Program-made: the position numbers and the translations under genes
Shown here: positions 1 to 64,000 of the stretch, one piece after another
Layout: every line of letters starts with the position of its first letter
How positions within the stretch are numbered: position 1 is the stretch's first letter
Notes under the pieces: generated by a model
Seen by the model: only the letters and a program-made list of their open reading frames with translations
What the model was told of the DNA's origin: nothing
The model's database searches: none
Assembly (NCBI RefSeq): GCF_030689645.1
Contig: NZ_JAUYFU010000110.1
Span: forward strand, 1-64,000
DNA from: Humidesulfovibrio sp.
GTDB taxonomy: Bacteria > Desulfobacterota > Desulfovibrionia > Desulfovibrionales > Desulfovibrionaceae
Length of the DNA stretch: 64,000 bases
Reading direction: 5' to 3'

Positions 1-1
1 C

Positions 2-1213
<1,212 letters not shown>

Positions 1214-1236
1214 GGGACCGCGAGAAGGGCCGCAAA

Positions 1237-2784
1237 ATGTTGCACCAAGAAAAAGTCATCATCATAGATTTCGGGTCCCAGGTCACCCAGCTCATCGCGC
1301 GGAGAATCCGCGAGGCCGGGGTGTACTCGGAGATCCATCCCTGCACCAGCGATCCCGCTGTCATCAAGGCCATGAACCCCAAGGCCATTGTGCTTTCCGG
1401 CGGGCCCTCCAGCGTGCACGAGGACGGCGCGCCACCGCTGCCCAAGGAGTATCTCACCTGGGGCCTGCCCATCCTCGGCATCTGCTACGGCATGCAGATC
1501 CTGGCCCACACGCTCGACGGCGAAGTGACCCGCTCCCAGGACCGTGAGTATGGCCGGGCCGAGTTCGAGGCCGTTGGCGAGAACCTGCTGTTCGCCGGGG
1601 TGGAGAGCAAGGAGAAGCTCACCGTATGGATGAGCCACGGCGACAACGTGGGCAAGCTGCCCACGGGCTTCACCCGCATCGGCAAGACCGGCAGCCTTGA
1701 AAACGCCGCCATGTGCGACCCGGCGAAGAAGATCTACGCCGTGCAGTTCCACCCAGAGGTGGCGCACACCGACCAGGGCGAGCGCATCATCAGCAATTTC
1801 CTGTTCAAGATCGCCGGGCTCAAGCCGGGCTGGACCATGTCCTCCTTTGTGGACTCGTCCATCAAGACCATGAGCGCCCAAGTGGGCGAGGGCAAGGTTG
1901 TTTTGGGCCTTTCCGGCGGCATCGACTCCACCGTGGCCGCCGTGCTGCTGCACCGCGCCATCGGCAAGCGCCTGTACTGCATCTTTGTGGATAACGGCCT
2001 GCTGCGCATGGGCGAGCGCCAGGAGGTCATCGGCTTCCTGGAGGAGCACTTCGACCTGAACGTGAAGGTTGTGGACGCGCGGCGGGAATTCCTGGACAAG
2101 CTCAAAGGCGTCGAAGACCCGGAGCAGAAGCGCAAGATCATCGGCTACACCTTCATCGACGTGTTCGACCGCGAGGCTAAGGCCATCGAGGGCGTTGAAT
2201 TCCTGGCCCAGGGCACCCTGTACCCGGACGTCATCGAATCCGTGTCCTTCAAGGGCCCCAGCGCGGTGATCAAGAGCCACCACAACGTGGGCGGCCTGCC
2301 GGAGAAGATGAACCTGAAGCTTGTTGAGCCCCTGCGCGAGCTGTTCAAGGACGAGGTTCGCAAGGTGGCCTACGAACTGGGCATGCCTGAGAACATCATC
2401 TGGCGGCACCCCTTCCCCGGCCCTGGCCTGGCCATCCGCGTCATCGGCGAGATCACCGACGAACGCCTGGAGATTCTGCGCCAGGCGGACAGGATCGTGC
2501 AGCAGGAGCTTGTCTCCTCCGACTGGTACCGCTTGGTCTGGCAGGGCTTTGCAGTGCTTCTGCCCCTCAAGACCGTTGGCGTCATGGGCGACGACCGCAC
2601 CTATGAGCATGTCATCGCACTGCGCATCGTGGACAGCATCGACGCCATGACCGCGGACTGGTCGCGCCTGCCCTCAGAGATCCTGGCGCGCATGAGCAGC
2701 CGCATCATCAACGAAGTCAAGGGCGTGAACCGGGTGGTGCTCGACATTTCGAGCAAGCCGCCCAGCACCATCGAATGGGAGTAG
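1237..2784 (+). CDS. guaA: GMP synthase (glutamine-hydrolysing)
   Basis: GuaA aminates XMP to GMP with glutamine nitrogen and ATP. The 515-residue product has the expected size. An N-terminal class I amidotransferase domain carries the nucleophile Cys83 in [11 protein letters not shown] and the His/Glu pair in [10 protein letters not shown]. The ATP-pyrophosphatase domain shows the P-loop [12 protein letters not shown], and the protein ends with the dimerisation domain and IEWE typical of the family. The ATG at 1237 lies just after the guaB stop, with a purine stretch (gagaaggg) upstream; the frame extends further upstream but only overlaps guaB. It is co-transcribed with guaB. Confidence 0.97.
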
Positions 2785-2849
2785 GCGAGGCCAAAGAGCC
2801 GCAGAGACCAGGCAGACCCGCCCGCACCGAATAAGATTCAGGAAGGCCT

Positions 2850-4445
2850 ATGCTCGGAACCGGAGAAATGCTTGTCATCGCCCTCGTGGCGATCATTGCC
2901 ATAGACCCCAAGAAATTGCCGGACCTCATGAAGGGGCTCGGCAAGGCCATTGGCGAGTTCAAGCAGATGAGCGGCGATTTCAAGCGCACCATTGAGCGCG
3001 AGACCGAGATGGCCGACTTCGAGAAGCGCAAGGCCGATGCCCACGAGCAGCTTTACGGCACGGGCGCGGCCACGGATGCCAAGCCGGATGATTCCAAACC
3101 AGCGGACGCCAAACCTGGCGATGCGCCTGCGGACAAGCCGACGGCTGCGCCTTCACCGGAAGGCCAGGCCGCGACAGAGAAGAATCCGGAGGACCAGAAG
3201 CCTGAGCTTCAGCCCGAGGAGTATCCGCAGCAGCCGCCGGTGGAGCGCGCCGAAACGCCAGCCGGACCTGCCCATGAAGCGGGGCTGGCGCCTTTCGACG
3301 TTACGGTTGAAGCGCCGTCTGCGCCGGACGCAGGAGTGATTGCCGAGACTGCCGAGACCGTTTCAGCGCCGGCTGCGGAGCAACCCGTCGAGACACCTGT
3401 GGAAGCCCGTGCTGAAGCAGCTTTCGAGGCTCCCGTTGATGTTCCCGTTGACGCGCCCGCCGCGACGCCTGAAGCACCAGCCCAGGCCGTTGCCGAGGCT
3501 CCTGCCGTTCCGGGCGAAACCGCCTTGCCCGCCCAGGTGAGCGAGGCTGTGTTGCCCGCCGTGGCGACCGAGGCCGGGCTTCCGGCCCAGGCCGAGCCCG
3601 CAGCCCCGCCTGTCGCCGCCGAAGGCTCCGGGGGCGAGACGCCTCCGCCTCCTCCGCCAGCGGGCGACGACGCCGTGGGCGAGGGCGTAGCCGGACGCAT
3701 GAGCCTCTTCGGTCATTTGCAGGACCTGCGCAAACGCCTTACGCGTTGCGCCATCGCCATGCTGGTGGGCTTTCTTGCCTGCTACGCCTTTGCCGGCAAG
3801 CTGCTCAAGGTTCTCATGCAGCCCATGCTCGACGCGCTCAAGCAGAGCCACTTCATCTACACCCTGCCCACTGAAGCCTTCTTCACAGAAATGAAGGTTG
3901 CCTTCGTGGCCGGCATCTTTGCTTGCAGCCCCTATATCTTCTATCAGATTTGGCAGTTCGTGGCCCCTGGCCTGTACAGCCATGAGCGCAAGTGGATCAT
4001 GCCCATCGCCTTCTTCTCAGCCTTTTGCTTCACCACCGGCGCCATGTTCGGCTATTTCGTGGTGTTCCCCTTCGGCTTCGAATTCTTCGCCAGCTATGCC
4101 AGCGATATTCTCATGTTCACGCCGAAGCTCGACGAGTACCTGGACTTCGTGCTCAAGCTGCTTTTCGCCTTCGGCATCGTGTTCGAACTGCCGCTGTTCA
4201 TCTTCTTCCTGGCCAAGCTCGGCATCGTGACCCACGTTGGGCTGCGGGCCAAGCGTAAGTTCGCCATCCTGGGCGCGTTCATCATCGCGGCGGCCCTCAC
4301 TCCGCCTGACGCCATAAGCCAGACCATGATGGCCGTGCCTCTTTGCATTCTCTACGAATTGGGGATCTGGATGGCGTATTTCTTCGGCAAGAAGCCGAAG
4401 CCCGCCCCGGCGGAGGAGACCGCAGCGCCATCGGAGGCGGCCTAA
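2850..4445 (+). CDS. tatC: TatB-TatC fusion, twin-arginine translocase
   Basis: This single 531-residue reading frame joins two subunits of the twin-arginine protein export machine. Residues 1-60 look like TatA/TatB: a short hydrophobic helix (MLVIALVAIIAID), the PKKLPDLMKGLGK hinge and an amphipathic helix. Residues about 65-280 are a low-complexity Ala/Pro/Glu-rich linker. From residue 284 (MSLFGHLQDLRKRL) to about 515 is a full six-helix TatC, including the conserved FFTEMK and YQIWQFVAPGLY stretches. TatC alone is normally about 250 residues. No stop codon or clear ribosome-binding site is visible between the halves, though internal initiation at the Met codon at 3699 cannot be excluded. 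It follows guaA by 65 bp. Confidence 0.9.
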   Translation: MLGTGEMLVIALVAIIAIDPKKLPDLMKGLGKAIGEFKQMSGDFKRTIERETEMADFEKRKADAHEQLYGTGAATDAKPDDSKPADAKPGDAPADKPTAAPSPEGQAATEKNPEDQKPELQPEEYPQQPPVERAETPAGPAHEAGLAPFDVTVEAPSAPDAGVIAETAETVSAPAAEQPVETPVEARAEAAFEAPVDVPVDAPAATPEAPAQAVAEAPAVPGETALPAQVSEAVLPAVATEAGLPAQAEPAAPPVAAEGSGGETPPPPPPAGDDAVGEGVAGRMSLFGHLQDLRKRLTRCAIAMLVGFLACYAFAGKLLKVLMQPMLDALKQSHFIYTLPTEAFFTEMKVAFVAGIFACSPYIFYQIWQFVAPGLYSHERKWIMPIAFFSAFCFTTGAMFGYFVVFPFGFEFFASYASDILMFTPKLDEYLDFVLKLLFAFGIVFELPLFIFFLAKLGIVTHVGLRAKRKFAILGAFIIAAALTPPDAISQTMMAVPLCILYELGIWMAYFFGKKPKPAPAEETAAPSEAA

Positions 4446-4576
4446 GTCTAGGGCTTTTTTGGCAATCGTCCGATGAGAAAGAAGCCGTCCCGGCTTGACA
4501 AGGCTGGGCGCTCTGGTCATGGGAAGAGAGCAGCCGCCGCGCAGCATGCGTGGACGGGGGCAAAAGGAGCGAAACC

Positions 4577-5164
4577 GTGGCGCAACGCACAGCGAGCATA
4601 GCCCGCACGACCAAAGAGACGGACATCCGGGTCGAGTTGTCACTGGCCGGAACCGGCAACTGTTCCATCGCCACCGGCATGGGGTTTGCGGACCACATGC
4701 TGACGCTCATGACCTTCTGGGCCGGGTTCGACCTTTCGCTCACCTGCAAGGGCGACCTTGAGGTTGACGCCCACCACAGCCTGGAGGACATCGGCCTCAC
4801 CCTGGGCCAAGCCCTGGCCGAGGCCCTGGGGGACAAGGCTGGCATCGCCCGCGTGGCCTCCGCCAAGGTGCCCATGGACGAGGCCCTGGCCGAGGTGGTG
4901 GTGGACCTGTCTGGTCGGCCCTATCTTGTTTACGACGACGCCCTCCTGCCAGCGCAGATTGCAGGCGAGGAAAAGGACGTTTGGCGGGAGTTCTTCAAGT
5001 CCTTTGCGCAGCGGGCAGGCATGAACCTGCACATCCGCTTCGAATATGGAAAAAATGGCCACCATTTGCTGGAGGCCGCCTTTAAGGCCCTGGGCTTGGC
5101 GCTGCGCCAGGCTGTTCAGGTTTGCCGCTCGGGCGCGCCCAGCACCAAGGGGAGTGTGGACTGA
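4577..5164 (+). CDS. hisB: Imidazoleglycerol-phosphate dehydratase
   Basis: HisB dehydrates imidazole glycerol phosphate in histidine synthesis. The 195-residue product is the monofunctional bacterial form. The two metal-binding half-repeats are visible: [13 protein letters not shown] with [17 protein letters not shown], and the C-terminal [20 protein letters not shown] chose the GTG at 4577 because AGGAG sits 7 bases upstream; the frame is open further back to a GTG at 4550. The stop overlaps the next start (TGATG), so the downstream lipoprotein and hisA are translationally coupled. Confidence 0.94.
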
Positions 5165-5799
5165 TGTTCTTACGCAAGCTGCTTCCGGTTATCACCATCG
5201 TCTGCGCGCTTGGCCTTGCAGCCTGCTCGCCCAAGCCCATCACGCCGCAGCTGCGGCCCGTGGGCTCCATCGCCGTGGCGTCCTTCAGCGCGCCCAAGTA
5301 CAATTGGGAGCTGCTGGCCGGGTATCTGCCCGAGGAAGGCAAGGGCGTGAAGCAGGAGATTCTGACCAGCCTGGACGCGACCCTGAACCAGACCCTGCGC
5401 GCCCACGGCGTCAGCATCACCGGAACCCCGGCCTCCATCAAACAGTGCCAGGAGATCGTCACCTTCGAACGCTCCGGCAAGGCGCGCGAGTCCGCCTGGT
5501 CCTACTGGCTGGGCGTTGGCCGCTGCCTGCCTGCTGATTTCATCCTGGTGCCCCAGGTGCTGCACTGGAGGGAGCTTGAGGGCGGCGGCAAGCCTGCTTC
5601 CGTGGTCATGGACCTCTACCTCATCGACGTGAAGGGCGAGCGCATGGTTTCGCGCTACCATTACGACGAGACCCAGAAGGCGCTCACGGACAACCTGCTG
5701 GACCTTGGCAAGTTTGTGAGCCGCAAGGGCGAGTGGGTGAGCGCCGATGTGCTGGCCAAGGAAGGCATCGAGGCTGGCTTGCGGGAGATCGGGCTGTGA
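5164..5799 (+). CDS. Putative lipoprotein between hisB and hisA
   Basis: This is a 211-residue protein of unknown function. The N-terminus [21 protein letters not shown] is a clear lipoprotein signal with the lipobox LAAC, so the mature protein should be lipid-anchored at the periplasmic face of a membrane. The rest is soluble, with patches such as [22 protein letters not shown] and [17 protein letters not shown] that recall periplasmic lipoproteins testing for a secondary activity. It overlaps hisB by one base and hisA by four, an odd place for an envelope protein, so it is probably a co-transcribed passenger rather than a histidine enzyme. Confidence 0.8.
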
Positions 5800-6533
5800 T
5801 TCTATTCCCCGCTGTCGACATCAAGGACGGTCATTGCGTGCGCCTGGAACAGGGCCGCGCCGACGCTGTGACGGTTTTTGGCGATGACCCGGCGGAGAGC
5901 GCCCTTTCGTGGGTGCGCCTGGGCGCGCAATGGCTGCACATCGTTGACCTGGACGGCGCCTTCAGCGGCCTGCCTCGCAACTTCGAACTGGTGAAGCGCA
6001 TCTGCGCCGAGGCCAAGATTCCCGTGCAGCTGGGCGGCGGCATCCGCGACATCGCCACGGCCACGGCTTACATCGAGGCCGGGGTCACCCGGCTGATCAT
6101 CGGCACCATCGCACTTGAGCAGCCCGAACTGTTCGAGGCCATGTGCGCCGCGCTGCCAGGCAGGGTGGGCGTGAGCCTGGACGCAGTGAACGGCCAGCTG
6201 AAAAGCCGCGGCTGGGTGGCCGACGCCGGACTCACCGTGTCCGAGGTGCTGCCGCGCATGGAAGCCGCCGGGGCCGCGTTCATCATCTACACTGACATCG
6301 CCCGCGACGGCATGCAGAGCGGCGTGAACTTGCCCGCGCTGACAAGCCTGTGCGAGAGCACCAAGCTGCCCGTTGTGGCCGCAGGGGGCGTCACCAACAT
6401 GGACGACCTGAGGAACCTTGCGCCCCTGTGCGCAAAGGGCCTCCAGGGGGCCATTACGGGCCGCGCCATCTACGCGGGCACCCTCGACTTCTCTGAAGGC
6501 TTGGCCTTCACCAAGGGGCTGCAAGCGGCCTGA
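5796..6533 (+). CDS. hisA: ProFAR isomerase (phosphoribosylformimino-AICAR-P isomerase)
   Basis: HisA converts ProFAR to PRFAR, the fourth step of histidine synthesis. The 245-residue TIM barrel begins [17 protein letters not shown] with the first catalytic Asp, contains the phosphate-binding QLGGGIRD, and has the second half-barrel ending [13 protein letters not shown] and [13 protein letters not shown]. The GTG start at 5796 overlaps the preceding gene by four bases (GTGA), and no better start fits the family. A strong terminator lies just after the stop. Confidence 0.95.
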
Positions 6534-6564
6534 TACGCTGTTTGAACCAAGCTGTTGAAAAGAG

Positions 6565-6590
6565 AAGGGGGCCAAGCGGCCCCCTTTTTT
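6565..6590 (+). terminator. Rho-independent terminator after hisA
   Basis: A seven-base G+C stem (GGGGGCC pairing with GGCCCCC, loop AAGC) is followed by six T. It ends the guaBA-tat-his transcript. The minus-strand regulator converges here (stop at 6611), and A residues before the stem could let it act in both directions. Confidence 0.85.
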
Positions 6591-6610
6591 GTTGTGCTGT
6601 GCGCTGGCGC

Positions 6611-8185
6611 TTAGGCCTTCTTGCGCTTGGGCTTCGCCGTGGCGAAGCGCTTCACGTCGATGTTGTACTTTTTGACCTTGTAATTGATGATCCGGTAGGA
6701 AACCCGAAGATCGCGGGCGCTTTGCAGCATGTTGCCGCGGGTCTTCTTCAGGGAGTCCACCAGGAGCTCCTGCTCGAACTTGGCCACGGCCTCGCCGAAG
6801 GACAGGTTGATGCCCGTGGCCGAGCTGTCCGCCGTCTGCAAAGTAGGCGGCAGGTGGTAGGTGCGGATCACCTCTTCCTCGCACACGAGCACAGCGCGCT
6901 CCACGCAGTTGCTCAGTTCGCGCACGTTGCCCGGCCAGTGGTACATGGACAGAAGCTCAATGGCCGGGGTGCTGATGCGCTTGATGCTCTTGCCGTATTC
7001 CTTGGCGAACGCCTGCAGGAAGTGCTCGCACAGGGGCAATATGTCCTCCCTGCGTTCGCGCAGGGCCGGGATGAACACCGGGAACACGTTGATGCGGTAA
7101 AACAGGTCCTCGCGGAAGCGCCCTTTGGTCAAGAGCTCTTCCAGGGGCTGGTGCGTGGCGCAGATGAGGCGCACGTCGACGGACAGGGTCTGCTCGCCGC
7201 CAACGCGCTGGATTTCCTTCTCTTGGATGGCGCGCAGCACCTTGGCCTGGGCGTCCAGCGACAGTTCGCCGATCTCGTCGAGAAACAGCGTGCCGTTGTG
7301 CGCCAGCTCGAACAGGCCGCGCTTGGTCTGCACAGCGCCGGTGAACGCGCCCTTCTGATGGCCGAAGAGCTCGCTTTCCACCAGTTCCGAGGGCAGAGCC
7401 GCGCAATTGAGCTTGATGAGCGGCTTGTCCGCCCGGGGGCTTCCAATGTGGATGGCGTCGGCAAGGAGTTCCTTGCCCGTGCCGGATTCTCCGCGCAGGA
7501 GCACAGTGGCGCGGCTTGGCGCCACCTGCCTTGCCTGGCGCAGCACCACGCGCATGCTTTTGCTGGCCGCGACGAAGTTTGGCGGCGGCGGGGCGTCTTG
7601 CCCCGGCGAAACCATGCCCTGGGCCATGAGGTGCTTGTGCAGGGCCATTTCTTCCTGCAACTGGGCCACCTGGTTGGCGATGAGGTCGGCCACGACCTCC
7701 AGGAACTCGCGCTGCTGCTCAAGCTGCTCATCGGGCATGATGGGCAGGTCTGCGGAAAGCGCCCCCAGAACCTCGTTGACCCCGTGGCGAGAGATGGCCA
7801 CGGGCACGCTGACAAGGGCCAGGGTTTGCAGCTCCTCGGCCGTGCGGCCAAAGGCTTTATTCAGGAACTCGTTGTTATCCGAGAGCTTGGGTACGATTAT
7901 GGCCTTGCCCGTTTCGTACACCTGCCCGACAACGCCCTTGCCGGGAGTGTACGTGACGGGAAGCGAACGCGTGGGGCTGTGGGCCAGGGACAATCGCAGG
8001 CTTTCAGACTCCGGGTCCATGATCACCAGGAACACGCGCAGATAGCCCATCTGCTTCGACAAGACCTTGAGCAGCCCGCCCAGGCTTTCCTCCAGCGGTG
8101 CGCCGGGTGAAAGCTCGCGCAGGATGCTGCGCAAGGCGGTGAGGCTGCCCTCGGGGGCGTTGGCATGGGCTTCAATGTTCGCCAT
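6611..8185 (-). CDS. Sigma-54-dependent activator with GAF domain, NifA type
   Basis: This 524-residue enhancer-binding protein activates sigma-54 promoters. Residues about 15-175 form a GAF-like sensor domain. The AAA+ domain (about 205-435) has Walker A GESGTGKE, the sigma-54 contact loop GAFTGA, Walker B GTLFLDEIGE and the sensor region LFYRINVFPV. A Fis-type helix-turn-helix lies near residues 480-512, followed by a basic tail KPKRKKA. The start at 8185 is backed by AGGAAGGA about ten bases upstream. It lies 29 bp after iorB on the same strand, so it may control aromatic amino acid or 2-oxoacid use, which is an inference from position. Confidence 0.9.
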   Translation of the reverse strand: MANIEAHANAPEGSLTALRSILRELSPGAPLEESLGGLLKVLSKQMGYLRVFLVIMDPESESLRLSLAHSPTRSLPVTYTPGKGVVGQVYETGKAIIVPKLSDNNEFLNKAFGRTAEELQTLALVSVPVAISRHGVNEVLGALSADLPIMPDEQLEQQREFLEVVADLIANQVAQLQEEMALHKHLMAQGMVSPGQDAPPPPNFVAASKSMRVVLRQARQVAPSRATVLLRGESGTGKELLADAIHIGSPRADKPLIKLNCAALPSELVESELFGHQKGAFTGAVQTKRGLFELAHNGTLFLDEIGELSLDAQAKVLRAIQEKEIQRVGGEQTLSVDVRLICATHQPLEELLTKGRFREDLFYRINVFPVFIPALRERREDILPLCEHFLQAFAKEYGKSIKRISTPAIELLSMYHWPGNVRELSNCVERAVLVCEEEVIRTYHLPPTLQTADSSATGINLSFGEAVAKFEQELLVDSLKKTRGNMLQSARDLRVSYRIINYKVKKYNIDVKRFATAKPKRKKA

Positions 8186-8214
8186 GAGCTGGTGTCCTTC
8201 CTGATTCGTTTCCG

Positions 8215-8802
8215 CTAGGCGGGGCAGGCCGCGCCGAGGTTCAGGGCCTTCAGGTTGATCTCTGCCACTTTGGGCTTCATGGTGGCGCGGATGGTCGCCT
8301 CGACCACGTCGCGTCCAAAGGGCAGCACGTTCAGGGCGCACAACGCGCCAAGAAGCGCGATGTTGCCGCTCTGCATGGCTCCGGCCTCCAGGCCGAGGCT
8401 GCGGCAGGGCAGGAAGCAGGCGCTGCCGCACCGGGCGATGATCTTGGCGCGGATCTCCTCCACGCTGGGCGCGGTCTCCTTGCCCGTGGCCACGGACAGC
8501 GGCGCAATGCTCTCGGTGCTGGAGAGCACGAGCCCGCCGGGTTTCAGGTAGGGCAGGGCGCGCAGGGTCTCCAGGGGTTCGAAGCCGAGCAGGATGTCGG
8601 CCTCGCCATGCCCGATCTTCGGGCTCTTATAGCCGATGAGCAGGGTGGATTCGACAACGCCGCCGCGCTGGGCCATGCCGTGGATTTCTCCGGAGGTGAC
8701 GTCGAGGCCTGCGGCCAGGGCCGCGCGGGAAAGCAGGGTGGTGGCGGTGAGGGTGCCCTGGCCGCCAACTCCGGTCATGAAGATGCGCATGCGTGCGTTC
8801 AT
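8215..8802 (-). CDS. iorB: Indolepyruvate:ferredoxin oxidoreductase, beta subunit
   Basis: IorB is the small subunit of the enzyme that oxidatively decarboxylates aryl-pyruvates, made by transamination of aromatic amino acids, to aryl-acetyl-CoA while reducing ferredoxin. The 195-residue product begins MNARMRIFMTGVGGQGTLTA, the glycine-rich opening of the pyruvate:ferredoxin oxidoreductase gamma domain, and contains SGEIHGMAQRGGVVESTL, strongly conserved in IorB. The ATG shares one base with the iorA stop (TAATG), so the subunits are translationally coupled. Confidence 0.95.
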   Translation of the reverse strand: MNARMRIFMTGVGGQGTLTATTLLSRAALAAGLDVTSGEIHGMAQRGGVVESTLLIGYKSPKIGHGEADILLGFEPLETLRALPYLKPGGLVLSSTESIAPLSVATGKETAPSVEEIRAKIIARCGSACFLPCRSLGLEAGAMQSGNIALLGALCALNVLPFGRDVVEATIRATMKPKVAEINLKALNLGAACPA

Positions 8803-10676
8803 TATGCGTCTCCCTTGCGGGCCTTGATGTTTTTGCAGACCTGGAGGCAGAGCATGCAGCCCGCGCACAGGATGGGATCAATGGCCATCTTGCCGTCCTC
8901 CAGATAGAAGGCCGGACAGGCCAGGGTGTTCAGGCAGTCGCCGCAGGTTCCGTCCTTGGCCGCCTCGGCGCAGTCCCCGGCGACGTAGGCCACCTGGGTG
9001 CGCTTCATGCCGTAGGCGCGCCGGGCGAAGAGCGGGCAGGGCTCCTCGGCGATGAGCACGCGCACGCCGCTCATGGCCTTGAGCTCCTCGATGGCCTTGA
9101 GCGTGGCCTTCTGGTTGAGCGGATTCACCTTGCGGATCTGGGTGATGCCGATGCCGCGCACAACGGGCTCGATGTGCACGATGGACGGATTGTCGCCGAG
9201 GGTGGTCTTGTCCACGCTGGGGCAGGGCTGGTGTCCGGTCATGGCCGTGGTGCGGTTGTCAAGGATGACCAGGAGGATGTCGTGACGGTTGAACACCGCG
9301 TTCACCAGCCCGGTGATGCCGGAATGGAAGAAGGTGGAGTCGCCGATAAAGCCGACCACGGTCTGGCCGGAGGCCTTGGATACGCCGCAGCCCGAGGAGA
9401 CGCTCGATCCCATGCACAACAGGAAGTCCGCGGCCCTGAGGGGCGGTAGAATGCCCAAGGTGTAGCAGCCGATGTCGGAGGAGTAGACCGCGGTATCGCC
9501 GAAGATCTTGCGCACGGCCACGTAGGCGGCGCGGTGCGGGCACCCGGCGCAGAGGTTGGGCGGGCGGTTGGGCAGCGTCACAACGGGGTCCGCCCCGCAG
9601 GAGCAGGCGAGGGGGGCCGGGGCGGGCAGGCCCAGGGCGGTGCGCAGTGCTCCGGCCACCATGGCCACGTCGTATTCGCCGAAGCGCGGCAGCGGGCCGG
9701 GCGTCTTGCCCATGATGTTGATGCTGATGCCAAGCTTTTGCGCCAGGGCGCGGATCTCGGTCTCAAGCACCGGCTCAAGCTCTTCGATGATAAGAAGGGT
9801 GGTCAGGCCATCCATGAAGCTGGCGATGAGCTTCTCCGGCAGGGGATAGCTGAAGCCCAGGTCCAGCACTTTGACGGCGCCGGCCAGGTCGGCCTCGAGC
9901 AGGGCGTCGGCCAGGTAGGCGCGGCTGATGCCAGAGGCGATGACGCCCACCTTGCCCGCGCCGGAAACGGCGTTGAGGGGCGAGGTTTCGGCCAGGGTGC
10001 GCGCTTTATCCAGGGTTTCCAGCAGGCGCAGGTGCATGGGGCGGGCAAAGGCCGGAATGGGCACGAACTTCGAAGGATTCTTCTGGAAGCCCACGGGCGC
10101 TGGCAGCACGGTGGGCGCATCAAGCGTCACCGGGCCGCGCAGATGGTTCACGCGGGTGGTGGTGCGCAAAAGCACCGGAGCGCCCAGCTCGCGGGACATG
10201 ACGAGCGCGGTGCGGGTCATGTCCTTGGCTTCCTGGGCCGTGGAGGGCTCCAGGCAGGGCATGCCCGCGATGCGCGCGTAAATGCGGTTGTCCTGCTCGT
10301 TCTGGCTGGAATGACAGCCAGGGTCGTCCGCGCTCAAAAGCACGAAACCGCCGGGGCTGCCGACGTATGTCAGGGTGAGCAGCGGGTCGGCGGCGACGTT
10401 GACGCCCACGTGCTTCATGGTCACCAGGGTGAGGGCCCCGGCAAGGGTGGCGCCTCCGCCAACCTCAAGGGCCACTTTCTCGTTCACCGAGTACTCGAAG
10501 GTGTACGAGGCCTCTGGCGAGAGGCGGAAGAAGGTGTCGGGGACCTCGGAGGAGGGGGTGCCGGGATAACAGCTGATGAATTGGATGCCGGCCTCAATGG
10601 CGCCGCGCACGATGGCCTCGTTGCCGAGGAGCAGGTGCGTTTCGCCGGGAGCGCCAGCCAGAAGGGGGTGCGCCAT
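8802..10676 (-). CDS. iorA: Indolepyruvate:ferredoxin oxidoreductase, alpha subunit
   Basis: IorA is the catalytic subunit. Residues about 10-380 hold the pyrimidine-binding and transketolase-like domains (GNEAIVRGAIEAG, FISCYPGTPSSEV). The thiamine-pyrophosphate motif follows as GDSTFFHSGITGLVNAVFN with LVILDN. The C-terminus carries cysteine clusters, including CAGCMLCLQVC, for the 4Fe-4S centres that pass electrons to ferredoxin. The length, 624 residues, is normal. It starts 15 bp after the preceding TPR gene and runs into iorB. Confidence 0.96.
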   Translation of the reverse strand: MAHPLLAGAPGETHLLLGNEAIVRGAIEAGIQFISCYPGTPSSEVPDTFFRLSPEASYTFEYSVNEKVALEVGGGATLAGALTLVTMKHVGVNVAADPLLTLTYVGSPGGFVLLSADDPGCHSSQNEQDNRIYARIAGMPCLEPSTAQEAKDMTRTALVMSRELGAPVLLRTTTRVNHLRGPVTLDAPTVLPAPVGFQKNPSKFVPIPAFARPMHLRLLETLDKARTLAETSPLNAVSGAGKVGVIASGISRAYLADALLEADLAGAVKVLDLGFSYPLPEKLIASFMDGLTTLLIIEELEPVLETEIRALAQKLGISINIMGKTPGPLPRFGEYDVAMVAGALRTALGLPAPAPLACSCGADPVVTLPNRPPNLCAGCPHRAAYVAVRKIFGDTAVYSSDIGCYTLGILPPLRAADFLLCMGSSVSSGCGVSKASGQTVVGFIGDSTFFHSGITGLVNAVFNRHDILLVILDNRTTAMTGHQPCPSVDKTTLGDNPSIVHIEPVVRGIGITQIRKVNPLNQKATLKAIEELKAMSGVRVLIAEEPCPLFARRAYGMKRTQVAYVAGDCAEAAKDGTCGDCLNTLACPAFYLEDGKMAIDPILCAGCMLCLQVCKNIKARKGDA

Positions 10677-10691
10677 GGGGGGGTCCTTATT

Positions 10692-11384
10692 CTAACTTTT
10701 GGGTTTAAGCTGGTTGGCCTTGAATTCGAAGTAGGGCTTGCCTGCGCCTTCGGCCTTGCCGGCCAGTTCGGAGTAAGCGGCGCTGGCGGCCTGGCTGTTG
10801 CCGGCGGCCTCCGCAGCCACGGCGATCTGGCGGGTGACGGTTTCGGCGTAGGCTGCCGGAGCCTTGGTCTTCAGGCCTTCCAGCAGGGTCAGGGCTTCCT
10901 GTGCCTTGCCGGTCAAAAGCAGGCACTTGGCGTGGCCAATGCCCGCCACGGTCTTGAGATCGGGCGAGGAGGAGCCTTCAAGCTCTGTCCAGGCGCTGAT
11001 GGCCTTGTCGTACTGCTTGCCGATCATGGCGGCGGCGGCCAGTTCAAGCTGTGCCGTGGGCTTGAGGCTTGAGGGCGAGTCCTTGAGGAACTCCTCAAGG
11101 GCCTGGACGCGGGCTTGGGGCTCGTCCTTTTCGATGAGGATGACGCCCAGGGCGTCGGCGGCCTTGGTGGCCTGGCGTTCGCGCCAATAGTTGACGCCGG
11201 AGTAAGCGGCCACGACCAGGATGATGACGCAGCAGCCCACGGCTATGGGCTTCAGGTTCATCTCCAGGAAGTGGAACAGGCGCTGGGAGGTGCTGGGCAC
11301 TGCCTTTTTGATCTGCTCAAGTTGCTCGGCGACGCCGGGATTGACAGGGGTCACGGTCTGGCTTTTGGGCTTGTTCTCGTCCAT
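10692..11384 (-). CDS. Membrane-anchored TPR protein, YfgM-like
   Basis: This 230-residue protein has a polar N-terminal tail of about 45 residues, one membrane helix (IAVGCCVIILVVAAYSGVNYW, about 48-68) and a helical tetratricopeptide-type region after it. The layout is that of the YfgM/ancillary SecYEG family: N-terminus inside, TPR domain in the periplasm. It is the first gene of the set that runs through iorA, iorB and the sigma-54 activator, and the promoter must lie in the 294-bp gap towards proA. A role in iorAB function is not implied by the family. Confidence 0.75.
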   Translation of the reverse strand: MDENKPKSQTVTPVNPGVAEQLEQIKKAVPSTSQRLFHFLEMNLKPIAVGCCVIILVVAAYSGVNYWRERQATKAADALGVILIEKDEPQARVQALEEFLKDSPSSLKPTAQLELAAAAMIGKQYDKAISAWTELEGSSSPDLKTVAGIGHAKCLLLTGKAQEALTLLEGLKTKAPAAYAETVTRQIAVAAEAAGNSQAASAAYSELAGKAEGAGKPYFEFKANQLKPKS

Positions 11385-11678
11385 GCGGGGGAGCTCCTTG
11401 GGAACAGTGATGGCGCGCTGGCTCTGATATTAGCCGCGCGCGCTCGGACCAAGAAGGTTTACTCAAAAATGTCAATCAGGTCAAAGGCCAATCCGGCGGC
11501 ATCCGCGAATATCTTGCGCCACATTCCAAGGTGCTGAAAAGCTGTCATAAAATGTATTACGTTTGAACAGGCTTAAAGAATGGTTTCCAGCCGCGTTGAC
11601 TTGAGGAGGCTTCAAGGGTAGCCATTCCGAGGCCCTGCGGCATCGTGCGGGCAAAATTCCTACCGCTGGGGGAGAATA

Positions 11679-12938
11679 ATGGACATCGCCGCTGAGATGC
11701 GCGCCATGGCGCAGGACGCCCGCGCCGCCTCCCGCAGGCTTGCCGCGGCAGAAGGCAGCACCCGCCAGCAGGCTCTATTGAACCTGGCTGCGTTGCTGGG
11801 CGAGAACGCCTCGGCCATCAAGGACGCCAACTCCAAGGACATCAAGGCCGCCGAGGCGCGCGGCCTGGACAAGGCCCGCCTGGACCGGCTCACCATCACC
11901 GACGCGGTGCTTGGCGGCATGATCAACGGCTGCCGCGAGGTTGCCGCCATGAGCGACCCCGTGGGCGAGATCGAGTCCATGAAGAAGCGGCCCAACGGCA
12001 TGCTGGTTGGCCGCATGCGCGTGCCCCTGGGCGTGGTGGCCATGATTTTCGAGTCGCGCCCCAACGCCGTGGTGGACGCCGCAGCCCTGTGCATCAAGAG
12101 CGGCAACGCGGCCATTCTGCGCGGCGGCAGCGAGGCCTTTCACTCCATCGACGCCCTGGTGGCCCTGATCCACAAGGCCCTGGCCGATGCCGGGCTGCCA
12201 CCCGAGTGCGTGCAGGCGCCGCCCACCACGGACCGAGAGGCCGTGAGCGCGCTCCTCAAGCTCGACGAATTCATCGACGTGGTCATCCCGCGCGGCGGCG
12301 AGAGCCTCATCCGCGCCGTGGTGGAGCAGGCCACCATGCCCGTGCTCAAGCACTACAAGGGTGTGTGTCACACCTTTGTGGACGAGAGCGCGGATCTTGC
12401 GCGCGCCGAGGTCATCATCCACAACGCCAAGGTGCAGCGGCCCGGCACCTGCAATTCGCTCGAGTGCATCCTGGTTCACCGGGCCGTGGCCGAAAAGCTG
12501 CTGCCTGAAGTGGCCAGGAAGCTGGGGGCCGACGGCGTGCGCTTCAAGTGTTGTCCCGTGTCGTTGCCGCTTATGGGGGCAAGCGCAGAGGCCGCTGTGG
12601 ACGCCGACTGGGGCTTCGAGTTCCTGGGCCTCACCCTGGCGGTGAAGGTGGTGGCGGACATGGATGAGGCGCTGGATCACATCGCCCGATACGGGTCCAA
12701 CCACACCGAAGTCATTTTGACCGAGAGCCACGCGAACGCCATGCGCTTTACGCGGGAGGCCGACGCCAGCATGGTGGCGGTGAACGCCAGCACGCGTCTG
12801 AACGATGGCGGCGAACTGGGCCTGGGCGCGGAGATCGGCATCTCCACAACGAAATTGCATGCCTACGGGCCAATGGGTATATTGGAGCTCACCAGCGCCA
12901 AGTTCGTGGTGCTGGGCCAGGGGCAGATCAGACAATAG
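11679..12938 (+). CDS. proA: Gamma-glutamyl phosphate reductase (glutamate-5-semialdehyde dehydrogenase)
   Basis: ProA reduces glutamyl-5-phosphate to the semialdehyde in proline synthesis, using NADPH. The 419-residue product is the usual length. Visible signatures are the N-terminal helix region, VPLGVVAMIFESRPNAVVDAA, the active-site cysteine in QRPGTCNSLECILVH and the C-terminal LGAEIGISTTKLHAYGPMG. The ATG at 11679 follows a purine-rich GGGGGAG. nadD starts 78 bp downstream and is probably co-transcribed. Confidence 0.96.
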   Translation: MDIAAEMRAMAQDARAASRRLAAAEGSTRQQALLNLAALLGENASAIKDANSKDIKAAEARGLDKARLDRLTITDAVLGGMINGCREVAAMSDPVGEIESMKKRPNGMLVGRMRVPLGVVAMIFESRPNAVVDAAALCIKSGNAAILRGGSEAFHSIDALVALIHKALADAGLPPECVQAPPTTDREAVSALLKLDEFIDVVIPRGGESLIRAVVEQATMPVLKHYKGVCHTFVDESADLARAEVIIHNAKVQRPGTCNSLECILVHRAVAEKLLPEVARKLGADGVRFKCCPVSLPLMGASAEAAVDADWGFEFLGLTLAVKVVADMDEALDHIARYGSNHTEVILTESHANAMRFTREADASMVAVNASTRLNDGGELGLGAEIGISTTKLHAYGPMGILELTSAKFVVLGQGQIRQ

Positions 12939-13016
12939 GACTCACGGTGCTCCCCGGGTTCAGTCCGGCCAGGGGACCAGCATAATTTCCGGGCATCAAG
13001 GCGAGAGGTTTTACAG

Positions 13017-13688
13017 GTGACCAGGATCGGAATTCTCGGCGGCAGCTTTAATCCCATCCACGCCGGCCATATGCGAATGGCCGTGGAGGCCCGCGAGGCC
13101 GTGGGACTTGAGCGTGTGCTGCTCATGCCTGCGGGGGAGCCCCCGCACAAGTCCCCGGAGGGCATGCTGCCCTTCGCCCACAGGCTGCGCCTGGTGGAAC
13201 TGGCCGTGCGCGGCGTCACCGGCCTTTCGGCCAGCGGTCTGGAAGGCTCGCGCCCCGGCCCCTCCTATACTGTGGACACCCTGACCGCCCTACGCGAAAA
13301 GATGCCCGGCGACGAGCTGACCTTCATCCTGGGCAGCGAATCCTTTCTGGCGCTGCCCTCGTGGCGGCGCGGGCCGGAGGTGCCGCACCTGGCCTCCCTG
13401 GCCGTGGTGCTGCGCAAGGGCGCGGACCCCGAGAGCGTCATCGCCTTTGCCGAGGCCAACTGGCCCGGCATGGAGCGCGTGGGCGCCATGCGGCTGCGCT
13501 TCGCCACGGGTGAAAGCCAGCTGCACCTGGTGCCCATGCCGGTGTTTGAGGTCAGCGCCACGGACATCCGCCGCCGCTGGTGCGAGCGCCGCAGCCTTGC
13601 CATGCTGGTGCCTGCCGCAGCCGAGGAAATCATCGAGCGCGGCGGCAACGCCTACGACCAGGCCTGGGGCCGGCGCGTGGACATCTAG
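13017..13688 (+). CDS. nadD: Nicotinate-nucleotide adenylyltransferase
   Basis: NadD adenylates nicotinate mononucleotide in NAD synthesis. The 223-residue protein opens with GILGGSFNPIHAGHMRMA, the nucleotidyltransferase HxGH site, and carries the second signature SATDIRRRW near residue 180. The GTG start at 13017 is preceded by GCGAGAGG at a good distance, and starting there puts the first beta strand in place. It follows proA closely. Confidence 0.94.
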   Translation: MTRIGILGGSFNPIHAGHMRMAVEAREAVGLERVLLMPAGEPPHKSPEGMLPFAHRLRLVELAVRGVTGLSASGLEGSRPGPSYTVDTLTALREKMPGDELTFILGSESFLALPSWRRGPEVPHLASLAVVLRKGADPESVIAFAEANWPGMERVGAMRLRFATGESQLHLVPMPVFEVSATDIRRRWCERRSLAMLVPAAAEEIIERGGNAYDQAWGRRVDI

Positions 13689-13906
13689 CCTCCAGACCCT
13701 TTCTGCCTTGGCCCGTCCATGCGCGGCCATTGCAACGCAAGTCATCCAGCGGCCGCCCTTACCAGGCGGTCGTTTTGCGTCTGTGCCTGCCGCATCACCC
13801 CGGCTTGACTGCCGTTCTGCGGACGAATAGATTGACCAGTCAGCAGCGTCCAGACCGTCGCGCCAGTCAGACCGACGCGCCAGCCCGCGTGCTGCAAGGA
13901 GGAGCC

Positions 13907-14632
13907 ATGAGCAAGCCCAGCCCCCATAAGCCTCCCATGCCGCAACGCAGGCGCTCGCGCGATGCCGAGCGCACCTGCGCGGCCATCCTGCAGGCCGCCC
14001 AGGAAGTGTTCATGCGAGGCGACTACCACCAAGCCTCCTTGAGCGACATCGCCCGGCGCGCCGGGGTGACGCAGAGCCTCATCCACCACCATTTCGGATC
14101 CAAGAAGGGCTTGTACGTCAGCGCGGTGCACGGCTACCTGGCCGAACTGGACGAGGGGCTCAAGGGCATAGTGCAGCCCGGACTGGACATGCCTGAGGAC
14201 GGCGCGGCCTTTATTTCTTCGGCGCTCATGGCCTACTTCCGTTTTCTGTCCACCCACGAGCAGTGCGTGCGTCTGTACCGCATTCTGGATCTGTCCCTGC
14301 ACAACGATCCGGACCTGGTGGCGGGCCTGGACGAGCTGGACGACGAGGGCCGCGAGATGAGCACCCTGCATCTGATGCGCGCGGCCCACGACAGGCTCGC
14401 GTCCATGAAGCAGAGCGGGCAACTGCGTGACGGCGTGGAGCCGTTGCCGCTTCTTTCGGTCATGCTTTGCGCGGTGGAGCACTGGTTCACGTCCTCGCGC
14501 CGATTGAACCACCGCCTGTCCCAGGCCGTGGGGAGCGAGGGCGCCCAGGGCGGCGTCGCCCCGGAGGACTATCTGCGCACAGTCATCGACGTGTTTTTGC
14601 GCGGGGCGCTGGCTGAAAATTCGGCAGGTTGA
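13907..14632 (+). CDS. TetR/AcrR family transcriptional regulator
   Basis: This 241-residue protein has an N-terminal helix-turn-helix of TetR type: ILQAAQEVFMRGDYHQASLSDIARRAGVTQSLIHHHFGSKKGLY. The remainder is an all-helical ligand and dimerisation domain. The ATG at 13907 has AAGGAGG directly upstream; the frame is open further back but without a site. The target is unknown. No efflux or enzyme gene follows on the same strand, and the next gene converges 28 bp after the stop, so it may act on itself or elsewhere. Confidence 0.85.
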   Translation: MSKPSPHKPPMPQRRRSRDAERTCAAILQAAQEVFMRGDYHQASLSDIARRAGVTQSLIHHHFGSKKGLYVSAVHGYLAELDEGLKGIVQPGLDMPEDGAAFISSALMAYFRFLSTHEQCVRLYRILDLSLHNDPDLVAGLDELDDEGREMSTLHLMRAAHDRLASMKQSGQLRDGVEPLPLLSVMLCAVEHWFTSSRRLNHRLSQAVGSEGAQGGVAPEDYLRTVIDVFLRGALAENSAG

Positions 14633-14660
14633 TGCGGGACCAGGTGGCAATAGCCTGGCT

Positions 14661-15998
14661 TTAGCTCAAATCTCCAAGCACCAGCAGGGCCGAGAGGGCC
14701 AGCAGCCTTTGCCGCTCTGAAGCGGCCCGTTGCGACGCGTCCTTGAGCCAGGCTGTGAAGCCTTGACTGTGGGGAGCGCCCGGCAGGCCGTGACGGTCCA
14801 TGCCCCGGCGCAGGCTGCGGAGAAAGGAGGCGTCGGAAGCTGAATTGGCAGGAGCGCGCGGCTCTTGCGCTGGAGTGGAAGTCGACGGCAGGCCGCCGCA
14901 GGCCTCCTGGGCTGCCGCGGCACCGGCCCGGGCGCCGAATACCAGGGCCGAGAGCACCATGCCGCCGCCCAGGCGCTGGGCTCCGTGCATGCCCCCGGCG
15001 CACTCGCCGCAGGCGAACAGGCCAGGGATGCTGGTGCGTCCGTGCGCATCGATGAGGGCGCCGCCGTTGCCCGCGTGGGCAAAAAGCGCCAGGGGCTCGT
15101 GCCCAGGCAGGCGCACAAGGCCGTCAGCGCCGCGCCGGGACAGCAGGTCGCGGTCCAGGGCGGCATCGGGCAGGTCGAAGGCCAGAGGGCAGTGGGTGCG
15201 GCGCGCAGCCGCCAGGGAAGCCAGTTCATCCGGCCAGGGCAGGGTGCCGGGGTTCACGAAGGCGCGGTCGCGCGCGCGCGACCAGAAGAATTGCAGGTGC
15301 CGCGTGTTCACCAGTCGCGCCCCGGCCCGGTGCAGCAGGCCGTAGGCCAGGCCGCTGCCGCCCGGGCCGCAGATGCGGCGGGCAAAGAGCGGCGCCGGGC
15401 CGCCCAGCGCCGCGATGACTGCGCCAGCCGAAAGGTCCATGCTCCTTTCTCCGCGCAAGGCCGCAAGCCGCGCTCCGCACACGTGCCCCCCGCGCTTCAA
15501 CAGCTCCATGGCCTCGTAGCCGTGCAACACGCGCACGCCAAGGCTGCGCACCCGGGCCAGGAAGGCCGAGTGGGCCGCCGCCAGGCCGTCGAACACAACG
15601 GCGCGGGGCGCTGGACTGAAGCAGCCTGGAAAGCGCGACAGGGAGCCGTCCGGCTCGCGGCGGAAGGTCAGGTTCAGGTCCAGCAGGTCGCCCAGCCGCT
15701 GCGGAGCGTCCTCGGCCAGGGCGCGGACAAGCTCCGGCAGGGCTGTGCCTGGGTGCGCAAGGCGCAGAGCTTCCTCCATGAAGGCCTCGGCTTCGTGGGG
15801 GAGCGGGGCTTGAATGCCCAGGGCGTTGTTTCGGTTGGCGAAGGAGGAGCCGGAGGGAGCCTTGTGCGGGCTCACCAAGATGACGTCAAGGCGCGGATCG
15901 GATTCTTTGGCTGCCCAGGCGGCGCGCATTCCGGCCAGTCCTGCGCCCAGCACGAGCACTTGGCAGGCGTTGCGGGCGCTGGGGGTTGGAGGGGGCAC
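14661..15998 (-). CDS. FAD-dependent oxidoreductase, fumarate reductase/aspartate oxidase type
   Basis: This 445-residue flavoprotein has the N-terminal Rossmann motif VLVLGAGLAGMRAAWAA and, near residues 335-355, the second FAD-contact stretch IPGLFACGECAGGMHGAQRLGGGMVLSALVFG, which defines the succinate dehydrogenase/fumarate reductase/NadB flavoprotein superfamily. It is shorter and more arginine-rich than NadB (about 530), and I do not see the full substrate-site set, so the reaction is open. L-aspartate oxidase is one possibility because nadD is nearby, but the strand differs. The GTG at 15998 has AAGGAGG about seven bases upstream. Confidence 0.75.
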   Translation of the reverse strand: MPPPTPSARNACQVLVLGAGLAGMRAAWAAKESDPRLDVILVSPHKAPSGSSFANRNNALGIQAPLPHEAEAFMEEALRLAHPGTALPELVRALAEDAPQRLGDLLDLNLTFRREPDGSLSRFPGCFSPAPRAVVFDGLAAAHSAFLARVRSLGVRVLHGYEAMELLKRGGHVCGARLAALRGERSMDLSAGAVIAALGGPAPLFARRICGPGGSGLAYGLLHRAGARLVNTRHLQFFWSRARDRAFVNPGTLPWPDELASLAAARRTHCPLAFDLPDAALDRDLLSRRGADGLVRLPGHEPLALFAHAGNGGALIDAHGRTSIPGLFACGECAGGMHGAQRLGGGMVLSALVFGARAGAAAAQEACGGLPSTSTPAQEPRAPANSASDASFLRSLRRGMDRHGLPGAPHSQGFTAWLKDASQRAASERQRLLALSALLVLGDLS

Positions 15999-16030
15999 CG
16001 GGCCTCCTTGCTCCTTGCGGGGCAGGTTTA

Positions 16031-16834
16031 TTACGCGTCGATCTTCTTCTGGGCAAAGGCCAAAAGCTTCTTGGCTTCCGCGAAATTCGGGTTGATGGCC
16101 ACAGCCATCTTGGCGGCCTCGGCCATTTTACCCCACTGCTGCCAGTCGTAGTACAGCCGCCCGAGGTTGAAGAACAGGTACTCGTCGGTCTGGCAGATTC
16201 CCAGGGCCCGCTTGTAGTAGCTCTCGGCGCTGTCGAAGTCCTGCATCTTGCGCAGCACCATGCCGATGCGGTTGTACAGGTGGATGGACTCCGGCGATTC
16301 GTTGATGGCCTGGCTCAGGTGGCCGACCGCATCCTGGTTCAGTCCAGCCTTGTAGTAGCGGTCGGCGATGTCGGCCTTGAGCTCCGCGTCGCCGGGGAAC
16401 TCGCCCGTGAGCTTGTCGAAGACCTGCCGGGCCTCGTCGAACTCCTTGCCGTCAAGGTGCCGCTGGCCGCGCGCCAGCTCTTCCTTCTTCTTGGCCTCCA
16501 GAGCGTTCAGATCCTTCTGGGCGTTCTCGTTCACGTCCTCCTGGAGGACCTTGCGCATCTCGTAGATTTCTTCAAGCAGCTTCTTTTCCGCGCCCGGAGC
16601 GTAGTGCAGCAGCAGGGGGTAGACCTTGCGCAGCTCCTTGTGATTGTTGAGCGCATAGACCGTTGATTCGATCATCTGGGCGAACTCTTCGCGCTCGTTC
16701 TTCATGAGCTGTGCGGAGAGCATGATGATGATGGCGTCGTTCAGGGCCTGGGCTGCGGCCATGTACTTGCCCATCTTCAGGCTTGCGTTGATGCCTGTAA
16801 GCTTCTGGCGGGCCTTGGTGAGTTCGCCTGACAT
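16031..16834 (-). CDS. Cytoplasmic TPR-repeat protein
   Basis: This 267-residue soluble protein has no signal peptide. The C-terminal half (about residues 125-260) holds tandem tetratricopeptide units, for example AELKADIADRYYKAGLNQDAVGHLSQAINESPE and FDSAESYYKRALGICQ. The N-terminal half is helical and charged (KKLLEEIYEMRKVLQEDVNENAQKDLNALEAKK, likely coiled coil). It probably scaffolds protein contacts; the partner is unknown. It sits between the flavoprotein and carA on the same strand with 32- and 66-bp gaps. Confidence 0.8.
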   Translation of the reverse strand: MSGELTKARQKLTGINASLKMGKYMAAAQALNDAIIIMLSAQLMKNEREEFAQMIESTVYALNNHKELRKVYPLLLHYAPGAEKKLLEEIYEMRKVLQEDVNENAQKDLNALEAKKKEELARGQRHLDGKEFDEARQVFDKLTGEFPGDAELKADIADRYYKAGLNQDAVGHLSQAINESPESIHLYNRIGMVLRKMQDFDSAESYYKRALGICQTDEYLFFNLGRLYYDWQQWGKMAEAAKMAVAINPNFAEAKKLLAFAQKKIDA

Positions 16835-16900
16835 GGATGCCTCCTGGCCCGCGCGTTGCGGGTGCTGCCTGATCTGCTTCGTGGCCTGTTGGGCTCCGGC

Positions 16901-18019
16901 CTATTTCCCTGTGGCCGTGCGCACCAGATCGCGGTAGCGCCGGAAGAAGTAGGCGCTGTCGTGGGGGCCGGGAGCGGATTCGGGATGGAACTGGATGGCG
17001 ATGAGCGGCTTGGTTTTGTGGGCGAAGCCTTCCAGCGTCTTGTCGTTCAAGTTCTGGTGGGTCATCTTGAGCTCCGGCAGATGCGCGATGTCCACGCAGA
17101 ACCCGTGGTTCTGGGAGGAAATCTCGATCTTGCCGGACTCCATGTCCATCACCGGGTGGTTGCAGCCGTGGTGGCCGAACTTGAGCTTGTAGGCGCGGCC
17201 CCCCAGGGCCAGGCCCATGATCTGGTGGCCCAGGCAGATTCCCGCCACAGGGTACTTGTCGGCAAAGACCTTGGTGGCCTCAATGGCGTTGGTCACAACA
17301 GCCGGGTCGCCGGGGCCGTTTGACAGGAACACGGCGTCGGGCGCAAGGGCCGTCACCTGCTCATGGGTGAAGCTGGAGGGAACCATGAGCATGTCGAAGC
17401 CTTCCGCCGCCAGCAGGCGCAGGATGTTCCACTTGACGCCGAAGTCGTAGACCACGAGCCTGGGACCGTTTCCCGCCCACTTGAAGGTGGCGAGGTCCAC
17501 GTCCTTGGTGGTGGTTCCGGTCCAGACGTAGGGATTTTTGGCGCTGACCTTGTCGGCCAGGTTCTGACCTTCCATGCTGGGAAGGGCCTTGGCCTTCTTG
17601 ACGAGCTCCTCCGGCGTGCCGCTGGTGGAGATGACGCCGCGCATGGCGCCGTTGATGCGCAGGTGCCGGGTGAGGGCGCGTGTGTCGACGCCCTCGATGC
17701 CCATGACTCCGGCCTTCTTCAGGTAGTCCGGCAGGGACATGACCGAGCGCCAGTTGGAGGGCTCCTTGCAGCACTCCTTGACGATGAGGGCTTCGGCGCC
17801 GATTTTGTGCGACTCCACGTCCTCGGCGTTGACGCCGTAGTTGCCGATGAGCGGGTAGGTCATGCAGACCATCTGGCCCACGTAGGAGGGATCGGTGAGG
17901 ATCTCCTGATAGCCGGTCATGCCGGTATTGAAGATGGCTTCGCCGCCGGTTTCGCCGGGGCCGGTGAACGAGGTGCCCTCGAACCAGGTGCCGTCTTCAA
18001 GGGCCAGAATTGCTTTCAT
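16901..18019 (-). CDS. carA: Carbamoyl-phosphate synthase, small (glutaminase) subunit
   Basis: CarA splits glutamine to feed ammonia to CarB for carbamoyl phosphate, used for pyrimidines and arginine. The 372-residue product has the N-terminal CPSase domain ([30 protein letters not shown]) and the class I amidotransferase with the nucleophile in [14 protein letters not shown] and the His/Glu pair in [11 protein letters not shown]. carB is not in the window. The start overlaps the kdsB stop by four bases, an unusual partnership of pyrimidine and lipopolysaccharide genes. Confidence 0.96.
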
Positions 18020-18783
18020 ATTTCTTGCTCCCGCAGGATTTTTTCGATGCGTTCCACGTCTTCCGGCCGATCCACCCCGTGGCTTTTGTGGCGGGTTATG
18101 GCCACGTGGATGGGGATGGCGTTCTCCAGAAGTCTCAGCTGTTCCAATTTTTCCGTGCGCTCAAGCCGCCCTTGGGGCAGCGCCGCGAAGCGCTCCAGCG
18201 CGGCCATGCGAAAGGCGTACAGGCCTACATGCAGAAGCGGTCCGGCCTCGTCGTCCACTGGGCCTGCATCCCGATTGTAGGGAATGTTCGCCCGTGAAAA
18301 ATACAGCGCCCGGCCCTGCGCGTCCAGCACCACCTTGACCCGGTCCGGGCTGACCGCGTCTTCCCGGCTCAAAGGGGTGGCCAGGGTTGTCACCTGCACC
18401 AGCTCGCCCTGTGGCCCGGAGAAGGGCGCCAGCAGTTCCTCAAGCATGCGCGGCTCCAGGGCGGGCTCGTCGCCCTGCACGTTCACCACCACGCTGTCCG
18501 GCTCCGCGCCGAGCAGCCGCGCGGCCTCCAGCACCCGGTCCGTGCCGCTCTGATGCCCGCGTCCAGTCATGAGGGCCGGGACGTTCCAGGCCTTGGCCGC
18601 GACCATGATGCGCTCGTCGTCGGTGGCCAGCACAACCTTTGCGAAGCGTGCGCATTTTGCAGCGCGCTGATGCACGCGCACGCACATGGGAACGCCCAAA
18701 ATATCAACCAGCGGTTTGCCTGGGAAGCGCGAGGAATCATACCGCGCCGGGATGATTGCATAACAGGGGGGCAGGGACTTCAT
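18016..18783 (-). CDS. kdsB: CMP-Kdo synthetase
   Basis: KdsB activates Kdo with CTP for transfer to lipid A. The 255-residue product begins with the nucleotide-binding [18 protein letters not shown] and contains [15 protein letters not shown] and [14 protein letters not shown], both KdsB signatures. It lies 25 bp after waaA, whose product uses CMP-Kdo, so the pair makes metabolic sense and shows that the organism has lipopolysaccharide. Confidence 0.96.
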
Positions 18784-18808
18784 AGCGCTTCACGTCTCCG
18801 CTGGGTGT

Positions 18809-20113
18809 TTACCCGCAAATTAGATATTCGGCAACAGCCTGGCAAGCAGCCTCCGCGCCGCCCCGGCGTGATTTTGCGTAGGCTTCCGCAGCCAGTTGAA
18901 CCGCCTGGCGCTCCGGCGCACGTTGCAGCAGTTCGCACAGGACACCCAGCACGCCTTGCCAGTCCTTGGCCTGGCGCACCAGGCCGGTGTCGAAAATTTC
19001 CTCGCCCACCCAGGCAAAATTGGACCATGAGGGCCCGATGACCGGCACGATGCCGTGGGCCAGCGGTTCAAGGAAATTCTGTCCGCCCAGGTCGGCCAGG
19101 CTGCCGCCCAGGAAGCAGGCCCGCGCCAGGCCGAAGGCCGCGCCAAGTTCGCCAAAGGCGTCCCAAAGCAGCACTGCGCCGGGCTGGACGGGCTCGTTCG
19201 CGCTGCGCCGGGTCAAGGGGATGCCCGCGCCGCACAGCAGCTTGGACCATGCGTCCACGCGCTCCATGTGCCGGGGGAACAAGCCGATGACCGCGTCCGG
19301 GCGGCGCTTCTGCAAGCCCTGGATGAGGGCCAGCACCTCTTTTTCCTCCTGCTTGCGCACGCTGCCCAGCACGATGAAGGGCGCGTCGGGCGGCAGAAGG
19401 GCGGCGAGGTCCTGGCGCTGCGGCGCTGGCTCGAAGCTCAGGCGGTCGAACTTGATGTTGCGCATGACGCCTGTCCGGGCGTCGGGGAAAAGTTTGGCGA
19501 AGCGCCCGGCGTCGTCGTCGGAAACTGCGAGAATTCGCTGCGGTCCAAGGGCGCGCCAGAACCCGGGCATGCGCCGGTAGCCGCCCAGGCTCTTGCCCGT
19601 GATGCGGCCATTAAGCACCAGGGCCGGCACCTGCTGCTTTCGGCAGGCGGCCATGAGCCCCGGCCAGAGCTCGGTCTCCAGCAGCACGAGGGCCTTTGGA
19701 GCAACGGCTGCCAGGGCGCGGTCCATGCGGCTCGGCACGTCGAAGGGGAACCACGCGGGCAGAAGCTCGACGCTTCCGGCCAGGTCCTCGCGGGCCTTTT
19801 GCAGCACGCCCATGCCTTGGCTGGTGAAGGTGGTAACGAGCACGGTGGGCTTGCGTCCATCGGACTTGAAGTCTGGCGACAGGAAATCCGGCAGGCGGCG
19901 CAGCAGCTCCCAGGCCAGGTAGGCCTCCCCGCCGGATGCCGCCTGCATCCAGATGTCGGCCTTGGGCGGCGTCCCTGCGGACAGGGTGCGGTTGTCCCAG
20001 CCTTCCTGCAGGCGCTTGTTGCGCCTGAGGCCGGACTGGGCGAGGCACCAGGCCAGGCCGTACAGGCTCAGCATGGCGCGGACGCTTACGGGAAGCTTGG
20101 CGGGCCCGCTCAC
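18809..20113 (-). CDS. waaA: Kdo transferase (3-deoxy-D-manno-octulosonate transferase)
   Basis: WaaA (KdtA) adds Kdo to the lipid A precursor at the inner membrane. The 434-residue protein has an N-terminal hydrophobic anchor (VRAMLSLYGLAWCLA), the family's ASGGEAYLAWELL region and LLETELWPGLMAACRKQQVPALVLNGR, and a GT-B C-terminal half with FLGGSLADLGGQNFLEPLAHGIVPVIGP, the donor-binding site. The GTG start at 20113 overlaps the ddl stop by four bases (GTGA). Confidence 0.94.
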   Translation of the reverse strand: MSGPAKLPVSVRAMLSLYGLAWCLAQSGLRRNKRLQEGWDNRTLSAGTPPKADIWMQAASGGEAYLAWELLRRLPDFLSPDFKSDGRKPTVLVTTFTSQGMGVLQKAREDLAGSVELLPAWFPFDVPSRMDRALAAVAPKALVLLETELWPGLMAACRKQQVPALVLNGRITGKSLGGYRRMPGFWRALGPQRILAVSDDDAGRFAKLFPDARTGVMRNIKFDRLSFEPAPQRQDLAALLPPDAPFIVLGSVRKQEEKEVLALIQGLQKRRPDAVIGLFPRHMERVDAWSKLLCGAGIPLTRRSANEPVQPGAVLLWDAFGELGAAFGLARACFLGGSLADLGGQNFLEPLAHGIVPVIGPSWSNFAWVGEEIFDTGLVRQAKDWQGVLGVLCELLQRAPERQAVQLAAEAYAKSRRGGAEAACQAVAEYLICG

Positions 20114-21045
20114 GCCTGGTCCTCTGCGCTGTTGCGGGCGTGGGCGGCCAGGCCCAGGCGCACCAGCTCGGCCACCAGGGCGTCAAAGCTCAGGCCTACG
20201 GCGGCGGCGGCCTTGGGGAGCAGGCTCGTTGGCGTCATGCCCGGCAGGGTGTTGGTCTCAAGAATGAAGGGCTGGCCGCTCGCGTCCACCATGAAGTCCG
20301 AGCGGCTGTAGCCGTCGATGGAAAGCGCCTTGTGCGCGGCCAGAGACATAGCCTGCACTTCGGCTGTGAGCGCAGCGTCCACCGGCGCCGGGCAGATTTC
20401 CTCGGCCCCGTCGGCGGCGTACTTGTTCTCGTAGTCGAAGAATATTGTGCCTGCGCGAGGGCGGATGAGGATCACCGGAAGGGGGCGGTCGGCGAGCACG
20501 GCGCAGGTCAGCTCCTGGCCGGGGATGCATTCCTCAACCAGGGCGGCCTGGCCCAGGGCGAAGACCTTGTCCAGGGCCGGGCCGAAGTCCTCGGGCGCGG
20601 CCACTCGGCTCATGCCCAGGCTGGACCCCCCGGTGTTGGGCTTGACGAAGAGCGGGCAGGGCAGGTCGGTTTCGCGCGTCTCGCCTGGAATGCCGGTGAA
20701 CAGTCGCCACGCTGGGGTGCGCAGCCCGGCCTTGGCGTAAACGGCCTTGGCCGCGGCCTTGTTCAGGGCCAGGAACGAGGCCCTGGGGCCTGCGCCCTGG
20801 TAGGGGCAGTCCGCCTCCTCCAGCATGGCCTGGATGAGCCCGTCCTCGCCGGGGGAGCCGTGCAGGTTCAAGAAGGCGAAGTCCGCCTGGCGGGCGGCGG
20901 GGATGATTTCCGCAAATTCAAGGGCGGGGTCCAGAAAGCGCACCTGATGTCCCAGGCGCGCAAGGGCCTCGCTGATGCCGCGCGCCCCGGAAAGGGACAC
21001 CTCGCGTTCAGTCGACCAGCCGCCGGCGATCAAAATCATGCGCAT
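20110..21045 (-). CDS. ddl: D-alanine--D-alanine ligase
   Basis: Ddl joins two D-alanines for peptidoglycan precursors. The 311-residue ATP-grasp protein shows ILIAGGWSTEREVSLSGA at the N-terminus, the glycine loop LFVKPNTGGSSLGMSRV and the C-terminal metal site FILETNTLPGMTPTSLLPKA with the Ser and Lys of the omega loop. I set the start at the ATG at 21045 because it begins the first strand; the next in-frame ATG is at 21039. The frame runs on upstream but inside the HD-domain gene, so the two genes overlap by 38 bp. Confidence 0.93.
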   Translation of the reverse strand: MRMILIAGGWSTEREVSLSGARGISEALARLGHQVRFLDPALEFAEIIPAARQADFAFLNLHGSPGEDGLIQAMLEEADCPYQGAGPRASFLALNKAAAKAVYAKAGLRTPAWRLFTGIPGETRETDLPCPLFVKPNTGGSSLGMSRVAAPEDFGPALDKVFALGQAALVEECIPGQELTCAVLADRPLPVILIRPRAGTIFFDYENKYAADGAEEICPAPVDAALTAEVQAMSLAAHKALSIDGYSRSDFMVDASGQPFILETNTLPGMTPTSLLPKAAAAVGLSFDALVAELVRLGLAAHARNSAEDQA

Positions 21046-21661
21046 TGAGGTCTTTCTCCAGAAGTTTGGACAGGGCGTTTTCGATGTCCTTGGCCTGCTT
21101 GTTGGTGCTCGCGATGCGCTCCCGGATCTCCTGGGTCTTGCCGTAGCGTTCCAGCAAATCGTCAAAGCGGTGTTCGATGGGCACGATCTGGTCGTGGGCC
21201 ACGCGCTTGTCGCCGTAGAGCACTGCAAGGGGCGTGAGAAAACGCCGGAGGTCGGCCTTGAATGGCCAGTACATGTGGTGGATGACGCCCATGGCCAGCA
21301 CGGGGTTGCCCGTGGCCGCCATGGCCCAGGCTCCGCCCAGCTGGCCGTGGTGGCCGCCGTGCTTGATGCAGTAAGCCTTGGCTATGTCGTGCAGGAGGGC
21401 GGAGGCGCGCACGGTCTCCACGCAGACGCTGATGCCCAAGGCCTTCCCGGCTTCCGCCACCTGGCAGGCCACCAGGGCCACCTTGGCGCTGTGGGCGCGG
21501 ATGTGCTCGGGCATTTCGAAGCGGTCCCAAAGGGCCACGCAGCGCGCCTCGGAGGGAACGCGCCAGGGCGGCCTGCGGCTGGTCTCCGGCGAGGGCGCCG
21601 GGGGGGCAGGCAGGCTGGGCCACATGGGGGCCATGGGGATGACGGGGCGCATGGGTTGCAT
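21008..21661 (-). CDS. HD-domain phosphohydrolase
   Basis: This protein of about 217 residues has an HD metal-dependent hydrolase core: IRAHSAKVALVACQVAEAG supplies the first His, and ASALLHDIAKAYCIKHGGHHGQLGG supplies the His-Asp pair and downstream ligands. The arrangement resembles tRNA-processing or nucleotide-phosphate HD proteins; the substrate cannot be told. The start is uncertain: several Met codons (21661, 21652, 21634, 21625) lie in a proline-rich leader with no clear ribosome site. The 3' end runs 38 bp into ddl, suggesting translational coupling. Confidence 0.75.
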   Translation of the reverse strand: MQPMRPVIPMAPMWPSLPAPPAPSPETSRRPPWRVPSEARCVALWDRFEMPEHIRAHSAKVALVACQVAEAGKALGISVCVETVRASALLHDIAKAYCIKHGGHHGQLGGAWAMAATGNPVLAMGVIHHMYWPFKADLRRFLTPLAVLYGDKRVAHDQIVPIEHRFDDLLERYGKTQEIRERIASTNKQAKDIENALSKLLEKDLNAHDFDRRRLVD

Positions 21662-21927
21662 GGATTCGGGTCGCCTGCGCTTCTTTGCGGGTTGAAGGCT
21701 GCCGCGTGTGGCCGCGTTGTGCTTGAGTACCAGCAGCGGCCTGAAAAATAAAGCGCGGGCGCGGTGGTTTCTGACCAGGCCCAGTTGAAAATGACCTTGA
21801 ATTTTTCTGTTGCCCAGGGTACGAAGGGAGCTGGAAAATGAAGGGTGCAACGGGCTGCCTGCCCGATGCGGATGTACGTGGCCCTGTCTGCGCACAGTGT
21901 GCAATCTAGACCGAGGAGGATCCGAAT

Positions 21928-22245
21928 ATGGCTATGCTCGAGTTCAAAGGCAAAAAGTTTGAAGTTGATGAGGACGGCTTTCTGTTGAAATTTGAGGACT
22001 GGAACCCCGAATGGGTCGAGTTTGTCAAGGAGAGCGAAGGCATCGCCGTCATCTCCGAGAACCATCAGAAGGTCATCGACTTCCTGCAGGACTACTACAA
22101 GAAAAACGGCATCGCCCCCATGGTGCGCATCCTGTCCAAGGTGACCGGCTACAAGCTCAAGGAAATCTACGAGCTGTTCCCCTCCGGCCCCGGCAAGGGC
22201 GCCTGCAAAATGGCCGGCCTGCCCAAACCCACCGGCTGCGTGTAA
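21928..22245 (+). CDS. dsrC: DsrC, sulfur-trafficking partner of dissimilatory sulfite reductase
   Basis: DsrC carries the sulfur atom produced by DsrAB as a trisulfide between its two C-terminal cysteines and hands it to DsrMKJOP in the membrane. The 105-residue product is full length. The C-terminal arm ends GACKMAGLPKPTGCV with Cys93 and Cys104, the exact ten-residue spacing of functional DsrC rather than a TusE or single-Cys form. GAGGAGGA lies upstream of the ATG, consistent with strong expression, and a terminator follows, so the gene is monocistronic. It is the clearest marker of sulfur-based anaerobic metabolism in the window. Confidence 0.97.
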   Translation: MAMLEFKGKKFEVDEDGFLLKFEDWNPEWVEFVKESEGIAVISENHQKVIDFLQDYYKKNGIAPMVRILSKVTGYKLKEIYELFPSGPGKGACKMAGLPKPTGCV

Positions 22246-22270
22246 CACCCGCGCCTAATTGAATAGCGTG

Positions 22271-22302
22271 AGGGCGGCGGCTTCGGCTTCCGCCCTTTTT
22301 TT
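22271..22302 (+). terminator. Rho-independent terminator after dsrC
   Basis: AGGGCGG pairs with CCGCCCT around a short pyrimidine-rich loop and is followed by an uninterrupted T run. It isolates dsrC from hypD. The next roughly 300 bp up to 22609 hold no gene that I can support. Confidence 0.85.
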
Positions 22303-22609
22303 GCGCCCAGCCCCTGGTTTGCGCGCCGCGCTTCCTTGGTGCATCAGTCCCTCGGCGGGGGCAGCCCATCGTTCAGCCTGGCAGAGGCAGCGCTGCACCG
22401 CTCAATGCCGAGCTGGAAAAAAAACATCTGCGCAGGGCGGGTGGCCCGCGTAACCCCCCAGTGACACGCGCGAACCTTGCGCCGGGCATGGACTCGCAGC
22501 CGGAGTCCGTGTATGTCCTCCGAGCCGGGGTGCGCGTTTGCCCTGTCCCCGGTTCGGCGAGACAGACCCGAGCGGCCCGTCACCTCTGACCGTAAGGAAG
22601 GCACCCCCC

Positions 22610-23707
22610 GTGAGCCTCGACATCCTCGACCAGTTCCACGACCCCGGCCTGTGCAAGAGCGTGTTGGAGCGCCTGCGCGCCACCTTGGACGGGCACCCCC
22701 TGCGCTTCATGGAAGTATGCGGCACGCACACCGTGGCCATATTCCGCAGCGGCCTGCGCTCCATCCTGCCCAAAGAGATCGTGCACCTCACCGGTCCTGG
22801 CTGCCCGGTCTGCGTCACCCACGAGTCCGAGGTCAACGCCTTCCTTGATCTGGCCGAGAACCCCAAGGTCATCCTGGCCACCTTCGGCGACCTCATGCGC
22901 GTTCCCGGCAGCAAGGGCCGCAGCCTCAAGATCGCCCAGGCCGACGGCGCGCGCGTCAGCGTGGTTTACTCCCCGCCCGATGCGCTGAAGATCGCCGCAG
23001 ACAACCCGGACTCCATGGTGGTCTTTTTGGGCGTGGGCTTCGAGACCACGGCCCCAGCCGTGGCGGCCACCATGCACATGGCCAAGGCCCAGGGCATCAC
23101 CAATTTCCGCGTCCTGTCCTTCCACAAGTACGTGCCTCCGGCCGTGGCGGCCCTGCTGGCCGATCCGGAAACGGACATCGACGGCTTCATTCTGCCCGGC
23201 CACGCCTCGGTCATCACCGGCGTCGGACCATACCTTGCCGCAGCCAGCAGCTACGGCAAGTCCGCCGCCGTGGCCGGCTTCGAGCCGCTGGACATCCTGC
23301 AGGCCCTGCTGTTCCTGGCCGAGCGCAAGCGCGATGGCCGTCCTGAGGTGGTCAACCTGTACCGCCGCGTGGTGCGCGACGAGGGCAACGCCAAGGCCCG
23401 CGCCATGCTGGAGGCCACCTTCACGACCGTTGACGCCCTGTGGCGCGGCATCGGCAGCATTCCCGGCTCCGGGCTGGAGATCAACGACGAGTTCGCCGCC
23501 TTCGACGCCAAGCGCGAGTTCGGCATCACCATCACCGAGTGCCCGCCCTTGCCCGGCTGCAAATGCGGCGACGTGCTCAAGGGCAAGCTGGTCCCGAACA
23601 TGTGCCCGCTTTTCGGCAAGGCCTGCACCCCCGCAAAACCCGTCGGACCGTGCATGGTCTCCACAGAGGGCTCCTGCGCGGCATACTTTAAATACCAGGT
23701 GGATTAA
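22610..23707 (+). CDS. hypD: Hydrogenase maturation protein HypD
   Basis: HypD, with HypC, assembles the Fe(CN)2CO unit of NiFe hydrogenases. The 365-residue product has the cysteine signatures FMEVCGTHTVAIFRSG, LTGPGCPVCVTHESEV and the iron-sulfur region PGCKCGDVLKG with MCPLFGKACTP at the C-terminus. I chose GTG at 22610 because AAGGAAGG lies eight bases upstream; the open frame extends back to 22538 without a site. hypE begins six bases after the stop. Confidence 0.95.
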   Translation: MSLDILDQFHDPGLCKSVLERLRATLDGHPLRFMEVCGTHTVAIFRSGLRSILPKEIVHLTGPGCPVCVTHESEVNAFLDLAENPKVILATFGDLMRVPGSKGRSLKIAQADGARVSVVYSPPDALKIAADNPDSMVVFLGVGFETTAPAVAATMHMAKAQGITNFRVLSFHKYVPPAVAALLADPETDIDGFILPGHASVITGVGPYLAAASSYGKSAAVAGFEPLDILQALLFLAERKRDGRPEVVNLYRRVVRDEGNAKARAMLEATFTTVDALWRGIGSIPGSGLEINDEFAAFDAKREFGITITECPPLPGCKCGDVLKGKLVPNMCPLFGKACTPAKPVGPCMVSTEGSCAAYFKYQVD

Positions 23708-23713
23708 CACGTC

Positions 23714-24730
23714 ATGAGCGAAAAAGTTCTCCTCGACTACGGCTCCGGCGGCAAGGCGTCCCAACGGCTCATCGGCGAGCTGTTCCTGAAGAATTTCGAC
23801 AACCCCGAACTGCGGCGCATGAACGACGGCGCAGTGCTGAACGTGTCCGGCAAGATAGCGGTGAGCACCGACACCTTCACCGTGGACCCCATATTCTTCC
23901 CCGGCGGCGACATCGGCTCGTTGGCCGTGCACGGCACGGTGAACGACGTGGCCATGATGGGCGCGGTGCCCCGCTACCTCACCTGCGGGTTTCTCCTTGA
24001 GGAAGGTCTGCCCATGGACGACCTGACGCGCATCGTGGAATCCATGGGCGCGGCGGCCCGCGCTGCCGGAGTCTGGATCGTCACCGGCGACACCAAGGTG
24101 GTGCCCAAGGGCGCGGCGGATAAAATCTTCATCAACACCACAGGCATCGGTGACGTCATCGTGGACCCTGCCCCGGCGGGCGACCGCGCCGCGCCCGGCG
24201 ACGCCATCATCATCACCGGCACCCTGGGCGACCATGGTCTGGCCATTCTGTCCACGCGGCAGGGCCTGGCCTTTGAAACGCCGGTGCTCTCAGACTGCGC
24301 CAGCCTGAACCACGCCATCGAGTCGCTTCTGCGCGGCCTGCCGGACGTGCATGTGCTGCGCGACCCAACCCGCGGCGGGCTGGCCACCACGTTGAACGAG
24401 ATCGCCCTGGCCTCGGGGGTGGTGTGCGAGCTGGTGGAGGACGAGATCCCGGTGCGGCCAGAGGTGCGCGGAGGCTGCTCCCTGCTGGGCCTGGACCCGC
24501 TGTACCTGGCCAACGAGGGCAAGTTCCTGTGCATCCTGCCGGAGGCGCAGGCCGACGCCGCGCTCAAGCTGCTGCACGCCAACCCGCTGTGTACGGGCGC
24601 AAAGCGCATCGGCACCGTGGAGGCCGTGGACAAGCCGGGCGCGCCTGGCCGGGTGCTGCTCAAGACGGGCCTGGGCGGCAAGCGCCTGCTGGGCATGCTG
24701 GAAGGCGAGCAGTTGCCGAGAATCTGCTAG
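23714..24730 (+). CDS. hypE: Hydrogenase maturation protein HypE
   Basis: HypE dehydrates the carbamoyl group on its own C-terminal cysteine to a thiocyanate, the source of the cyanide ligands of NiFe hydrogenase. The 338-residue AIR-synthase-like protein begins LLDYGSGGKASQRLI, contains HGTVNDVAMMGAVP and DPTRGGLATTLNEIA, and ends exactly in the required PRIC. Coupled to hypD. hypA, B, C and F are not in the window. Confidence 0.97.
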   Translation: MSEKVLLDYGSGGKASQRLIGELFLKNFDNPELRRMNDGAVLNVSGKIAVSTDTFTVDPIFFPGGDIGSLAVHGTVNDVAMMGAVPRYLTCGFLLEEGLPMDDLTRIVESMGAAARAAGVWIVTGDTKVVPKGAADKIFINTTGIGDVIVDPAPAGDRAAPGDAIIITGTLGDHGLAILSTRQGLAFETPVLSDCASLNHAIESLLRGLPDVHVLRDPTRGGLATTLNEIALASGVVCELVEDEIPVRPEVRGGCSLLGLDPLYLANEGKFLCILPEAQADAALKLLHANPLCTGAKRIGTVEAVDKPGAPGRVLLKTGLGGKRLLGMLEGEQLPRIC

Positions 24731-24754
24731 GCCTTCCCTTACGACGATAACGCG

Positions 24755-24798
24755 CCGCCCGGTTTCCGCCCTTCAAGACGCGGAGGCCGGGCGGTTTT
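24755..24798 (+). terminator. Terminator after hypE
   Basis: CCGCCCGG pairs with CCGGGCGG, with a second inner stem (TCCGC with GCGGA), followed by TTTT. Its left arm is nearly the same as that of the terminator at 26091, after the next gene. Confidence 0.75.
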
Positions 24799-24878
24799 GC
24801 GTCTGGACGTGGGCGCCGCTTGCGGGAGGCCGGAGAATCGGAGTACAGGTAAACTATACGGAGAGCATAGGGGGGCGC

Positions 24879-26069
24879 ATGGACACCTGCCTTTTCAAGA
24901 GTGATTCGATCTTCGTGAACGCCATGCACGCTTTGCCCGCGCAGGACGACGCGCAAAAGAACGACCGCGCCGCCGCCCTGCTGGCCGATGCCGCGCAGCT
25001 TTCGCAGCTGTGCACCACCTGTTTCTGGGCCAGCCTGGAAGAAGAGGAGGGCAGGCAGGTGCGCGGCACCCTGTGCTTGTGTTCGCCGGAATCGGTGCAG
25101 TTGGCGCGGCGCTTCACCAAGCCCGTGCCCCTCACCGTGCAGAGCCTCGTGGCCTTGCTCACCGCCTCGCCCCGCACGCCGCTGGCCGTGCACGGCGGCC
25201 TGAAGGGGCTGGAGGTCTGGGGCATCCTCGATTCCGAGCCGGAGGGGCTGCTGCGCCTGCGCATCGCAGGCAACGGCATTCTCCTGGCCTCGCGCTCGCG
25301 CCGGGTGCTGGCCCTGCTGCACCAGGGCGTGGCGTCCATTCCCGTGGCCTCGGACGAGGCCTCCCTGTCGCAACTGGTGGCGCGCACCCTGGGCAAGGAC
25401 CGCGCCCTGGAGCAGCGCAGCAACATGCCCGCCAAGCTCATCCGCGTGGTCACCACCATGATCCGCCACGGGCATGGCGGAACCCTCGTGCTGGTGCCGC
25501 CAGAGGACGAGTCGTGGCGCAGCGCGGTGAGCTTCCGGTTCTGCTTCGACGAGCCGAGCACCAAGGTGCTGTACGACAGCGTGCACAATTTCGAGTCCCT
25601 CATGGGCGACGCCACGCGCGGTTACGACGACCTTGTGGCGGGCCGCACCAGTTGCGCCTCGCTTACGGCCCTGCGCGAGCAGTACGAGGCCGTGAACTTT
25701 CTGCGCACCTTGAGCGAGTCGCTGTTCCGGCGCGTGGGCGAGCTTGGGCTCATCGACGGCGCGGTGATCATGGACATGGATTTGCGGCTGCACGGGTTCG
25801 GGGCCAAGCTGCTGTTCGGGCCGGAGGAATTCCACGTGGCGGCGTTGGACGCCGTCACCGGGACCCTGCGCAGGGGCGTGGCCCTGGCCGAGCTTGGGGG
25901 CATGCGGCACCAGTCCGCTGCCCGCTTCGTCAACGCCAACCGCGCCACGGATGTGTTCGTGGTCTCGCAGGACGGGCGGCTGTCCATGTTCGCATGGTCC
26001 AAGCACCTGCAAACCGTGGCCGTGGTGCAGCACCTTGAGCACTTCATCTGGGAGTACCAGGCGTTTTAG
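24879..26069 (+). CDS. Diadenylate-cyclase-like (DisA_N fold) protein with N-terminal sensor region
   Basis: This 396-residue soluble protein stands alone between two hairpin terminators. The last 130 residues fit the DAC/DisA_N pattern: a DGA motif in GLIDGAVIMDMDLRLHGFGAKL, then, about 60 residues on, GGMRHQSAARFVNANRATDVFVVSQDGRLSMF, which matches the GTRHRAA...VVS region. The second motif reads RHQ, not RHR. Residues about 1-250 are a separate domain that I do not recognise beyond a resemblance to N-terminal domains of divergent DAC families. A role in cyclic dinucleotide synthesis or sensing is an inference; the altered motif leaves activity open. Confidence 0.7.
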   Translation: MDTCLFKSDSIFVNAMHALPAQDDAQKNDRAAALLADAAQLSQLCTTCFWASLEEEEGRQVRGTLCLCSPESVQLARRFTKPVPLTVQSLVALLTASPRTPLAVHGGLKGLEVWGILDSEPEGLLRLRIAGNGILLASRSRRVLALLHQGVASIPVASDEASLSQLVARTLGKDRALEQRSNMPAKLIRVVTTMIRHGHGGTLVLVPPEDESWRSAVSFRFCFDEPSTKVLYDSVHNFESLMGDATRGYDDLVAGRTSCASLTALREQYEAVNFLRTLSESLFRRVGELGLIDGAVIMDMDLRLHGFGAKLLFGPEEFHVAALDAVTGTLRRGVALAELGGMRHQSAARFVNANRATDVFVVSQDGRLSMFAWSKHLQTVAVVQHLEHFIWEYQAF

Positions 26070-26090
26070 GCTCTACACCAGCCAGCAAAT

Positions 26091-26150
26091 ACGAACCGCC
26101 CGGTTTCCGCCCCCCAATTTCGAGGGTGGAGGCTGGGCGGTTCGTGTTTT
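26091..26150 (+). terminator. Terminator after the DAC-like gene
   Basis: ACGAACCGCCC pairs with GGGCGGTTCGT and is followed by GTTTT. The inner sequence CCGCCCGGTTTCCGCC recurs exactly in the terminator at 24755, so the two hairpins flanking the DAC-like gene share a common origin. Confidence 0.8.
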
Positions 26151-26265
26151 GAGCGCAGCTTCTTGCGCAAAATGGTGCAGGTATGTAATAGCGGCTATAC
26201 GTAGCAATGGGGTGAGGCTTTGGGTGAGTGCGGTTTGTGAGCAGGTGCGCCTGCGGGGGGGGAAT

Positions 26266-26766
26266 ATGGAAATCTTCTTCTATCGCGGAGTGGAGCGTCT
26301 CATCATTTGTCTTGGTGGGATATTTTTCGGCTATCTCGGCTATAAGCTGTTCCTGGCGGGACTCACTGCGGGCGACAGCAAGCTGAACGTAGAATCAAAA
26401 ACCATGAAGATCATTCTCTCGGGAACAGGCCCAGGCCTGTTTTTCATGGCCTTCGGGGCAATCATACTTCTTACGGCCATCCTTAAGGGCGGCGTGACCA
26501 TGGGGCCTGATGGCGGCGGGGTTCAAACGATGCAGCGTGAGGTTCAACTAAAGGACGGTGGCAAGATTGAGGGCAACTTTGAACAGATGCTGAGTGTCCC
26601 ATCCCAAACGACAATGATGGATCCGTCGCCTCCGCCAATGGAGACAAGAGGTGCCGGGCGTGAGGCCAAGGACTTGCAGCAGCCGGGAAAGGCGAAGGGC
26701 GGGGCATCGGTGACAGCGGTGAAGGAGATTGGCGCAGGGGCGAAGCCGTCTGGCGGGGGGCAGTAG
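26266..26766 (+). CDS. Small two-helix membrane protein, unknown function
   Basis: This is a 166-residue protein with two predicted membrane helices (about residues 10-32, LIICLGGIFFGYLGYKLFLAGL, and about 52-74, PGLFFMAFGAIILLTAIL), separated by a polar loop. A hydrophilic tail of about 90 residues is rich in Gly, Pro and Lys. The start is placed at the ATG preceded by a G-rich ribosome site (26256-26263). I do not recognise the family. It is the only plus-strand gene before a minus-strand block. Confidence 0.65.
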   Translation: MEIFFYRGVERLIICLGGIFFGYLGYKLFLAGLTAGDSKLNVESKTMKIILSGTGPGLFFMAFGAIILLTAILKGGVTMGPDGGGVQTMQREVQLKDGGKIEGNFEQMLSVPSQTTMMDPSPPPMETRGAGREAKDLQQPGKAKGGASVTAVKEIGAGAKPSGGGQ

Positions 26767-26836
26767 CCAAAGCGCTGATTGGATGGGCTGCGGTGCGCGG
26801 CAGGGCATGCTTGCTGGCGTTTGGCAGAATCCCTCC

Positions 26837-27910
26837 TCACCCCACGGCCACGCACCCCGCGCCCGGCTGATACCCCAGGCCCGTCAGCCACTGCATTATC
26901 TCCTGCCGCGCGCCGCGCGAGGCCACGTTGACCAGGAGGAAGGGGCCGTCGGGAGCGTGCGGCGGCACGGCCTCGCGCGGGAGCACGGGGATGCCGTGCA
27001 CGCGCTGGCCCACCTTGCGCGGGTCGATGTCCACGAAATTCTCGATGACCAGCCCCAGGCCCAGCAGCGGGTCCAGCCGCTTGCGGCTCACCCGGCCAGC
27101 CCCCCACACCCACACCTTGGGGTGGCGCGGGTTCCGCTCCTCCAGCCAACTCCGCAAATACCCGGCCTTGATGCGCGCAAAGGCCTCCAGGCTGTACTCA
27201 TCGCGGGTGCGGGAAATGCGCGTGGGGGGGTCGTTCCAGACAATGACCTCGGCCTGCACCTTGGCCATGCGCGCGCCCAGGGCCAGCCAGCGCAGCCACT
27301 GCTCGTAGTCCTCCGGGAAAGGCCCAGCACAGGCGGAATCCAGCCCGATGTTGGGCCGCGCCCCGCCGAAGCGCGCCACGCCCTCGCGCCGGAACATTAC
27401 CGATGGGTTGGCCAGGGGCGATTCCACGAAACGGTTGAGGCTGATATCCTCGTGGGTGAGGAGCGTGTTGAGCCAGTCCACATGCAGGGCATAGCCCAGG
27501 CGCTCGGCCCGGTCGCCGCCGAAGCGCACCAGGCCGGACACGAGATCCAGGCGGGGCTCGGCGTCCAGACGCGCGACCTGCATCTCCAGGCGCTCGGGCA
27601 GGCACAGGTCGTCGGCGTCCATGCGGGCGATGAACGGCGCCCGGGCAGCCTCCACTGCGGCGTTCCAGGCAAGGGCGACGCCCTGATGCGCAAGGCGCAG
27701 GGGCCGAATGCGGGCGTCGCGCCGGGCATAGGCGCACAGAACGTCCCAGGTGGCGCCGCCGTCGGCCTCGTCGCTGCCGTCATCTGCGGCGATGATCTCG
27801 AAGTCCGGCAGAGTCTGGGCGAGGAGGCTGTCCAGGGCCGCTGGCAGGGTGCTGGCGGCGTTGTAGCAGGGCAGGCAGACGCTGACCTTCGGGAGCGAGG
27901 CTGGTGGCAC
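26837..27910 (-). CDS. Family 2 glycosyltransferase with C-terminal Rossmann-like extension
   Basis: Residues 1-240 form a GT-A glycosyltransferase: KVSVCLPCYNAASTLPAALDSLLAQT, the IIAADDGSDE nucleotide site and ARMDADDLCLPERLEMQ with the DxD metal site. Residues about 250-357 form a second domain with VWVWGAGRVSRKRLDPLL and FVDIDPRKVGQRVHGIPVL, which resembles the NAD-like N-terminal fold of sugar acyltransferases. I chose GTG at 27910, which follows the upstream gene's stop by 17 bp. The sugar and acceptor are unknown; envelope polysaccharide is likely. Confidence 0.82.
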   Translation of the reverse strand: MPPASLPKVSVCLPCYNAASTLPAALDSLLAQTLPDFEIIAADDGSDEADGGATWDVLCAYARRDARIRPLRLAHQGVALAWNAAVEAARAPFIARMDADDLCLPERLEMQVARLDAEPRLDLVSGLVRFGGDRAERLGYALHVDWLNTLLTHEDISLNRFVESPLANPSVMFRREGVARFGGARPNIGLDSACAGPFPEDYEQWLRWLALGARMAKVQAEVIVWNDPPTRISRTRDEYSLEAFARIKAGYLRSWLEERNPRHPKVWVWGAGRVSRKRLDPLLGLGLVIENFVDIDPRKVGQRVHGIPVLPREAVPPHAPDGPFLLVNVASRGARQEIMQWLTGLGYQPGAGCVAVG

Positions 27911-27927
27911 GCTGCGGCCCCTGGGGG

Positions 27928-28854
27928 TTACTGCCGGTCCGGGTCGGCGGCGCGGCGCTCGGTGACGGCGATGGCCAGCCTGCACACGCCGCACATCCCT
28001 GTGCTGGTGGGCGAGGCGCAGGTTTCGCACGGCGCCAGGGCATGGCCCTCGTCCTTCTCCACCAGAGCGAAGGCCGGGCGGCCCCGCTTCAGGAAGCCGT
28101 CGTAGAACGAGATCTTGGAGCCTGGGCTCTGGTGCTCCAGGTCGGCCCAGAGTCGCTTGTGGCCCGTGAAGCTGGCTCCGCCGCTGTAAGGGCAGGGCGC
28201 GTTGTGGATTTCGATGCCGTTCAGGAAGGCGTAGCAGGCGGTCTCGAACTCCGTCAGGCGGTACAGGGGCTTGATCTTGCGCGCAAAGCCGCTCTCGGCC
28301 TGCAGGCAGGGGCCCTGGTCCGACAGGTAGCCCGCGTCCCAGCGCAGGGTGTTTGCGAAGAGCCGCGCCACCTCGTCGTCCAGGTTGTGGCCGGTGGCCA
28401 GCACATTAAAGCCGTCCTCCAGGGCCACGCGGTTGAACCAGTGGCGCTTGATCTTGCCGCAGGCCGAGCACACGGGGCGGTTGATGTACTTCTTCACATC
28501 CGGGATGGGCAGGCCTTCCTTGATGAGCTCCACCACGCGCAGCTTGAGGCCGTGCAGGTCGCAGAAGCCCTGCACCTTGGCCCGTGCGGCAGGGGAGGAC
28601 ACCGGTATGCCCAGGTCCACGTGCAGGCCTGTGACGTCGTAGCCCAGGCGCGAGAGCTCAAGCATCAGGCTTAGGCTGTCTTTGCCGCCGGAAAGGGCCA
28701 CCAGCACGCGCTCGCCGGGCATGATGAGCCCGTGGCGTCGTATGGCCTTCTCCACCTGGCCGGTGAAGTAGGTTGCGAAGCAGTCGCGGCAGAAGGCGGT
28801 GTTGTGGCTCGGCAGGGGGATTTCCGCCGGAGCCTTGCATTTGCGGCATTTCAT
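27928..28854 (-). CDS. tRNA 2-thiolation ATPase, TtcA/TtuA family
   Basis: This 308-residue PP-loop ATPase has the P-loop VLVALSGGKDSLSLMLE and three cysteine pairs: CRKC...CRDC at the N-terminus, VCSACGKIKRHWFNRVA in the centre and CETC...CGVC at the C-terminus. This is the layout of the TtuA/Ncs6 branch, where the outer pairs bind zinc and the central cysteines hold an iron-sulfur cluster. It adenylates a uridine or cytidine in tRNA and replaces oxygen with sulfur. A ubiquitin-like carrier gene lies five bases upstream, which strongly favours the TtuA-type, carrier-dependent chemistry over TtcA. Confidence 0.88.
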   Translation of the reverse strand: MKCRKCKAPAEIPLPSHNTAFCRDCFATYFTGQVEKAIRRHGLIMPGERVLVALSGGKDSLSLMLELSRLGYDVTGLHVDLGIPVSSPAARAKVQGFCDLHGLKLRVVELIKEGLPIPDVKKYINRPVCSACGKIKRHWFNRVALEDGFNVLATGHNLDDEVARLFANTLRWDAGYLSDQGPCLQAESGFARKIKPLYRLTEFETACYAFLNGIEIHNAPCPYSGGASFTGHKRLWADLEHQSPGSKISFYDGFLKRGRPAFALVEKDEGHALAPCETCASPTSTGMCGVCRLAIAVTERRAADPDRQ

Positions 28855-28859
28855 GGTGG

Positions 28860-29057
28860 CTATCCTGTGCTGGTGACTTTGCGGATGCGGATTTCGTCGC
28901 CATCAACGAGGCGGTCGTCCGAGGTGAGGAGCCTGTCTCCGCGGATGACCAGCGCGTCGTTGACGCGCAAGCCCAGGCGCTTTTGGAGCATGAGCACGGT
29001 GTTGTGGCGTTCAAAGGTGAACGTCTCGTTTTCCGGCTCCACGAATACTGTGATCAT
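28860..29057 (-). CDS. MoaD/ThiS/TtuB-like sulfur carrier
   Basis: This 65-residue beta-grasp protein (MITVFVEPENETFTFERHNTVLMLQKRLGL...) has AAGGAG seven bases before the ATG at 29057. It precedes the thiolation ATPase by five bases, so it is the probable sulfur donor carried as a thiocarboxylate. The C-terminus reads KVTSTG: the family normally ends in Gly-Gly, and here only one terminal glycine is present. Confidence 0.8.
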   Translation of the reverse strand: MITVFVEPENETFTFERHNTVLMLQKRLGLRVNDALVIRGDRLLTSDDRLVDGDEIRIRKVTSTG

Positions 29058-29235
29058 GGAGAAACTCCTTACGTCTTTAGTGGCTAACTGGTGCCCGGCT
29101 CCGTGGCGTGTGTCAAGGCGGGGGGGTATGCAGCACGTTCTGGCGCGCGCGGGCGCACAATTCTGTTGACCGGGCAAAAAAACGGGATATACAGTTCAGA
29201 GTAAGAGAAGCCCTTCCCCCCAGAGGAGCGTCATT

Positions 29236-29625
29236 ATGGATAAGCCGAAGATTCTTGTGGTTGACGATGAGAAGCACATCCGCATGCTGTACCAGGAAGA
29301 GCTTGAGGATGCAGGCTATGTTGTGGCCACCTCCGATGGCGAGGAGCCCATCTTGGAGACGCTGGAGCGCGAGGCGCCCCACGTGGTCATCCTCGACATT
29401 CGCCTGGGGCCGAACCTCTCCGGCCTGGACCTGTTGCAGACCATCCGCAGCCGCAAGGAGCATGTGCCGGTGATCCTGTCCACGGCCTACGACACCTTTC
29501 AGCACGACCTCAAGAGCATCGCGGCGGATTTCTACGTGGTCAAATCCGTGGATCTTTCCGAGCTGAAGGCCAAGGTGCGCCAAGCTCTCGCCCAGGCCTC
29601 CAAGGCTGCGCCCAAGGCGCCCTAG
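29236..29625 (+). CDS. Stand-alone response regulator receiver domain
   Basis: The product is 129 residues and only a CheY-like receiver. The acidic pair is at D10-D11, the phospho-acceptor at D54 (VVILDIRLG), the switch residue at T83 and the lysine at K103 (FYVVKS). There is no output domain. The tail is Ala/Lys/Pro-rich. No histidine kinase is adjacent, so it is an orphan that probably works by protein contact. Its stop overlaps the convergent glycosyltransferase gene by four bases. Confidence 0.92.
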   Translation: MDKPKILVVDDEKHIRMLYQEELEDAGYVVATSDGEEPILETLEREAPHVVILDIRLGPNLSGLDLLQTIRSRKEHVPVILSTAYDTFQHDLKSIAADFYVVKSVDLSELKAKVRQALAQASKAAPKAP

Positions 29626-30347
29626 CGGTTTTTTTCGCGGATTTCGTATCCGAAGTGGCGGTCCTGAAGCCAGCGCACGCCCAGCAGGTCGCGCACGCCC
29701 GCCACGGCGCGCTCCCAGTTGCCATACTTTGAAACGCCCATGTGGCGTTCGCGGTGATTCACGGGCATCTCGGCCACGGTTGCGCCCTGAAGCTTCATCA
29801 GCGTGGGCAGGTAGCGGTGCATGCCCTTGAAGCGGGGAATGCGCACCAGCATGTCGCGGCGCATGACCTTGAGCGAACAGCCCGTGTCGCGCACGCTCTC
29901 TCGGGTGATCTTGTTGCGTATGGCGTTGGCGATTTTTGATGCATAGCGCTTGCTGAGGGTGTCCTGGCGCTTTTTCCGCCAGCCGATGGCCATTGCGTAG
30001 CCCTGGTCGTACAGGGCCAGCATGGCCGGAATATCGCCGGGGTCGTTCTGCAGGTCGGCGTCCAGCGTCACCACGATGGGATGGCTGGCCTCGTCGAATC
30101 CGGCGCAGAAGGCTGCGGACTGGCCCCGGTTGCGGGTGAAGGCGAGGTAGCGCACCTCGTCGTTGCCCTGGGCCAGGGCCTTCAGGACCGCGAGGCTCTT
30201 GTCCGTGCTGCCGTCATCCACGAAGACCACTTCCCAGGTGCGGGCCAGGGGGCGCATGGCTTGGGCAAGCTCTTCGAAGAGCCGGGGGAGGTTTTCTTCC
30301 TCGTTGAACACGGGTATGACTATGGAGACGCTCTGGGTGTTTGGCAT
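29622..30347 (-). CDS. Family 2 glycosyltransferase, DPM1/ArnC-like
   Basis: This 241-residue GT-A enzyme shows SIVIPVFNEEENLPRLFEELA, VVFVDDGSTDKSLAVL and the metal site VVTLDADLQNDPGDIP. These are typical of polyprenyl-phosphate sugar transferases (DPM1, ArnC). It lacks the C-terminal membrane helices seen in ArnC, so it is the soluble DPM1-like form. It is likely to load a lipid carrier with a sugar for envelope modification. The gene ends inside the 3' end of the response regulator gene and starts next to the tRNA. Confidence 0.88.
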   Translation of the reverse strand: MPNTQSVSIVIPVFNEEENLPRLFEELAQAMRPLARTWEVVFVDDGSTDKSLAVLKALAQGNDEVRYLAFTRNRGQSAAFCAGFDEASHPIVVTLDADLQNDPGDIPAMLALYDQGYAMAIGWRKKRQDTLSKRYASKIANAIRNKITRESVRDTGCSLKVMRRDMLVRIPRFKGMHRYLPTLMKLQGATVAEMPVNHRERHMGVSKYGNWERAVAGVRDLLGVRWLQDRHFGYEIREKNR

Positions 30348-30453
30348 GGCCGGGGTATAGGAAATTTCCGGGTCGGTGTAAATAAGCGTTGACAGGGGAA
30401 TGCCTGGGGACTACATACCCCTTCTCGACGCGGGGAACGCCGCATCGACGTGT

Positions 30454-30532
<79 letters not shown>

Positions 30533-30545
30533 TTTCCCTCAAAGA

Positions 30546-30587
30546 GAACAGCCACTTAGGAAAATCCTAGGTGGCTGTTCTTGTTTT
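30546..30587 (+). terminator. Hairpin terminator just inside the element
   Basis: A 16-bp stem (GAACAGCCAC... with ...GTGGCTGTTC, one G-T pair) with an AAA loop is followed by TTGTTTT. It belongs to the element and now terminates the tRNA transcript, in place of the host terminator displaced to 46409. Confidence 0.85.
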
Positions 30588-30598
30588 CTACGGTCTCT

Positions 30599-30628
30599 GT
30601 GTCAACTGCTTGTGTCAACAGTTGACAC
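30599..30628. repeat. GTGTCAAC repeats, probable integrase arm or operator sites
   Basis: GTGTCAACT (30599-30607) is followed by the perfect 17-bp palindrome GTGTCAACAGTTGACAC (30612-30628), just upstream of the integrase start. The 9-mer GTGTCAACT recurs next to the other end of the element at 46249. Confidence 0.6.
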
Positions 30629-30645
30629 GGAATGAGGGTAAAAGT

Positions 30646-31854
30646 GTGGCTATTTCAGCCTATTGCAGCTATTGTCGTTCAACTTCACCTCTCACACTCA
30701 AACTCTGCCAGAAATGTGGTGAACCCTTAACAGGGAGTGCGCGAGCTTTCAGGGTACGGGTTAAGACTCCCAGCGGTTGGAAGAGTCGCGTGGTGTCTAC
30801 TCTTAAGGAGGCCAAAGCGCTGGAATCCGAGTTTGAAGGTTCTGAAGGCGCTGGGACGGGACAAGCAAGGCAGTCGAACCAAGTTGTCTCGCACACTCCC
30901 CAAGCCAGGCGCTCGCTAATCAAACCCCACGGGCTGACTTTCGCGCAGGTGTGGGAGCAGTTTTATCCTTGGGTTTGCCTGAGAATCAAAGACCCTGCCT
31001 TCTATGAAAACAAGTGGCGCAATCATATCGCGCCAGCGTTTGCCAACAGGACGCTTGAGAGCGTCACGACCAATGAGCTAAATGCGTTCTTCGCCAAGCT
31101 ACGGCAAAGTCCTGTGGCCCCCATGCCCTTCAGGAAGGCTAAACCAAGGGTAATGGCTATGAAGACCGCCCTGGACATCGTTAAGGCGGTTGGACGGCTC
31201 TACTCATATGCTATCGAAGACACTGACCCACCCTTGTACACGGGCTCAAATCCTTTCAGAAGGTTCAAGCCTCCTAAGTTTAATAACAAAGTTACCAATG
31301 ACCTAAACCTTGAGCAGAGTAGAAGGTTAATTGAGGTCTTAGACGCATGGGACAATCGCCCTGCCGCCTTAGCCTTTAAGCTCTGCCTCATGACGGGCAA
31401 GCGCACGGGTGAAGTCTTCCCTCTGGTCTGGCGCAACGTAAACCTAGAAGCCGGATTCATCCGTTTCATCGTCAAGAGCCGCACTCAGGACGACATTCAG
31501 AATTACCCAATCAGTCCAGGCGTTAGGCTCATTCTGGAAGAGGCTCTAAAACTGCCGCAAATGGCTTCAGGACTCGTTTTCCCTTCGGAGGCTGACAAGG
31601 TCATTCTGTATCCAAAAATTTGGGAGAGAATCAAAATAAGAGCGCGTATCCCTCAAGAGACACGCGCCCATGATTTGCGCCATACCTTCGCCAGCCGTTT
31701 ACTCAGTGAGAGGAAAGCAACTCTGGCTGAAGTTCAGAAGCTCCTTAATCATAAGAGCCCCCAGATGACAGAGCGTTATGCTCACCTGGCAGATGATGCC
31801 ATGAGGCGAGCTGCTCAGGCTGTTGATAGCCTTTTTGGAGGGAGTGATTCTTGA
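30646..31854 (+). CDS. int: Tyrosine-type site-specific integrase
   Basis: This integrase inserts and excises the island at the tRNA-fMet 3' end. The product is 402 residues from the GTG at 30646, which has GAGGG seven bases upstream; the open frame runs back over the palindromic repeats to 30571. The N-terminus is a zinc ribbon (CSYC...CQKC). An Arm/core-binding region follows (LTFAQVWEQFYPWVCLRIKDPAF). The catalytic domain shows Arg in MTGKRTGEVFPLVW, HDLRHTFASRLL, and LNHKSPQMTERYAHL with the nucleophilic Tyr. All catalytic residues are present. Confidence 0.92.
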   Translation: MAISAYCSYCRSTSPLTLKLCQKCGEPLTGSARAFRVRVKTPSGWKSRVVSTLKEAKALESEFEGSEGAGTGQARQSNQVVSHTPQARRSLIKPHGLTFAQVWEQFYPWVCLRIKDPAFYENKWRNHIAPAFANRTLESVTTNELNAFFAKLRQSPVAPMPFRKAKPRVMAMKTALDIVKAVGRLYSYAIEDTDPPLYTGSNPFRRFKPPKFNNKVTNDLNLEQSRRLIEVLDAWDNRPAALAFKLCLMTGKRTGEVFPLVWRNVNLEAGFIRFIVKSRTQDDIQNYPISPGVRLILEEALKLPQMASGLVFPSEADKVILYPKIWERIKIRARIPQETRAHDLRHTFASRLLSERKATLAEVQKLLNHKSPQMTERYAHLADDAMRRAAQAVDSLFGGSDS

Positions 31855-31979
31855 ATCAATAGAACTGGCGAACGTCAGGTTATGAACCCGACCATAAAGA
31901 ATCAACTACAGCAGAATCCCAAAAATTTACAGCAATGAGTGTCTAGTACGTCCCTGAAAAAAGTATACATTACGTAGGG

Positions 31980-32008
31980 GGTGTCAAAAACTGACACTCA
32001 AACTGACA
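31980..32008. repeat. GTGTCA/TGACAC repeats after the integrase gene
   Basis: GTGTCA (31980-31985) and two TGACAC copies (31991-31996, 32003-32008) lie in the gap of about 310 bp between the integrase and the HEPN gene. They share the core of the sites at 30599-30628. Nothing else is recognised in this gap. Confidence 0.5.
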
Positions 32009-32164
32009 CAGGTTAGAGGGGGAGATAAACATTAGTAGACCGTGAAGGCGGGGTTATGGTTTTATAGTTAAGAGCAAAAAGAGAAATGAGATTTAGCATT
32101 GCCCCATTTATCCGCCAACGCCAGGCCCTCTTGGGTAGGACGCATTAAAACTTCCTGGAGGGGG

Positions 32165-33958
32165 TTAGTGGGAAACAATAAACGGATTACCATGGCCAAA
32201 AATAAATCCACTCGCATTTGAAACTGTAATATTTGTATTCTTACATTCAAGACTGTTCATATGCGCAGAATGCAACATGATAATCTTCTCAAGGTTTTGC
32301 GTTATTGAGAGCTTTGGATTGCTTAGTGACAGCCTTATAAGCGATACAATTATGGTATCGAAATATGAGTGTAAGTGTTCTATGAGGGACTTTATGAATG
32401 ACAACACTCTCGCCCTATGAACAATTTGGTTTCTCACAAGGTATATCCTTCTAATATGCCAATCCAGCCTTTCACAATGCTTTTTGTAAGTCTTATAGAT
32501 ATCCCCAGTTGTAGAGTAGCTGTTTGATATTGAGGCGCATCTATATGCAAGCAATGGGTTGTCAAGATTACTGATAAACGCATCTCGAGATGCCTTGTGT
32601 TCTGCTGTTGTTAAAAAAAACATGGCTTTGTTGTAGTTCTCGCTATCAGTAATGGCATCAAGGGTCGCTTTTCCTGTGTTTGAAACTGCGCATATATCAT
32701 CATAAGCGGATTCAAAAATCTTAAACGGGTACGTCACTGTCAGTAATGGCAATATGTATTGCAAGTAAATCTCAATCCGATGCTCACCATGTAGTGGTTG
32801 AGGAAGAAATCCCTCTATGGCAGACCAGATGTCAAGCAGCTGGTTTTCTTCATTTAAGCTGACAGCCGCCGCTTGATGCAAATCAAATGAACGCAAAAAC
32901 TTCATCAGTAAATCACTACTATACTGACCAGATAGCAAAAGTTTGTTACTATTCAAAAGTAGCTCTTCTCGTTCAGTATGCTTAAGCATTGCACCCATTT
33001 TCATTGCATTTTGTTCACTGTTTATGCAAATGCACTTGTCGTTTTCGTCAATTACTAAGCATCTAAACGAGCATCTTGTCAGTTCAGTATGGTTGTGAAA
33101 ACTTGAAATACCGAACAGCATGCTCAAGACGGACCTTGCATATGATATGGCGGTGTGTGGCTCTTTTGCGCGAACTTCGTTGATAACGATATAGCTAGTC
33201 AATCGCTTGTCTTCTTGATTCAAGAGATTTAGTTTAAGCCGATTTGTTGTTTTGATTGACCCGCCATTCTGCTTCGAAATTTTAAATGTTTTTGCAATGT
33301 CAGGAGCAATTTCTAACTCTGCGCTACACTTAAATACGATTGTGAAATCCTTAGGCGCCATACTAAACAGCTTTAAGAAATCTGAAATCTGTTTGTGGTC
33401 CGTGATTTTCTTAGGGGCTACCTTTGGACTAAAAAAAAACTTTTTCGTCATGTGATATGCGTATTTTCCGCTAATGTTGTTTTCGTCTAGTTCGCTGCAA
33501 AATGCCAAGGCAAGCTTACGGATTGTCTCTTTTTCTGCAGGTTTTCCAACATACTCTTTAATCCTTTTATTCAGCTCTTTCCAGTAAGTCTTGCAAATTT
33601 CTTGCTCTATATTGCATGCAATAACGTGAACTCTTTCTTTGTTTTTTATTTGCGAAGTGAGTCTTCCAATGTAGATTTTAATTTCTTTCTTTTGTTGCCC
33701 TGTAAGCACAGCATCACTTTCGACTTTGTATTTAAGCTCTTCGATGCAATAATTCAAACTTGATTCAGGTGTGTGGTTTTGAGAATACTCAGAGCATAGG
33801 TATCTTAATTCATGACAGCATAGATGCGTGCTCAATGAAGGGGCACGATATGAATCTATGGTTTCATAACAAAGAGCCTCTTCAAGAGCTTGCGCAAAAA
33901 ACAGTAATCCCTGACACCTTGTTGGGTTTTGCCACTTTGTCATGTCTAGTTTTTTCAT
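32165..33958 (-). CDS. Candidate HEPN-domain defence protein (ApeA/Abi-like)
   Basis: This is a 597-residue, AT-rich gene with no close relative that I can name. Near residues 509-514 it has RNQIVH inside RLDWHIRRIYLVRNQIVHRA, the RNxxxH active site of HEPN ribonucleases. About 120 residues earlier lies LLDIWSAIEGFLPQPL, the helix that often precedes the HEPN core in ApeA-like proteins. The N-terminal 350 residues are an unrecognised, probably sensing, region. The start at 33958 follows GGAGGGG; a GTG nine bases upstream is an alternative. HEPN proteins of this build cut RNA to stop phage growth; that role here is inferred from the motif and from its place in a mobile island. Confidence 0.65.
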   Translation of the reverse strand: MKKLDMTKWQNPTRCQGLLFFAQALEEALCYETIDSYRAPSLSTHLCCHELRYLCSEYSQNHTPESSLNYCIEELKYKVESDAVLTGQQKKEIKIYIGRLTSQIKNKERVHVIACNIEQEICKTYWKELNKRIKEYVGKPAEKETIRKLALAFCSELDENNISGKYAYHMTKKFFFSPKVAPKKITDHKQISDFLKLFSMAPKDFTIVFKCSAELEIAPDIAKTFKISKQNGGSIKTTNRLKLNLLNQEDKRLTSYIVINEVRAKEPHTAISYARSVLSMLFGISSFHNHTELTRCSFRCLVIDENDKCICINSEQNAMKMGAMLKHTEREELLLNSNKLLLSGQYSSDLLMKFLRSFDLHQAAAVSLNEENQLLDIWSAIEGFLPQPLHGEHRIEIYLQYILPLLTVTYPFKIFESAYDDICAVSNTGKATLDAITDSENYNKAMFFLTTAEHKASRDAFISNLDNPLLAYRCASISNSYSTTGDIYKTYKKHCERLDWHIRRIYLVRNQIVHRARVLSFIKSLIEHLHSYFDTIIVSLIRLSLSNPKLSITQNLEKIIMLHSAHMNSLECKNTNITVSNASGFIFGHGNPFIVSH

Positions 33959-34105
33959 TGCTCTCACCCCTCCCCCAAAAGAAACTTGGTATTCGCTATA
34001 CTATCAATGTGCCATTGTCAATTTGCCGTAGCATTCCTCATTTCGCGCTGTTTCAAATCGTATGTTTTCTGGTATGGCGATTGGGCGCTATCGTTTGCTG
34101 TCGCA

Positions 34106-35146
34106 TTAACCAAAAATTGCGCTAGTTGGCGTTAATTTTTGCAGCAAGAAGCTTTTGATTCCAGTTCGTACCCACTCTTTGACGGAGATACCCGCTGCGG
34201 CCATATCACCCACGTCCTTTCCAACACTTACTGGCCAGTAAAATGCGTTAGTAAAGTTCTGCTCCCACCATGATTTTGCTGCAATACCAGCTTCATCGTA
34301 GTCAGTAGCCAACAGGATAATCTTTGCATTATTGAGCAACCTGGTAGTCTCAATGTCAGGCCTGTTTGATGCTGAACGAAGGGCAATCACAGAGGCCCAT
34401 ACTTTCGCTTCCTGGGCCACTAAGAGCGCATCAAGCTCGGACTCGACCACAACCACGCATGGGCCGCCAGGAAGCCTCAGGGGGGTCATAGAGCTACCTG
34501 GAACAACGATGTACTTACCCATGCCTTCGGAATCATTCCAGGGATATCTCCTGACCTTGATATCGACCACGGTACCATTGGCAATCGTAGGGATAACCAA
34601 GCCCTTAGAAACGAATAGTTTCTTGGGGGGTCTTATCTGAGGATTGGTTTCAGGTTTGAAGCCCCAGTGCTCTCTGGTGAGGCAAAGGTCATCGGGATTC
34701 CAACCAATTTTATAAGACTTAATGGTTTCATTGGTCAATCCTCTGGACAGTGCATACTCCATCCCCTGCTTATCCAGGCTGATATATTTGGCGCATTGGT
34801 CAACAAGTATGTTGGCTTGTGCGGTCCAATCGTCATTGGGAAGGGCTGAAGCTTTGGGTGTCCATCTTTCAACCTTAGGCTCTGGGCTCCTAAAAATTTC
34901 CTTCTCTTTGCCCTTGTCCTTGGGTTTGATACCAAGACGCTCACAAGCCTGAATATAGCTCAGTCCTTCGGTGTCATGGAGAAACTGAGTTTCATCACCT
35001 GACCAATTGCAGACCCTACACCAGAAGCGACCTTGGTCGGGCCAAGTAATGAATCTATCATCTCCACCACACTTAGGGCAGGGTCCACAGAATTCGGCGG
35101 AACCCCCTTTCTGTTTAGAACCTAACAAAGGGAAAATATTATTCAT
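34106..35146 (-). CDS. Zinc-finger/Toprim primase of the element
   Basis: This 346-residue primase has an N-terminal CHC2-like zinc finger (CGPCPKCGGDDRFITW and FWCRVCNWSGDE) and a Toprim domain (CVVVVESELDALLVAQ and ILLATDYDEAG). It resembles the primase half of phage and satellite replication proteins. It lies 256 bp downstream of the RepA-like ATPase on the same strand, with the iteron region between them, so the two probably replicate the excised element. Confidence 0.88.
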   Translation of the reverse strand: MNNIFPLLGSKQKGGSAEFCGPCPKCGGDDRFITWPDQGRFWCRVCNWSGDETQFLHDTEGLSYIQACERLGIKPKDKGKEKEIFRSPEPKVERWTPKASALPNDDWTAQANILVDQCAKYISLDKQGMEYALSRGLTNETIKSYKIGWNPDDLCLTREHWGFKPETNPQIRPPKKLFVSKGLVIPTIANGTVVDIKVRRYPWNDSEGMGKYIVVPGSSMTPLRLPGGPCVVVVESELDALLVAQEAKVWASVIALRSASNRPDIETTRLLNNAKIILLATDYDEAGIAAKSWWEQNFTNAFYWPVSVGKDVGDMAAAGISVKEWVRTGIKSFLLQKLTPTSAIFG

Positions 35147-35228
35147 ATATTAGCCATCCAATTTTCAATCCATCCCCAATAGGGGGGAGGAACAATCTAG
35201 TGTTACTTCCCCCTTTAGGGGGAGACGT

Positions 35229-35370
35229 TGGATTCTAGATTATTCATACGAAATATGAATATTTTAGAATCCAAAAAGGTCTGGATTCTGAAGGGTGTGG
35301 ATTCTGAAAACTTATTATTTTCCTAGATAATCCAGAATCCACCACCTAAAATAACCACTTTTGAATCCAG
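35229..35370. repeat. Iteron cluster, candidate replication origin
   Basis: TGGATTCT occurs at 35229, 35282 and 35298, and its complement AGAATCCA at 35266 and 35334. Degenerate copies are at 35329 (AATCCA) and 35362 (TGAATCCA). An inverted repeat ATTCATA-n5-TATGAAT lies at 35242-35260, and G/C hairpins at 35209-35222 precede the cluster. The stretch is AT-rich and sits between the primase and ATPase genes, the usual place for an origin bound by iteron proteins. Confidence 0.6.
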
Positions 35371-35402
35371 AACTTACAAGCCACCCGTTTTAATCTTACT
35401 AA

Positions 35403-36680
35403 TTACTGCACGGTCACAAGGCACTCTACAGTTCTGTTAGTATCCGAAGAGGTCCTCTTTACCCAGCTAAGTTTACCGCTCTTAACAATCTTTTCAACAG
35501 CATACTCAGTTTCGGACTGGGTATAAGAATGCCCAGATTCCTTAAGATGCTTGGACAAATTCTTTTTCACATGAGTTCTAGTCATCAATGTATTTCCAGA
35601 AGCTTCCGATTTCTTCACTTCATTAATAATGAAATCAATGATTGCTTCGTCAATCGTGTCAAACTCTTCAATATTCTTAAGGTCAAAGAACTCAAGATAA
35701 CCACCTTCTGTCCTGCGAAGAAAGAGAACATCTTCAGGAGGGCCATAGTTCTTTTTCACGACCTTAATTGCAATAAACTCGCCATCTTTGGGCTTATTGT
35801 CGAGTTTAAACTCTTTCTGAGCCCAAGCGCCAGGGAGAGAAACCATATTTAACTGCCAACGAGAAGCACCAGTGAAGGCCGTAGCACCACGAATAGAATC
35901 CTGGTGAAGAGCAGATTCAAGGTTAAAGCTTTTACCTCTGGGAATGCTCACCTTGTTGGTATGATGAACACAGAGAACGGTAGCACCAGTTTCATGAGCC
36001 AGTCTTTCCATCAAGGTACAGAAAATACTGGCGATGCTGTTGCTGTTTTCATCCTGGCCGTACACTCTGCTCATAGGGTCAATCACAATCAAGGACAGGT
36101 TCTCAATTCCCTTGGCGAACTCAGTGAGAAGATTAAACTCTTCAGACTCTGCGATAGACTTTCCATCATTCTTAAGAAGCAGTAGATTCTCACCGAAGCC
36201 AGGGTAGGTGAACATGTTGTTTTCTATTCTTTCACTAATCATTTCACGCTGAGTTTCGTCGTGTATAGACTCCAGCATGCGTTTAACGACAGTTTTTACT
36301 CTAACATTCAGAATGTCCGCATCTTCTTCGCAAAAGACACCCAGGACAGCCCCATTCTCTCTCGGAACGAAATGGTACCCAAAGAGTCCCTTCCCCGCAG
36401 CAATTGCAGCAAGCAATTGAAGGGCAAAGAAGGACTTACCAGTACCAGGAGGGGCAACAATCAGCCCAAAAGTCTTTCTCAGAAGAGAATCAAGGATGAG
36501 CCAGGCGATTTCAGGAGGAACGGTCTTGAGGATGTTCTTGACCCTATACCTATCATAATCGCCCTTCTGGAAGGGTTTCTTTGACGAAGAAGGGGAGGCT
36601 TTAGCCATACCCTGCCTCTCCATATCAGCCACAGCTTCTTTACGTGCATTGACCTGTTCGAGGATTTCGGTGCCGCTCAT
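35403..36680 (-). CDS. RepA-like RecA-fold ATPase (probable replicative helicase)
   Basis: This 425-residue protein has Walker A LIVAPPGTGKSFFALQLL, Walker B LSLIVIDPMSRVYG and VLCVHHTNKV, matching the hexameric RepA/AAA_25 ATPases of plasmids and satellite phages. The C-terminal 100 residues look like a winged-helix region (HVKKNLSKHLKESGHSYTQSETEYAVEKIVKSGKLSWVKR). The ATG at 36680 has GGAGGT upstream and overlaps the stop of a 65-residue ORF (ATGA). It is probably the helicase partner of the Toprim primase. Confidence 0.85.
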   Translation of the reverse strand: MSGTEILEQVNARKEAVADMERQGMAKASPSSSKKPFQKGDYDRYRVKNILKTVPPEIAWLILDSLLRKTFGLIVAPPGTGKSFFALQLLAAIAAGKGLFGYHFVPRENGAVLGVFCEEDADILNVRVKTVVKRMLESIHDETQREMISERIENNMFTYPGFGENLLLLKNDGKSIAESEEFNLLTEFAKGIENLSLIVIDPMSRVYGQDENSNSIASIFCTLMERLAHETGATVLCVHHTNKVSIPRGKSFNLESALHQDSIRGATAFTGASRWQLNMVSLPGAWAQKEFKLDNKPKDGEFIAIKVVKKNYGPPEDVLFLRRTEGGYLEFFDLKNIEEFDTIDEAIIDFIINEVKKSEASGNTLMTRTHVKKNLSKHLKESGHSYTQSETEYAVEKIVKSGKLSWVKRTSSDTNRTVECLVTVQ

Positions 36681-36874
36681 ACAGCACCTCCATCCATCAA
36701 ACAAATGATAGCAGGTGCGAAAGAAAGTCTCGTGATAGGGGTGGCAAAAGGAGCGCCATTCTTCCGACTGGGCACAGCTTTTTCTGCGGGTATAATGCGC
36801 GTGGTGTTATGACAATTGTGAGAATTTTTCCTTCTCGCGTGAAACAGCGTAGACTTGTGAAAATTAGTAAACAT
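36677..36874 (-). CDS. Small basic protein coupled to the RepA-like gene
   Basis: This 65-residue product is rich in Arg, His and Asn. I do not recognise it. It is supported by GAGAGGTA about eight bases before the ATG and by the four-base overlap (ATGA) with the next gene, which implies translational coupling. PSRKNGAPFATPITRLSF is the only conspicuous stretch. It may be a regulator of the replication genes. Confidence 0.5.
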   Translation of the reverse strand: MFTNFHKSTLFHARRKNSHNCHNTTRIIPAEKAVPSRKNGAPFATPITRLSFAPAIICLMDGGAV

Positions 36875-37733
36875 AGCTTTTACCTCTCTAATTATCCTCC
36901 TATTTCACAGCATGTTTCAGGTTAACGTTAAGAGCCTAAAAATGTTTGAAATAGCAAGTTATGTGGTTCTAAGGAATACGACCTTAGCCAGAGTTGTTGG
37001 TGTTGGTTGCTATTAAGTCATAATTTCTCCTTATGGTTGATGGTTACCACTGCCCCTGCTGTTTCAATGTCACATTCCAAGAAACAAACGTTGGGCTTGG
37101 GGTCTCGTCCTAAAACCTGGATACATTCTATACGATATTTCTGGCAAAATCAACCCTAGTTCTGAAAAAAAGTGAAAGATTTTGGTTAGTAAATAAAATA
37201 GAAATTGTGATTATAAAGACGGCAGAAGCAGAGGGTTTTGCTCCTGGGCAATTACGCCAGAAATACTGAATCAGCAATCATTTTAGGGCCATAAGCGTGT
37301 TTAAAGAGTGTTGCCAAGTCCATTGTTAACGCTGAAAAAGCCTTTCGCCTGAAGTTTATAATCGGCTTCGAAAGCGGCGCGCCCCTGCCAAGAGGACAAC
37401 AAGACGCTGTTTTGAGAAACATGCTCCGGCTAAACAACCCGGCTCTTTGACGTGTCCGAGCCCAACCTCAATCAAGAAGCCAACCAGTTCTTGGGTTCCA
37501 TGCTTATAGCGGCCTGGTCTTGCTTCCTGCTATTCAATGAAAGCCCTTTAATTCCAAAGAATCCTGTGCTACGTAGCAACCAATTTCGAACCCGGAGAAC
37601 CTTCATGTGAACAGTAGCCAACTAATTGCAGCGCTTTCCGAGCATAGGAACCTGAAGACCGAAGAAGCCACTATCCTTCACAACGACGAACGTTGATTCC
37701 AGATTATATCGAACAGACAGAGAGGGGTTGGCA
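36875..37733. other. Long AT-rich gap in the element
   Basis: These roughly 860 bp lie between the replication genes and the next plus-strand gene. I find no ORF with a credible start and composition; a 61-codon minus-strand frame at 37252-37437 lacks support. The divergent layout means that promoters for both sides should lie here. The element's regulatory centre is a plausible content, but no operator is recognised. Confidence 0.4.
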
Positions 37734-38303
37734 GTGGAGTGTAAAATTGATGTTCCCTGGCCTAAGGAAATCTCACAAAAAGCCGTCGTTGAAAAAGCGC
37801 AGAAAAACAGGTCGTTTCAAACATGGCAGGAATACAAAGCAATAATGACTGGAATATCTAGTAATCATAGTAAACTATCTCAAGAAGAGTTAGAAGAAGA
37901 CCTACAGAATTCGTATGAGCAGTACCTTGATTCTCGAGACAAGTTCCTGGTGTTTAGAGAAGGCTCGTTGATTGATGTGCACAATAGGGGCCACGTATTA
38001 ATTATGTCTGAAAACTGGACTGGAGAGTTTCGGGACCATCTGGATGTTGAAATCCGCTACGTTCAGAAATTGTCGATTCCATGTATTTGGAATTCATACT
38101 ATGAGGCCATGGCCTACACATGTGGGACAAGGTGGACGCCAGCACCGTCAAGGCAGACTGTTAACGCTGCGAAGCCGTCTGATTTTCGGAAAGTATGGCA
38201 TACCTGGGGACCTTATCGTGTGAGTCTGAATTGCACTGTTAGGCCAAGTTACCTTAAGCTTTCCAGCGAATATGAGTCTGGAACATTCAGGTTTTTATAT
38301 TGA
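37734..38303 (+). CDS. Unknown element protein
   Basis: This 189-residue protein of unknown function is charged at the N-terminus and ends in a mixed strand-rich half (SGTFRFLY). The GTG at 37734 has GAGAGGGG about seven bases upstream; a TTG at 37728 is also in frame. It has no signal peptide or membrane helix. It lies before the GHKL ATPase gene with a 344-bp gap, so a shared function is possible but not shown. That gap contains no supported gene. Confidence 0.6.
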   Translation: MECKIDVPWPKEISQKAVVEKAQKNRSFQTWQEYKAIMTGISSNHSKLSQEELEEDLQNSYEQYLDSRDKFLVFREGSLIDVHNRGHVLIMSENWTGEFRDHLDVEIRYVQKLSIPCIWNSYYEAMAYTCGTRWTPAPSRQTVNAAKPSDFRKVWHTWGPYRVSLNCTVRPSYLKLSSEYESGTFRFLY

Positions 38304-38647
38304 GACATGATAAGACTCTGCACGAGTGACTGGAACCTGATAGGCCCTGTCGAAATAGTCAATAGTGGCGTTCTGTTATAGAGTCGCCCCGCCTGGGGGG
38401 CCCTGTTTCAAAATGGCTAGGTGATAGGTCTAGCCATACCTGTAGAGCTAGTGGTATTTTGCCCGAACGATTTTAAAGCCAGAAAGGGCTTCGCTGGCTC
38501 AGCCTCCAGATTATTGCCAAGGGGCTACAATCTACTCACACGAAAAGACGGTGCGATGTCTTATGCTTACGGGCTGTCGTTGATATCATTAAATGTATCT
38601 GTGTTTAGCTAACGAGCGAGCTACACACGATAAAGGATTTATTAACA

Positions 38648-40549
38648 ATGAACGTTAATATTAAAAGTTATGTTAAAAGACTTGGAAGAGTTCACCTCCT
38701 CGACACGGTTGTTGAAGCCGTAGCGAACTCTTTGCATGCAGGAGCACATAGCATTAAAATTTCAGTTGATTATACGGATATGCTTGATAATGAAAAGTGG
38801 ATAAATGGTTTGTCGATTTGTGACGATGGCGAAGGTTTTCACAATGAAAACCAAGACTCTTTTAACGAATTCATGTCTGATTATAAATTGGCTCTTGGCT
38901 GCAGAGGAGTCGGGAGGTTTGCCTTTTTAAAAGTGTTCTCTATTGTGGAATATGTTAGCATTTACAAAGATAGTGGTATCTTTTACACTGTAAAATTCAA
39001 TTTTAGCGAAAAGTTTTCAAAGGACGCATTTGTTAAGAGCGAAAGCTTGCCCTCAAATACTGGAACAGTCGTAAGTTTTTCAATGGTTAACGAAAAGTAT
39101 AAAGACAAAAGCTGTAGGGCATTCAACGTTGGGCAAGTTAAGGAATACATCATTCACAAGCTTATTGCAGAATTGTCTTTGATTGACAGTTTTTGTATTG
39201 ACATACGTGGGTCTGATGGGACTCGCGCGGCAATTGATGGAAATGATATCCCAAAGCTGTCTGCACATGAATTTATAATTAAACAAAAAGATACCGATAA
39301 TATGCTCAACGGTTCAAGTTTAGAGAAAAAGTTTACTTTGAAATATAGCTTTTGCGACAACGGAGACGTTAAATCATATTTCTGTGTAGATAATAGGACA
39401 GTACAAGAAACTGGATTGAGCATACGCCTTTGTGATGGTACAGGAGGTCTTTTTTTGTTGTCTAGTGACTACATAAGCAGATATGTAGACGACATGCGGA
39501 CAAAAGTTGCAATTCCGAAAGATGCGGCCATAACAATGGCTAATATAAAAGAGTGTGCATCCGAGCAGCTTACCAGTATTATTACTGCTAGATTTCCTGA
39601 AATTCATGATAAAAACATAAAAACTGTTGATGATGTGTCTAAGAAATACCCGTACCTGAAACGTCATTTAGGTAAAAGTACGTCAATTGGGGTTTATGAC
39701 AAGAAAGAATTAGTTAGAAGCGCGTTCGAATCTCAGCGAAAAGCAAAAGATGCTGTAATCAACGAATTAGACCAATTGACAACGAGCTATAACAAGCTGC
39801 TCGCTGAGCACAGTGTTTCAGAAGTTTTTATTGATAAGTTCGTGAGTCATATTGCGCACACCAATGAGATAAACAAGGAGAATCTTGTTGAATTTGTCTG
39901 GTACTCAGACACAATCATCGATTTTCTTTTGAACCTTATAGAAAACAATTTCGCTGATGAGGCGACTATACACAACATAATAGTTAAAATGAAAAATGAT
40001 TACTACACGTCGCAAGATGTTGTTCAGACAGAATTGAATAACATGTGGATATTTGGTCCACAATTTATGTGTTATGATTACATTGCCAGTGATAAGATGA
40101 TTAAATCTATTTTGGCGTCTTTGGATACTGATATGCTTGAGTCGCTTGATTTTTCTGAGAAAAAGCCTGATATTTTTATGGCCATGCCTTCTTCAGATAC
40201 TCGCAAGGCCTCAGATATCATTATATTTGAGTTAAAGAAGTCTAGCTCTAAGTTTTTTGAAAAGACGAAAGGTATACAGCAGATTGTAGCTTACGCGTCT
40301 GCTCTTTTAGAAAATTTAAAAACGATTTCTATAGTCTGGGGATACCTTGTTGTTGATGTAGACGAAACACTCGAGAAGCATTTAAAAACTGATGGATATC
40401 ACTATTCATACTCTGAACATGGCAAGGTCATGGTTAGATATTACGAAACTCTAAATCTTTTGCTTACTGTTGTTGACTACAAGGCTTTATTGTTTCTGGC
40501 AAAGTCAAGGAATAATATCTTTACAGATATCCTTACTAAACAAGTCTAA
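38648..40549 (+). CDS. GHKL (MutL/MORC-like) ATPase with C-terminal PD-(D/E)xK-like nuclease
   Basis: This 633-residue, AT-rich gene starts at an ATG with AAAGGA upstream. Residues 20-100 hold the GHKL ATP site: VVEAVANSLHAGAHSIKI (Asn27), SICDDGEGF (59-64) and LGCRGVGRFAFLKVF (lid glycines). Near residues 507-530 is PDIFMA followed by ASDIIIFELKKSS, which fits the Asp...ExK core of restriction-type nucleases, with KGIQQIVAYASALL after it. A coiled region (about 365-400) links the parts. Such MutL-like ATPases with nucleases are known from restriction and anti-phage systems, so a stand-alone defence role is likely. Confidence 0.72.
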   Translation: MNVNIKSYVKRLGRVHLLDTVVEAVANSLHAGAHSIKISVDYTDMLDNEKWINGLSICDDGEGFHNENQDSFNEFMSDYKLALGCRGVGRFAFLKVFSIVEYVSIYKDSGIFYTVKFNFSEKFSKDAFVKSESLPSNTGTVVSFSMVNEKYKDKSCRAFNVGQVKEYIIHKLIAELSLIDSFCIDIRGSDGTRAAIDGNDIPKLSAHEFIIKQKDTDNMLNGSSLEKKFTLKYSFCDNGDVKSYFCVDNRTVQETGLSIRLCDGTGGLFLLSSDYISRYVDDMRTKVAIPKDAAITMANIKECASEQLTSIITARFPEIHDKNIKTVDDVSKKYPYLKRHLGKSTSIGVYDKKELVRSAFESQRKAKDAVINELDQLTTSYNKLLAEHSVSEVFIDKFVSHIAHTNEINKENLVEFVWYSDTIIDFLLNLIENNFADEATIHNIIVKMKNDYYTSQDVVQTELNNMWIFGPQFMCYDYIASDKMIKSILASLDTDMLESLDFSEKKPDIFMAMPSSDTRKASDIIIFELKKSSSKFFEKTKGIQQIVAYASALLENLKTISIVWGYLVVDVDETLEKHLKTDGYHYSYSEHGKVMVRYYETLNLLLTVVDYKALLFLAKSRNNIFTDILTKQV

Positions 40550-40636
40550 AATTAACTATTGCTGTGTTTTGAGCATGCGCACTACTCGTCTGCTACAGTA
40601 TTCTTGAAGTGCGGCTCCCTGTTTTGTCATGGTCGG

Positions 40637-41032
40637 TTATCTTCTTGAGGGTTCTTTTAGCTCTATGGAGAACTGCGGATTGCCTTCTTGCTCAGGGATT
40701 TTCTTATCCTCCAGGTAGAAATCTTCTGTTGATGCCAGGGTACAGGAGACAGAATTTAGACTCAGAATGCTGTTCAGGGGGATTTGGTCTAGCTCCTCAA
40801 AGAGAGCAAGGTCGTCCAATGGTATCGGCCACCAAGCTCTGACCCAGAATGCCTTCCCGTGGGCGTCCTGGGATACCCCATCAAGGAAGAACCAACGAAT
40901 CCTATCAGGCTTCGTTTCGTCCACCCACCACTTCCTGAAGACGAAAGCCTTAACTGTGACGCTCAGGCTGACTTGGTCTCCCAGACCTTGGGTTTTAAAC
41001 TTCTGAAGGGCGTCCTGGGCCTCCTTATCCAT
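40637..41032 (-). CDS. Unknown protein overlapping the resolvase gene
   Basis: This is a 131-residue acidic-to-neutral protein, rich in Trp in the middle (KWWVDETKPDRIRWFFLD, AFWVRAWWPIPLDD). I do not recognise it. Its start overlaps the end of the serine recombinase gene by eight bases, so it is translated with it. No signal peptide or membrane segment is visible. Confidence 0.6.
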   Translation of the reverse strand: MDKEAQDALQKFKTQGLGDQVSLSVTVKAFVFRKWWVDETKPDRIRWFFLDGVSQDAHGKAFWVRAWWPIPLDDLALFEELDQIPLNSILSLNSVSCTLASTEDFYLEDKKIPEQEGNPQFSIELKEPSRR

Positions 41033-41621
41033 TCACGGCCTCCTGAAGCTCACCAGGAGCTTCCTTCCCTTCCTTAAGGACCACATAGACCAACTGAGTG
41101 GAGATTCCGTACTCAGCGGCTAGGCCCTTCTTGGATGTGCCCCACACAGCACGTGCGCGAATCTCAGCCTTCTGTGCTTCTGTGAGTAGCGCTGGGCGGC
41201 CAAAGCGAACACCGCGCTTCAGGGCAGCTTTAATCCCCTCGTTAGCTCGTTCCCTGATGATGGAACGTTCAAACTGGCTGAAGCTACCCAAGATTTGTAA
41301 AAGTAAAAGTGACATTGGGTCCTCATCGCCCTTGAACGTTAGGTTCTCTTTGAGGAAGCGGACCTCTACCCCACGGGCATTGAGGTCAGAGACGATGCGC
41401 TCCAGGTCGGCCAGGTTGCGGGCCAGGCGGTCAATGGAATGGACGTAAAGAACGTCGTTGTCTCTGAGGTAGCGAAGGCATTCCTGAAGGACAGGGCGGT
41501 CAGTGCTCTTGGCGGATGCTTTCTCTTCAAACACCTTGTCCAGGGTCACGCCGTCCAACTGGCGGGCGGTGTTCTGGTCGGTAGTGCTGACACGAACATA
41601 GCCAACGTTATTTCCCGGCAT
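41025..41621 (-). CDS. Serine recombinase, resolvase/invertase family
   Basis: This 198-residue protein has the small serine recombinase catalytic domain: VGYVRVSTTDQNTARQL with the nucleophilic Ser, VHSIDRLARNLADL, and the long helix FSQFERSIIRERANEGIKAALKRG. A C-terminal helix-turn-helix follows (GTSKKGLAAEYGISTQLVYVVLK). The ATG at 41621 is preceded by AGGGAGAA; the frame continues to 41666. It could resolve dimers of the replicating element or invert DNA; no clear inverted target is visible beside it. Confidence 0.9.
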   Translation of the reverse strand: MPGNNVGYVRVSTTDQNTARQLDGVTLDKVFEEKASAKSTDRPVLQECLRYLRDNDVLYVHSIDRLARNLADLERIVSDLNARGVEVRFLKENLTFKGDEDPMSLLLLQILGSFSQFERSIIRERANEGIKAALKRGVRFGRPALLTEAQKAEIRARAVWGTSKKGLAAEYGISTQLVYVVLKEGKEAPGELQEAVNG

Positions 41622-41733
41622 CAGTTCTCCCTGTTTGAGGTTACAGAATTCCCTAAACTTCATCATAAAGCGACCTAGAAACTCGAATTTTGACTTTTAT
41701 TGGGCAGCAGTTTTCAAGGTTTTTAAAACCCAC

Positions 41734-42183
41734 TCAACCGTACATTTCTGGATTCACGATTTTCATGGACTCAATCTCTTCATCTGTGAAATCAGAAACA
41801 GGTTTTAGCGTGAATCCTTTTGGGGCAACTGTGGACCTCGTAAAATTATACATGTCAAAATGAAGAACAGACTTAGTCGGGCAATCAGTGACAGAGACTT
41901 CAAATTCATCAATTTTAGTTTCGAGAATCGGTGACGAAACGCTTCCTTTCCTGCGATAGCTGACAGGCTTGCCTTCTTTGGTCCTGAGCCTGTTGAGGTA
42001 GAAGACTTCTCCTTGCACGTGGTTCACAGGAATCGGATTGGTAATGGTTCCAAACTCACCATGGCCACCAGCAAGCTTATCGCTACCCAATTTTAGCTTC
42101 AGAAATGCGTCCTTGGTCCAAGGGCATTCCAATGTATCAATGACTTGAACCACTATCGGTTCATCAATCAGTTTCTTCTTCAT
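41734..42183 (-). CDS. Unknown element protein
   Basis: This 149-residue soluble protein shows no family that I know. The ATG at 42183 has GGAGGG ahead of it. The sequence is strand-rich with charged surface (HVQGEVFYLNRLRTKEGKPVSYRR). It is one of a run of small minus-strand genes (43012 down to 40637) that probably share a transcript. Confidence 0.6.
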   Translation of the reverse strand: MKKKLIDEPIVVQVIDTLECPWTKDAFLKLKLGSDKLAGGHGEFGTITNPIPVNHVQGEVFYLNRLRTKEGKPVSYRRKGSVSSPILETKIDEFEVSVTDCPTKSVLHFDMYNFTRSTVAPKGFTLKPVSDFTDEEIESMKIVNPEMYG

Positions 42184-42225
42184 GCTCACACCCTCCATAT
42201 TTCTATTTAGGTCTGGTGTGAGATT

Positions 42226-42630
42226 CTAGAACTGGCTCTGGTTGTGAGCGTTGATAGCAGCAGCAATCAGGGCCTCATCCCCCGGAAGCTTGAATCTGAA
42301 CCCGGCAGGAAGCTGAGGCTGGTTCAAGCAATTGTAATCATCAAGAAGCTCAGCCTGGTTCTTCTCGTCAACCAGGAACTCCTGAAGCGGCATCACTTTC
42401 GTAATCTCATCCTCGATGGCTCCTTCAGCACCTTCGCTGGCGTCGGAAGTAGCAAGCACGGCCAAGGCCTCGTTGAATCCGGGCAGGGCTTCAATGTCGT
42501 TAATGATGAAGTAAAAATTTGCGCTGGCGGGACCGCACGAAAATCCTGAGGAAACAAGCTGCACAATTATGGTGTGTTGGGTGATATCCTTCTCATCGTA
42601 AACCCTGCTGTAATCTTCCCAGTTGCTCAT
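42226..42630 (-). CDS. Unknown acidic element protein
   Basis: This 134-residue acidic protein has AGGAGGGG before the ATG. It contains a glutamate/alanine-rich stretch (SDASEGAEGAIEDEITKVMP). The family is not recognised. It lies 42 bp upstream of the 149-residue gene and ten bases after the membrane-protein gene. Confidence 0.6.
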   Translation of the reverse strand: MSNWEDYSRVYDEKDITQHTIIVQLVSSGFSCGPASANFYFIINDIEALPGFNEALAVLATSDASEGAEGAIEDEITKVMPLQEFLVDEKNQAELLDDYNCLNQPQLPAGFRFKLPGDEALIAAAINAHNQSQF

Positions 42631-42640
42631 AGCCCCCCTC

Positions 42641-43012
42641 CTATTTCAGGTTGTTGGCCCATTCCTTAAGAAAGGACGGCAGCACGTCCAAGAGCCAAAG
42701 GAGGAGCCTCATGCCCTCCATGAGCAAGAGCTTCCCCATTAGCACGTAGACGACGATGAGGAGGCCGATGATGTTAAGAATGGGAATCAGGCCCCAGGTG
42801 AAGCATGTGTCGAAGCTGATTGGCATAGAGAGGGTTTCGGCCAAGGCGTAGTGAATGAGATGCCCAAGACCGTAACCAAAGACTCCAATGTATGCTGATG
42901 CTGCCATGGCGAAGAAGAAAGCGTAGGCTAAAAGACCTGTAAACGTATCCCAGAAAATTGAATCTGAGAACTTTTTGTCTTTGTCGTTATTGGGAGAATC
43001 CTTAAGTGACAC
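42641..43012 (-). CDS. Small membrane protein of the element
   Basis: This protein of about 123 residues has two or three hydrophobic helices (FTGLLAYAFFFAMAASAYIGVFGYG and LIPILNIIGLLIVVYVLMGKLLLM) and a charged N-terminus. I chose the GTG at 43012 because GAGG lies five bases upstream; a GTG at 43018 is also in frame. Function unknown. Small membrane proteins in such islands are often effectors or regulators, but nothing specific is visible. Confidence 0.6.
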   Translation of the reverse strand: MSLKDSPNNDKDKKFSDSIFWDTFTGLLAYAFFFAMAASAYIGVFGYGLGHLIHYALAETLSMPISFDTCFTWGLIPILNIIGLLIVVYVLMGKLLLMEGMRLLLWLLDVLPSFLKEWANNLK

Positions 43013-43210
43013 AGCCACCTCTTTGGTTGAATATCCCCTAATTATACACCTCCTGCAAAAAGTTTATCAACCTTACCCACAGACTTTTTGGAAAAGAAAT
43101 ATTGGCTTGGAGTACGTATGAATTTTAAAAATTGCTTTACAATATTTCAAAGAGGTCATAGCAGCGAAATCAGAGCATCCACAAACACGACTTTAACAAG
43201 GAGAGCCATA

Positions 43211-43705
43211 ATGTCTGAGAACTACAAAGCGGCATTAGAAATTGTTAAGGCCCAGGCGAGTGTCAGGGCGATGAATGTTGAAGAGATTGGAACAATGGTC
43301 CAGGACCTAGTAAAAAAGCTTGATGCAATTTCTGGTGGGGTAGAGATTGAGGCTGCTCAGCCTGAAGCTGCTGCCGGTCCTGTCATGGACCCGAAGAAGT
43401 CCATCAAGGAAAATGCGATTGTTTGCCTATGCTGTGGCAAGAGTTTTAAAATCCTTACCAAGAAGCACCTGGCTGAGCATGGCTTGGACAAAAAGTCGTA
43501 TCTGGCTCAGTTCGGGCTGAAAAAAGGCACGACTTTGGCCTGCAAGGCTTTGGTGAAGAACCGCAAAGCCGTAATGGCTGAATCAAAGATTTGGGAAAAG
43601 GTGCCCGCTGGTAGCAGGGGCAAGAAGAAGGCTGCGGAGCCCAAGGCCGCTGCACCCAAGAAGGTGACCGCTAAGAAGGCCGCTCCTACTGAGAAGAAAG
43701 ACTAA
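43211..43705 (+). CDS. MucR/Ros family zinc-finger regulator
   Basis: This 164-residue protein has the MucR zinc finger: CLCCGKSFKILTKKHLAEHGLDKKSYLAQFGL. A helical N-terminal region and a Lys/Ala-rich tail (AAAPKKVTAKKAAPTEKK) surround it. MucR proteins bind AT-rich DNA and act as global or element-level regulators. The ATG at 43211 has AAGGAGA eight bases upstream; the frame extends to 43088 without a site. Genes of this type are common in Desulfovibrio mobile DNA. It is probably the island's regulator. Confidence 0.85.
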   Translation: MSENYKAALEIVKAQASVRAMNVEEIGTMVQDLVKKLDAISGGVEIEAAQPEAAAGPVMDPKKSIKENAIVCLCCGKSFKILTKKHLAEHGLDKKSYLAQFGLKKGTTLACKALVKNRKAVMAESKIWEKVPAGSRGKKKAAEPKAAAPKKVTAKKAAPTEKKD

Positions 43706-43745
43706 ATAGAAGTAGGTTCAGGCTCCGAAAAGTAAGATAGAGAAA

Positions 43746-43801
43746 GCCCCTGCCATTGCTCCTTTCATCCATTCCGGGGCTGTGGCGGGGGCTCTCTCTT
43801 T
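43746..43801 (+). terminator. Hairpin after the MucR-like gene
   Basis: GCCCCTGCCA pairs with TGGCGGGGGC (one T-G pair) around a loop of about 27 bases, followed by a pyrimidine run (TCTCTCTTTG). It is a likely terminator, although the loop is long. Confidence 0.55.
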
Positions 43802-43834
43802 GTCATCAGCAGGACCAGGAGGTATACTGAACCT

Positions 43835-44287
43835 GTGAACCTCAAACCACTCATCAAGGCTATCCTGGCCCAGTACAAACTCGACCCGCAAGGGCTCCAC
43901 GGGCTTCCTCATTGGGAACGTGTTCTTCAGAACGGACTACGCCTGGCTGAACACACCGGGGCCGATTCCACGGTCATTACCCTGTTCGCCTACTTTCATG
44001 ACGCCTGTAGGGGAAACGAGTGGAAGGACCCTGAACATGGGGTGCGCGGAGCAGCCCTGGCTCAGAAGCTCAGGGGCAAGTTTTTCTCGTGTTCAGATGC
44101 TCAGGTGGACCTGCTGGTCATAGCGTGTTCTCGTCACACAGGAGGGACTCCTGAAGATGACCAGGATATCACGGTCCTGACGTGCTGGGATGCGGACAGG
44201 TTGGACCTGGGGCGAGTTGGGAAGAGAATTGACACAAGCAAGCTATGCACGGAAACAGCCAGAGTCTCATGCCTCGAGCATGAATAA
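43835..44287 (+). CDS. HD-domain protein next to the retron
   Basis: This 150-residue protein has a metal-dependent HD hydrolase core: HGLPHWERVLQNGLRLAEHTG, LFAYFHDACRGNEWKDPEHG and ACSRHTGG. It lies directly before the retron ncRNA (68 bp gap), on the same strand. The GTG start at 43835 has AGGAGG about ten bases upstream. The substrate is unknown; nucleotide or dNTP hydrolysis would fit the fold. It may be a housekeeping gene of the island rather than a retron partner. Confidence 0.75.
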   Translation: MNLKPLIKAILAQYKLDPQGLHGLPHWERVLQNGLRLAEHTGADSTVITLFAYFHDACRGNEWKDPEHGVRGAALAQKLRGKFFSCSDAQVDLLVIACSRHTGGTPEDDQDITVLTCWDADRLDLGRVGKRIDTSKLCTETARVSCLEHE

Positions 44288-44321
44288 CCTTGGACGAGAT
44301 AATCCAACTTCACCTTAAAGT

Positions 44322-44350
44322 TTGACCACCTACCTCAACGGTGGTACGAA
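44322..44350 (+). promoter_or_regulatory. Candidate promoter for the retron ncRNA
   Basis: TTGACC (44322-44327) and TACGAA (44345-44350) are spaced by 17 bp, which would start transcription at about 44357, within the first bases of the left inverted arm. The inverted repeat ACCACC-n9-GGTGGT (44325-44345) overlaps it and might be an operator. The -10 match is weak. Confidence 0.4.
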
Positions 44351-44354
44351 TTTC

Positions 44355-44493
44355 TAAAGAGCGCGCCGGTACGATTGACTCGTGCTGCGTAAACGCGGCA
44401 TCAAGCACAATGGCTCCATGCAGCCATGTGTGTCGCACTATGACGATTGTTACTAGGTTCCACGTGTAAAGTAGAATCCCGGTGCGCTCTTTA
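44355..44493 (+). ncRNA. Candidate retron msr-msd RNA with a1/a2 arms
   Basis: The 15-base arm TAAAGAGCGCGCCGG (44355-44369) pairs with CCGGTGCGCTCTTTA (44479-44493): fourteen Watson-Crick pairs and one G-U in RNA. This is the a1/a2 design of retron ncRNAs. Between the arms are at least two stem-loops: TGCTGCG-TAAA-CGCGGCA (44383-44400) and ATGGCT-n6-AGCCAT (44410-44427). The a2 arm ends six bases before the reverse transcriptase start. The region of about 139 nt is non-coding. The branching G and the exact msr/msd border cannot be set by eye. Confidence 0.7.
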
Positions 44494-44499
44494 TAAACA

Positions 44500-46044
44500 A
44501 TGACTGAAATTCAAGAGCTTCAAACCATCCCACAGCTTGCGCAGTACCTCGGCTATGACGAGAGTTCTCTCCTGTCGTATCTGTACAAAGGCGTAGACCG
44601 GTATAGGGTATTTGCAATACCAAAAAAAACCGGTGGCGAACGAACAATACACTCACCATGCAAACAACTAAAGGAAATACAACGGAAGATATCTACGCTG
44701 CTACAAAAAATCTACACTCCTAAGCCCTCCGTTCATGGATTCATTCCCGACAGAAGTATTGTAACAAATGCTAAAGAACACAGTTCAAAAAAAGTTGTTA
44801 TAAACATTGATTTGAAAGATTTTTTCCCAAGCATAACGTTTCACCGAATCTATGGGACGTTCCGGTCGGGTGCGTATCAAATTCCGAATAATGTTTCCGC
44901 AGTCATAGCTCATGCCTGTTGCAGAAATGGAGCACTACCTATCGGTGCACCTAGTTCTCCTATTATATCTAATATGGTCGCCAAACATCTTGACACAGCA
45001 ATGCTTCAATATTGTAAAGCGCACAGCCTTAGATACACAAGGTATGCCGATGACATAACGTTGTCTACAAACAAAACTAAAGGTCTTTCAGCACTGCTGG
45101 CCTATTCTGGCACATCATTAGAATGGAGTGGCAGCCTAATTGACACCATCCATTCTACTAGATTTGAAATTAACCAAAGCAAGATACGGGTACAGCTTTC
45201 AACCGAGCGTCAGCGTGTAACCGGGCTAACGGTCAACAAGTTTCCAAACAAAGACAGAGGCTACATCAACAAGATTCGTGGAGCCTTGGCGAGTTGGGAA
45301 CATCATGGATACAAATCGGCTAACGACCACCACATCGCACTTCACGGAAACAAGAGCGGAGTGCTGTCAGATTATATTAGTGGATGCATGGCCCACCTGT
45401 TTGATGTACGCGGCCATGACAGCATTGTACTTTGCAATCTGATGAAACGATACTCTGCTTTGCTTGGGAAAGAACACGAGTGCCACAAAGACAATATTTC
45501 TAAATTATTAGACTCAACTCTTATTGCCTACGACGAGCACGGGGAAGAGATTGGCACGGCATTTTTACTCTATGGTATTGGAATCGTGACATGTAAACAT
45601 GTTTCTGAGTGTACCATCAAGATTGCCCATTGGAAAACCCAGGACAAGAAGTACTTTGCCGACGTGCATAAGGCGCACGACACTCTTGACATTGCCATTC
45701 TCAATGTTCCTGGATTTCCGAAAAACAAACACAGGAACTTGCGGATTGCCTCAAATACAGACAGAGATATCGGGTCAAAATATATGTTTTCAGGATTTCC
45801 AAACTATGCTGGAGGTCCGCCAAGCGTTTACAAGGGCACCATCGCGAACAAAGTGAATCAATGTGGTGGCAAGCAGTACAAGTTAGACAAGGACGTTTAC
45901 GGTGGAGCCAGCGGTGCCCCTTTAGTCGACAGCGACCTATATGTTATTGGCATTGTGACTCAAGGCTTTGGCTCTGACCACAAGCGTGGAGAAACGGATG
46001 CCCACCTGGCACTAAACATTTGCCATCTCTTGGAACTTATTTAG
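44500..46044 (+). CDS. Retron-type reverse transcriptase fused to trypsin-like protease
   Basis: This is a 514-residue fusion. Residues about 30-320 are a retron-like reverse transcriptase: INIDLKDFFPSI (first catalytic Asp, about 104), GALPIGAPSSPIISNMV, YTRYADDITLS (YADD at 182-185) and VTGLTVN (240-246), typical of retron enzymes. Residues about 335-514 are a chymotrypsin-fold protease with a complete triad: His367 in GIVTCKHV, Asp397 in TLDIAIL, Ser471 in GGASGAPLV. No signal peptide is present, so the protease is cytoplasmic. With the RNA arms directly upstream this is a self-contained retron whose likely effector is the protease. Confidence 0.88.
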   Translation: MTEIQELQTIPQLAQYLGYDESSLLSYLYKGVDRYRVFAIPKKTGGERTIHSPCKQLKEIQRKISTLLQKIYTPKPSVHGFIPDRSIVTNAKEHSSKKVVINIDLKDFFPSITFHRIYGTFRSGAYQIPNNVSAVIAHACCRNGALPIGAPSSPIISNMVAKHLDTAMLQYCKAHSLRYTRYADDITLSTNKTKGLSALLAYSGTSLEWSGSLIDTIHSTRFEINQSKIRVQLSTERQRVTGLTVNKFPNKDRGYINKIRGALASWEHHGYKSANDHHIALHGNKSGVLSDYISGCMAHLFDVRGHDSIVLCNLMKRYSALLGKEHECHKDNISKLLDSTLIAYDEHGEEIGTAFLLYGIGIVTCKHVSECTIKIAHWKTQDKKYFADVHKAHDTLDIAILNVPGFPKNKHRNLRIASNTDRDIGSKYMFSGFPNYAGGPPSVYKGTIANKVNQCGGKQYKLDKDVYGGASGAPLVDSDLYVIGIVTQGFGSDHKRGETDAHLALNICHLLELI

Positions 46045-46328
46045 GACATTTCAGATACCTGCATCAAAATCTTCACCATGGCCAGGGTGTCCAACTCACA
46101 GTAGTTAAGGAGCGGCAGCTTCAACTGCTCTCGCCTGTCCTGGTCTTCCGTGGTCACCATTTCCATCCAGGATGAAGCAGCCACATCTCCTGACTGAATC
46201 TCCAGACCTTCGTATGAGCAACCGGAACTGGTGGGGTGGCGTATTCGTGTGTCAACTCTTTTGACAGACGGTCTTCAATGAATTATTGGAGAAACCAATT
46301 GGCGTGGTTTTCTAAGTGACTGAAATCG
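46041..46328 (-). pseudogene. Remnant of a DUF2779-type protein, C-terminus only
   Basis: Reading leftwards, the frame ending at TAA (46041-46043) encodes CSYEGLEIQSGDVAASSW..., then LPLLNYCELDTLAMVKIL, which matches the C-terminal signature of DUF2779 proteins (YCxxDTxAM). The frame is open only from 46328 and has no sensible start, so only about the last 70-95 residues of a protein of several hundred residues remain. It lies between the retron and attR and slightly overlaps the reverse transcriptase stop. Confidence 0.65.
46249..46268. repeat. GTGTCAACT copy near attR
   Basis: GTGTCAACT (46249-46257) is identical to 30599-30607 and is followed by TTGACAG on the other strand sense, making an imperfect inverted pair. 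Its place about 90 bp inside attR mirrors the sites about 70 bp inside attL. Confidence 0.5.
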
Positions 46329-46348
46329 CTATCTGAGAGATTGGAAAG

Positions 46349-46401
<53 letters not shown>

Positions 46402-46408
46402 AAGAATT

Positions 46409-46441
46409 AAGGGACTTAGAGGCAACTCTAGGTCCCTTTTT
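46409..46441 (+). terminator. Displaced native terminator of tRNA-fMet
   Basis: AAGGGACTTAGAG pairs with CTCTAGGTCCCTT (13 pairs, one T-G) with a GCAA loop and a T run. It directly follows attR, as the original tRNA terminator should after integration. The rest of the gap to 46826 holds no supported gene; a 12-codon frame at 46617 is not credible. Confidence 0.8.
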
Positions 46442-46826
46442 CTGTTCCAACCCTCTTCCAACCTCCGGCATAAAAAGTGGCACGAAACCACCTCTTCAAT
46501 TCTTGCGATCACGCGAGGGGAGGACGCCCGGTCAAGATGTCCCGCATTGACCAGAATAGCCTCATCGCTTGATTGGGCTTGCGGATGGTGGTGGAGTCAA
46601 CGGGGGGGACGCCAGCATGAAATACAAAGGAACACAGCAAGATTTGGCGCGGTAGACAAAACTGATCTGCGCTACCCCAACGGCCATAACCAAAGTTATG
46701 GGCCTGAGGGGAGCCTAACGTGAGCGGTGTTTCAAGAGAAACTGGACAATTGCTTCGTGCTGGCTTTACTCCATCCCTTAACCGCCTTGGCGTTGGTCGT
46801 AGGGAGGGACGATGAGGATTTCAACC

Positions 46827-50248
<3,422 letters not shown>

Positions 50249-50249
<1 letters not shown>

Positions 50250-51394
50250 CAGTGGGTCCCCCCCACTGTGTGGGTGATGACGAAGCGCCCCTGCTTGACG
50301 CTGGTAATGAAGGTGGGCCTGATGACGTCGCCGCTTGGCGTCATGACGAAAGGACCAATGATGCCTGTGTGCGGAGTGCTGTCCACAAGGGCTGCTTTGA
50401 GCCCTTGAGCATTTCCGCCCGAGCGTTTGAGCGCGTCAGCGAGCAGCACCACAGCCTCATAGGCGAAGGCCGCCGCAAAGCTCGGTTTCCAGCCAAAGCG
50501 CTTGGCGTAGCGCTCCTGAAAGGGGGCGAAGTTGGGGTAGGCATTGTCTTCCGAATAGTTGGAGACGAATTGGAAGCCCTCAACGATGCTGCCGCCCGAG
50601 AGTACCAGGGCGTTTGTGGCTGGCCAAGGCGGGCCGAGGACCGTGATGCCCGCCTCGTTCGGGCGCAGGGCCTGGGCCAGCGAGGCAAGGTCGCGCGCCG
50701 CCATGCAGACCATGAGGGCTTCAGGCTTGGCCTTGCGGATGGCTTGCGCCAAGGCCCTCCAGTCCTCGCCTGTTCGGGAGGAGAACAGCCTAGATCCGAC
50801 GAACCGACCTCCTTGCTTCGTGTAGGAGTTGTCCAAAGAGGCAAGGAAGGTGTCCGTATAGCCAATGTTGTCCGCATCGCCGACAAAGAAGGCTGTTTTC
50901 AGCGCTTTCCTGTGGGCATATTCGGCCATGACTTCGGCCCATTTCGTGTTGCTCGGAATGACACGGAAAAACCCATCCAGCTTGTCCTCGAGCGCAGGCG
51001 CGGCCGTAGTTGGAGAAATCAGTATGCCGCCCTGCTTCTCGACAACAGGATAAGCCGCCCGTGTCTGGCTGGATGTCATGTGGCCGACTATGGCCACAAC
51101 ACCCATGCGGAGCAGGGTCTCATCAGCCTGGATGGCACCGGCCGGGGTGTCCTGGTCATCTTTCGCCAGAAGCTCAAGCTTGCGTCCGTTGATGCCGCCG
51201 GCGGCATTGATATCCTCCACGGCGAGAGCGGCTCCGTTGCGCCCCTGGACGCCAAGGTCAGCCTTTGAGCCTGTAAGCTGACCAGAAAAGCCGACCCGGA
51301 TAGGTTGGTCGTTCGAGCAGGACATGGCCACGAGACTAAGAAGGACGATGCTGATGGCACGTATTGCCTTGCCTGGTGCGTAGCGCTTCCCCAT
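50249..51394 (-). CDS. Branched-chain-amino-acid-type periplasmic binding lipoprotein
   Basis: This is a 381-residue type I periplasmic binding protein (Peripla_BP_6/LivJ-like): [78 protein letters not shown]. The N-terminus ([17 protein letters not shown]) is a lipoprotein signal, so it is tethered at the membrane. No LivHMGF transporter genes are nearby. It is co-translated with the hybrid kinase (TGATG overlap), so it probably serves as a ligand receptor for the kinase. The start at 51394 was chosen because it gives the signal peptide; a clear ribosome site is lacking. Confidence 0.88.
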
Positions 51395-52007
51395 AAGTAA
51401 TCTGTACACGAAGAACACGACTCTGCCAATGGCAATTGGACATGTTGGTCGCTCTGAGGGGCATATAGGCTGACTGAAGCAGATTCTGAAGCAGGGAAGG
51501 ATGGGGGAATCCGTCCTGGAGCGTCCACAGATGTCCACGCGAAGGCCATAACCCATGGAACAGATGGCTGGGAGGAGAGCGTCTCACGCCGATGATGGGG
51601 AGGCGTCCCCCGGGGACGCCACAAAAGTAAAGGCGGTCAGGTTCCAGATCTAAACGATTATTTTTTTATCCAAAATCGCTCCCCACGGCATTCCCTGTTT
51701 CGGCGATCAAGTGACGTGCAGAGAGAAGCGGACCTCAAGTCTGGACTCGTCGGCGCTTGGCAGCATTATGTAAGCCGGCGCGCAATTCGGCATGAGTCTG
51801 CGGGTGGTCTGAACACAAGCACTCTCGTTCACGTTTTGTAATCAGTTCTCCTGATGATGCTTGGCAGGGGCTTTGATCGGTGCCGCATACAAGATGGAAC
51901 CACCTTTAAGGTATCTCTTTTTGGGGAATCAGTGTGACAGTTCTTGACAAAGGCGCGCTCGTTTGCAAATAGTGCGACTGAATACTCCGTCTAAGAAAGG
52001 GGTGCCT
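51395..52007. other. Divergent intergenic region
   Basis: These roughly 610 bp lie between the leftward binding-protein/kinase genes and the rightward TetR-ABC genes. The frames on both strands here have no credible start or composition. TTGACA at 51944-51949 with AAATAG 17 bp further is a weak candidate promoter for the TetR operon. Confidence 0.4.
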
Positions 52008-52613
52008 ATGGCTCGACCAAAAAACGAACAGCTTCACGAGGATCGCCGCCTGCAGATTCTCAAGGCGGCTGCCGAGGTATTCCGCACTAAGGGTTTCCAC
52101 GCTTCCCGAACCGAAGAGATCTGCTCGACGGCCAAGATGAGCGCAGGAACACTGTTTCGGTACTTCCGCGACAAGGAGGAAATCATAGCCACCATCGCGG
52201 AGATGGAATTCGAAATGTACTATGAGAAGAGCAAGATGCTCTTTACACGGGATGGGTTTGAGTACTTGGCGAGTATTGATGGTGAAGGGATGCGGCAACT
52301 TTGGGGGCCTGTCGGCTTGGGCTTGGGCCTTGATAGCTGGTTGGAACTTTACCGAAGCGAGAAGTATGCAGCCCAATACAAGGCCAAGGACGCCACCCTC
52401 CGCTTGCAACTTGCAGACGCATTGCGTTGCGGCCAGTCCGAGGGGTGGGTGCGCCAGATGCTGAACCCTGACCATGCCGCCCAAATAATCATTGCCCTCT
52501 GCTCTGGCATGTTGGTGGAGCAGCAGCTTGATCCCGGCATGGACTTCGAGCATATGGCCGGTGGCCTGCGAGGATTTGTGAGCAGCTACATCATGGAAGA
52601 GGTTTCGCGATGA
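52008..52613 (+). CDS. TetR family regulator of the ABC export operon
   Basis: The product is 201 residues with a TetR helix-turn-helix (ILKAAAEVFRTKGFHASRTEEICSTAKMSAGTLFRYFRDKEEII) and a helical ligand domain. The ATG at 52008 has AAAGGGG upstream; the frame extends to 51963. It overlaps the permease start by four bases, so it is the first gene of the operon and most likely represses it until an exported compound or inducer binds. Confidence 0.9.
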   Translation: MARPKNEQLHEDRRLQILKAAAEVFRTKGFHASRTEEICSTAKMSAGTLFRYFRDKEEIIATIAEMEFEMYYEKSKMLFTRDGFEYLASIDGEGMRQLWGPVGLGLGLDSWLELYRSEKYAAQYKAKDATLRLQLADALRCGQSEGWVRQMLNPDHAAQIIIALCSGMLVEQQLDPGMDFEHMAGGLRGFVSSYIMEEVSR

Positions 52614-53830
52614 ACATGAGCACGCTGACGATCATGTTGCGCCCTCCAATGTGGTCGCAACGCGCATGGAAGGCCCTGAGAACAGCCATGGGCGGCGCTG
52701 ATGGCGACGTTTCCCTTGCGCGGGCCAGCTTGTGCTACGAGTGGCGCAGGTATCTCGCCGCCGTGCTGGCCGTTACTTTCGCCGGTTTGCTGGTCGTGGT
52801 GCAGCTTGCCTTGTTGTTCGGAATGTTCAGCTCCGTTTCCACGCCAATCACAAATTCATCGGCAGACCTATGGATCGGCTACCGCAACACTCAAAGCGTG
52901 GACATGGGCCGCTCCATTCCCACGGTGAGCGACGCCGATGCCTGGATCCACCCCGATGTTGTCCGCGTTGAGCGCTACCTGACCACTTACGGAGACCTGC
53001 GCCGCGAGGACGGCGTCGCGGTTTCCGTAATCCTTCACGCCATCGACCCCGTCCCTGGCGGCCTTGGCTTCTCGGGGTCGCTCTCCCCTGAGCAACGCGC
53101 GTTGCTGGACGAACCGGGCAGTGTCATCATTGCTGAGGCCGACATGGCAAAGCTTGGTGCCCATGTCGGTTCCGCCATGGAAATCAACAATCGCCGCGTC
53201 ACCGTTGTTGGCGTGACAGAGTCGATACGCGCCATCGGCAGCACCACAGTGATTTGCTCTCTGTCTACAGCGCGTACCCTGTTGCCGGAACAACGCTCCG
53301 AGGTGACCTACTATCTTGTGGGTCTGCGGCCCGGCTCGGACCGCCAGGCCGTCGCTCTAGCCCTGGACGACAAAGGGCCCATCAAGCGCTACAGCGTGTG
53401 GGAGGCAGACGTGTTCTCCGCACAGTCGGAACTCTACTGGCTCCTGGAGTCTGGCGCGGGCGTGGGCACTGCCTTCGCTTCGTTGTTGGCCCTGGTGGTC
53501 GGCGTTGTCATCACCAACCAGACGCTCTCCGGCGCGATACTGGCTTCGTCCAAGGAGTACGCCGCGCTTCGCGCCCTGGGCGTTTCCAGGGGGGCGCTCA
53601 AGCGCGTGGTGCTGGAACAATCGTTCTGGATCGGTTCAGTGGGGCTCATCCTCACTGCCACTCTTTCTGTCCTCGCCGGGATATCTGCAAATTTCGCCGG
53701 CGTGGCCATGGTTTTTCCCCTGTGGATGATCCTGTCGGTTGTTGTTCTGATCTATCTCATCGCCTTGACCAGCGGCCTCATGTCGCTCAAACCCCTCATG
53801 AATACCGACCCAGCCACGTTGCTGCGTTAG
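52610..53830 (+). CDS. FtsX/MacB-type ABC transporter permease (DevC-like)
   Basis: This 406-residue permease has an N-terminal helix (YLAAVLAVTFAGLLVVVQLALLFGMF, about 48-73), a large periplasmic domain (about 80-280) and three C-terminal helices (about 283-306, 335-360, 368-392) with the EYAALRALGVSRG coupling segment. This is the MacB_PCD plus FtsX build used by DevBCA and MacAB exporters. The ATPase and adaptor follow in the same operon. Confidence 0.9.
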   Translation: MNMSTLTIMLRPPMWSQRAWKALRTAMGGADGDVSLARASLCYEWRRYLAAVLAVTFAGLLVVVQLALLFGMFSSVSTPITNSSADLWIGYRNTQSVDMGRSIPTVSDADAWIHPDVVRVERYLTTYGDLRREDGVAVSVILHAIDPVPGGLGFSGSLSPEQRALLDEPGSVIIAEADMAKLGAHVGSAMEINNRRVTVVGVTESIRAIGSTTVICSLSTARTLLPEQRSEVTYYLVGLRPGSDRQAVALALDDKGPIKRYSVWEADVFSAQSELYWLLESGAGVGTAFASLLALVVGVVITNQTLSGAILASSKEYAALRALGVSRGALKRVVLEQSFWIGSVGLILTATLSVLAGISANFAGVAMVFPLWMILSVVVLIYLIALTSGLMSLKPLMNTDPATLLR

Positions 53831-53839
53831 GAGCAAACC

Positions 53840-54550
53840 ATGACTGCGCCCACCCTTTGCGCCAGCGCGATCAGCAAGGCCTTCACTACCGGCAAGATTA
53901 CCAACCAGGTGATCCAAGAAAGCACGCTCGAAATTCTTCCAGCCGAATTGACCTTGGTCGTCGGCCCTTCGGGCTCTGGCAAGAGTACTATGCTCTCCAT
54001 GCTCTCCGGCCTGTTGCGGCCCGACGCCGGAAGAGTACTGGCCCTGGGCGAGGATCTCTGGTCCCTTTCCGAGGCTGAGGTGGACCGCTTTCGCCTGCAG
54101 CACTGCGGCTTTGTGTTTCAGGGCTTCAACCTTTTTGGCGCGCTCACCGCCAGCGAAAACGTCATTCTTCCTATGCAATATCTCGGCGTCCACGGGGCGG
54201 AAGCCCGCGCGCTTGCTCAAGCCGCCTTGGACGAAGTGGGACTTGGCCCACGCAGCCACCTGCGCCCCATGGAACTCTCTGGAGGCGAGAAGCAGCGTGT
54301 TGCCATTGCCCGCGCATTGGTGAAGGCCCCCCGGCTGCTCTTCGCGGATGAGCCGACCTCGGCCCTGGACAGCACCAACGGCGCAATCGTCGTGGAGTTG
54401 CTTAAGCGAATTGCGCGGGAGCACGGCACCACGGTCCTTGGGGTCACTCACGACCCCCGCCTGCTCTCCCACGCCGACAGGGTAATCCAGCTTGAGGACG
54501 GCCGCATCACCAGGGATGAGCGCCCCATCAACAGCAACGTCACGCATTAG
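53840..54550 (+). CDS. ABC transporter ATPase (LolD/DevA-like)
   Basis: This 236-residue ATPase has Walker A VVGPSGSGKSTMLSML, the Q-loop in HCGFVFQGFNLF, the signature ELSGGEKQRVAIARAL, Walker B LLFADEPTSALD and the His switch GVTHD. It starts nine bases after the permease stop and drives that permease. Confidence 0.95.
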   Translation: MTAPTLCASAISKAFTTGKITNQVIQESTLEILPAELTLVVGPSGSGKSTMLSMLSGLLRPDAGRVLALGEDLWSLSEAEVDRFRLQHCGFVFQGFNLFGALTASENVILPMQYLGVHGAEARALAQAALDEVGLGPRSHLRPMELSGGEKQRVAIARALVKAPRLLFADEPTSALDSTNGAIVVELLKRIAREHGTTVLGVTHDPRLLSHADRVIQLEDGRITRDERPINSNVTH

Positions 54551-54559
54551 GAGAACCAT

Positions 54560-55486
54560 ATGTGCTCATCTAACTTCGCTCGGCTGGCGAGCGCCTTCAC
54601 CATTTGCGCCACACTGTTCCTGGCCGGATGCTCCGACTCGGACGCCAGCGCGGAGAGCAAGGCCAAGGCTGCACATGCCAAAACCTTTGCCGCCAGCGCC
54701 AAAGGCCGCACCGACATCGAGGGCGGCGTGGTGAAGCTGGCTGCGCAACGCGATGGCGTCATCAAGCATGTGCTTGTGGAGGAAGGCGACCATGTCAAGG
54801 CTGGGCAAGTGCTCGCAACTTTGGATGCCTCGCTTCCGAATCAAAGCCTCGCGCTTTCCATGAGCGAGCAGGCCGAGGCGCAGGCACGCATCGAGCCGCT
54901 GAAGGTGCGCCTCAGCGCGGCCGAGCGTGAAGTGCGCCGTTTCGAATCATTGCACGCCCAGCAGGCCGTTACCAAACAGGAACTGGACAAGGCTATGGAT
55001 GAACGCGACACGGCCCGAGCTGAGCTGCGTGCCTTGCAGGCGTCCGTTGAAGCGGCTTCGCGCAAAGCTGGGGTCTCGCGGCGAGAGGTCGAGGAGCGCG
55101 TGGTGCGTGCCCCGGCAGATGGCCAGATCATCCAGCGGCAGGCCCGGCCCGGCAACGGTGTCAGCACGCTCAACGTCACGCCCTTGTTTCTCTTTGCTCC
55201 AGATGCACCGCAGATCGTGCGAGCGGACCTTGAGGAGCGTTTCCTTCCGGTGGTGCGCGTGGGCCAGGATGCGGAGATTCTGCTCGAAGCCGTGCCCGAC
55301 AAACGCTGGCCGGCCAAAGTGCTTCGCCTGGGCAGGGTGGTCGGGCAGCGCCCGCCGAGCGACGACCCGGCAGAAAAGCAGGACCAGCGTGTGGTGGAGT
55401 GCGTCCTGTCCGTCAACGCCCCGGAACTGCTCATCGGTCAGCGTGTCATTGTTCGCTTCTTTGCCCTCGATACCCCCAAACCTTGA
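54560..55486 (+). CDS. Membrane-fusion lipoprotein of the ABC exporter (HlyD/DevB-like)
   Basis: This 308-residue periplasmic adaptor has the lipoprotein signal AFTICATLFLAGCSD, a split lipoyl/biotinyl motif (AAQRDGVIKHVLVEEGDHVKAGQVLATLD and RAPADGQIIQRQARPGNGVS), a coiled-coil hairpin between them (about 95-170) and a beta-barrel domain. It links the ABC permease to an outer-membrane channel; no TolC-like gene is in the window, so a shared channel is likely. It is the last gene of the operon. Confidence 0.92.
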   Translation: MCSSNFARLASAFTICATLFLAGCSDSDASAESKAKAAHAKTFAASAKGRTDIEGGVVKLAAQRDGVIKHVLVEEGDHVKAGQVLATLDASLPNQSLALSMSEQAEAQARIEPLKVRLSAAEREVRRFESLHAQQAVTKQELDKAMDERDTARAELRALQASVEAASRKAGVSRREVEERVVRAPADGQIIQRQARPGNGVSTLNVTPLFLFAPDAPQIVRADLEERFLPVVRVGQDAEILLEAVPDKRWPAKVLRLGRVVGQRPPSDDPAEKQDQRVVECVLSVNAPELLIGQRVIVRFFALDTPKP

Positions 55487-56032
55487 GGATGCTGCATCGG
55501 AGCAGATAGGTCGAGGTGGAGGATCATGACGGATGCAAGAGCATGCCGTGATATTGTCTGCGGTTCGTCATGCAAAGCGGGACTCGTTCTTCTGGGAGAA
55601 CACGGGAGCATGAGCCTTGCCGGTTGCGCCATGTGCCAGCCGATGAGATGACCCCCCGTTGCTCGCGAGAGACACTGGCGAGCCATGAGCCCGATATGGG
55701 CAGTGCGAGAAGAGGTTCATTGAATGAGCCAGCGTGCTCGTGCAGCTGCAGGCGGTAGCGCTGGCCCAAGGCCTCGTGCCTCTCGTCGTTGCCAGGCCTC
55801 GGCAGCAGCAGGTAGACGCTCGTCCGAGCGTTTCCCCGGAGTCCATGAGGTGCTGGTATGCGTCATGGGCATAGGTGAGTGAACAGACAAGAGCCGCTGT
55901 TGCACAGAGCTTTTGGGGCTGAGCACATGCTTCTACGTCATAAACTGCGCCATTCATCGCGCATTTTTGCGCAGAATTTGCGCGCAGCAAATCTCAATAT
56001 GAATTAATTCAATGATACCAGCGTGATTTGCG
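55487..56032. other. Gene-free stretch
   Basis: These roughly 545 bp follow the exporter operon. Several overlapping frames exist on both strands, but none has a convincing start, ribosome site or recognisable product. Decayed coding sequence is possible. Confidence 0.4.
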
Positions 56033-56048
56033 TGGCACGGGCTATGCT
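56033..56048 (+). promoter_or_regulatory. Candidate sigma-54 promoter
   Basis: TGGCACGGGCTATGCT matches the -24/-12 consensus TGGCACG-N4-TTGC(A/T) at all but one position, with the GG and GC elements at the required spacing. It lies about 95 bp upstream of the secreted-protein gene at 56144. Confidence 0.65.
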
Positions 56049-56143
56049 TTGCTAGCACAACCGGGTGGATGGGGTTTCCCCCCCTCGGCTTGTCATCGCA
56101 ACCCCTGCCCTGGCCTTGTCCTGGGCGTACAAGGAGATCGACC

Positions 56144-56587
56144 ATGCATTGCAGAGCCCTCAAGACGCTTTTCGCCACAGTGCTCTGTCTGGGCTGCCTG
56201 ACCGCCCCGGCCATGGCGCAGCTGTCCTTCAGCCTCAACATTTCCGATGCGCCGCCGCCGCCGCGTTACGAGCCGCCGCGTCCTTCGCGCTCAGGCTGGT
56301 TTTGGGTGCCGGGAGTCTGGTACTGGGAAGACGGTCGCCACCACTGGGCGGAAGGGCATTGGATAAAGACCCGCCCGGGCCAGCGCTGGGTGCCTGCGCG
56401 CTGGGAACGCCGGGGGGGCTATTATCACTTCGAGGCTGGCGGCTGGGCGCCGGTCCGCTGGGTGTCGGCGCATCATTACGACCGGGACGACGATTGGGAT
56501 GACGACCATCATGATGACCGGGACCATGACCGGGACGACAGGCACGACAACGACCGTGGGCATGGCTGGGGCCGCAAGGGGCGTTAA
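56144..56587 (+). CDS. Secreted YXWGXW-repeat protein with Asp/His-rich tail
   Basis: This 147-residue protein has a signal peptide MHCRALKTLFATVLCLGCLTAPAMA-Q. Aromatic repeats follow (SGWFWVPGVWYWEDGRHHWAEGHWIK, RWVPARWERRGGYYHFEAGGW), the YXWGXW type found in outer-membrane or periplasmic proteins of unknown function. The tail from about residue 108 is almost all Asp, His and Arg, which suggests metal binding. AAGGAGAT precedes the ATG. A sigma-54-type promoter lies upstream and a terminator after, so it is its own unit. Confidence 0.82.
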   Translation: MHCRALKTLFATVLCLGCLTAPAMAQLSFSLNISDAPPPPRYEPPRPSRSGWFWVPGVWYWEDGRHHWAEGHWIKTRPGQRWVPARWERRGGYYHFEAGGWAPVRWVSAHHYDRDDDWDDDHHDDRDHDRDDRHDNDRGHGWGRKGR

Positions 56588-56642
56588 TGCTTGGCTTCGT
56601 GCCCGCAACAGGCGCGAAGCTTGGAACGAGGCAAGTGAAAAG

Positions 56643-56668
56643 GTCCGGGCAAAACCCGGACTTTTTTT
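56643..56668 (+). terminator. Terminator after the YXWGXW gene
   Basis: GTCCGGG pairs with CCCGGAC around CAAAA and is followed by seven T. It is a textbook factor-independent terminator. Confidence 0.88.
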
Positions 56669-56880
56669 GTTGACCGGGGTCCCGTGTGGCTCCGATGGGC
56701 TGCCAGCGGAAAGGCCGTTAGGCGCAGAGCACTCGACGATACGGTTCGTGGGCGGATAATTAGATTGGAGTGCGCACTCAGTAATCCTGCAAAATCATAG
56801 GGGCGATGGCAATTGACGGTCTGCGGCTTGGAACGTATGATAAAAGAAGAACAACAGAATATCACCGCAGAAGGATTGTC

Positions 56881-57117
56881 ATGCAAAAGATTGTTTTCAA
56901 GAGAGCCATACCTTTTCGCACAGAGTCAGGCACAATATTGACCGACACCATTGTTGTGGAAAGCGATATTCCTTGCCCTGATGGTTCGTTGGATATTGTC
57001 GCGTTGTTGGATCAGTCAAAGAGTCTCGTGCGTTATAGTAGAAAGTGCGTATTCAGCAAGAATAGCATCATCCACACGGAACCCTTTGGCGGGATTGATT
57101 TGCCGGAGCCCGTGTAG
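56881..57117 (+). CDS. Small hypothetical protein
   Basis: This 78-residue protein (MQKIVFKRAIPFRTESGTIL...) is strand-rich, soluble and unrecognised. GAAGGA lies about eight bases before the ATG. The frame extends upstream to 56806 without a site. It stands alone; the following 424 bp (57118-57541) contain a GC hairpin (57183-57207) without a T run and no gene that I can support. Confidence 0.55.
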   Translation: MQKIVFKRAIPFRTESGTILTDTIVVESDIPCPDGSLDIVALLDQSKSLVRYSRKCVFSKNSIIHTEPFGGIDLPEPV

Positions 57118-57541
57118 CCTCTTTAGACAACAAGCCGTCTTTCTTCCTTTTTTACTCTCCGCTGGCGAATCGTAAACAAGAGAGCTCCCCCCTGAGGGGC
57201 TCTCGCTGCCATCCCGTGGCCTCTGCGTATGCTTGTCAGTCGACTGGCTGGAGTTCCTTTTTTTGCGAGATTTTCTAGGGACTGCAGAGCTTGGAAGGCT
57301 TCAGCCATCGCGGTGAGCCTGCCGGATTTCGTTCATCTTCGTTCTCGCTTGCCGGATGATCACGTCGAGCGGGTGAGCAATACGCTATGCCCACAAATCT
57401 GGCGTTTCGTTGGGATCAATGATGAATCCTTGTGGGCTGCGCTACCTTTACGTGTTCTATCTTGGTGCAAGGCCGGCCAAGCATCGCAGCATCAGTTGGG
57501 TGACCGCACACGCCCAGAGAGACTCTGCGCCCCTGGTGAAG

Positions 57542-58060
57542 CTAGTTGCTCAGATTGACCTGTTTTATGATTTCCTCTGTAATGTCGAGGGAGCTGTCGA
57601 AATAGACAAAGGATCCGCTATCCTGGATGGCAGTGATGCCGTTTTCCTTGGCGTACTCTTCAACCACCTTATGCAGCACCTCAATGATCGGCTTGAACCG
57701 GGCGCCTTCCTCCTGGGATACTTCTTGTATGAGTTTGCGCTCTGCTGCGCCATAAGCCTGAAGCTTCTGCTGCAACTGGGCTGTATTCGGTCCCCTCGTC
57801 TGAGGTTTCTGCCCAGCAGCCTGAAGCTTCAATATCTCTTGCTGCAAAACGCCTAACTCTCTGCGCTGGTTTGAGAATTTGCTCTGTATCTCGCTGATGG
57901 CCGCAACGCCCTTGTTACTGCGAGCGAGCGCTTCGCGAGAATTGATGACGGCCAGCTTTAATGCTGGCTGCGCCGTCGGCTTGGCTTCCTGCGCGCTGGC
58001 GGGACTGGACAGACACAGGGCAAGGGCAAGCAATGCGGTCATGAAAGCTGTGGACTTCAC
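57542..58060 (-). CDS. OmpH/Skp-family periplasmic chaperone
   Basis: This 172-residue protein has a cleavable signal (STAFMTALLALALCLSSPASA-Q), a short strand (LKLAVINSREALARS) and a long alpha-helical hairpin (about 55-140, EIQSKFSNQRRELGVLQQEILKLQ), the Skp/OmpH tentacle fold that holds outer-membrane proteins. The GTG at 58060 is preceded by AAAGGATGG; an ATG at 58072 has its ribosome site too close. No bamA or lpxD neighbours are seen, unlike the canonical skp locus, so it may be a paralogue. Confidence 0.8.
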   Translation of the reverse strand: MKSTAFMTALLALALCLSSPASAQEAKPTAQPALKLAVINSREALARSNKGVAAISEIQSKFSNQRRELGVLQQEILKLQAAGQKPQTRGPNTAQLQQKLQAYGAAERKLIQEVSQEEGARFKPIIEVLHKVVEEYAKENGITAIQDSGSFVYFDSSLDITEEIIKQVNLSN

Positions 58061-58144
58061 GTGGAATACCATCCTTTGATTTGTTCGGAGCAACGTGGCT
58101 GTGCGTGTGGCGAGAGTGTCACAGGTCGATCTCATGCACAAAAA

Positions 58145-59581
58145 TTATTTCCCAATGCAGAAGCGGGAGAAAATGGCGTTCAGCACCTCGTCGGGCGCAA
58201 TGTCTCCGGTGAGCTCTGAGAGTGCGCGGCAGGCGGCGTCCAGCCGCAGGCCCAGGATGTCGTAGGGCAGGGCGGCTTCCGTCTCGTCCGCTAGGGAGAG
58301 CAATTCGCCGTGCGCCAGTGTTAGGGCCTGGGCTTGCCGTGCGTTGGGCGCTATCTCGTCCGGATCTGGTTCGCGTTGGTCGTCCGTCAGGCGTTGCCGC
58401 ATAATGTCGCACAACTCCTCCAGTCCGCTTCCGGTCTTGGCTGAAATGCGGGCCGACGCAAGGCCCAGCCCGTCGACAGTCGCCAGCGTCTCATGGAGTG
58501 CATCATTCGCACCGGGTAGATCGCACTTGTTCAGCACCACCAGTGCGCGCCGGGCGTCGAGTCGCGTCAGGGCCTCGCGGTCCAGCAAGCGCAAGGGCTT
58601 TGATGCGTCCAGCACATAGAGCACAGCCTCGGCGCGGGCCATGAAATCTCGCGCCAGCTCCTGGCCTGCGGCTTCCACCGGATCGATGCCCGGCTTGTCA
58701 AGGTCATTTGCTTCGGCACCGGACAGCGAGTCCCGCAGCCCGGCTGTGTCCACAAGGCGCACCAAGAGGCCTGAGAGGTCCAGTTGCTCCTCCAGGTAGT
58801 CGCGCGTGGTGCCGGGCGTCGCCGAAACAAGGGCCCGGTTGCGGCCCACCAGGGCATTGAGCAGGCTTGATTTGCCTGCATTGACGCTTCCAGCCAGCAC
58901 GGCCAGAACCCCTTCACGCCAGGCGCGCGCTCGTTCCACCCCGGCCAGAAGCAAGGCAAGGGCCTCACCCACGGCGAGGGCTTCCTCCCGCAGGGCGGGC
59001 AGAGGCAGGCACTCGATGTCTTCGTCCGGGAAATCTACGGCCAGACAGAGTTTTGCCCGCAGATTTTCCAGGCGTGTGCGCAGGTCGGCGATGCGGGCGG
59101 AAAGCGCGCCGGAAAGTTTGAGCTGGGCCAGATGCAGGGCGGCGCGGGTGGGCGCGGCGATGGTTTCGGCAATGGCTTCTGCCTGGGCCAGGTCCAGCTT
59201 GCCGTTCTTGAAAGCACGGTAGGTAAATTCGCCGGGTCCGGCCAGCCGGGCTCCGCGCGCCAGCAGCTCTTCCAGCACGGCCCGCAGCACTGCCGGACCG
59301 CCGTGGCAGAACAACTCGGCCACATCCTCGCCCGTGAAGGACCCGGGGCCAGGCATGAAGGCGGCGAGGATCTCGTCCAGCGCCCGGCCATTAGACCCGG
59401 TGAGAACTCCGTGATGCAGACGGTAGGGCTTGAGCCCGCAGAAGCCTGGTCGGGAGGAGCGGAAGAGGGCTTCCGCAAGGGCGCGAGCCTCCGGGCCGCT
59501 GATGCGTATGATGCCTACGGCGCCAGGGCCTTGTGCTGTGGCGATGGCGGCGATGGTGTCGCCAGTGCGCAGTTGGGCCAT
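58145..59581 (-). CDS. mnmE: tRNA modification GTPase MnmE
   Basis: MnmE, with MnmG, adds the carboxymethylaminomethyl group to U34 of certain tRNAs. The 478-residue product has the folate-binding N-domain (IAAIATAQGPGAVGIIRISGP), the G domain with GSVNAGKSSLLNALVG, DTAG and NKCD inserted in a helical domain, and the invariant C-terminal FCIGK. It is the last gene of the rpmH-to-mnmE cluster, separated from jag by a terminator. Confidence 0.97.
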   Translation of the reverse strand: MAQLRTGDTIAAIATAQGPGAVGIIRISGPEARALAEALFRSSRPGFCGLKPYRLHHGVLTGSNGRALDEILAAFMPGPGSFTGEDVAELFCHGGPAVLRAVLEELLARGARLAGPGEFTYRAFKNGKLDLAQAEAIAETIAAPTRAALHLAQLKLSGALSARIADLRTRLENLRAKLCLAVDFPDEDIECLPLPALREEALAVGEALALLLAGVERARAWREGVLAVLAGSVNAGKSSLLNALVGRNRALVSATPGTTRDYLEEQLDLSGLLVRLVDTAGLRDSLSGAEANDLDKPGIDPVEAAGQELARDFMARAEAVLYVLDASKPLRLLDREALTRLDARRALVVLNKCDLPGANDALHETLATVDGLGLASARISAKTGSGLEELCDIMRQRLTDDQREPDPDEIAPNARQAQALTLAHGELLSLADETEAALPYDILGLRLDAACRALSELTGDIAPDEVLNAIFSRFCIGK

Positions 59582-59600
59582 TGGGTGCCTCCCTGAAAAG

Positions 59601-59646
59601 AAAACGCCGGGGCTGGAGAGAATGTCTCCGGCCCCGGCGGCGTTTT
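59601..59646 (-). terminator. Hairpin terminator between jag and mnmE
   Basis: CCGGGGC-TGGAGA pairs with TCTCCG-GCCCCGG around a five-base loop, extended by AAAACGC/GCGTTTT. In the minus direction a T-rich stretch follows. It should end or attenuate the yidC-jag transcript before mnmE. Confidence 0.7.
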
Positions 59647-59662
59647 CGGTGTGAACCAGGGC

Positions 59663-60913
59663 TTAGTCCCGGGGGTCGTCGTCGAATTGCCGGGCCGCGT
59701 CCTGGGGGATCTCGTTCACCATTTCGCCGTTCTTGCCCTTGCGCTTGGTCATGATGAGCACGCGCTTCATGGAGCCTTCGCCCTTGCTGCGCGTGAAAAC
59801 GTGTTCGTCGTCCTGCAGGGTCAGGTGCACCACGCGGCGGTGGTAGCTGCTCATGGGGCGGGTGCTCTGGGTGCGGCCGGAGGCCATGGCCTTGTCCGCC
59901 AGGTGGCGGGCGATCTGGCGCAGGCGCTCATCCTGGTTCTCGCGGTAATCCCCGGCGTCGATCTGCACGCGTACGGAGGCGTCCATGCGCTTACTGACCA
60001 GGCGGTTCACAAGGTACTGTATGGAGGCCAGGGTCTGGCCCTCGCGTCCGATGAGCAGGCCGGAGTTTTCCGGGTCTTCGATGCGCACGCACACGCGGTC
60101 GGCCAGGAGCTCCACGTTCACCTTGGCGTTTTCCACCAAGGGTTCAAGCAGCTTTCCGGTGACCTCGCGGGCCACCTCCTCAAGCTTTGCCTGGTCAAGG
60201 TGGGCGATGCCCTGGGGCGCGCCATTGTCCTCGTCGTCGTGAGGGGCGTTGTGCATGGCTTCGCTGCGTGGAGCAGGAGCGCGGTTGCCCTCGGCCTCGC
60301 GGCGTGGGCCGCGTTCGCGGCGGCGCGGAGCAGGCGCGCGGTTGCCGTCCACATCGCCGGCCTTGTCGGCAGGCTTGTCGGCAGACCTTTCAGCAGGCTT
60401 GTCGGCGGATCTTTCACCGCCGCGTTCGTTTCGTCCACGTCCGCGTCCGCGGCGGCTGCGCTCCGAGCGGCGGGCCTGCTCGCCCTGGGGCTGCTCGGTC
60501 TGTGAATCAGTGTTTGCTGTGGCGCCTTCGCCCTCCGCCTCGGCCCGGGGGGCGCGTTCAGCCGAAGGAGCAGCGCGTTCGGCCTCGCGGCGAGGTTGCG
60601 GGGCCGGTCGTTCAGCCCGCTCAGGTCTTTCGGACCGTTCGGGCTGTGCAGCCTGCTCCGTGGGTTCGGCCCGTTCTGCAGGTTCGGGACGGCGCTCCGT
60701 ACGTTCGGGCGCTGCCTCCGGCTGGGTTTTGAAACTGCCGCGGGGTTTGGCCCGCACGATGGCCTTCTTCACGCCCACCAGCCCGAAGATGCCCGACGAT
60801 CCGCCGGAGACGATTTCGATCTCCAGCTTGTCGCGCTTCAGGTCAAAGTGCTTGCACGCGGCCTCGAAGGCCTCGTCCAGGTTTTTGCCCTGGAATTCTT
60901 TGGTTTCGCTCAC
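59663..60913 (-). CDS. jag: Jag/KhpB RNA-binding protein
   Basis: This 416-residue protein has an N-terminal Jag domain (KEFQGKNLDEAFEAACKHFDLKRDKLEIEIVSGGSSGIFGLVGVKKAIV). A disordered central region of about 190 residues is rich in Arg, Glu, Pro and Ala, with repeats of SADKPAERSADKPADK. The end holds a KH domain and an R3H domain (LRQIARHLADKAMASGRTQSTRPMSSYHRRVVH). It is much longer than the usual 200-250 residues because of the linker. It lies directly downstream of yidC, its normal place, and probably binds RNA near the membrane insertion machinery. Confidence 0.93.
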   Translation of the reverse strand: MSETKEFQGKNLDEAFEAACKHFDLKRDKLEIEIVSGGSSGIFGLVGVKKAIVRAKPRGSFKTQPEAAPERTERRPEPAERAEPTEQAAQPERSERPERAERPAPQPRREAERAAPSAERAPRAEAEGEGATANTDSQTEQPQGEQARRSERSRRGRGRGRNERGGERSADKPAERSADKPADKAGDVDGNRAPAPRRRERGPRREAEGNRAPAPRSEAMHNAPHDDEDNGAPQGIAHLDQAKLEEVAREVTGKLLEPLVENAKVNVELLADRVCVRIEDPENSGLLIGREGQTLASIQYLVNRLVSKRMDASVRVQIDAGDYRENQDERLRQIARHLADKAMASGRTQSTRPMSSYHRRVVHLTLQDDEHVFTRSKGEGSMKRVLIMTKRKGKNGEMVNEIPQDAARQFDDDPRD

Positions 60914-60955
60914 GTGTATCCTCCCAGCAGATCTGTTACGCCGCCATTTCGTCCG

Positions 60956-62560
60956 TTACGCTTTGCGTATCATCCACCACTGCTGGGCGATGGAAAGGAC
61001 GTTGTTCACCAGCCAGTAGACCACGAGCCCGGCGGGGAAGCTCAAGAACAGGAAGGTGAACACCACAGGCATGAGCAACATGATTTTTGCCTGCAAGGGG
61101 TCCCCTCCGGTGGGGGTCATTTTCTGCTGGATGAACATGGTGGCCCCCATGATGACGGGGGTGACATAGTAGGGGTCCTTGGCCGAAAGGTCGGCAAGCC
61201 ACACGATATCGGTGAAGGGCACGTTGGCGATGAACGGTGCGTGCCGCAACTCGATGCTGCCCAAGAGGGCCTTATAGAGGCCGAAGAACACGGGGATTTG
61301 CACGACCATAGGCAGGCAGCCGCCCGCCGGATTAACTTTGTAGGTTTTGTAGAGCGACATGATCTCCTTGTTCATGAGCTCTTTGTCGTCCGCGTACTTT
61401 TCGCGCAGCTTCTGGATCATGGGCTGGATCTTCTTCATCTGCTCCATGCTCTTGTAGCTTTTGTGCGAGAGGGGCCAGAAGATGATCTTGATGAGCACGG
61501 TGAGCAGGACGACGGCCACGCCGTAGTTGTGCACGAATCCGTAGAACCAGTTCAGCATGAACAGGAGCGGCACGGCGATGAGATGGAACCAGCCGAAGTC
61601 AACGGCCTGCTCCAGCTTGTTCGGCATTTTCGCCAGGATGGCGCGGTCAGCAGGGCCCATGTAGTAGGAGCAGCCCACGGTCTTGGCCTGTCCGGCCTCG
61701 AAGGTGACGGCGTTGCTCACGGCCAGGTTGAACACGCCGTCCTTGAGTTTGCCGTTGGTCAGCGCGTCCTCGGCCTTGGGCATGGCGGCGAACAGGAAGT
61801 AGTTGCTCTCAACAGCGGCCCAGTTGATTTTCTCTTCCGGGGCCACGCCCTTCTTCTCCAGGTCGCCGTGGTCGGTTACCTCGTTGAAGCCGCTCTTGAC
61901 CGTGCCATAGGCGATGCGCGTGGGGTTGTACTGGTCCTCGCCTGTGGGGGAAAGGCCCGCCGTGGCGATGGTGAAGGCCACGCGGCCGCTGACCGGCGCG
62001 CTTCCGGGGTTTGTGACGGTGGTCTCTTCGGTGACGAGGTAGGTGTCGGCGCTCAGGGTCAGGCGGCGCTCGATCTTGAGGCCTGCGGCCTCGCCCACGA
62101 AGACGAGGGTCTTCTTCTCGCTGCCGGAAAGCTCTGCGTCTGTGCCCTCAAAGGTCCAGCCCGGCGCGTTCCAGGTGTGAACCTCTCCGCCTGCGGGCAG
62201 AATTACCAGGCCCAGCGCTGCTTTGTCGCTTGCGGCTTTGCCCACGATGTCGATGTGCGGGGCATCCTTGCGGATGGTTTCGCGGAAATTGTTCAGCACA
62301 AAGCTTTCGAGCACTCCGCCCTGGGTGTTGAACCGGGCGGTGTAGAGCGGGGTCTTCACGGTGATGGCGCGGCCTTGCGCAAGGGCTGCGGCGCTGGCGG
62401 AAACCACTGGTGCTGGGATTTTTGCGCCCTGTTCCAGCTTGGCGTCGGGCTGTGCTGCAACGGGAAGGGGCTTGGGCTCGTCAGGCGGGAAGAGGTAGCT
62501 CCAGCCGAAGAGGACAATGAGGGAAAGGGCCAGGGCCGCGATAAGGCGTTTAGTGTCCAT
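60956..62560 (-). CDS. yidC: Membrane protein insertase YidC
   Basis: This 534-residue Oxa1-type insertase has an N-terminal helix (ALALSLIVLFGWSYLF), the large periplasmic beta domain of Gram-negative YidC (about 45-320) and the five-helix core with FGWFHLIAVPLLFMLNWFYG, the cytoplasmic hairpin, and PAGLVVYWLVNNVLSIAQQWWMIRK at the end. yidD lies three bases upstream. It inserts membrane proteins with or without SecYEG. Confidence 0.97.
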   Translation of the reverse strand: MDTKRLIAALALSLIVLFGWSYLFPPDEPKPLPVAAQPDAKLEQGAKIPAPVVSASAAALAQGRAITVKTPLYTARFNTQGGVLESFVLNNFRETIRKDAPHIDIVGKAASDKAALGLVILPAGGEVHTWNAPGWTFEGTDAELSGSEKKTLVFVGEAAGLKIERRLTLSADTYLVTEETTVTNPGSAPVSGRVAFTIATAGLSPTGEDQYNPTRIAYGTVKSGFNEVTDHGDLEKKGVAPEEKINWAAVESNYFLFAAMPKAEDALTNGKLKDGVFNLAVSNAVTFEAGQAKTVGCSYYMGPADRAILAKMPNKLEQAVDFGWFHLIAVPLLFMLNWFYGFVHNYGVAVVLLTVLIKIIFWPLSHKSYKSMEQMKKIQPMIQKLREKYADDKELMNKEIMSLYKTYKVNPAGGCLPMVVQIPVFFGLYKALLGSIELRHAPFIANVPFTDIVWLADLSAKDPYYVTPVIMGATMFIQQKMTPTGGDPLQAKIMLLMPVVFTFLFLSFPAGLVVYWLVNNVLSIAQQWWMIRKA

Positions 62561-62563
62561 GTG

Positions 62564-62848
62564 TCAGCTCGCGTGAGTGTCTGGGATGTTGGGGAGGAAA
62601 CAGACGGGCACGGGATCGTACCCGCCCCGGCACAGGGGCTGGCAACGCAGGATGCGCCAAAAGACCAGCAGGCTGCCCTTGAGCGCGCCGTGCATGATAA
62701 CGGCCTGCTGGGCATACTGCGAGCAGGAGGGCTCAAAGCGGCAGGAGCCCGCGAAGAGAGGGGACAATAGTCTCTGGTAGAGCCAGATGAGCGCCAGCAG
62801 AACGGACTGCCCAAATGAGCGCCCCGCCCCGTGCGTGCCTCTCAGCAT
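62564..62848 (-). CDS. yidD: Membrane protein insertion efficiency factor YidD
   Basis: This 94-residue protein carries the family signature RFEPSCSQYAQQAVIMHGALKG with the conserved cysteines, after an amphipathic N-terminal helix (VLLALIWLYQRLLSPL). It lies between rnpA and yidC in the universal order, overlapping the rnpA end by seven bases. I chose the ATG at 62848 by family length. Confidence 0.93.
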   Translation of the reverse strand: MLRGTHGAGRSFGQSVLLALIWLYQRLLSPLFAGSCRFEPSCSQYAQQAVIMHGALKGSLLVFWRILRCQPLCRGGYDPVPVCFLPNIPDTHAS

Positions 62849-63237
62849 GGAGACCTCGCGTCGGTGATCCCGCCCCCGGCCTCCCGGACAAGCCGGGAGA
62901 GCGCGGGGAGGAACTCCTGTTCCACCAGGGCCATGTCGATACACTTCGGGTCCAGGTTCCGTTTGGGAACAACGACGATATCGAGGGGCCTGTCGATCAT
63001 GGCCTGGTGCAGCCTGAAAAATTCGCGCAACACGCGTCGCACGCGGTTGCGCCAAACCGCCCGGCCAACCTTGCGGCTGACCGTAAGCCCAAGACGAAAA
63101 CCTTCCTCCGCTTCTTCGCGCTGCAAAATAAACAGTACGAAATGGCGGGTGAAGATTTTGCGTCCCTGGTCATAGCACGCGCCGAAGCGCTTGCTGTTTG
63201 GCAGGCGGCGGCTTTTGGGCCAGTCTAGAGGGCTAAT
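62842..63237 (-). CDS. rnpA: Ribonuclease P protein component, unusual start
   Basis: RnpA assists the RNA of RNase P in tRNA 5' processing. The core is clear: [18 protein letters not shown] at the N-terminus, [29 protein letters not shown] in the centre (the RNR motif) and LDIVVVPK. The frame encoding the needed N-terminal segment has no ATG, GTG or TTG until 63126, which would delete about the first 37 residues. The best candidate is an ATT at 63235-63237, after AAGGGG, overlapping rpmH by 13 bases and giving 131 residues. The start is therefore tentative; the gene itself is not. Confidence 0.85.
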
Positions 63238-63362
63238 CTCTTGCGCCCCTTCTGACGGCGGCGGCGAAGGACGGCCTGGCCGCCTTTGGTGCGGGAGCGC
63301 ACGAGGAATCCGAAGGTGCGTGCACGTCTAATTTTGCTGGGCTGATAAGTACGCTTGCTCAT
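63225..63362 (-). CDS. rpmH: Ribosomal protein bL34
   Basis: This is a 45-residue basic protein, [20 protein letters not shown]..., complete and typical, with AGGAGA upstream of the ATG at 63362. It is the first gene of the leftward rpmH-rnpA-yidD-yidC-jag set, so its promoter lies in 63363-63511. Confidence 0.96.
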
Positions 63363-63511
63363 ATGTGTTCTCCTGGAAGGATGATGTCGTTTCCGGCTGC
63401 GCGGAACCAAGCCGTATAGACGGAAGATTTCCGGTCGTCAAGCTCCGGTTCTTCCTCTGGGCCATGATGTTGGCCTTTTCGGCACTGCTCTGTTCTGGTA
63501 CTCTGTAACGC

Positions 63512-64000
63512 ATGGCGAAGCAAGTATTCCTTTCACCCCACAGGGCCTACCGAGAGTCTGTCCGCGCGCACCCTGGGGAGACGGCCTTTCAGGTGGTGCT
63601 GGAGCAAACCGATCTTTTCGTCACCGCCGAAGCCGACCTGCGCGAACCCATGCTCGACCTGGTTCGCAGCCTTCGCGGCGAGCTCAAGAACTTCATGCTC
63701 ATGACTCCAGGCTTCCGCGAGAGCCTGACCCCGGTGCCAGCGCCGGAAAGCGCGCCGCTCATCGCGCGGGAGATGGCCAGGGCTGCGGCTGCGGTCAACG
63801 TGGGGCCTATGGCTGCCGTGGCTGGAGCCTTCGCCCAGTTTGTGGCCGACCATTTTGCGTCCATGAGTCCAAACATCATTGTTGAGAACGGCGGCGACCT
63901 GTACCTGCACTCCACCCGCGAGCGCATTGTGGCGCTCCTGGGCGATCCTGCCTCTGGCGCGCGGCTGGGCCTCAAGCTTTCCCGCCGGGACTTCCCCTTG
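63512..64000 (+). CDS. UPF0280-family protein, 3' end cut by window edge
   Basis: The visible 163 residues begin MAKQVFLSPHRAYRESVRAHP and contain NVGPMAAVAGAFAQFVADHF and PNIIVENGGDLYLHS, the conserved core of the UPF0280 family, related to the ApbE flavin transferase fold. The function is not established; members are common in anaerobes and methanogens. The gene diverges from rpmH with a gap of about 150 bp that must hold both promoters. No strong ribosome site is seen before the ATG. Confidence 0.85.
   Translation, partial: MAKQVFLSPHRAYRESVRAHPGETAFQVVLEQTDLFVTAEADLREPMLDLVRSLRGELKNFMLMTPGFRESLTPVPAPESAPLIAREMARAAAAVNVGPMAAVAGAFAQFVADHFASMSPNIIVENGGDLYLHSTRERIVALLGDPASGARLGLKLSRRDFPL

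Follow-up and report, generated by a model that had tools for sequence, protein, structure and literature searches.

The gene at 32165-33958 (minus strand) of the window, by which we mean the whole 64,000-nucleotide stretch of Humidesulfovibrio sp. DNA analysed here, raises the question of whether a large protein with an RNxxxH motif is an orphan with a new kind of sensor, as a preliminary description proposed, or belongs to a family that is already known. Its open reading frame runs from an ATG at 33958 to a stop codon ending at 32165 and codes for 597 amino acids. The mechanically called frame begins with a GTG at 33967 and has 600 aa; we consider the ATG the better start in view of GGAGGGGTGAGAGCAATG, which can be read as a Shine-Dalgarno sequence. 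The GC content of the gene is 38%, compared with 45% for the island that carries it and 63% for the remainder of the window. As described, the protein holds RNQIVH (residues 509-514) and, upstream of it, IWSAIEGFL (around W378-E382). Judged on its sequence, the window protein is a distant, diverged relative within the known ApeA defence family.

Taken alone, RNQIVH is weak evidence and does not go beyond chance, because 12% of 20,000 shuffles of the window protein contain R[NDH]xxxH; Rx4-6H is present in 95% of as many shuffles. The motif gains its significance from full-length homology to ApeA proteins of solved structure. In a phmmer search of solved structures, residues 9-591 of the 600-aa frame aligned with residues 6-582 of Ec2ApeA at E=1.6e-47, and the Ec2ApeA entries 9hxd, 9hxb, 9hxi and 9hxe ranged from this value to 4.8e-46. 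Ec3ApeA (9hxj) was likewise matched over its full length from the single sequence (E=8.9e-41), and the single-sequence matches to Ec4ApeA and Ec1ApeA were weak (2.8e-4 and 2e-3). A profile of 11 sequences, consisting of the window protein and ten relatives, matched Ec3ApeA at 3.8e-147, Ec2ApeA at 2.2e-140, Ec1ApeA at 1.2e-34 and Ec4ApeA at 2.6e-26. Therefore the term orphan was wrong, and the assumption of an ApeA-like HEPN protein is borne out over the whole length. The identities are low, i.e., 25.0% over 567 positions to Ec2ApeA and 23.6% over 571 positions to Ec3ApeA.

We read the gene, with a probability of roughly 0.9, as an ApeA of the Ec2/Ec3 branch, with an N-terminal sensing and assembly region and a C-terminal HEPN ribonuclease, carried as defence cargo on an integrated mobile island and predicted to cleave RNA when triggered by phage. 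Residues 346-597 (32168-32923, minus strand), searched alone, matched all four ApeA proteins, the best being Ec2ApeA at 2.4e-33. This is the predicted HEPN nuclease region, with R509, N510, H514 and the conserved acidic E382, and is so assigned from the structural model, conservation, and the Ec2ApeA and PADLOC matches; it is related to the HEPN regions of Ec1ApeA and Ec4ApeA (PDB 9hxn and 9hxm). Residues 1-345 (32924-33958, minus strand), the presumed sensor and assembly region by model and sequence match, gave Ec2ApeA at 2.1e-11 and Ec3ApeA at 1.2e-10, whereas Ec1ApeA and Ec4ApeA did not match them at E<=1. Because the latter two do not match these 345 residues by single sequence, the window protein lies nearer to Ec2/Ec3. 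The proposal of an undescribed sensor in the N-terminal 350 residues thus fails, since this region has homologs with deposited structures, and the orphan with a new sensor is rejected.

The same N-terminal region could nevertheless have diverged so far that a protein which is ApeA by descent, and otherwise works as in our main reading, answers to a trigger other than deoxydinucleotides, such as a phage protein or another nucleotide. Its match to Ec2ApeA is far weaker than that of the HEPN region, the overall identity is just 25%, and its lack of a match in Ec1ApeA and Ec4ApeA points the same way. On the other side, the relatives and both E. coli proteins agree without exception in twelve N-terminal columns (the start methionine and eleven more, the last being H290), and we regard a changed trigger as possible but rather unlikely. 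These columns come from an alignment of the window protein, ten relatives, Ec2ApeA and Ec3ApeA, in which columns with at least 12 of the 13 rows filled were tested and 27 were found to be invariant: M1 (the start, hence trivial), W9, L18, F21, E27, E50, E74, D82, I146, F175, A270 and H290 in the N-terminal part, and H361, W378, E382, Y410, L470, H494, W500, R504, Y506, R509, H514, L525, E527, H530 and Y532 in the C-terminal part. All 12 sequences that reach the motif have R509 and H514, and 11 of them have N510, which is replaced by a serine in one relative (L006). As these 27 columns are common to two solved ApeA proteins, they provide a short list of residues for tests of the sensor and of the active site.

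The PADLOC ApeA model PDLC02157, whose HEPN region is related to that of the window protein, matched it at E=8.2e-6 but over only 85 residues (461-545 of the 600-aa frame, profile positions 471-554 of 601), and it matched 7 of the 11 aligned members at E<=0.01. Pfam gave nothing for the window protein at E<=1 and nothing for any of the 11 members at E<=0.01, and an NCBIfam scan of the window protein also returned nothing. We take the Pfam models of ApeA type to be HEPN_Apea and ApeA_NTD1; they seem to be blind to the Ec2/Ec3 branch, because both halves of the protein match solved ApeA proteins and yet fall into no Pfam family. With none of the 11 aligned members matching Pfam and PADLOC seeing only seven, the spread of the branch is probably underestimated. 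PHROGs gave two weak matches to the window protein (E 0.033 and 0.14), which were taken as chance, and neither the phage records searched nor two scans of viral contigs contained a match to it.

A structure prediction from the single sequence was useless (mean pLDDT 34), and an alignment-based model (mean pLDDT 83.1, pTM 0.84) was used instead. The model consists of helices over residues 16-196, an alpha/beta part over 203-313 and a helical C-terminal region, in which helix 484-515 holds RNQIVH at its end and helix 522-546 comes next; the helical surroundings that had been described for the motif are therefore present in the model. HEPN domains carry their motif at such a helix end, according to Anantharaman et al. 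(2013; PMC3710099), and in the Rx4-6H motif of the window protein a polar residue follows the arginine. By fold, a HEPN bundle around the motif was neither demonstrated nor contradicted: the motif sits in a confidently modelled helical region, but the fold comparison returned just a weak HEPN match, to Csm6 in VIA-align (Z 6.3, rmsd 4.4, 120 aligned, residues 337-545). The best VIA-align rows were helical bundles around residues 40-125 (Z up to 9.9), which possibly reflect just a common arrangement, and IS200/IS608 transposases were matched over 199-307 (Z up to 5.7). Foldseek comparison of the model with the PDB and with viral models gave no match with E<=0.001, and solved ApeA chains were absent from the best 50 of 213 Foldseek matches and from the best 50 VIA-align entries. 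The ApeA assignment therefore is one made from sequence, and no claim made here rests on fold matches.

Among characterised proteins, Ec2ApeA of E. coli strain 2-156-04_S4_C1 (PDB 9hxb, 9hxd-9hxi) shares with the window protein RNxIVH, W500, R504, Y506, E382 and the twelve N-terminal columns, and differs from it at three quarters of the aligned positions. Its 9hxi deposit has 10 chains; a large oligomer, like the reported activation by deoxydinucleotides, would apply to the window protein by analogy with characterised ApeA proteins. Ec3ApeA is alike over the full length, with the lower identity given above. The proteins with ApeA-NTD1 plus HEPN described by Anantharaman et al. are alike in their C-terminal ApeA-type HEPN domain with Rx4-6H, but ApeA-NTD1 is given there a length of about 300 aa and a mainly beta-stranded make-up, whereas the corresponding part of our model is helical and then alpha/beta. 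The window protein extends the Ec2/Ec3-type ApeA proteins by one diverged member; in other respects its gene is an ordinary defence-island gene.

ApeA is described as a known anti-phage HEPN system, and deoxydinucleotides are named as its activators in the title of a 2026 preprint cited in PMC13405049. By analogy, the window ApeA would be inactive in the uninfected cell. Phage infection would lead to DNA breakdown and so to a small product, a deoxydinucleotide if the analogy with characterised ApeA holds, which would bind the N-terminal or middle region of the protein. Binding would make the HEPN active sites (R509, N510 and H514, with the aid of E382) functional, and the nuclease would then cut RNA, perhaps tRNA, so that translation and the growth of both phage and cell would stop. 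The window ApeA is probably an RNA-cutting abortive-infection effector that may protect its host from phage. Both ligand and substrate may differ from those of Ec2ApeA, because the identity between the two proteins is so low.

The relatives were collected in a way that limits what can be concluded from them. Nine of the ten aligned relatives were fetched from genome contigs by means of two short peptide patterns, of which one was [QE]GLLFFAQ, and hence form a biased sample; the tenth (L002) was found by a whole-protein search. The pattern scan returned 10 loci, all of them with GLLFFAQ, and the conservation of this segment among them is circular because it was used to fetch them; Ec2ApeA and Ec3ApeA lack the pattern and were not selected by it. 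The records containing these loci are titled Saccharibacteria, Cellulophaga, Fulvivirga, Methanoregula, Methanobrevibacter, Parabacteroides, Rhodoferax, Geobacter, Flavobacterium and Gallionella. Because several of these records are metagenome bins, their titles may be wrong; taken as given, they place relatives in Bacteroidota, in Rhodoferax and in two archaeal metagenome bins, among other places. The ApeA of the record titled Saccharibacteria (L005) is 75% identical to that of Flavobacterium (L013), and because of this the Saccharibacteria label is probably wrong. The 11-sequence alignment (A2) omits a 203-aa ORF with the HEPN part only (L003, from genome G195), a distant relative (L004, from G210), a fragment of 69 residues at a contig end (L014) and two plasmid proteins (L037 and L038); L012 was kept, although a contig end cuts it before the motif.

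In a sample of 395 genomes of the host phylum, four matched at E<=0.001, including the window's own. Of the other three, G208 scored highly with a full-length match, G210 had a weaker match that covers most of the protein, and G195 matched in the HEPN part only. The two other genomes of the host genus in this sample had no match, and on plasmids two Bacillales proteins matched over residues 354-544 only. Having distant relatives only, and none in those two genomes of its genus, the gene might be suspected of being decaying or inactive cargo; we consider this improbable, since the frame is open over 597 codons, the catalytic residues are kept and the ribosome-binding sequence is good. The 203-aa ORF of G195 (L003:1366-1977, minus strand) has an ApeA-type HEPN end that matches residues 462-550 of the query, and it opens with what may be the beginning of a type I methylase subunit; a fusion or a deletion may have produced it.

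ApeA is a single-gene system, and the claim of a single-gene system for this locus agrees with the gene context of the 11 loci, several of which are cut by contig ends: the sole neighbour family seen twice was HsdS-like (in L008 and L013), and no obligatory partner was evident. The preliminary description was also right about the absence of a toxin-antitoxin partner, none being seen among the flanking genes, which encode an integrase and a DnaG-like primase. A HEPN toxin of a HEPN/MNT-type toxin-antitoxin pair, silenced by its partner and stabilising the island, would account for the HEPN motif and for carriage on a mobile island with an integrase, but is highly unlikely and was rejected for want of a partner, there being no adjacent nucleotidyltransferase antitoxin gene and no family other than the HsdS-like one that recurs among the 11 loci, and the full-length match being to ApeA.

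Neighbours were analysed with PADLOC at four of the ten relatives' loci, which had been picked for their defence-like appearance, and all four gave defence genes: DUF4297-HerA in L006, an AriA/OLD-like ATPase and PDC-M36A in L009, type I restriction genes in L008 and a type I methyltransferase in L013. These neighbourhoods fit a stand-alone defence gene. Embedding of ApeA in R-M operons in epsilonproteobacteria is described in PMC3710099. In L008, the Methanoregula ApeA is followed downstream by a small ORF (9939-10304, minus strand), which presumably resembles a DUF86/HepT-type HEPN protein.

The window ApeA lies on a mobile island. A 53-bp direct repeat, identical at 30480-30532 and 46349-46401 (plus strand), bounds an AT-rich stretch of about 15.9 kb. 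The first copy of this attachment-site repeat extends from inside a tRNA-Met gene (CAT; 30454-30530, plus strand), the integration site, to just past its 3' end; the second forms the far island end, identified by its identity to the first and by a partial tRNA match at 46330-46388. The island's tyrosine integrase is encoded at 30571-31854 (plus strand; Phage_integrase, 1.5e-21). Upstream of apeA and on the same strand are the DnaG-like primase with zinc finger and Toprim (34106-35146, minus strand; Pfam matches under the cut-offs, phrog_47 DNA primase at 9.1e-23) and an AAA_25 ATPase (35403-36704, minus strand; 9.1e-35), RepA-like by our reading; these two genes (34106-36704), which lie beside apeA, suggest a probable replication module of the island. 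A promoter and terminator scan of 31800-37000 found 15 promoter-like sites versus 10.3 (sd 2.5) in shuffles and 5 terminators versus 4.2. No promoter-like site directly precedes apeA on the minus strand, and therefore apeA could be transcribed together with the primase gene. The island also carries a resolvase and a ROS/MUCR regulator. The island ORFs that were searched against Pfam included none named as a phage structural gene.

Other cargo of the island includes a fusion of a reverse transcriptase with a trypsin-like protease (44500-46044, plus strand), which matched the PADLOC model RT-Protease_XI (type XI retron) at E=1.3e-151. Just upstream of it, at 44355-44493, is a candidate msr-msd RNA closed by the long complementary pair AAAGAGCGC... 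/ ...GCGCTCTTT, with a folding z-score of -4.94 and no Rfam match. ApeA and the retron might be thought to form one circuit, with the retron as bait and ApeA as executioner, in which phage would attack or degrade the retron msDNA and the deoxydinucleotides released would switch ApeA on; since the idea draws only on the two genes sharing an island and on the ligand reported for ApeA, we give it very little credence. The gene at 38648-40549 (plus strand) encodes 633 aa with a GHKL ATPase domain at the N-terminus (HATPase_c_3, 5.5e-10); its product had no PADLOC match at E<=0.01, and it is a candidate uncharacterised defence gene.

The left flank of the island was found in 14 of 15 genomes of the genus (its own included), in G402 only partly, and the fifteenth genome (G397) had only short matches. 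Islands between copies of the repeat hold type I restriction genes in two related genomes, G404 and G401; in G401 the scan covered one of two stretches, the other being L029. Integration at the tRNA-Met end thus recurs within the genus, and some of the islands there bear defence cargo. The island of G403 has no defence-looking gene by our reading, and a long ORF on it presumably resembles a formate dehydrogenase. Stretches at the tRNA-Met end in related genomes (L024, L026, L027 and L028) have integrases that are only 28-33% identical over the long matches.
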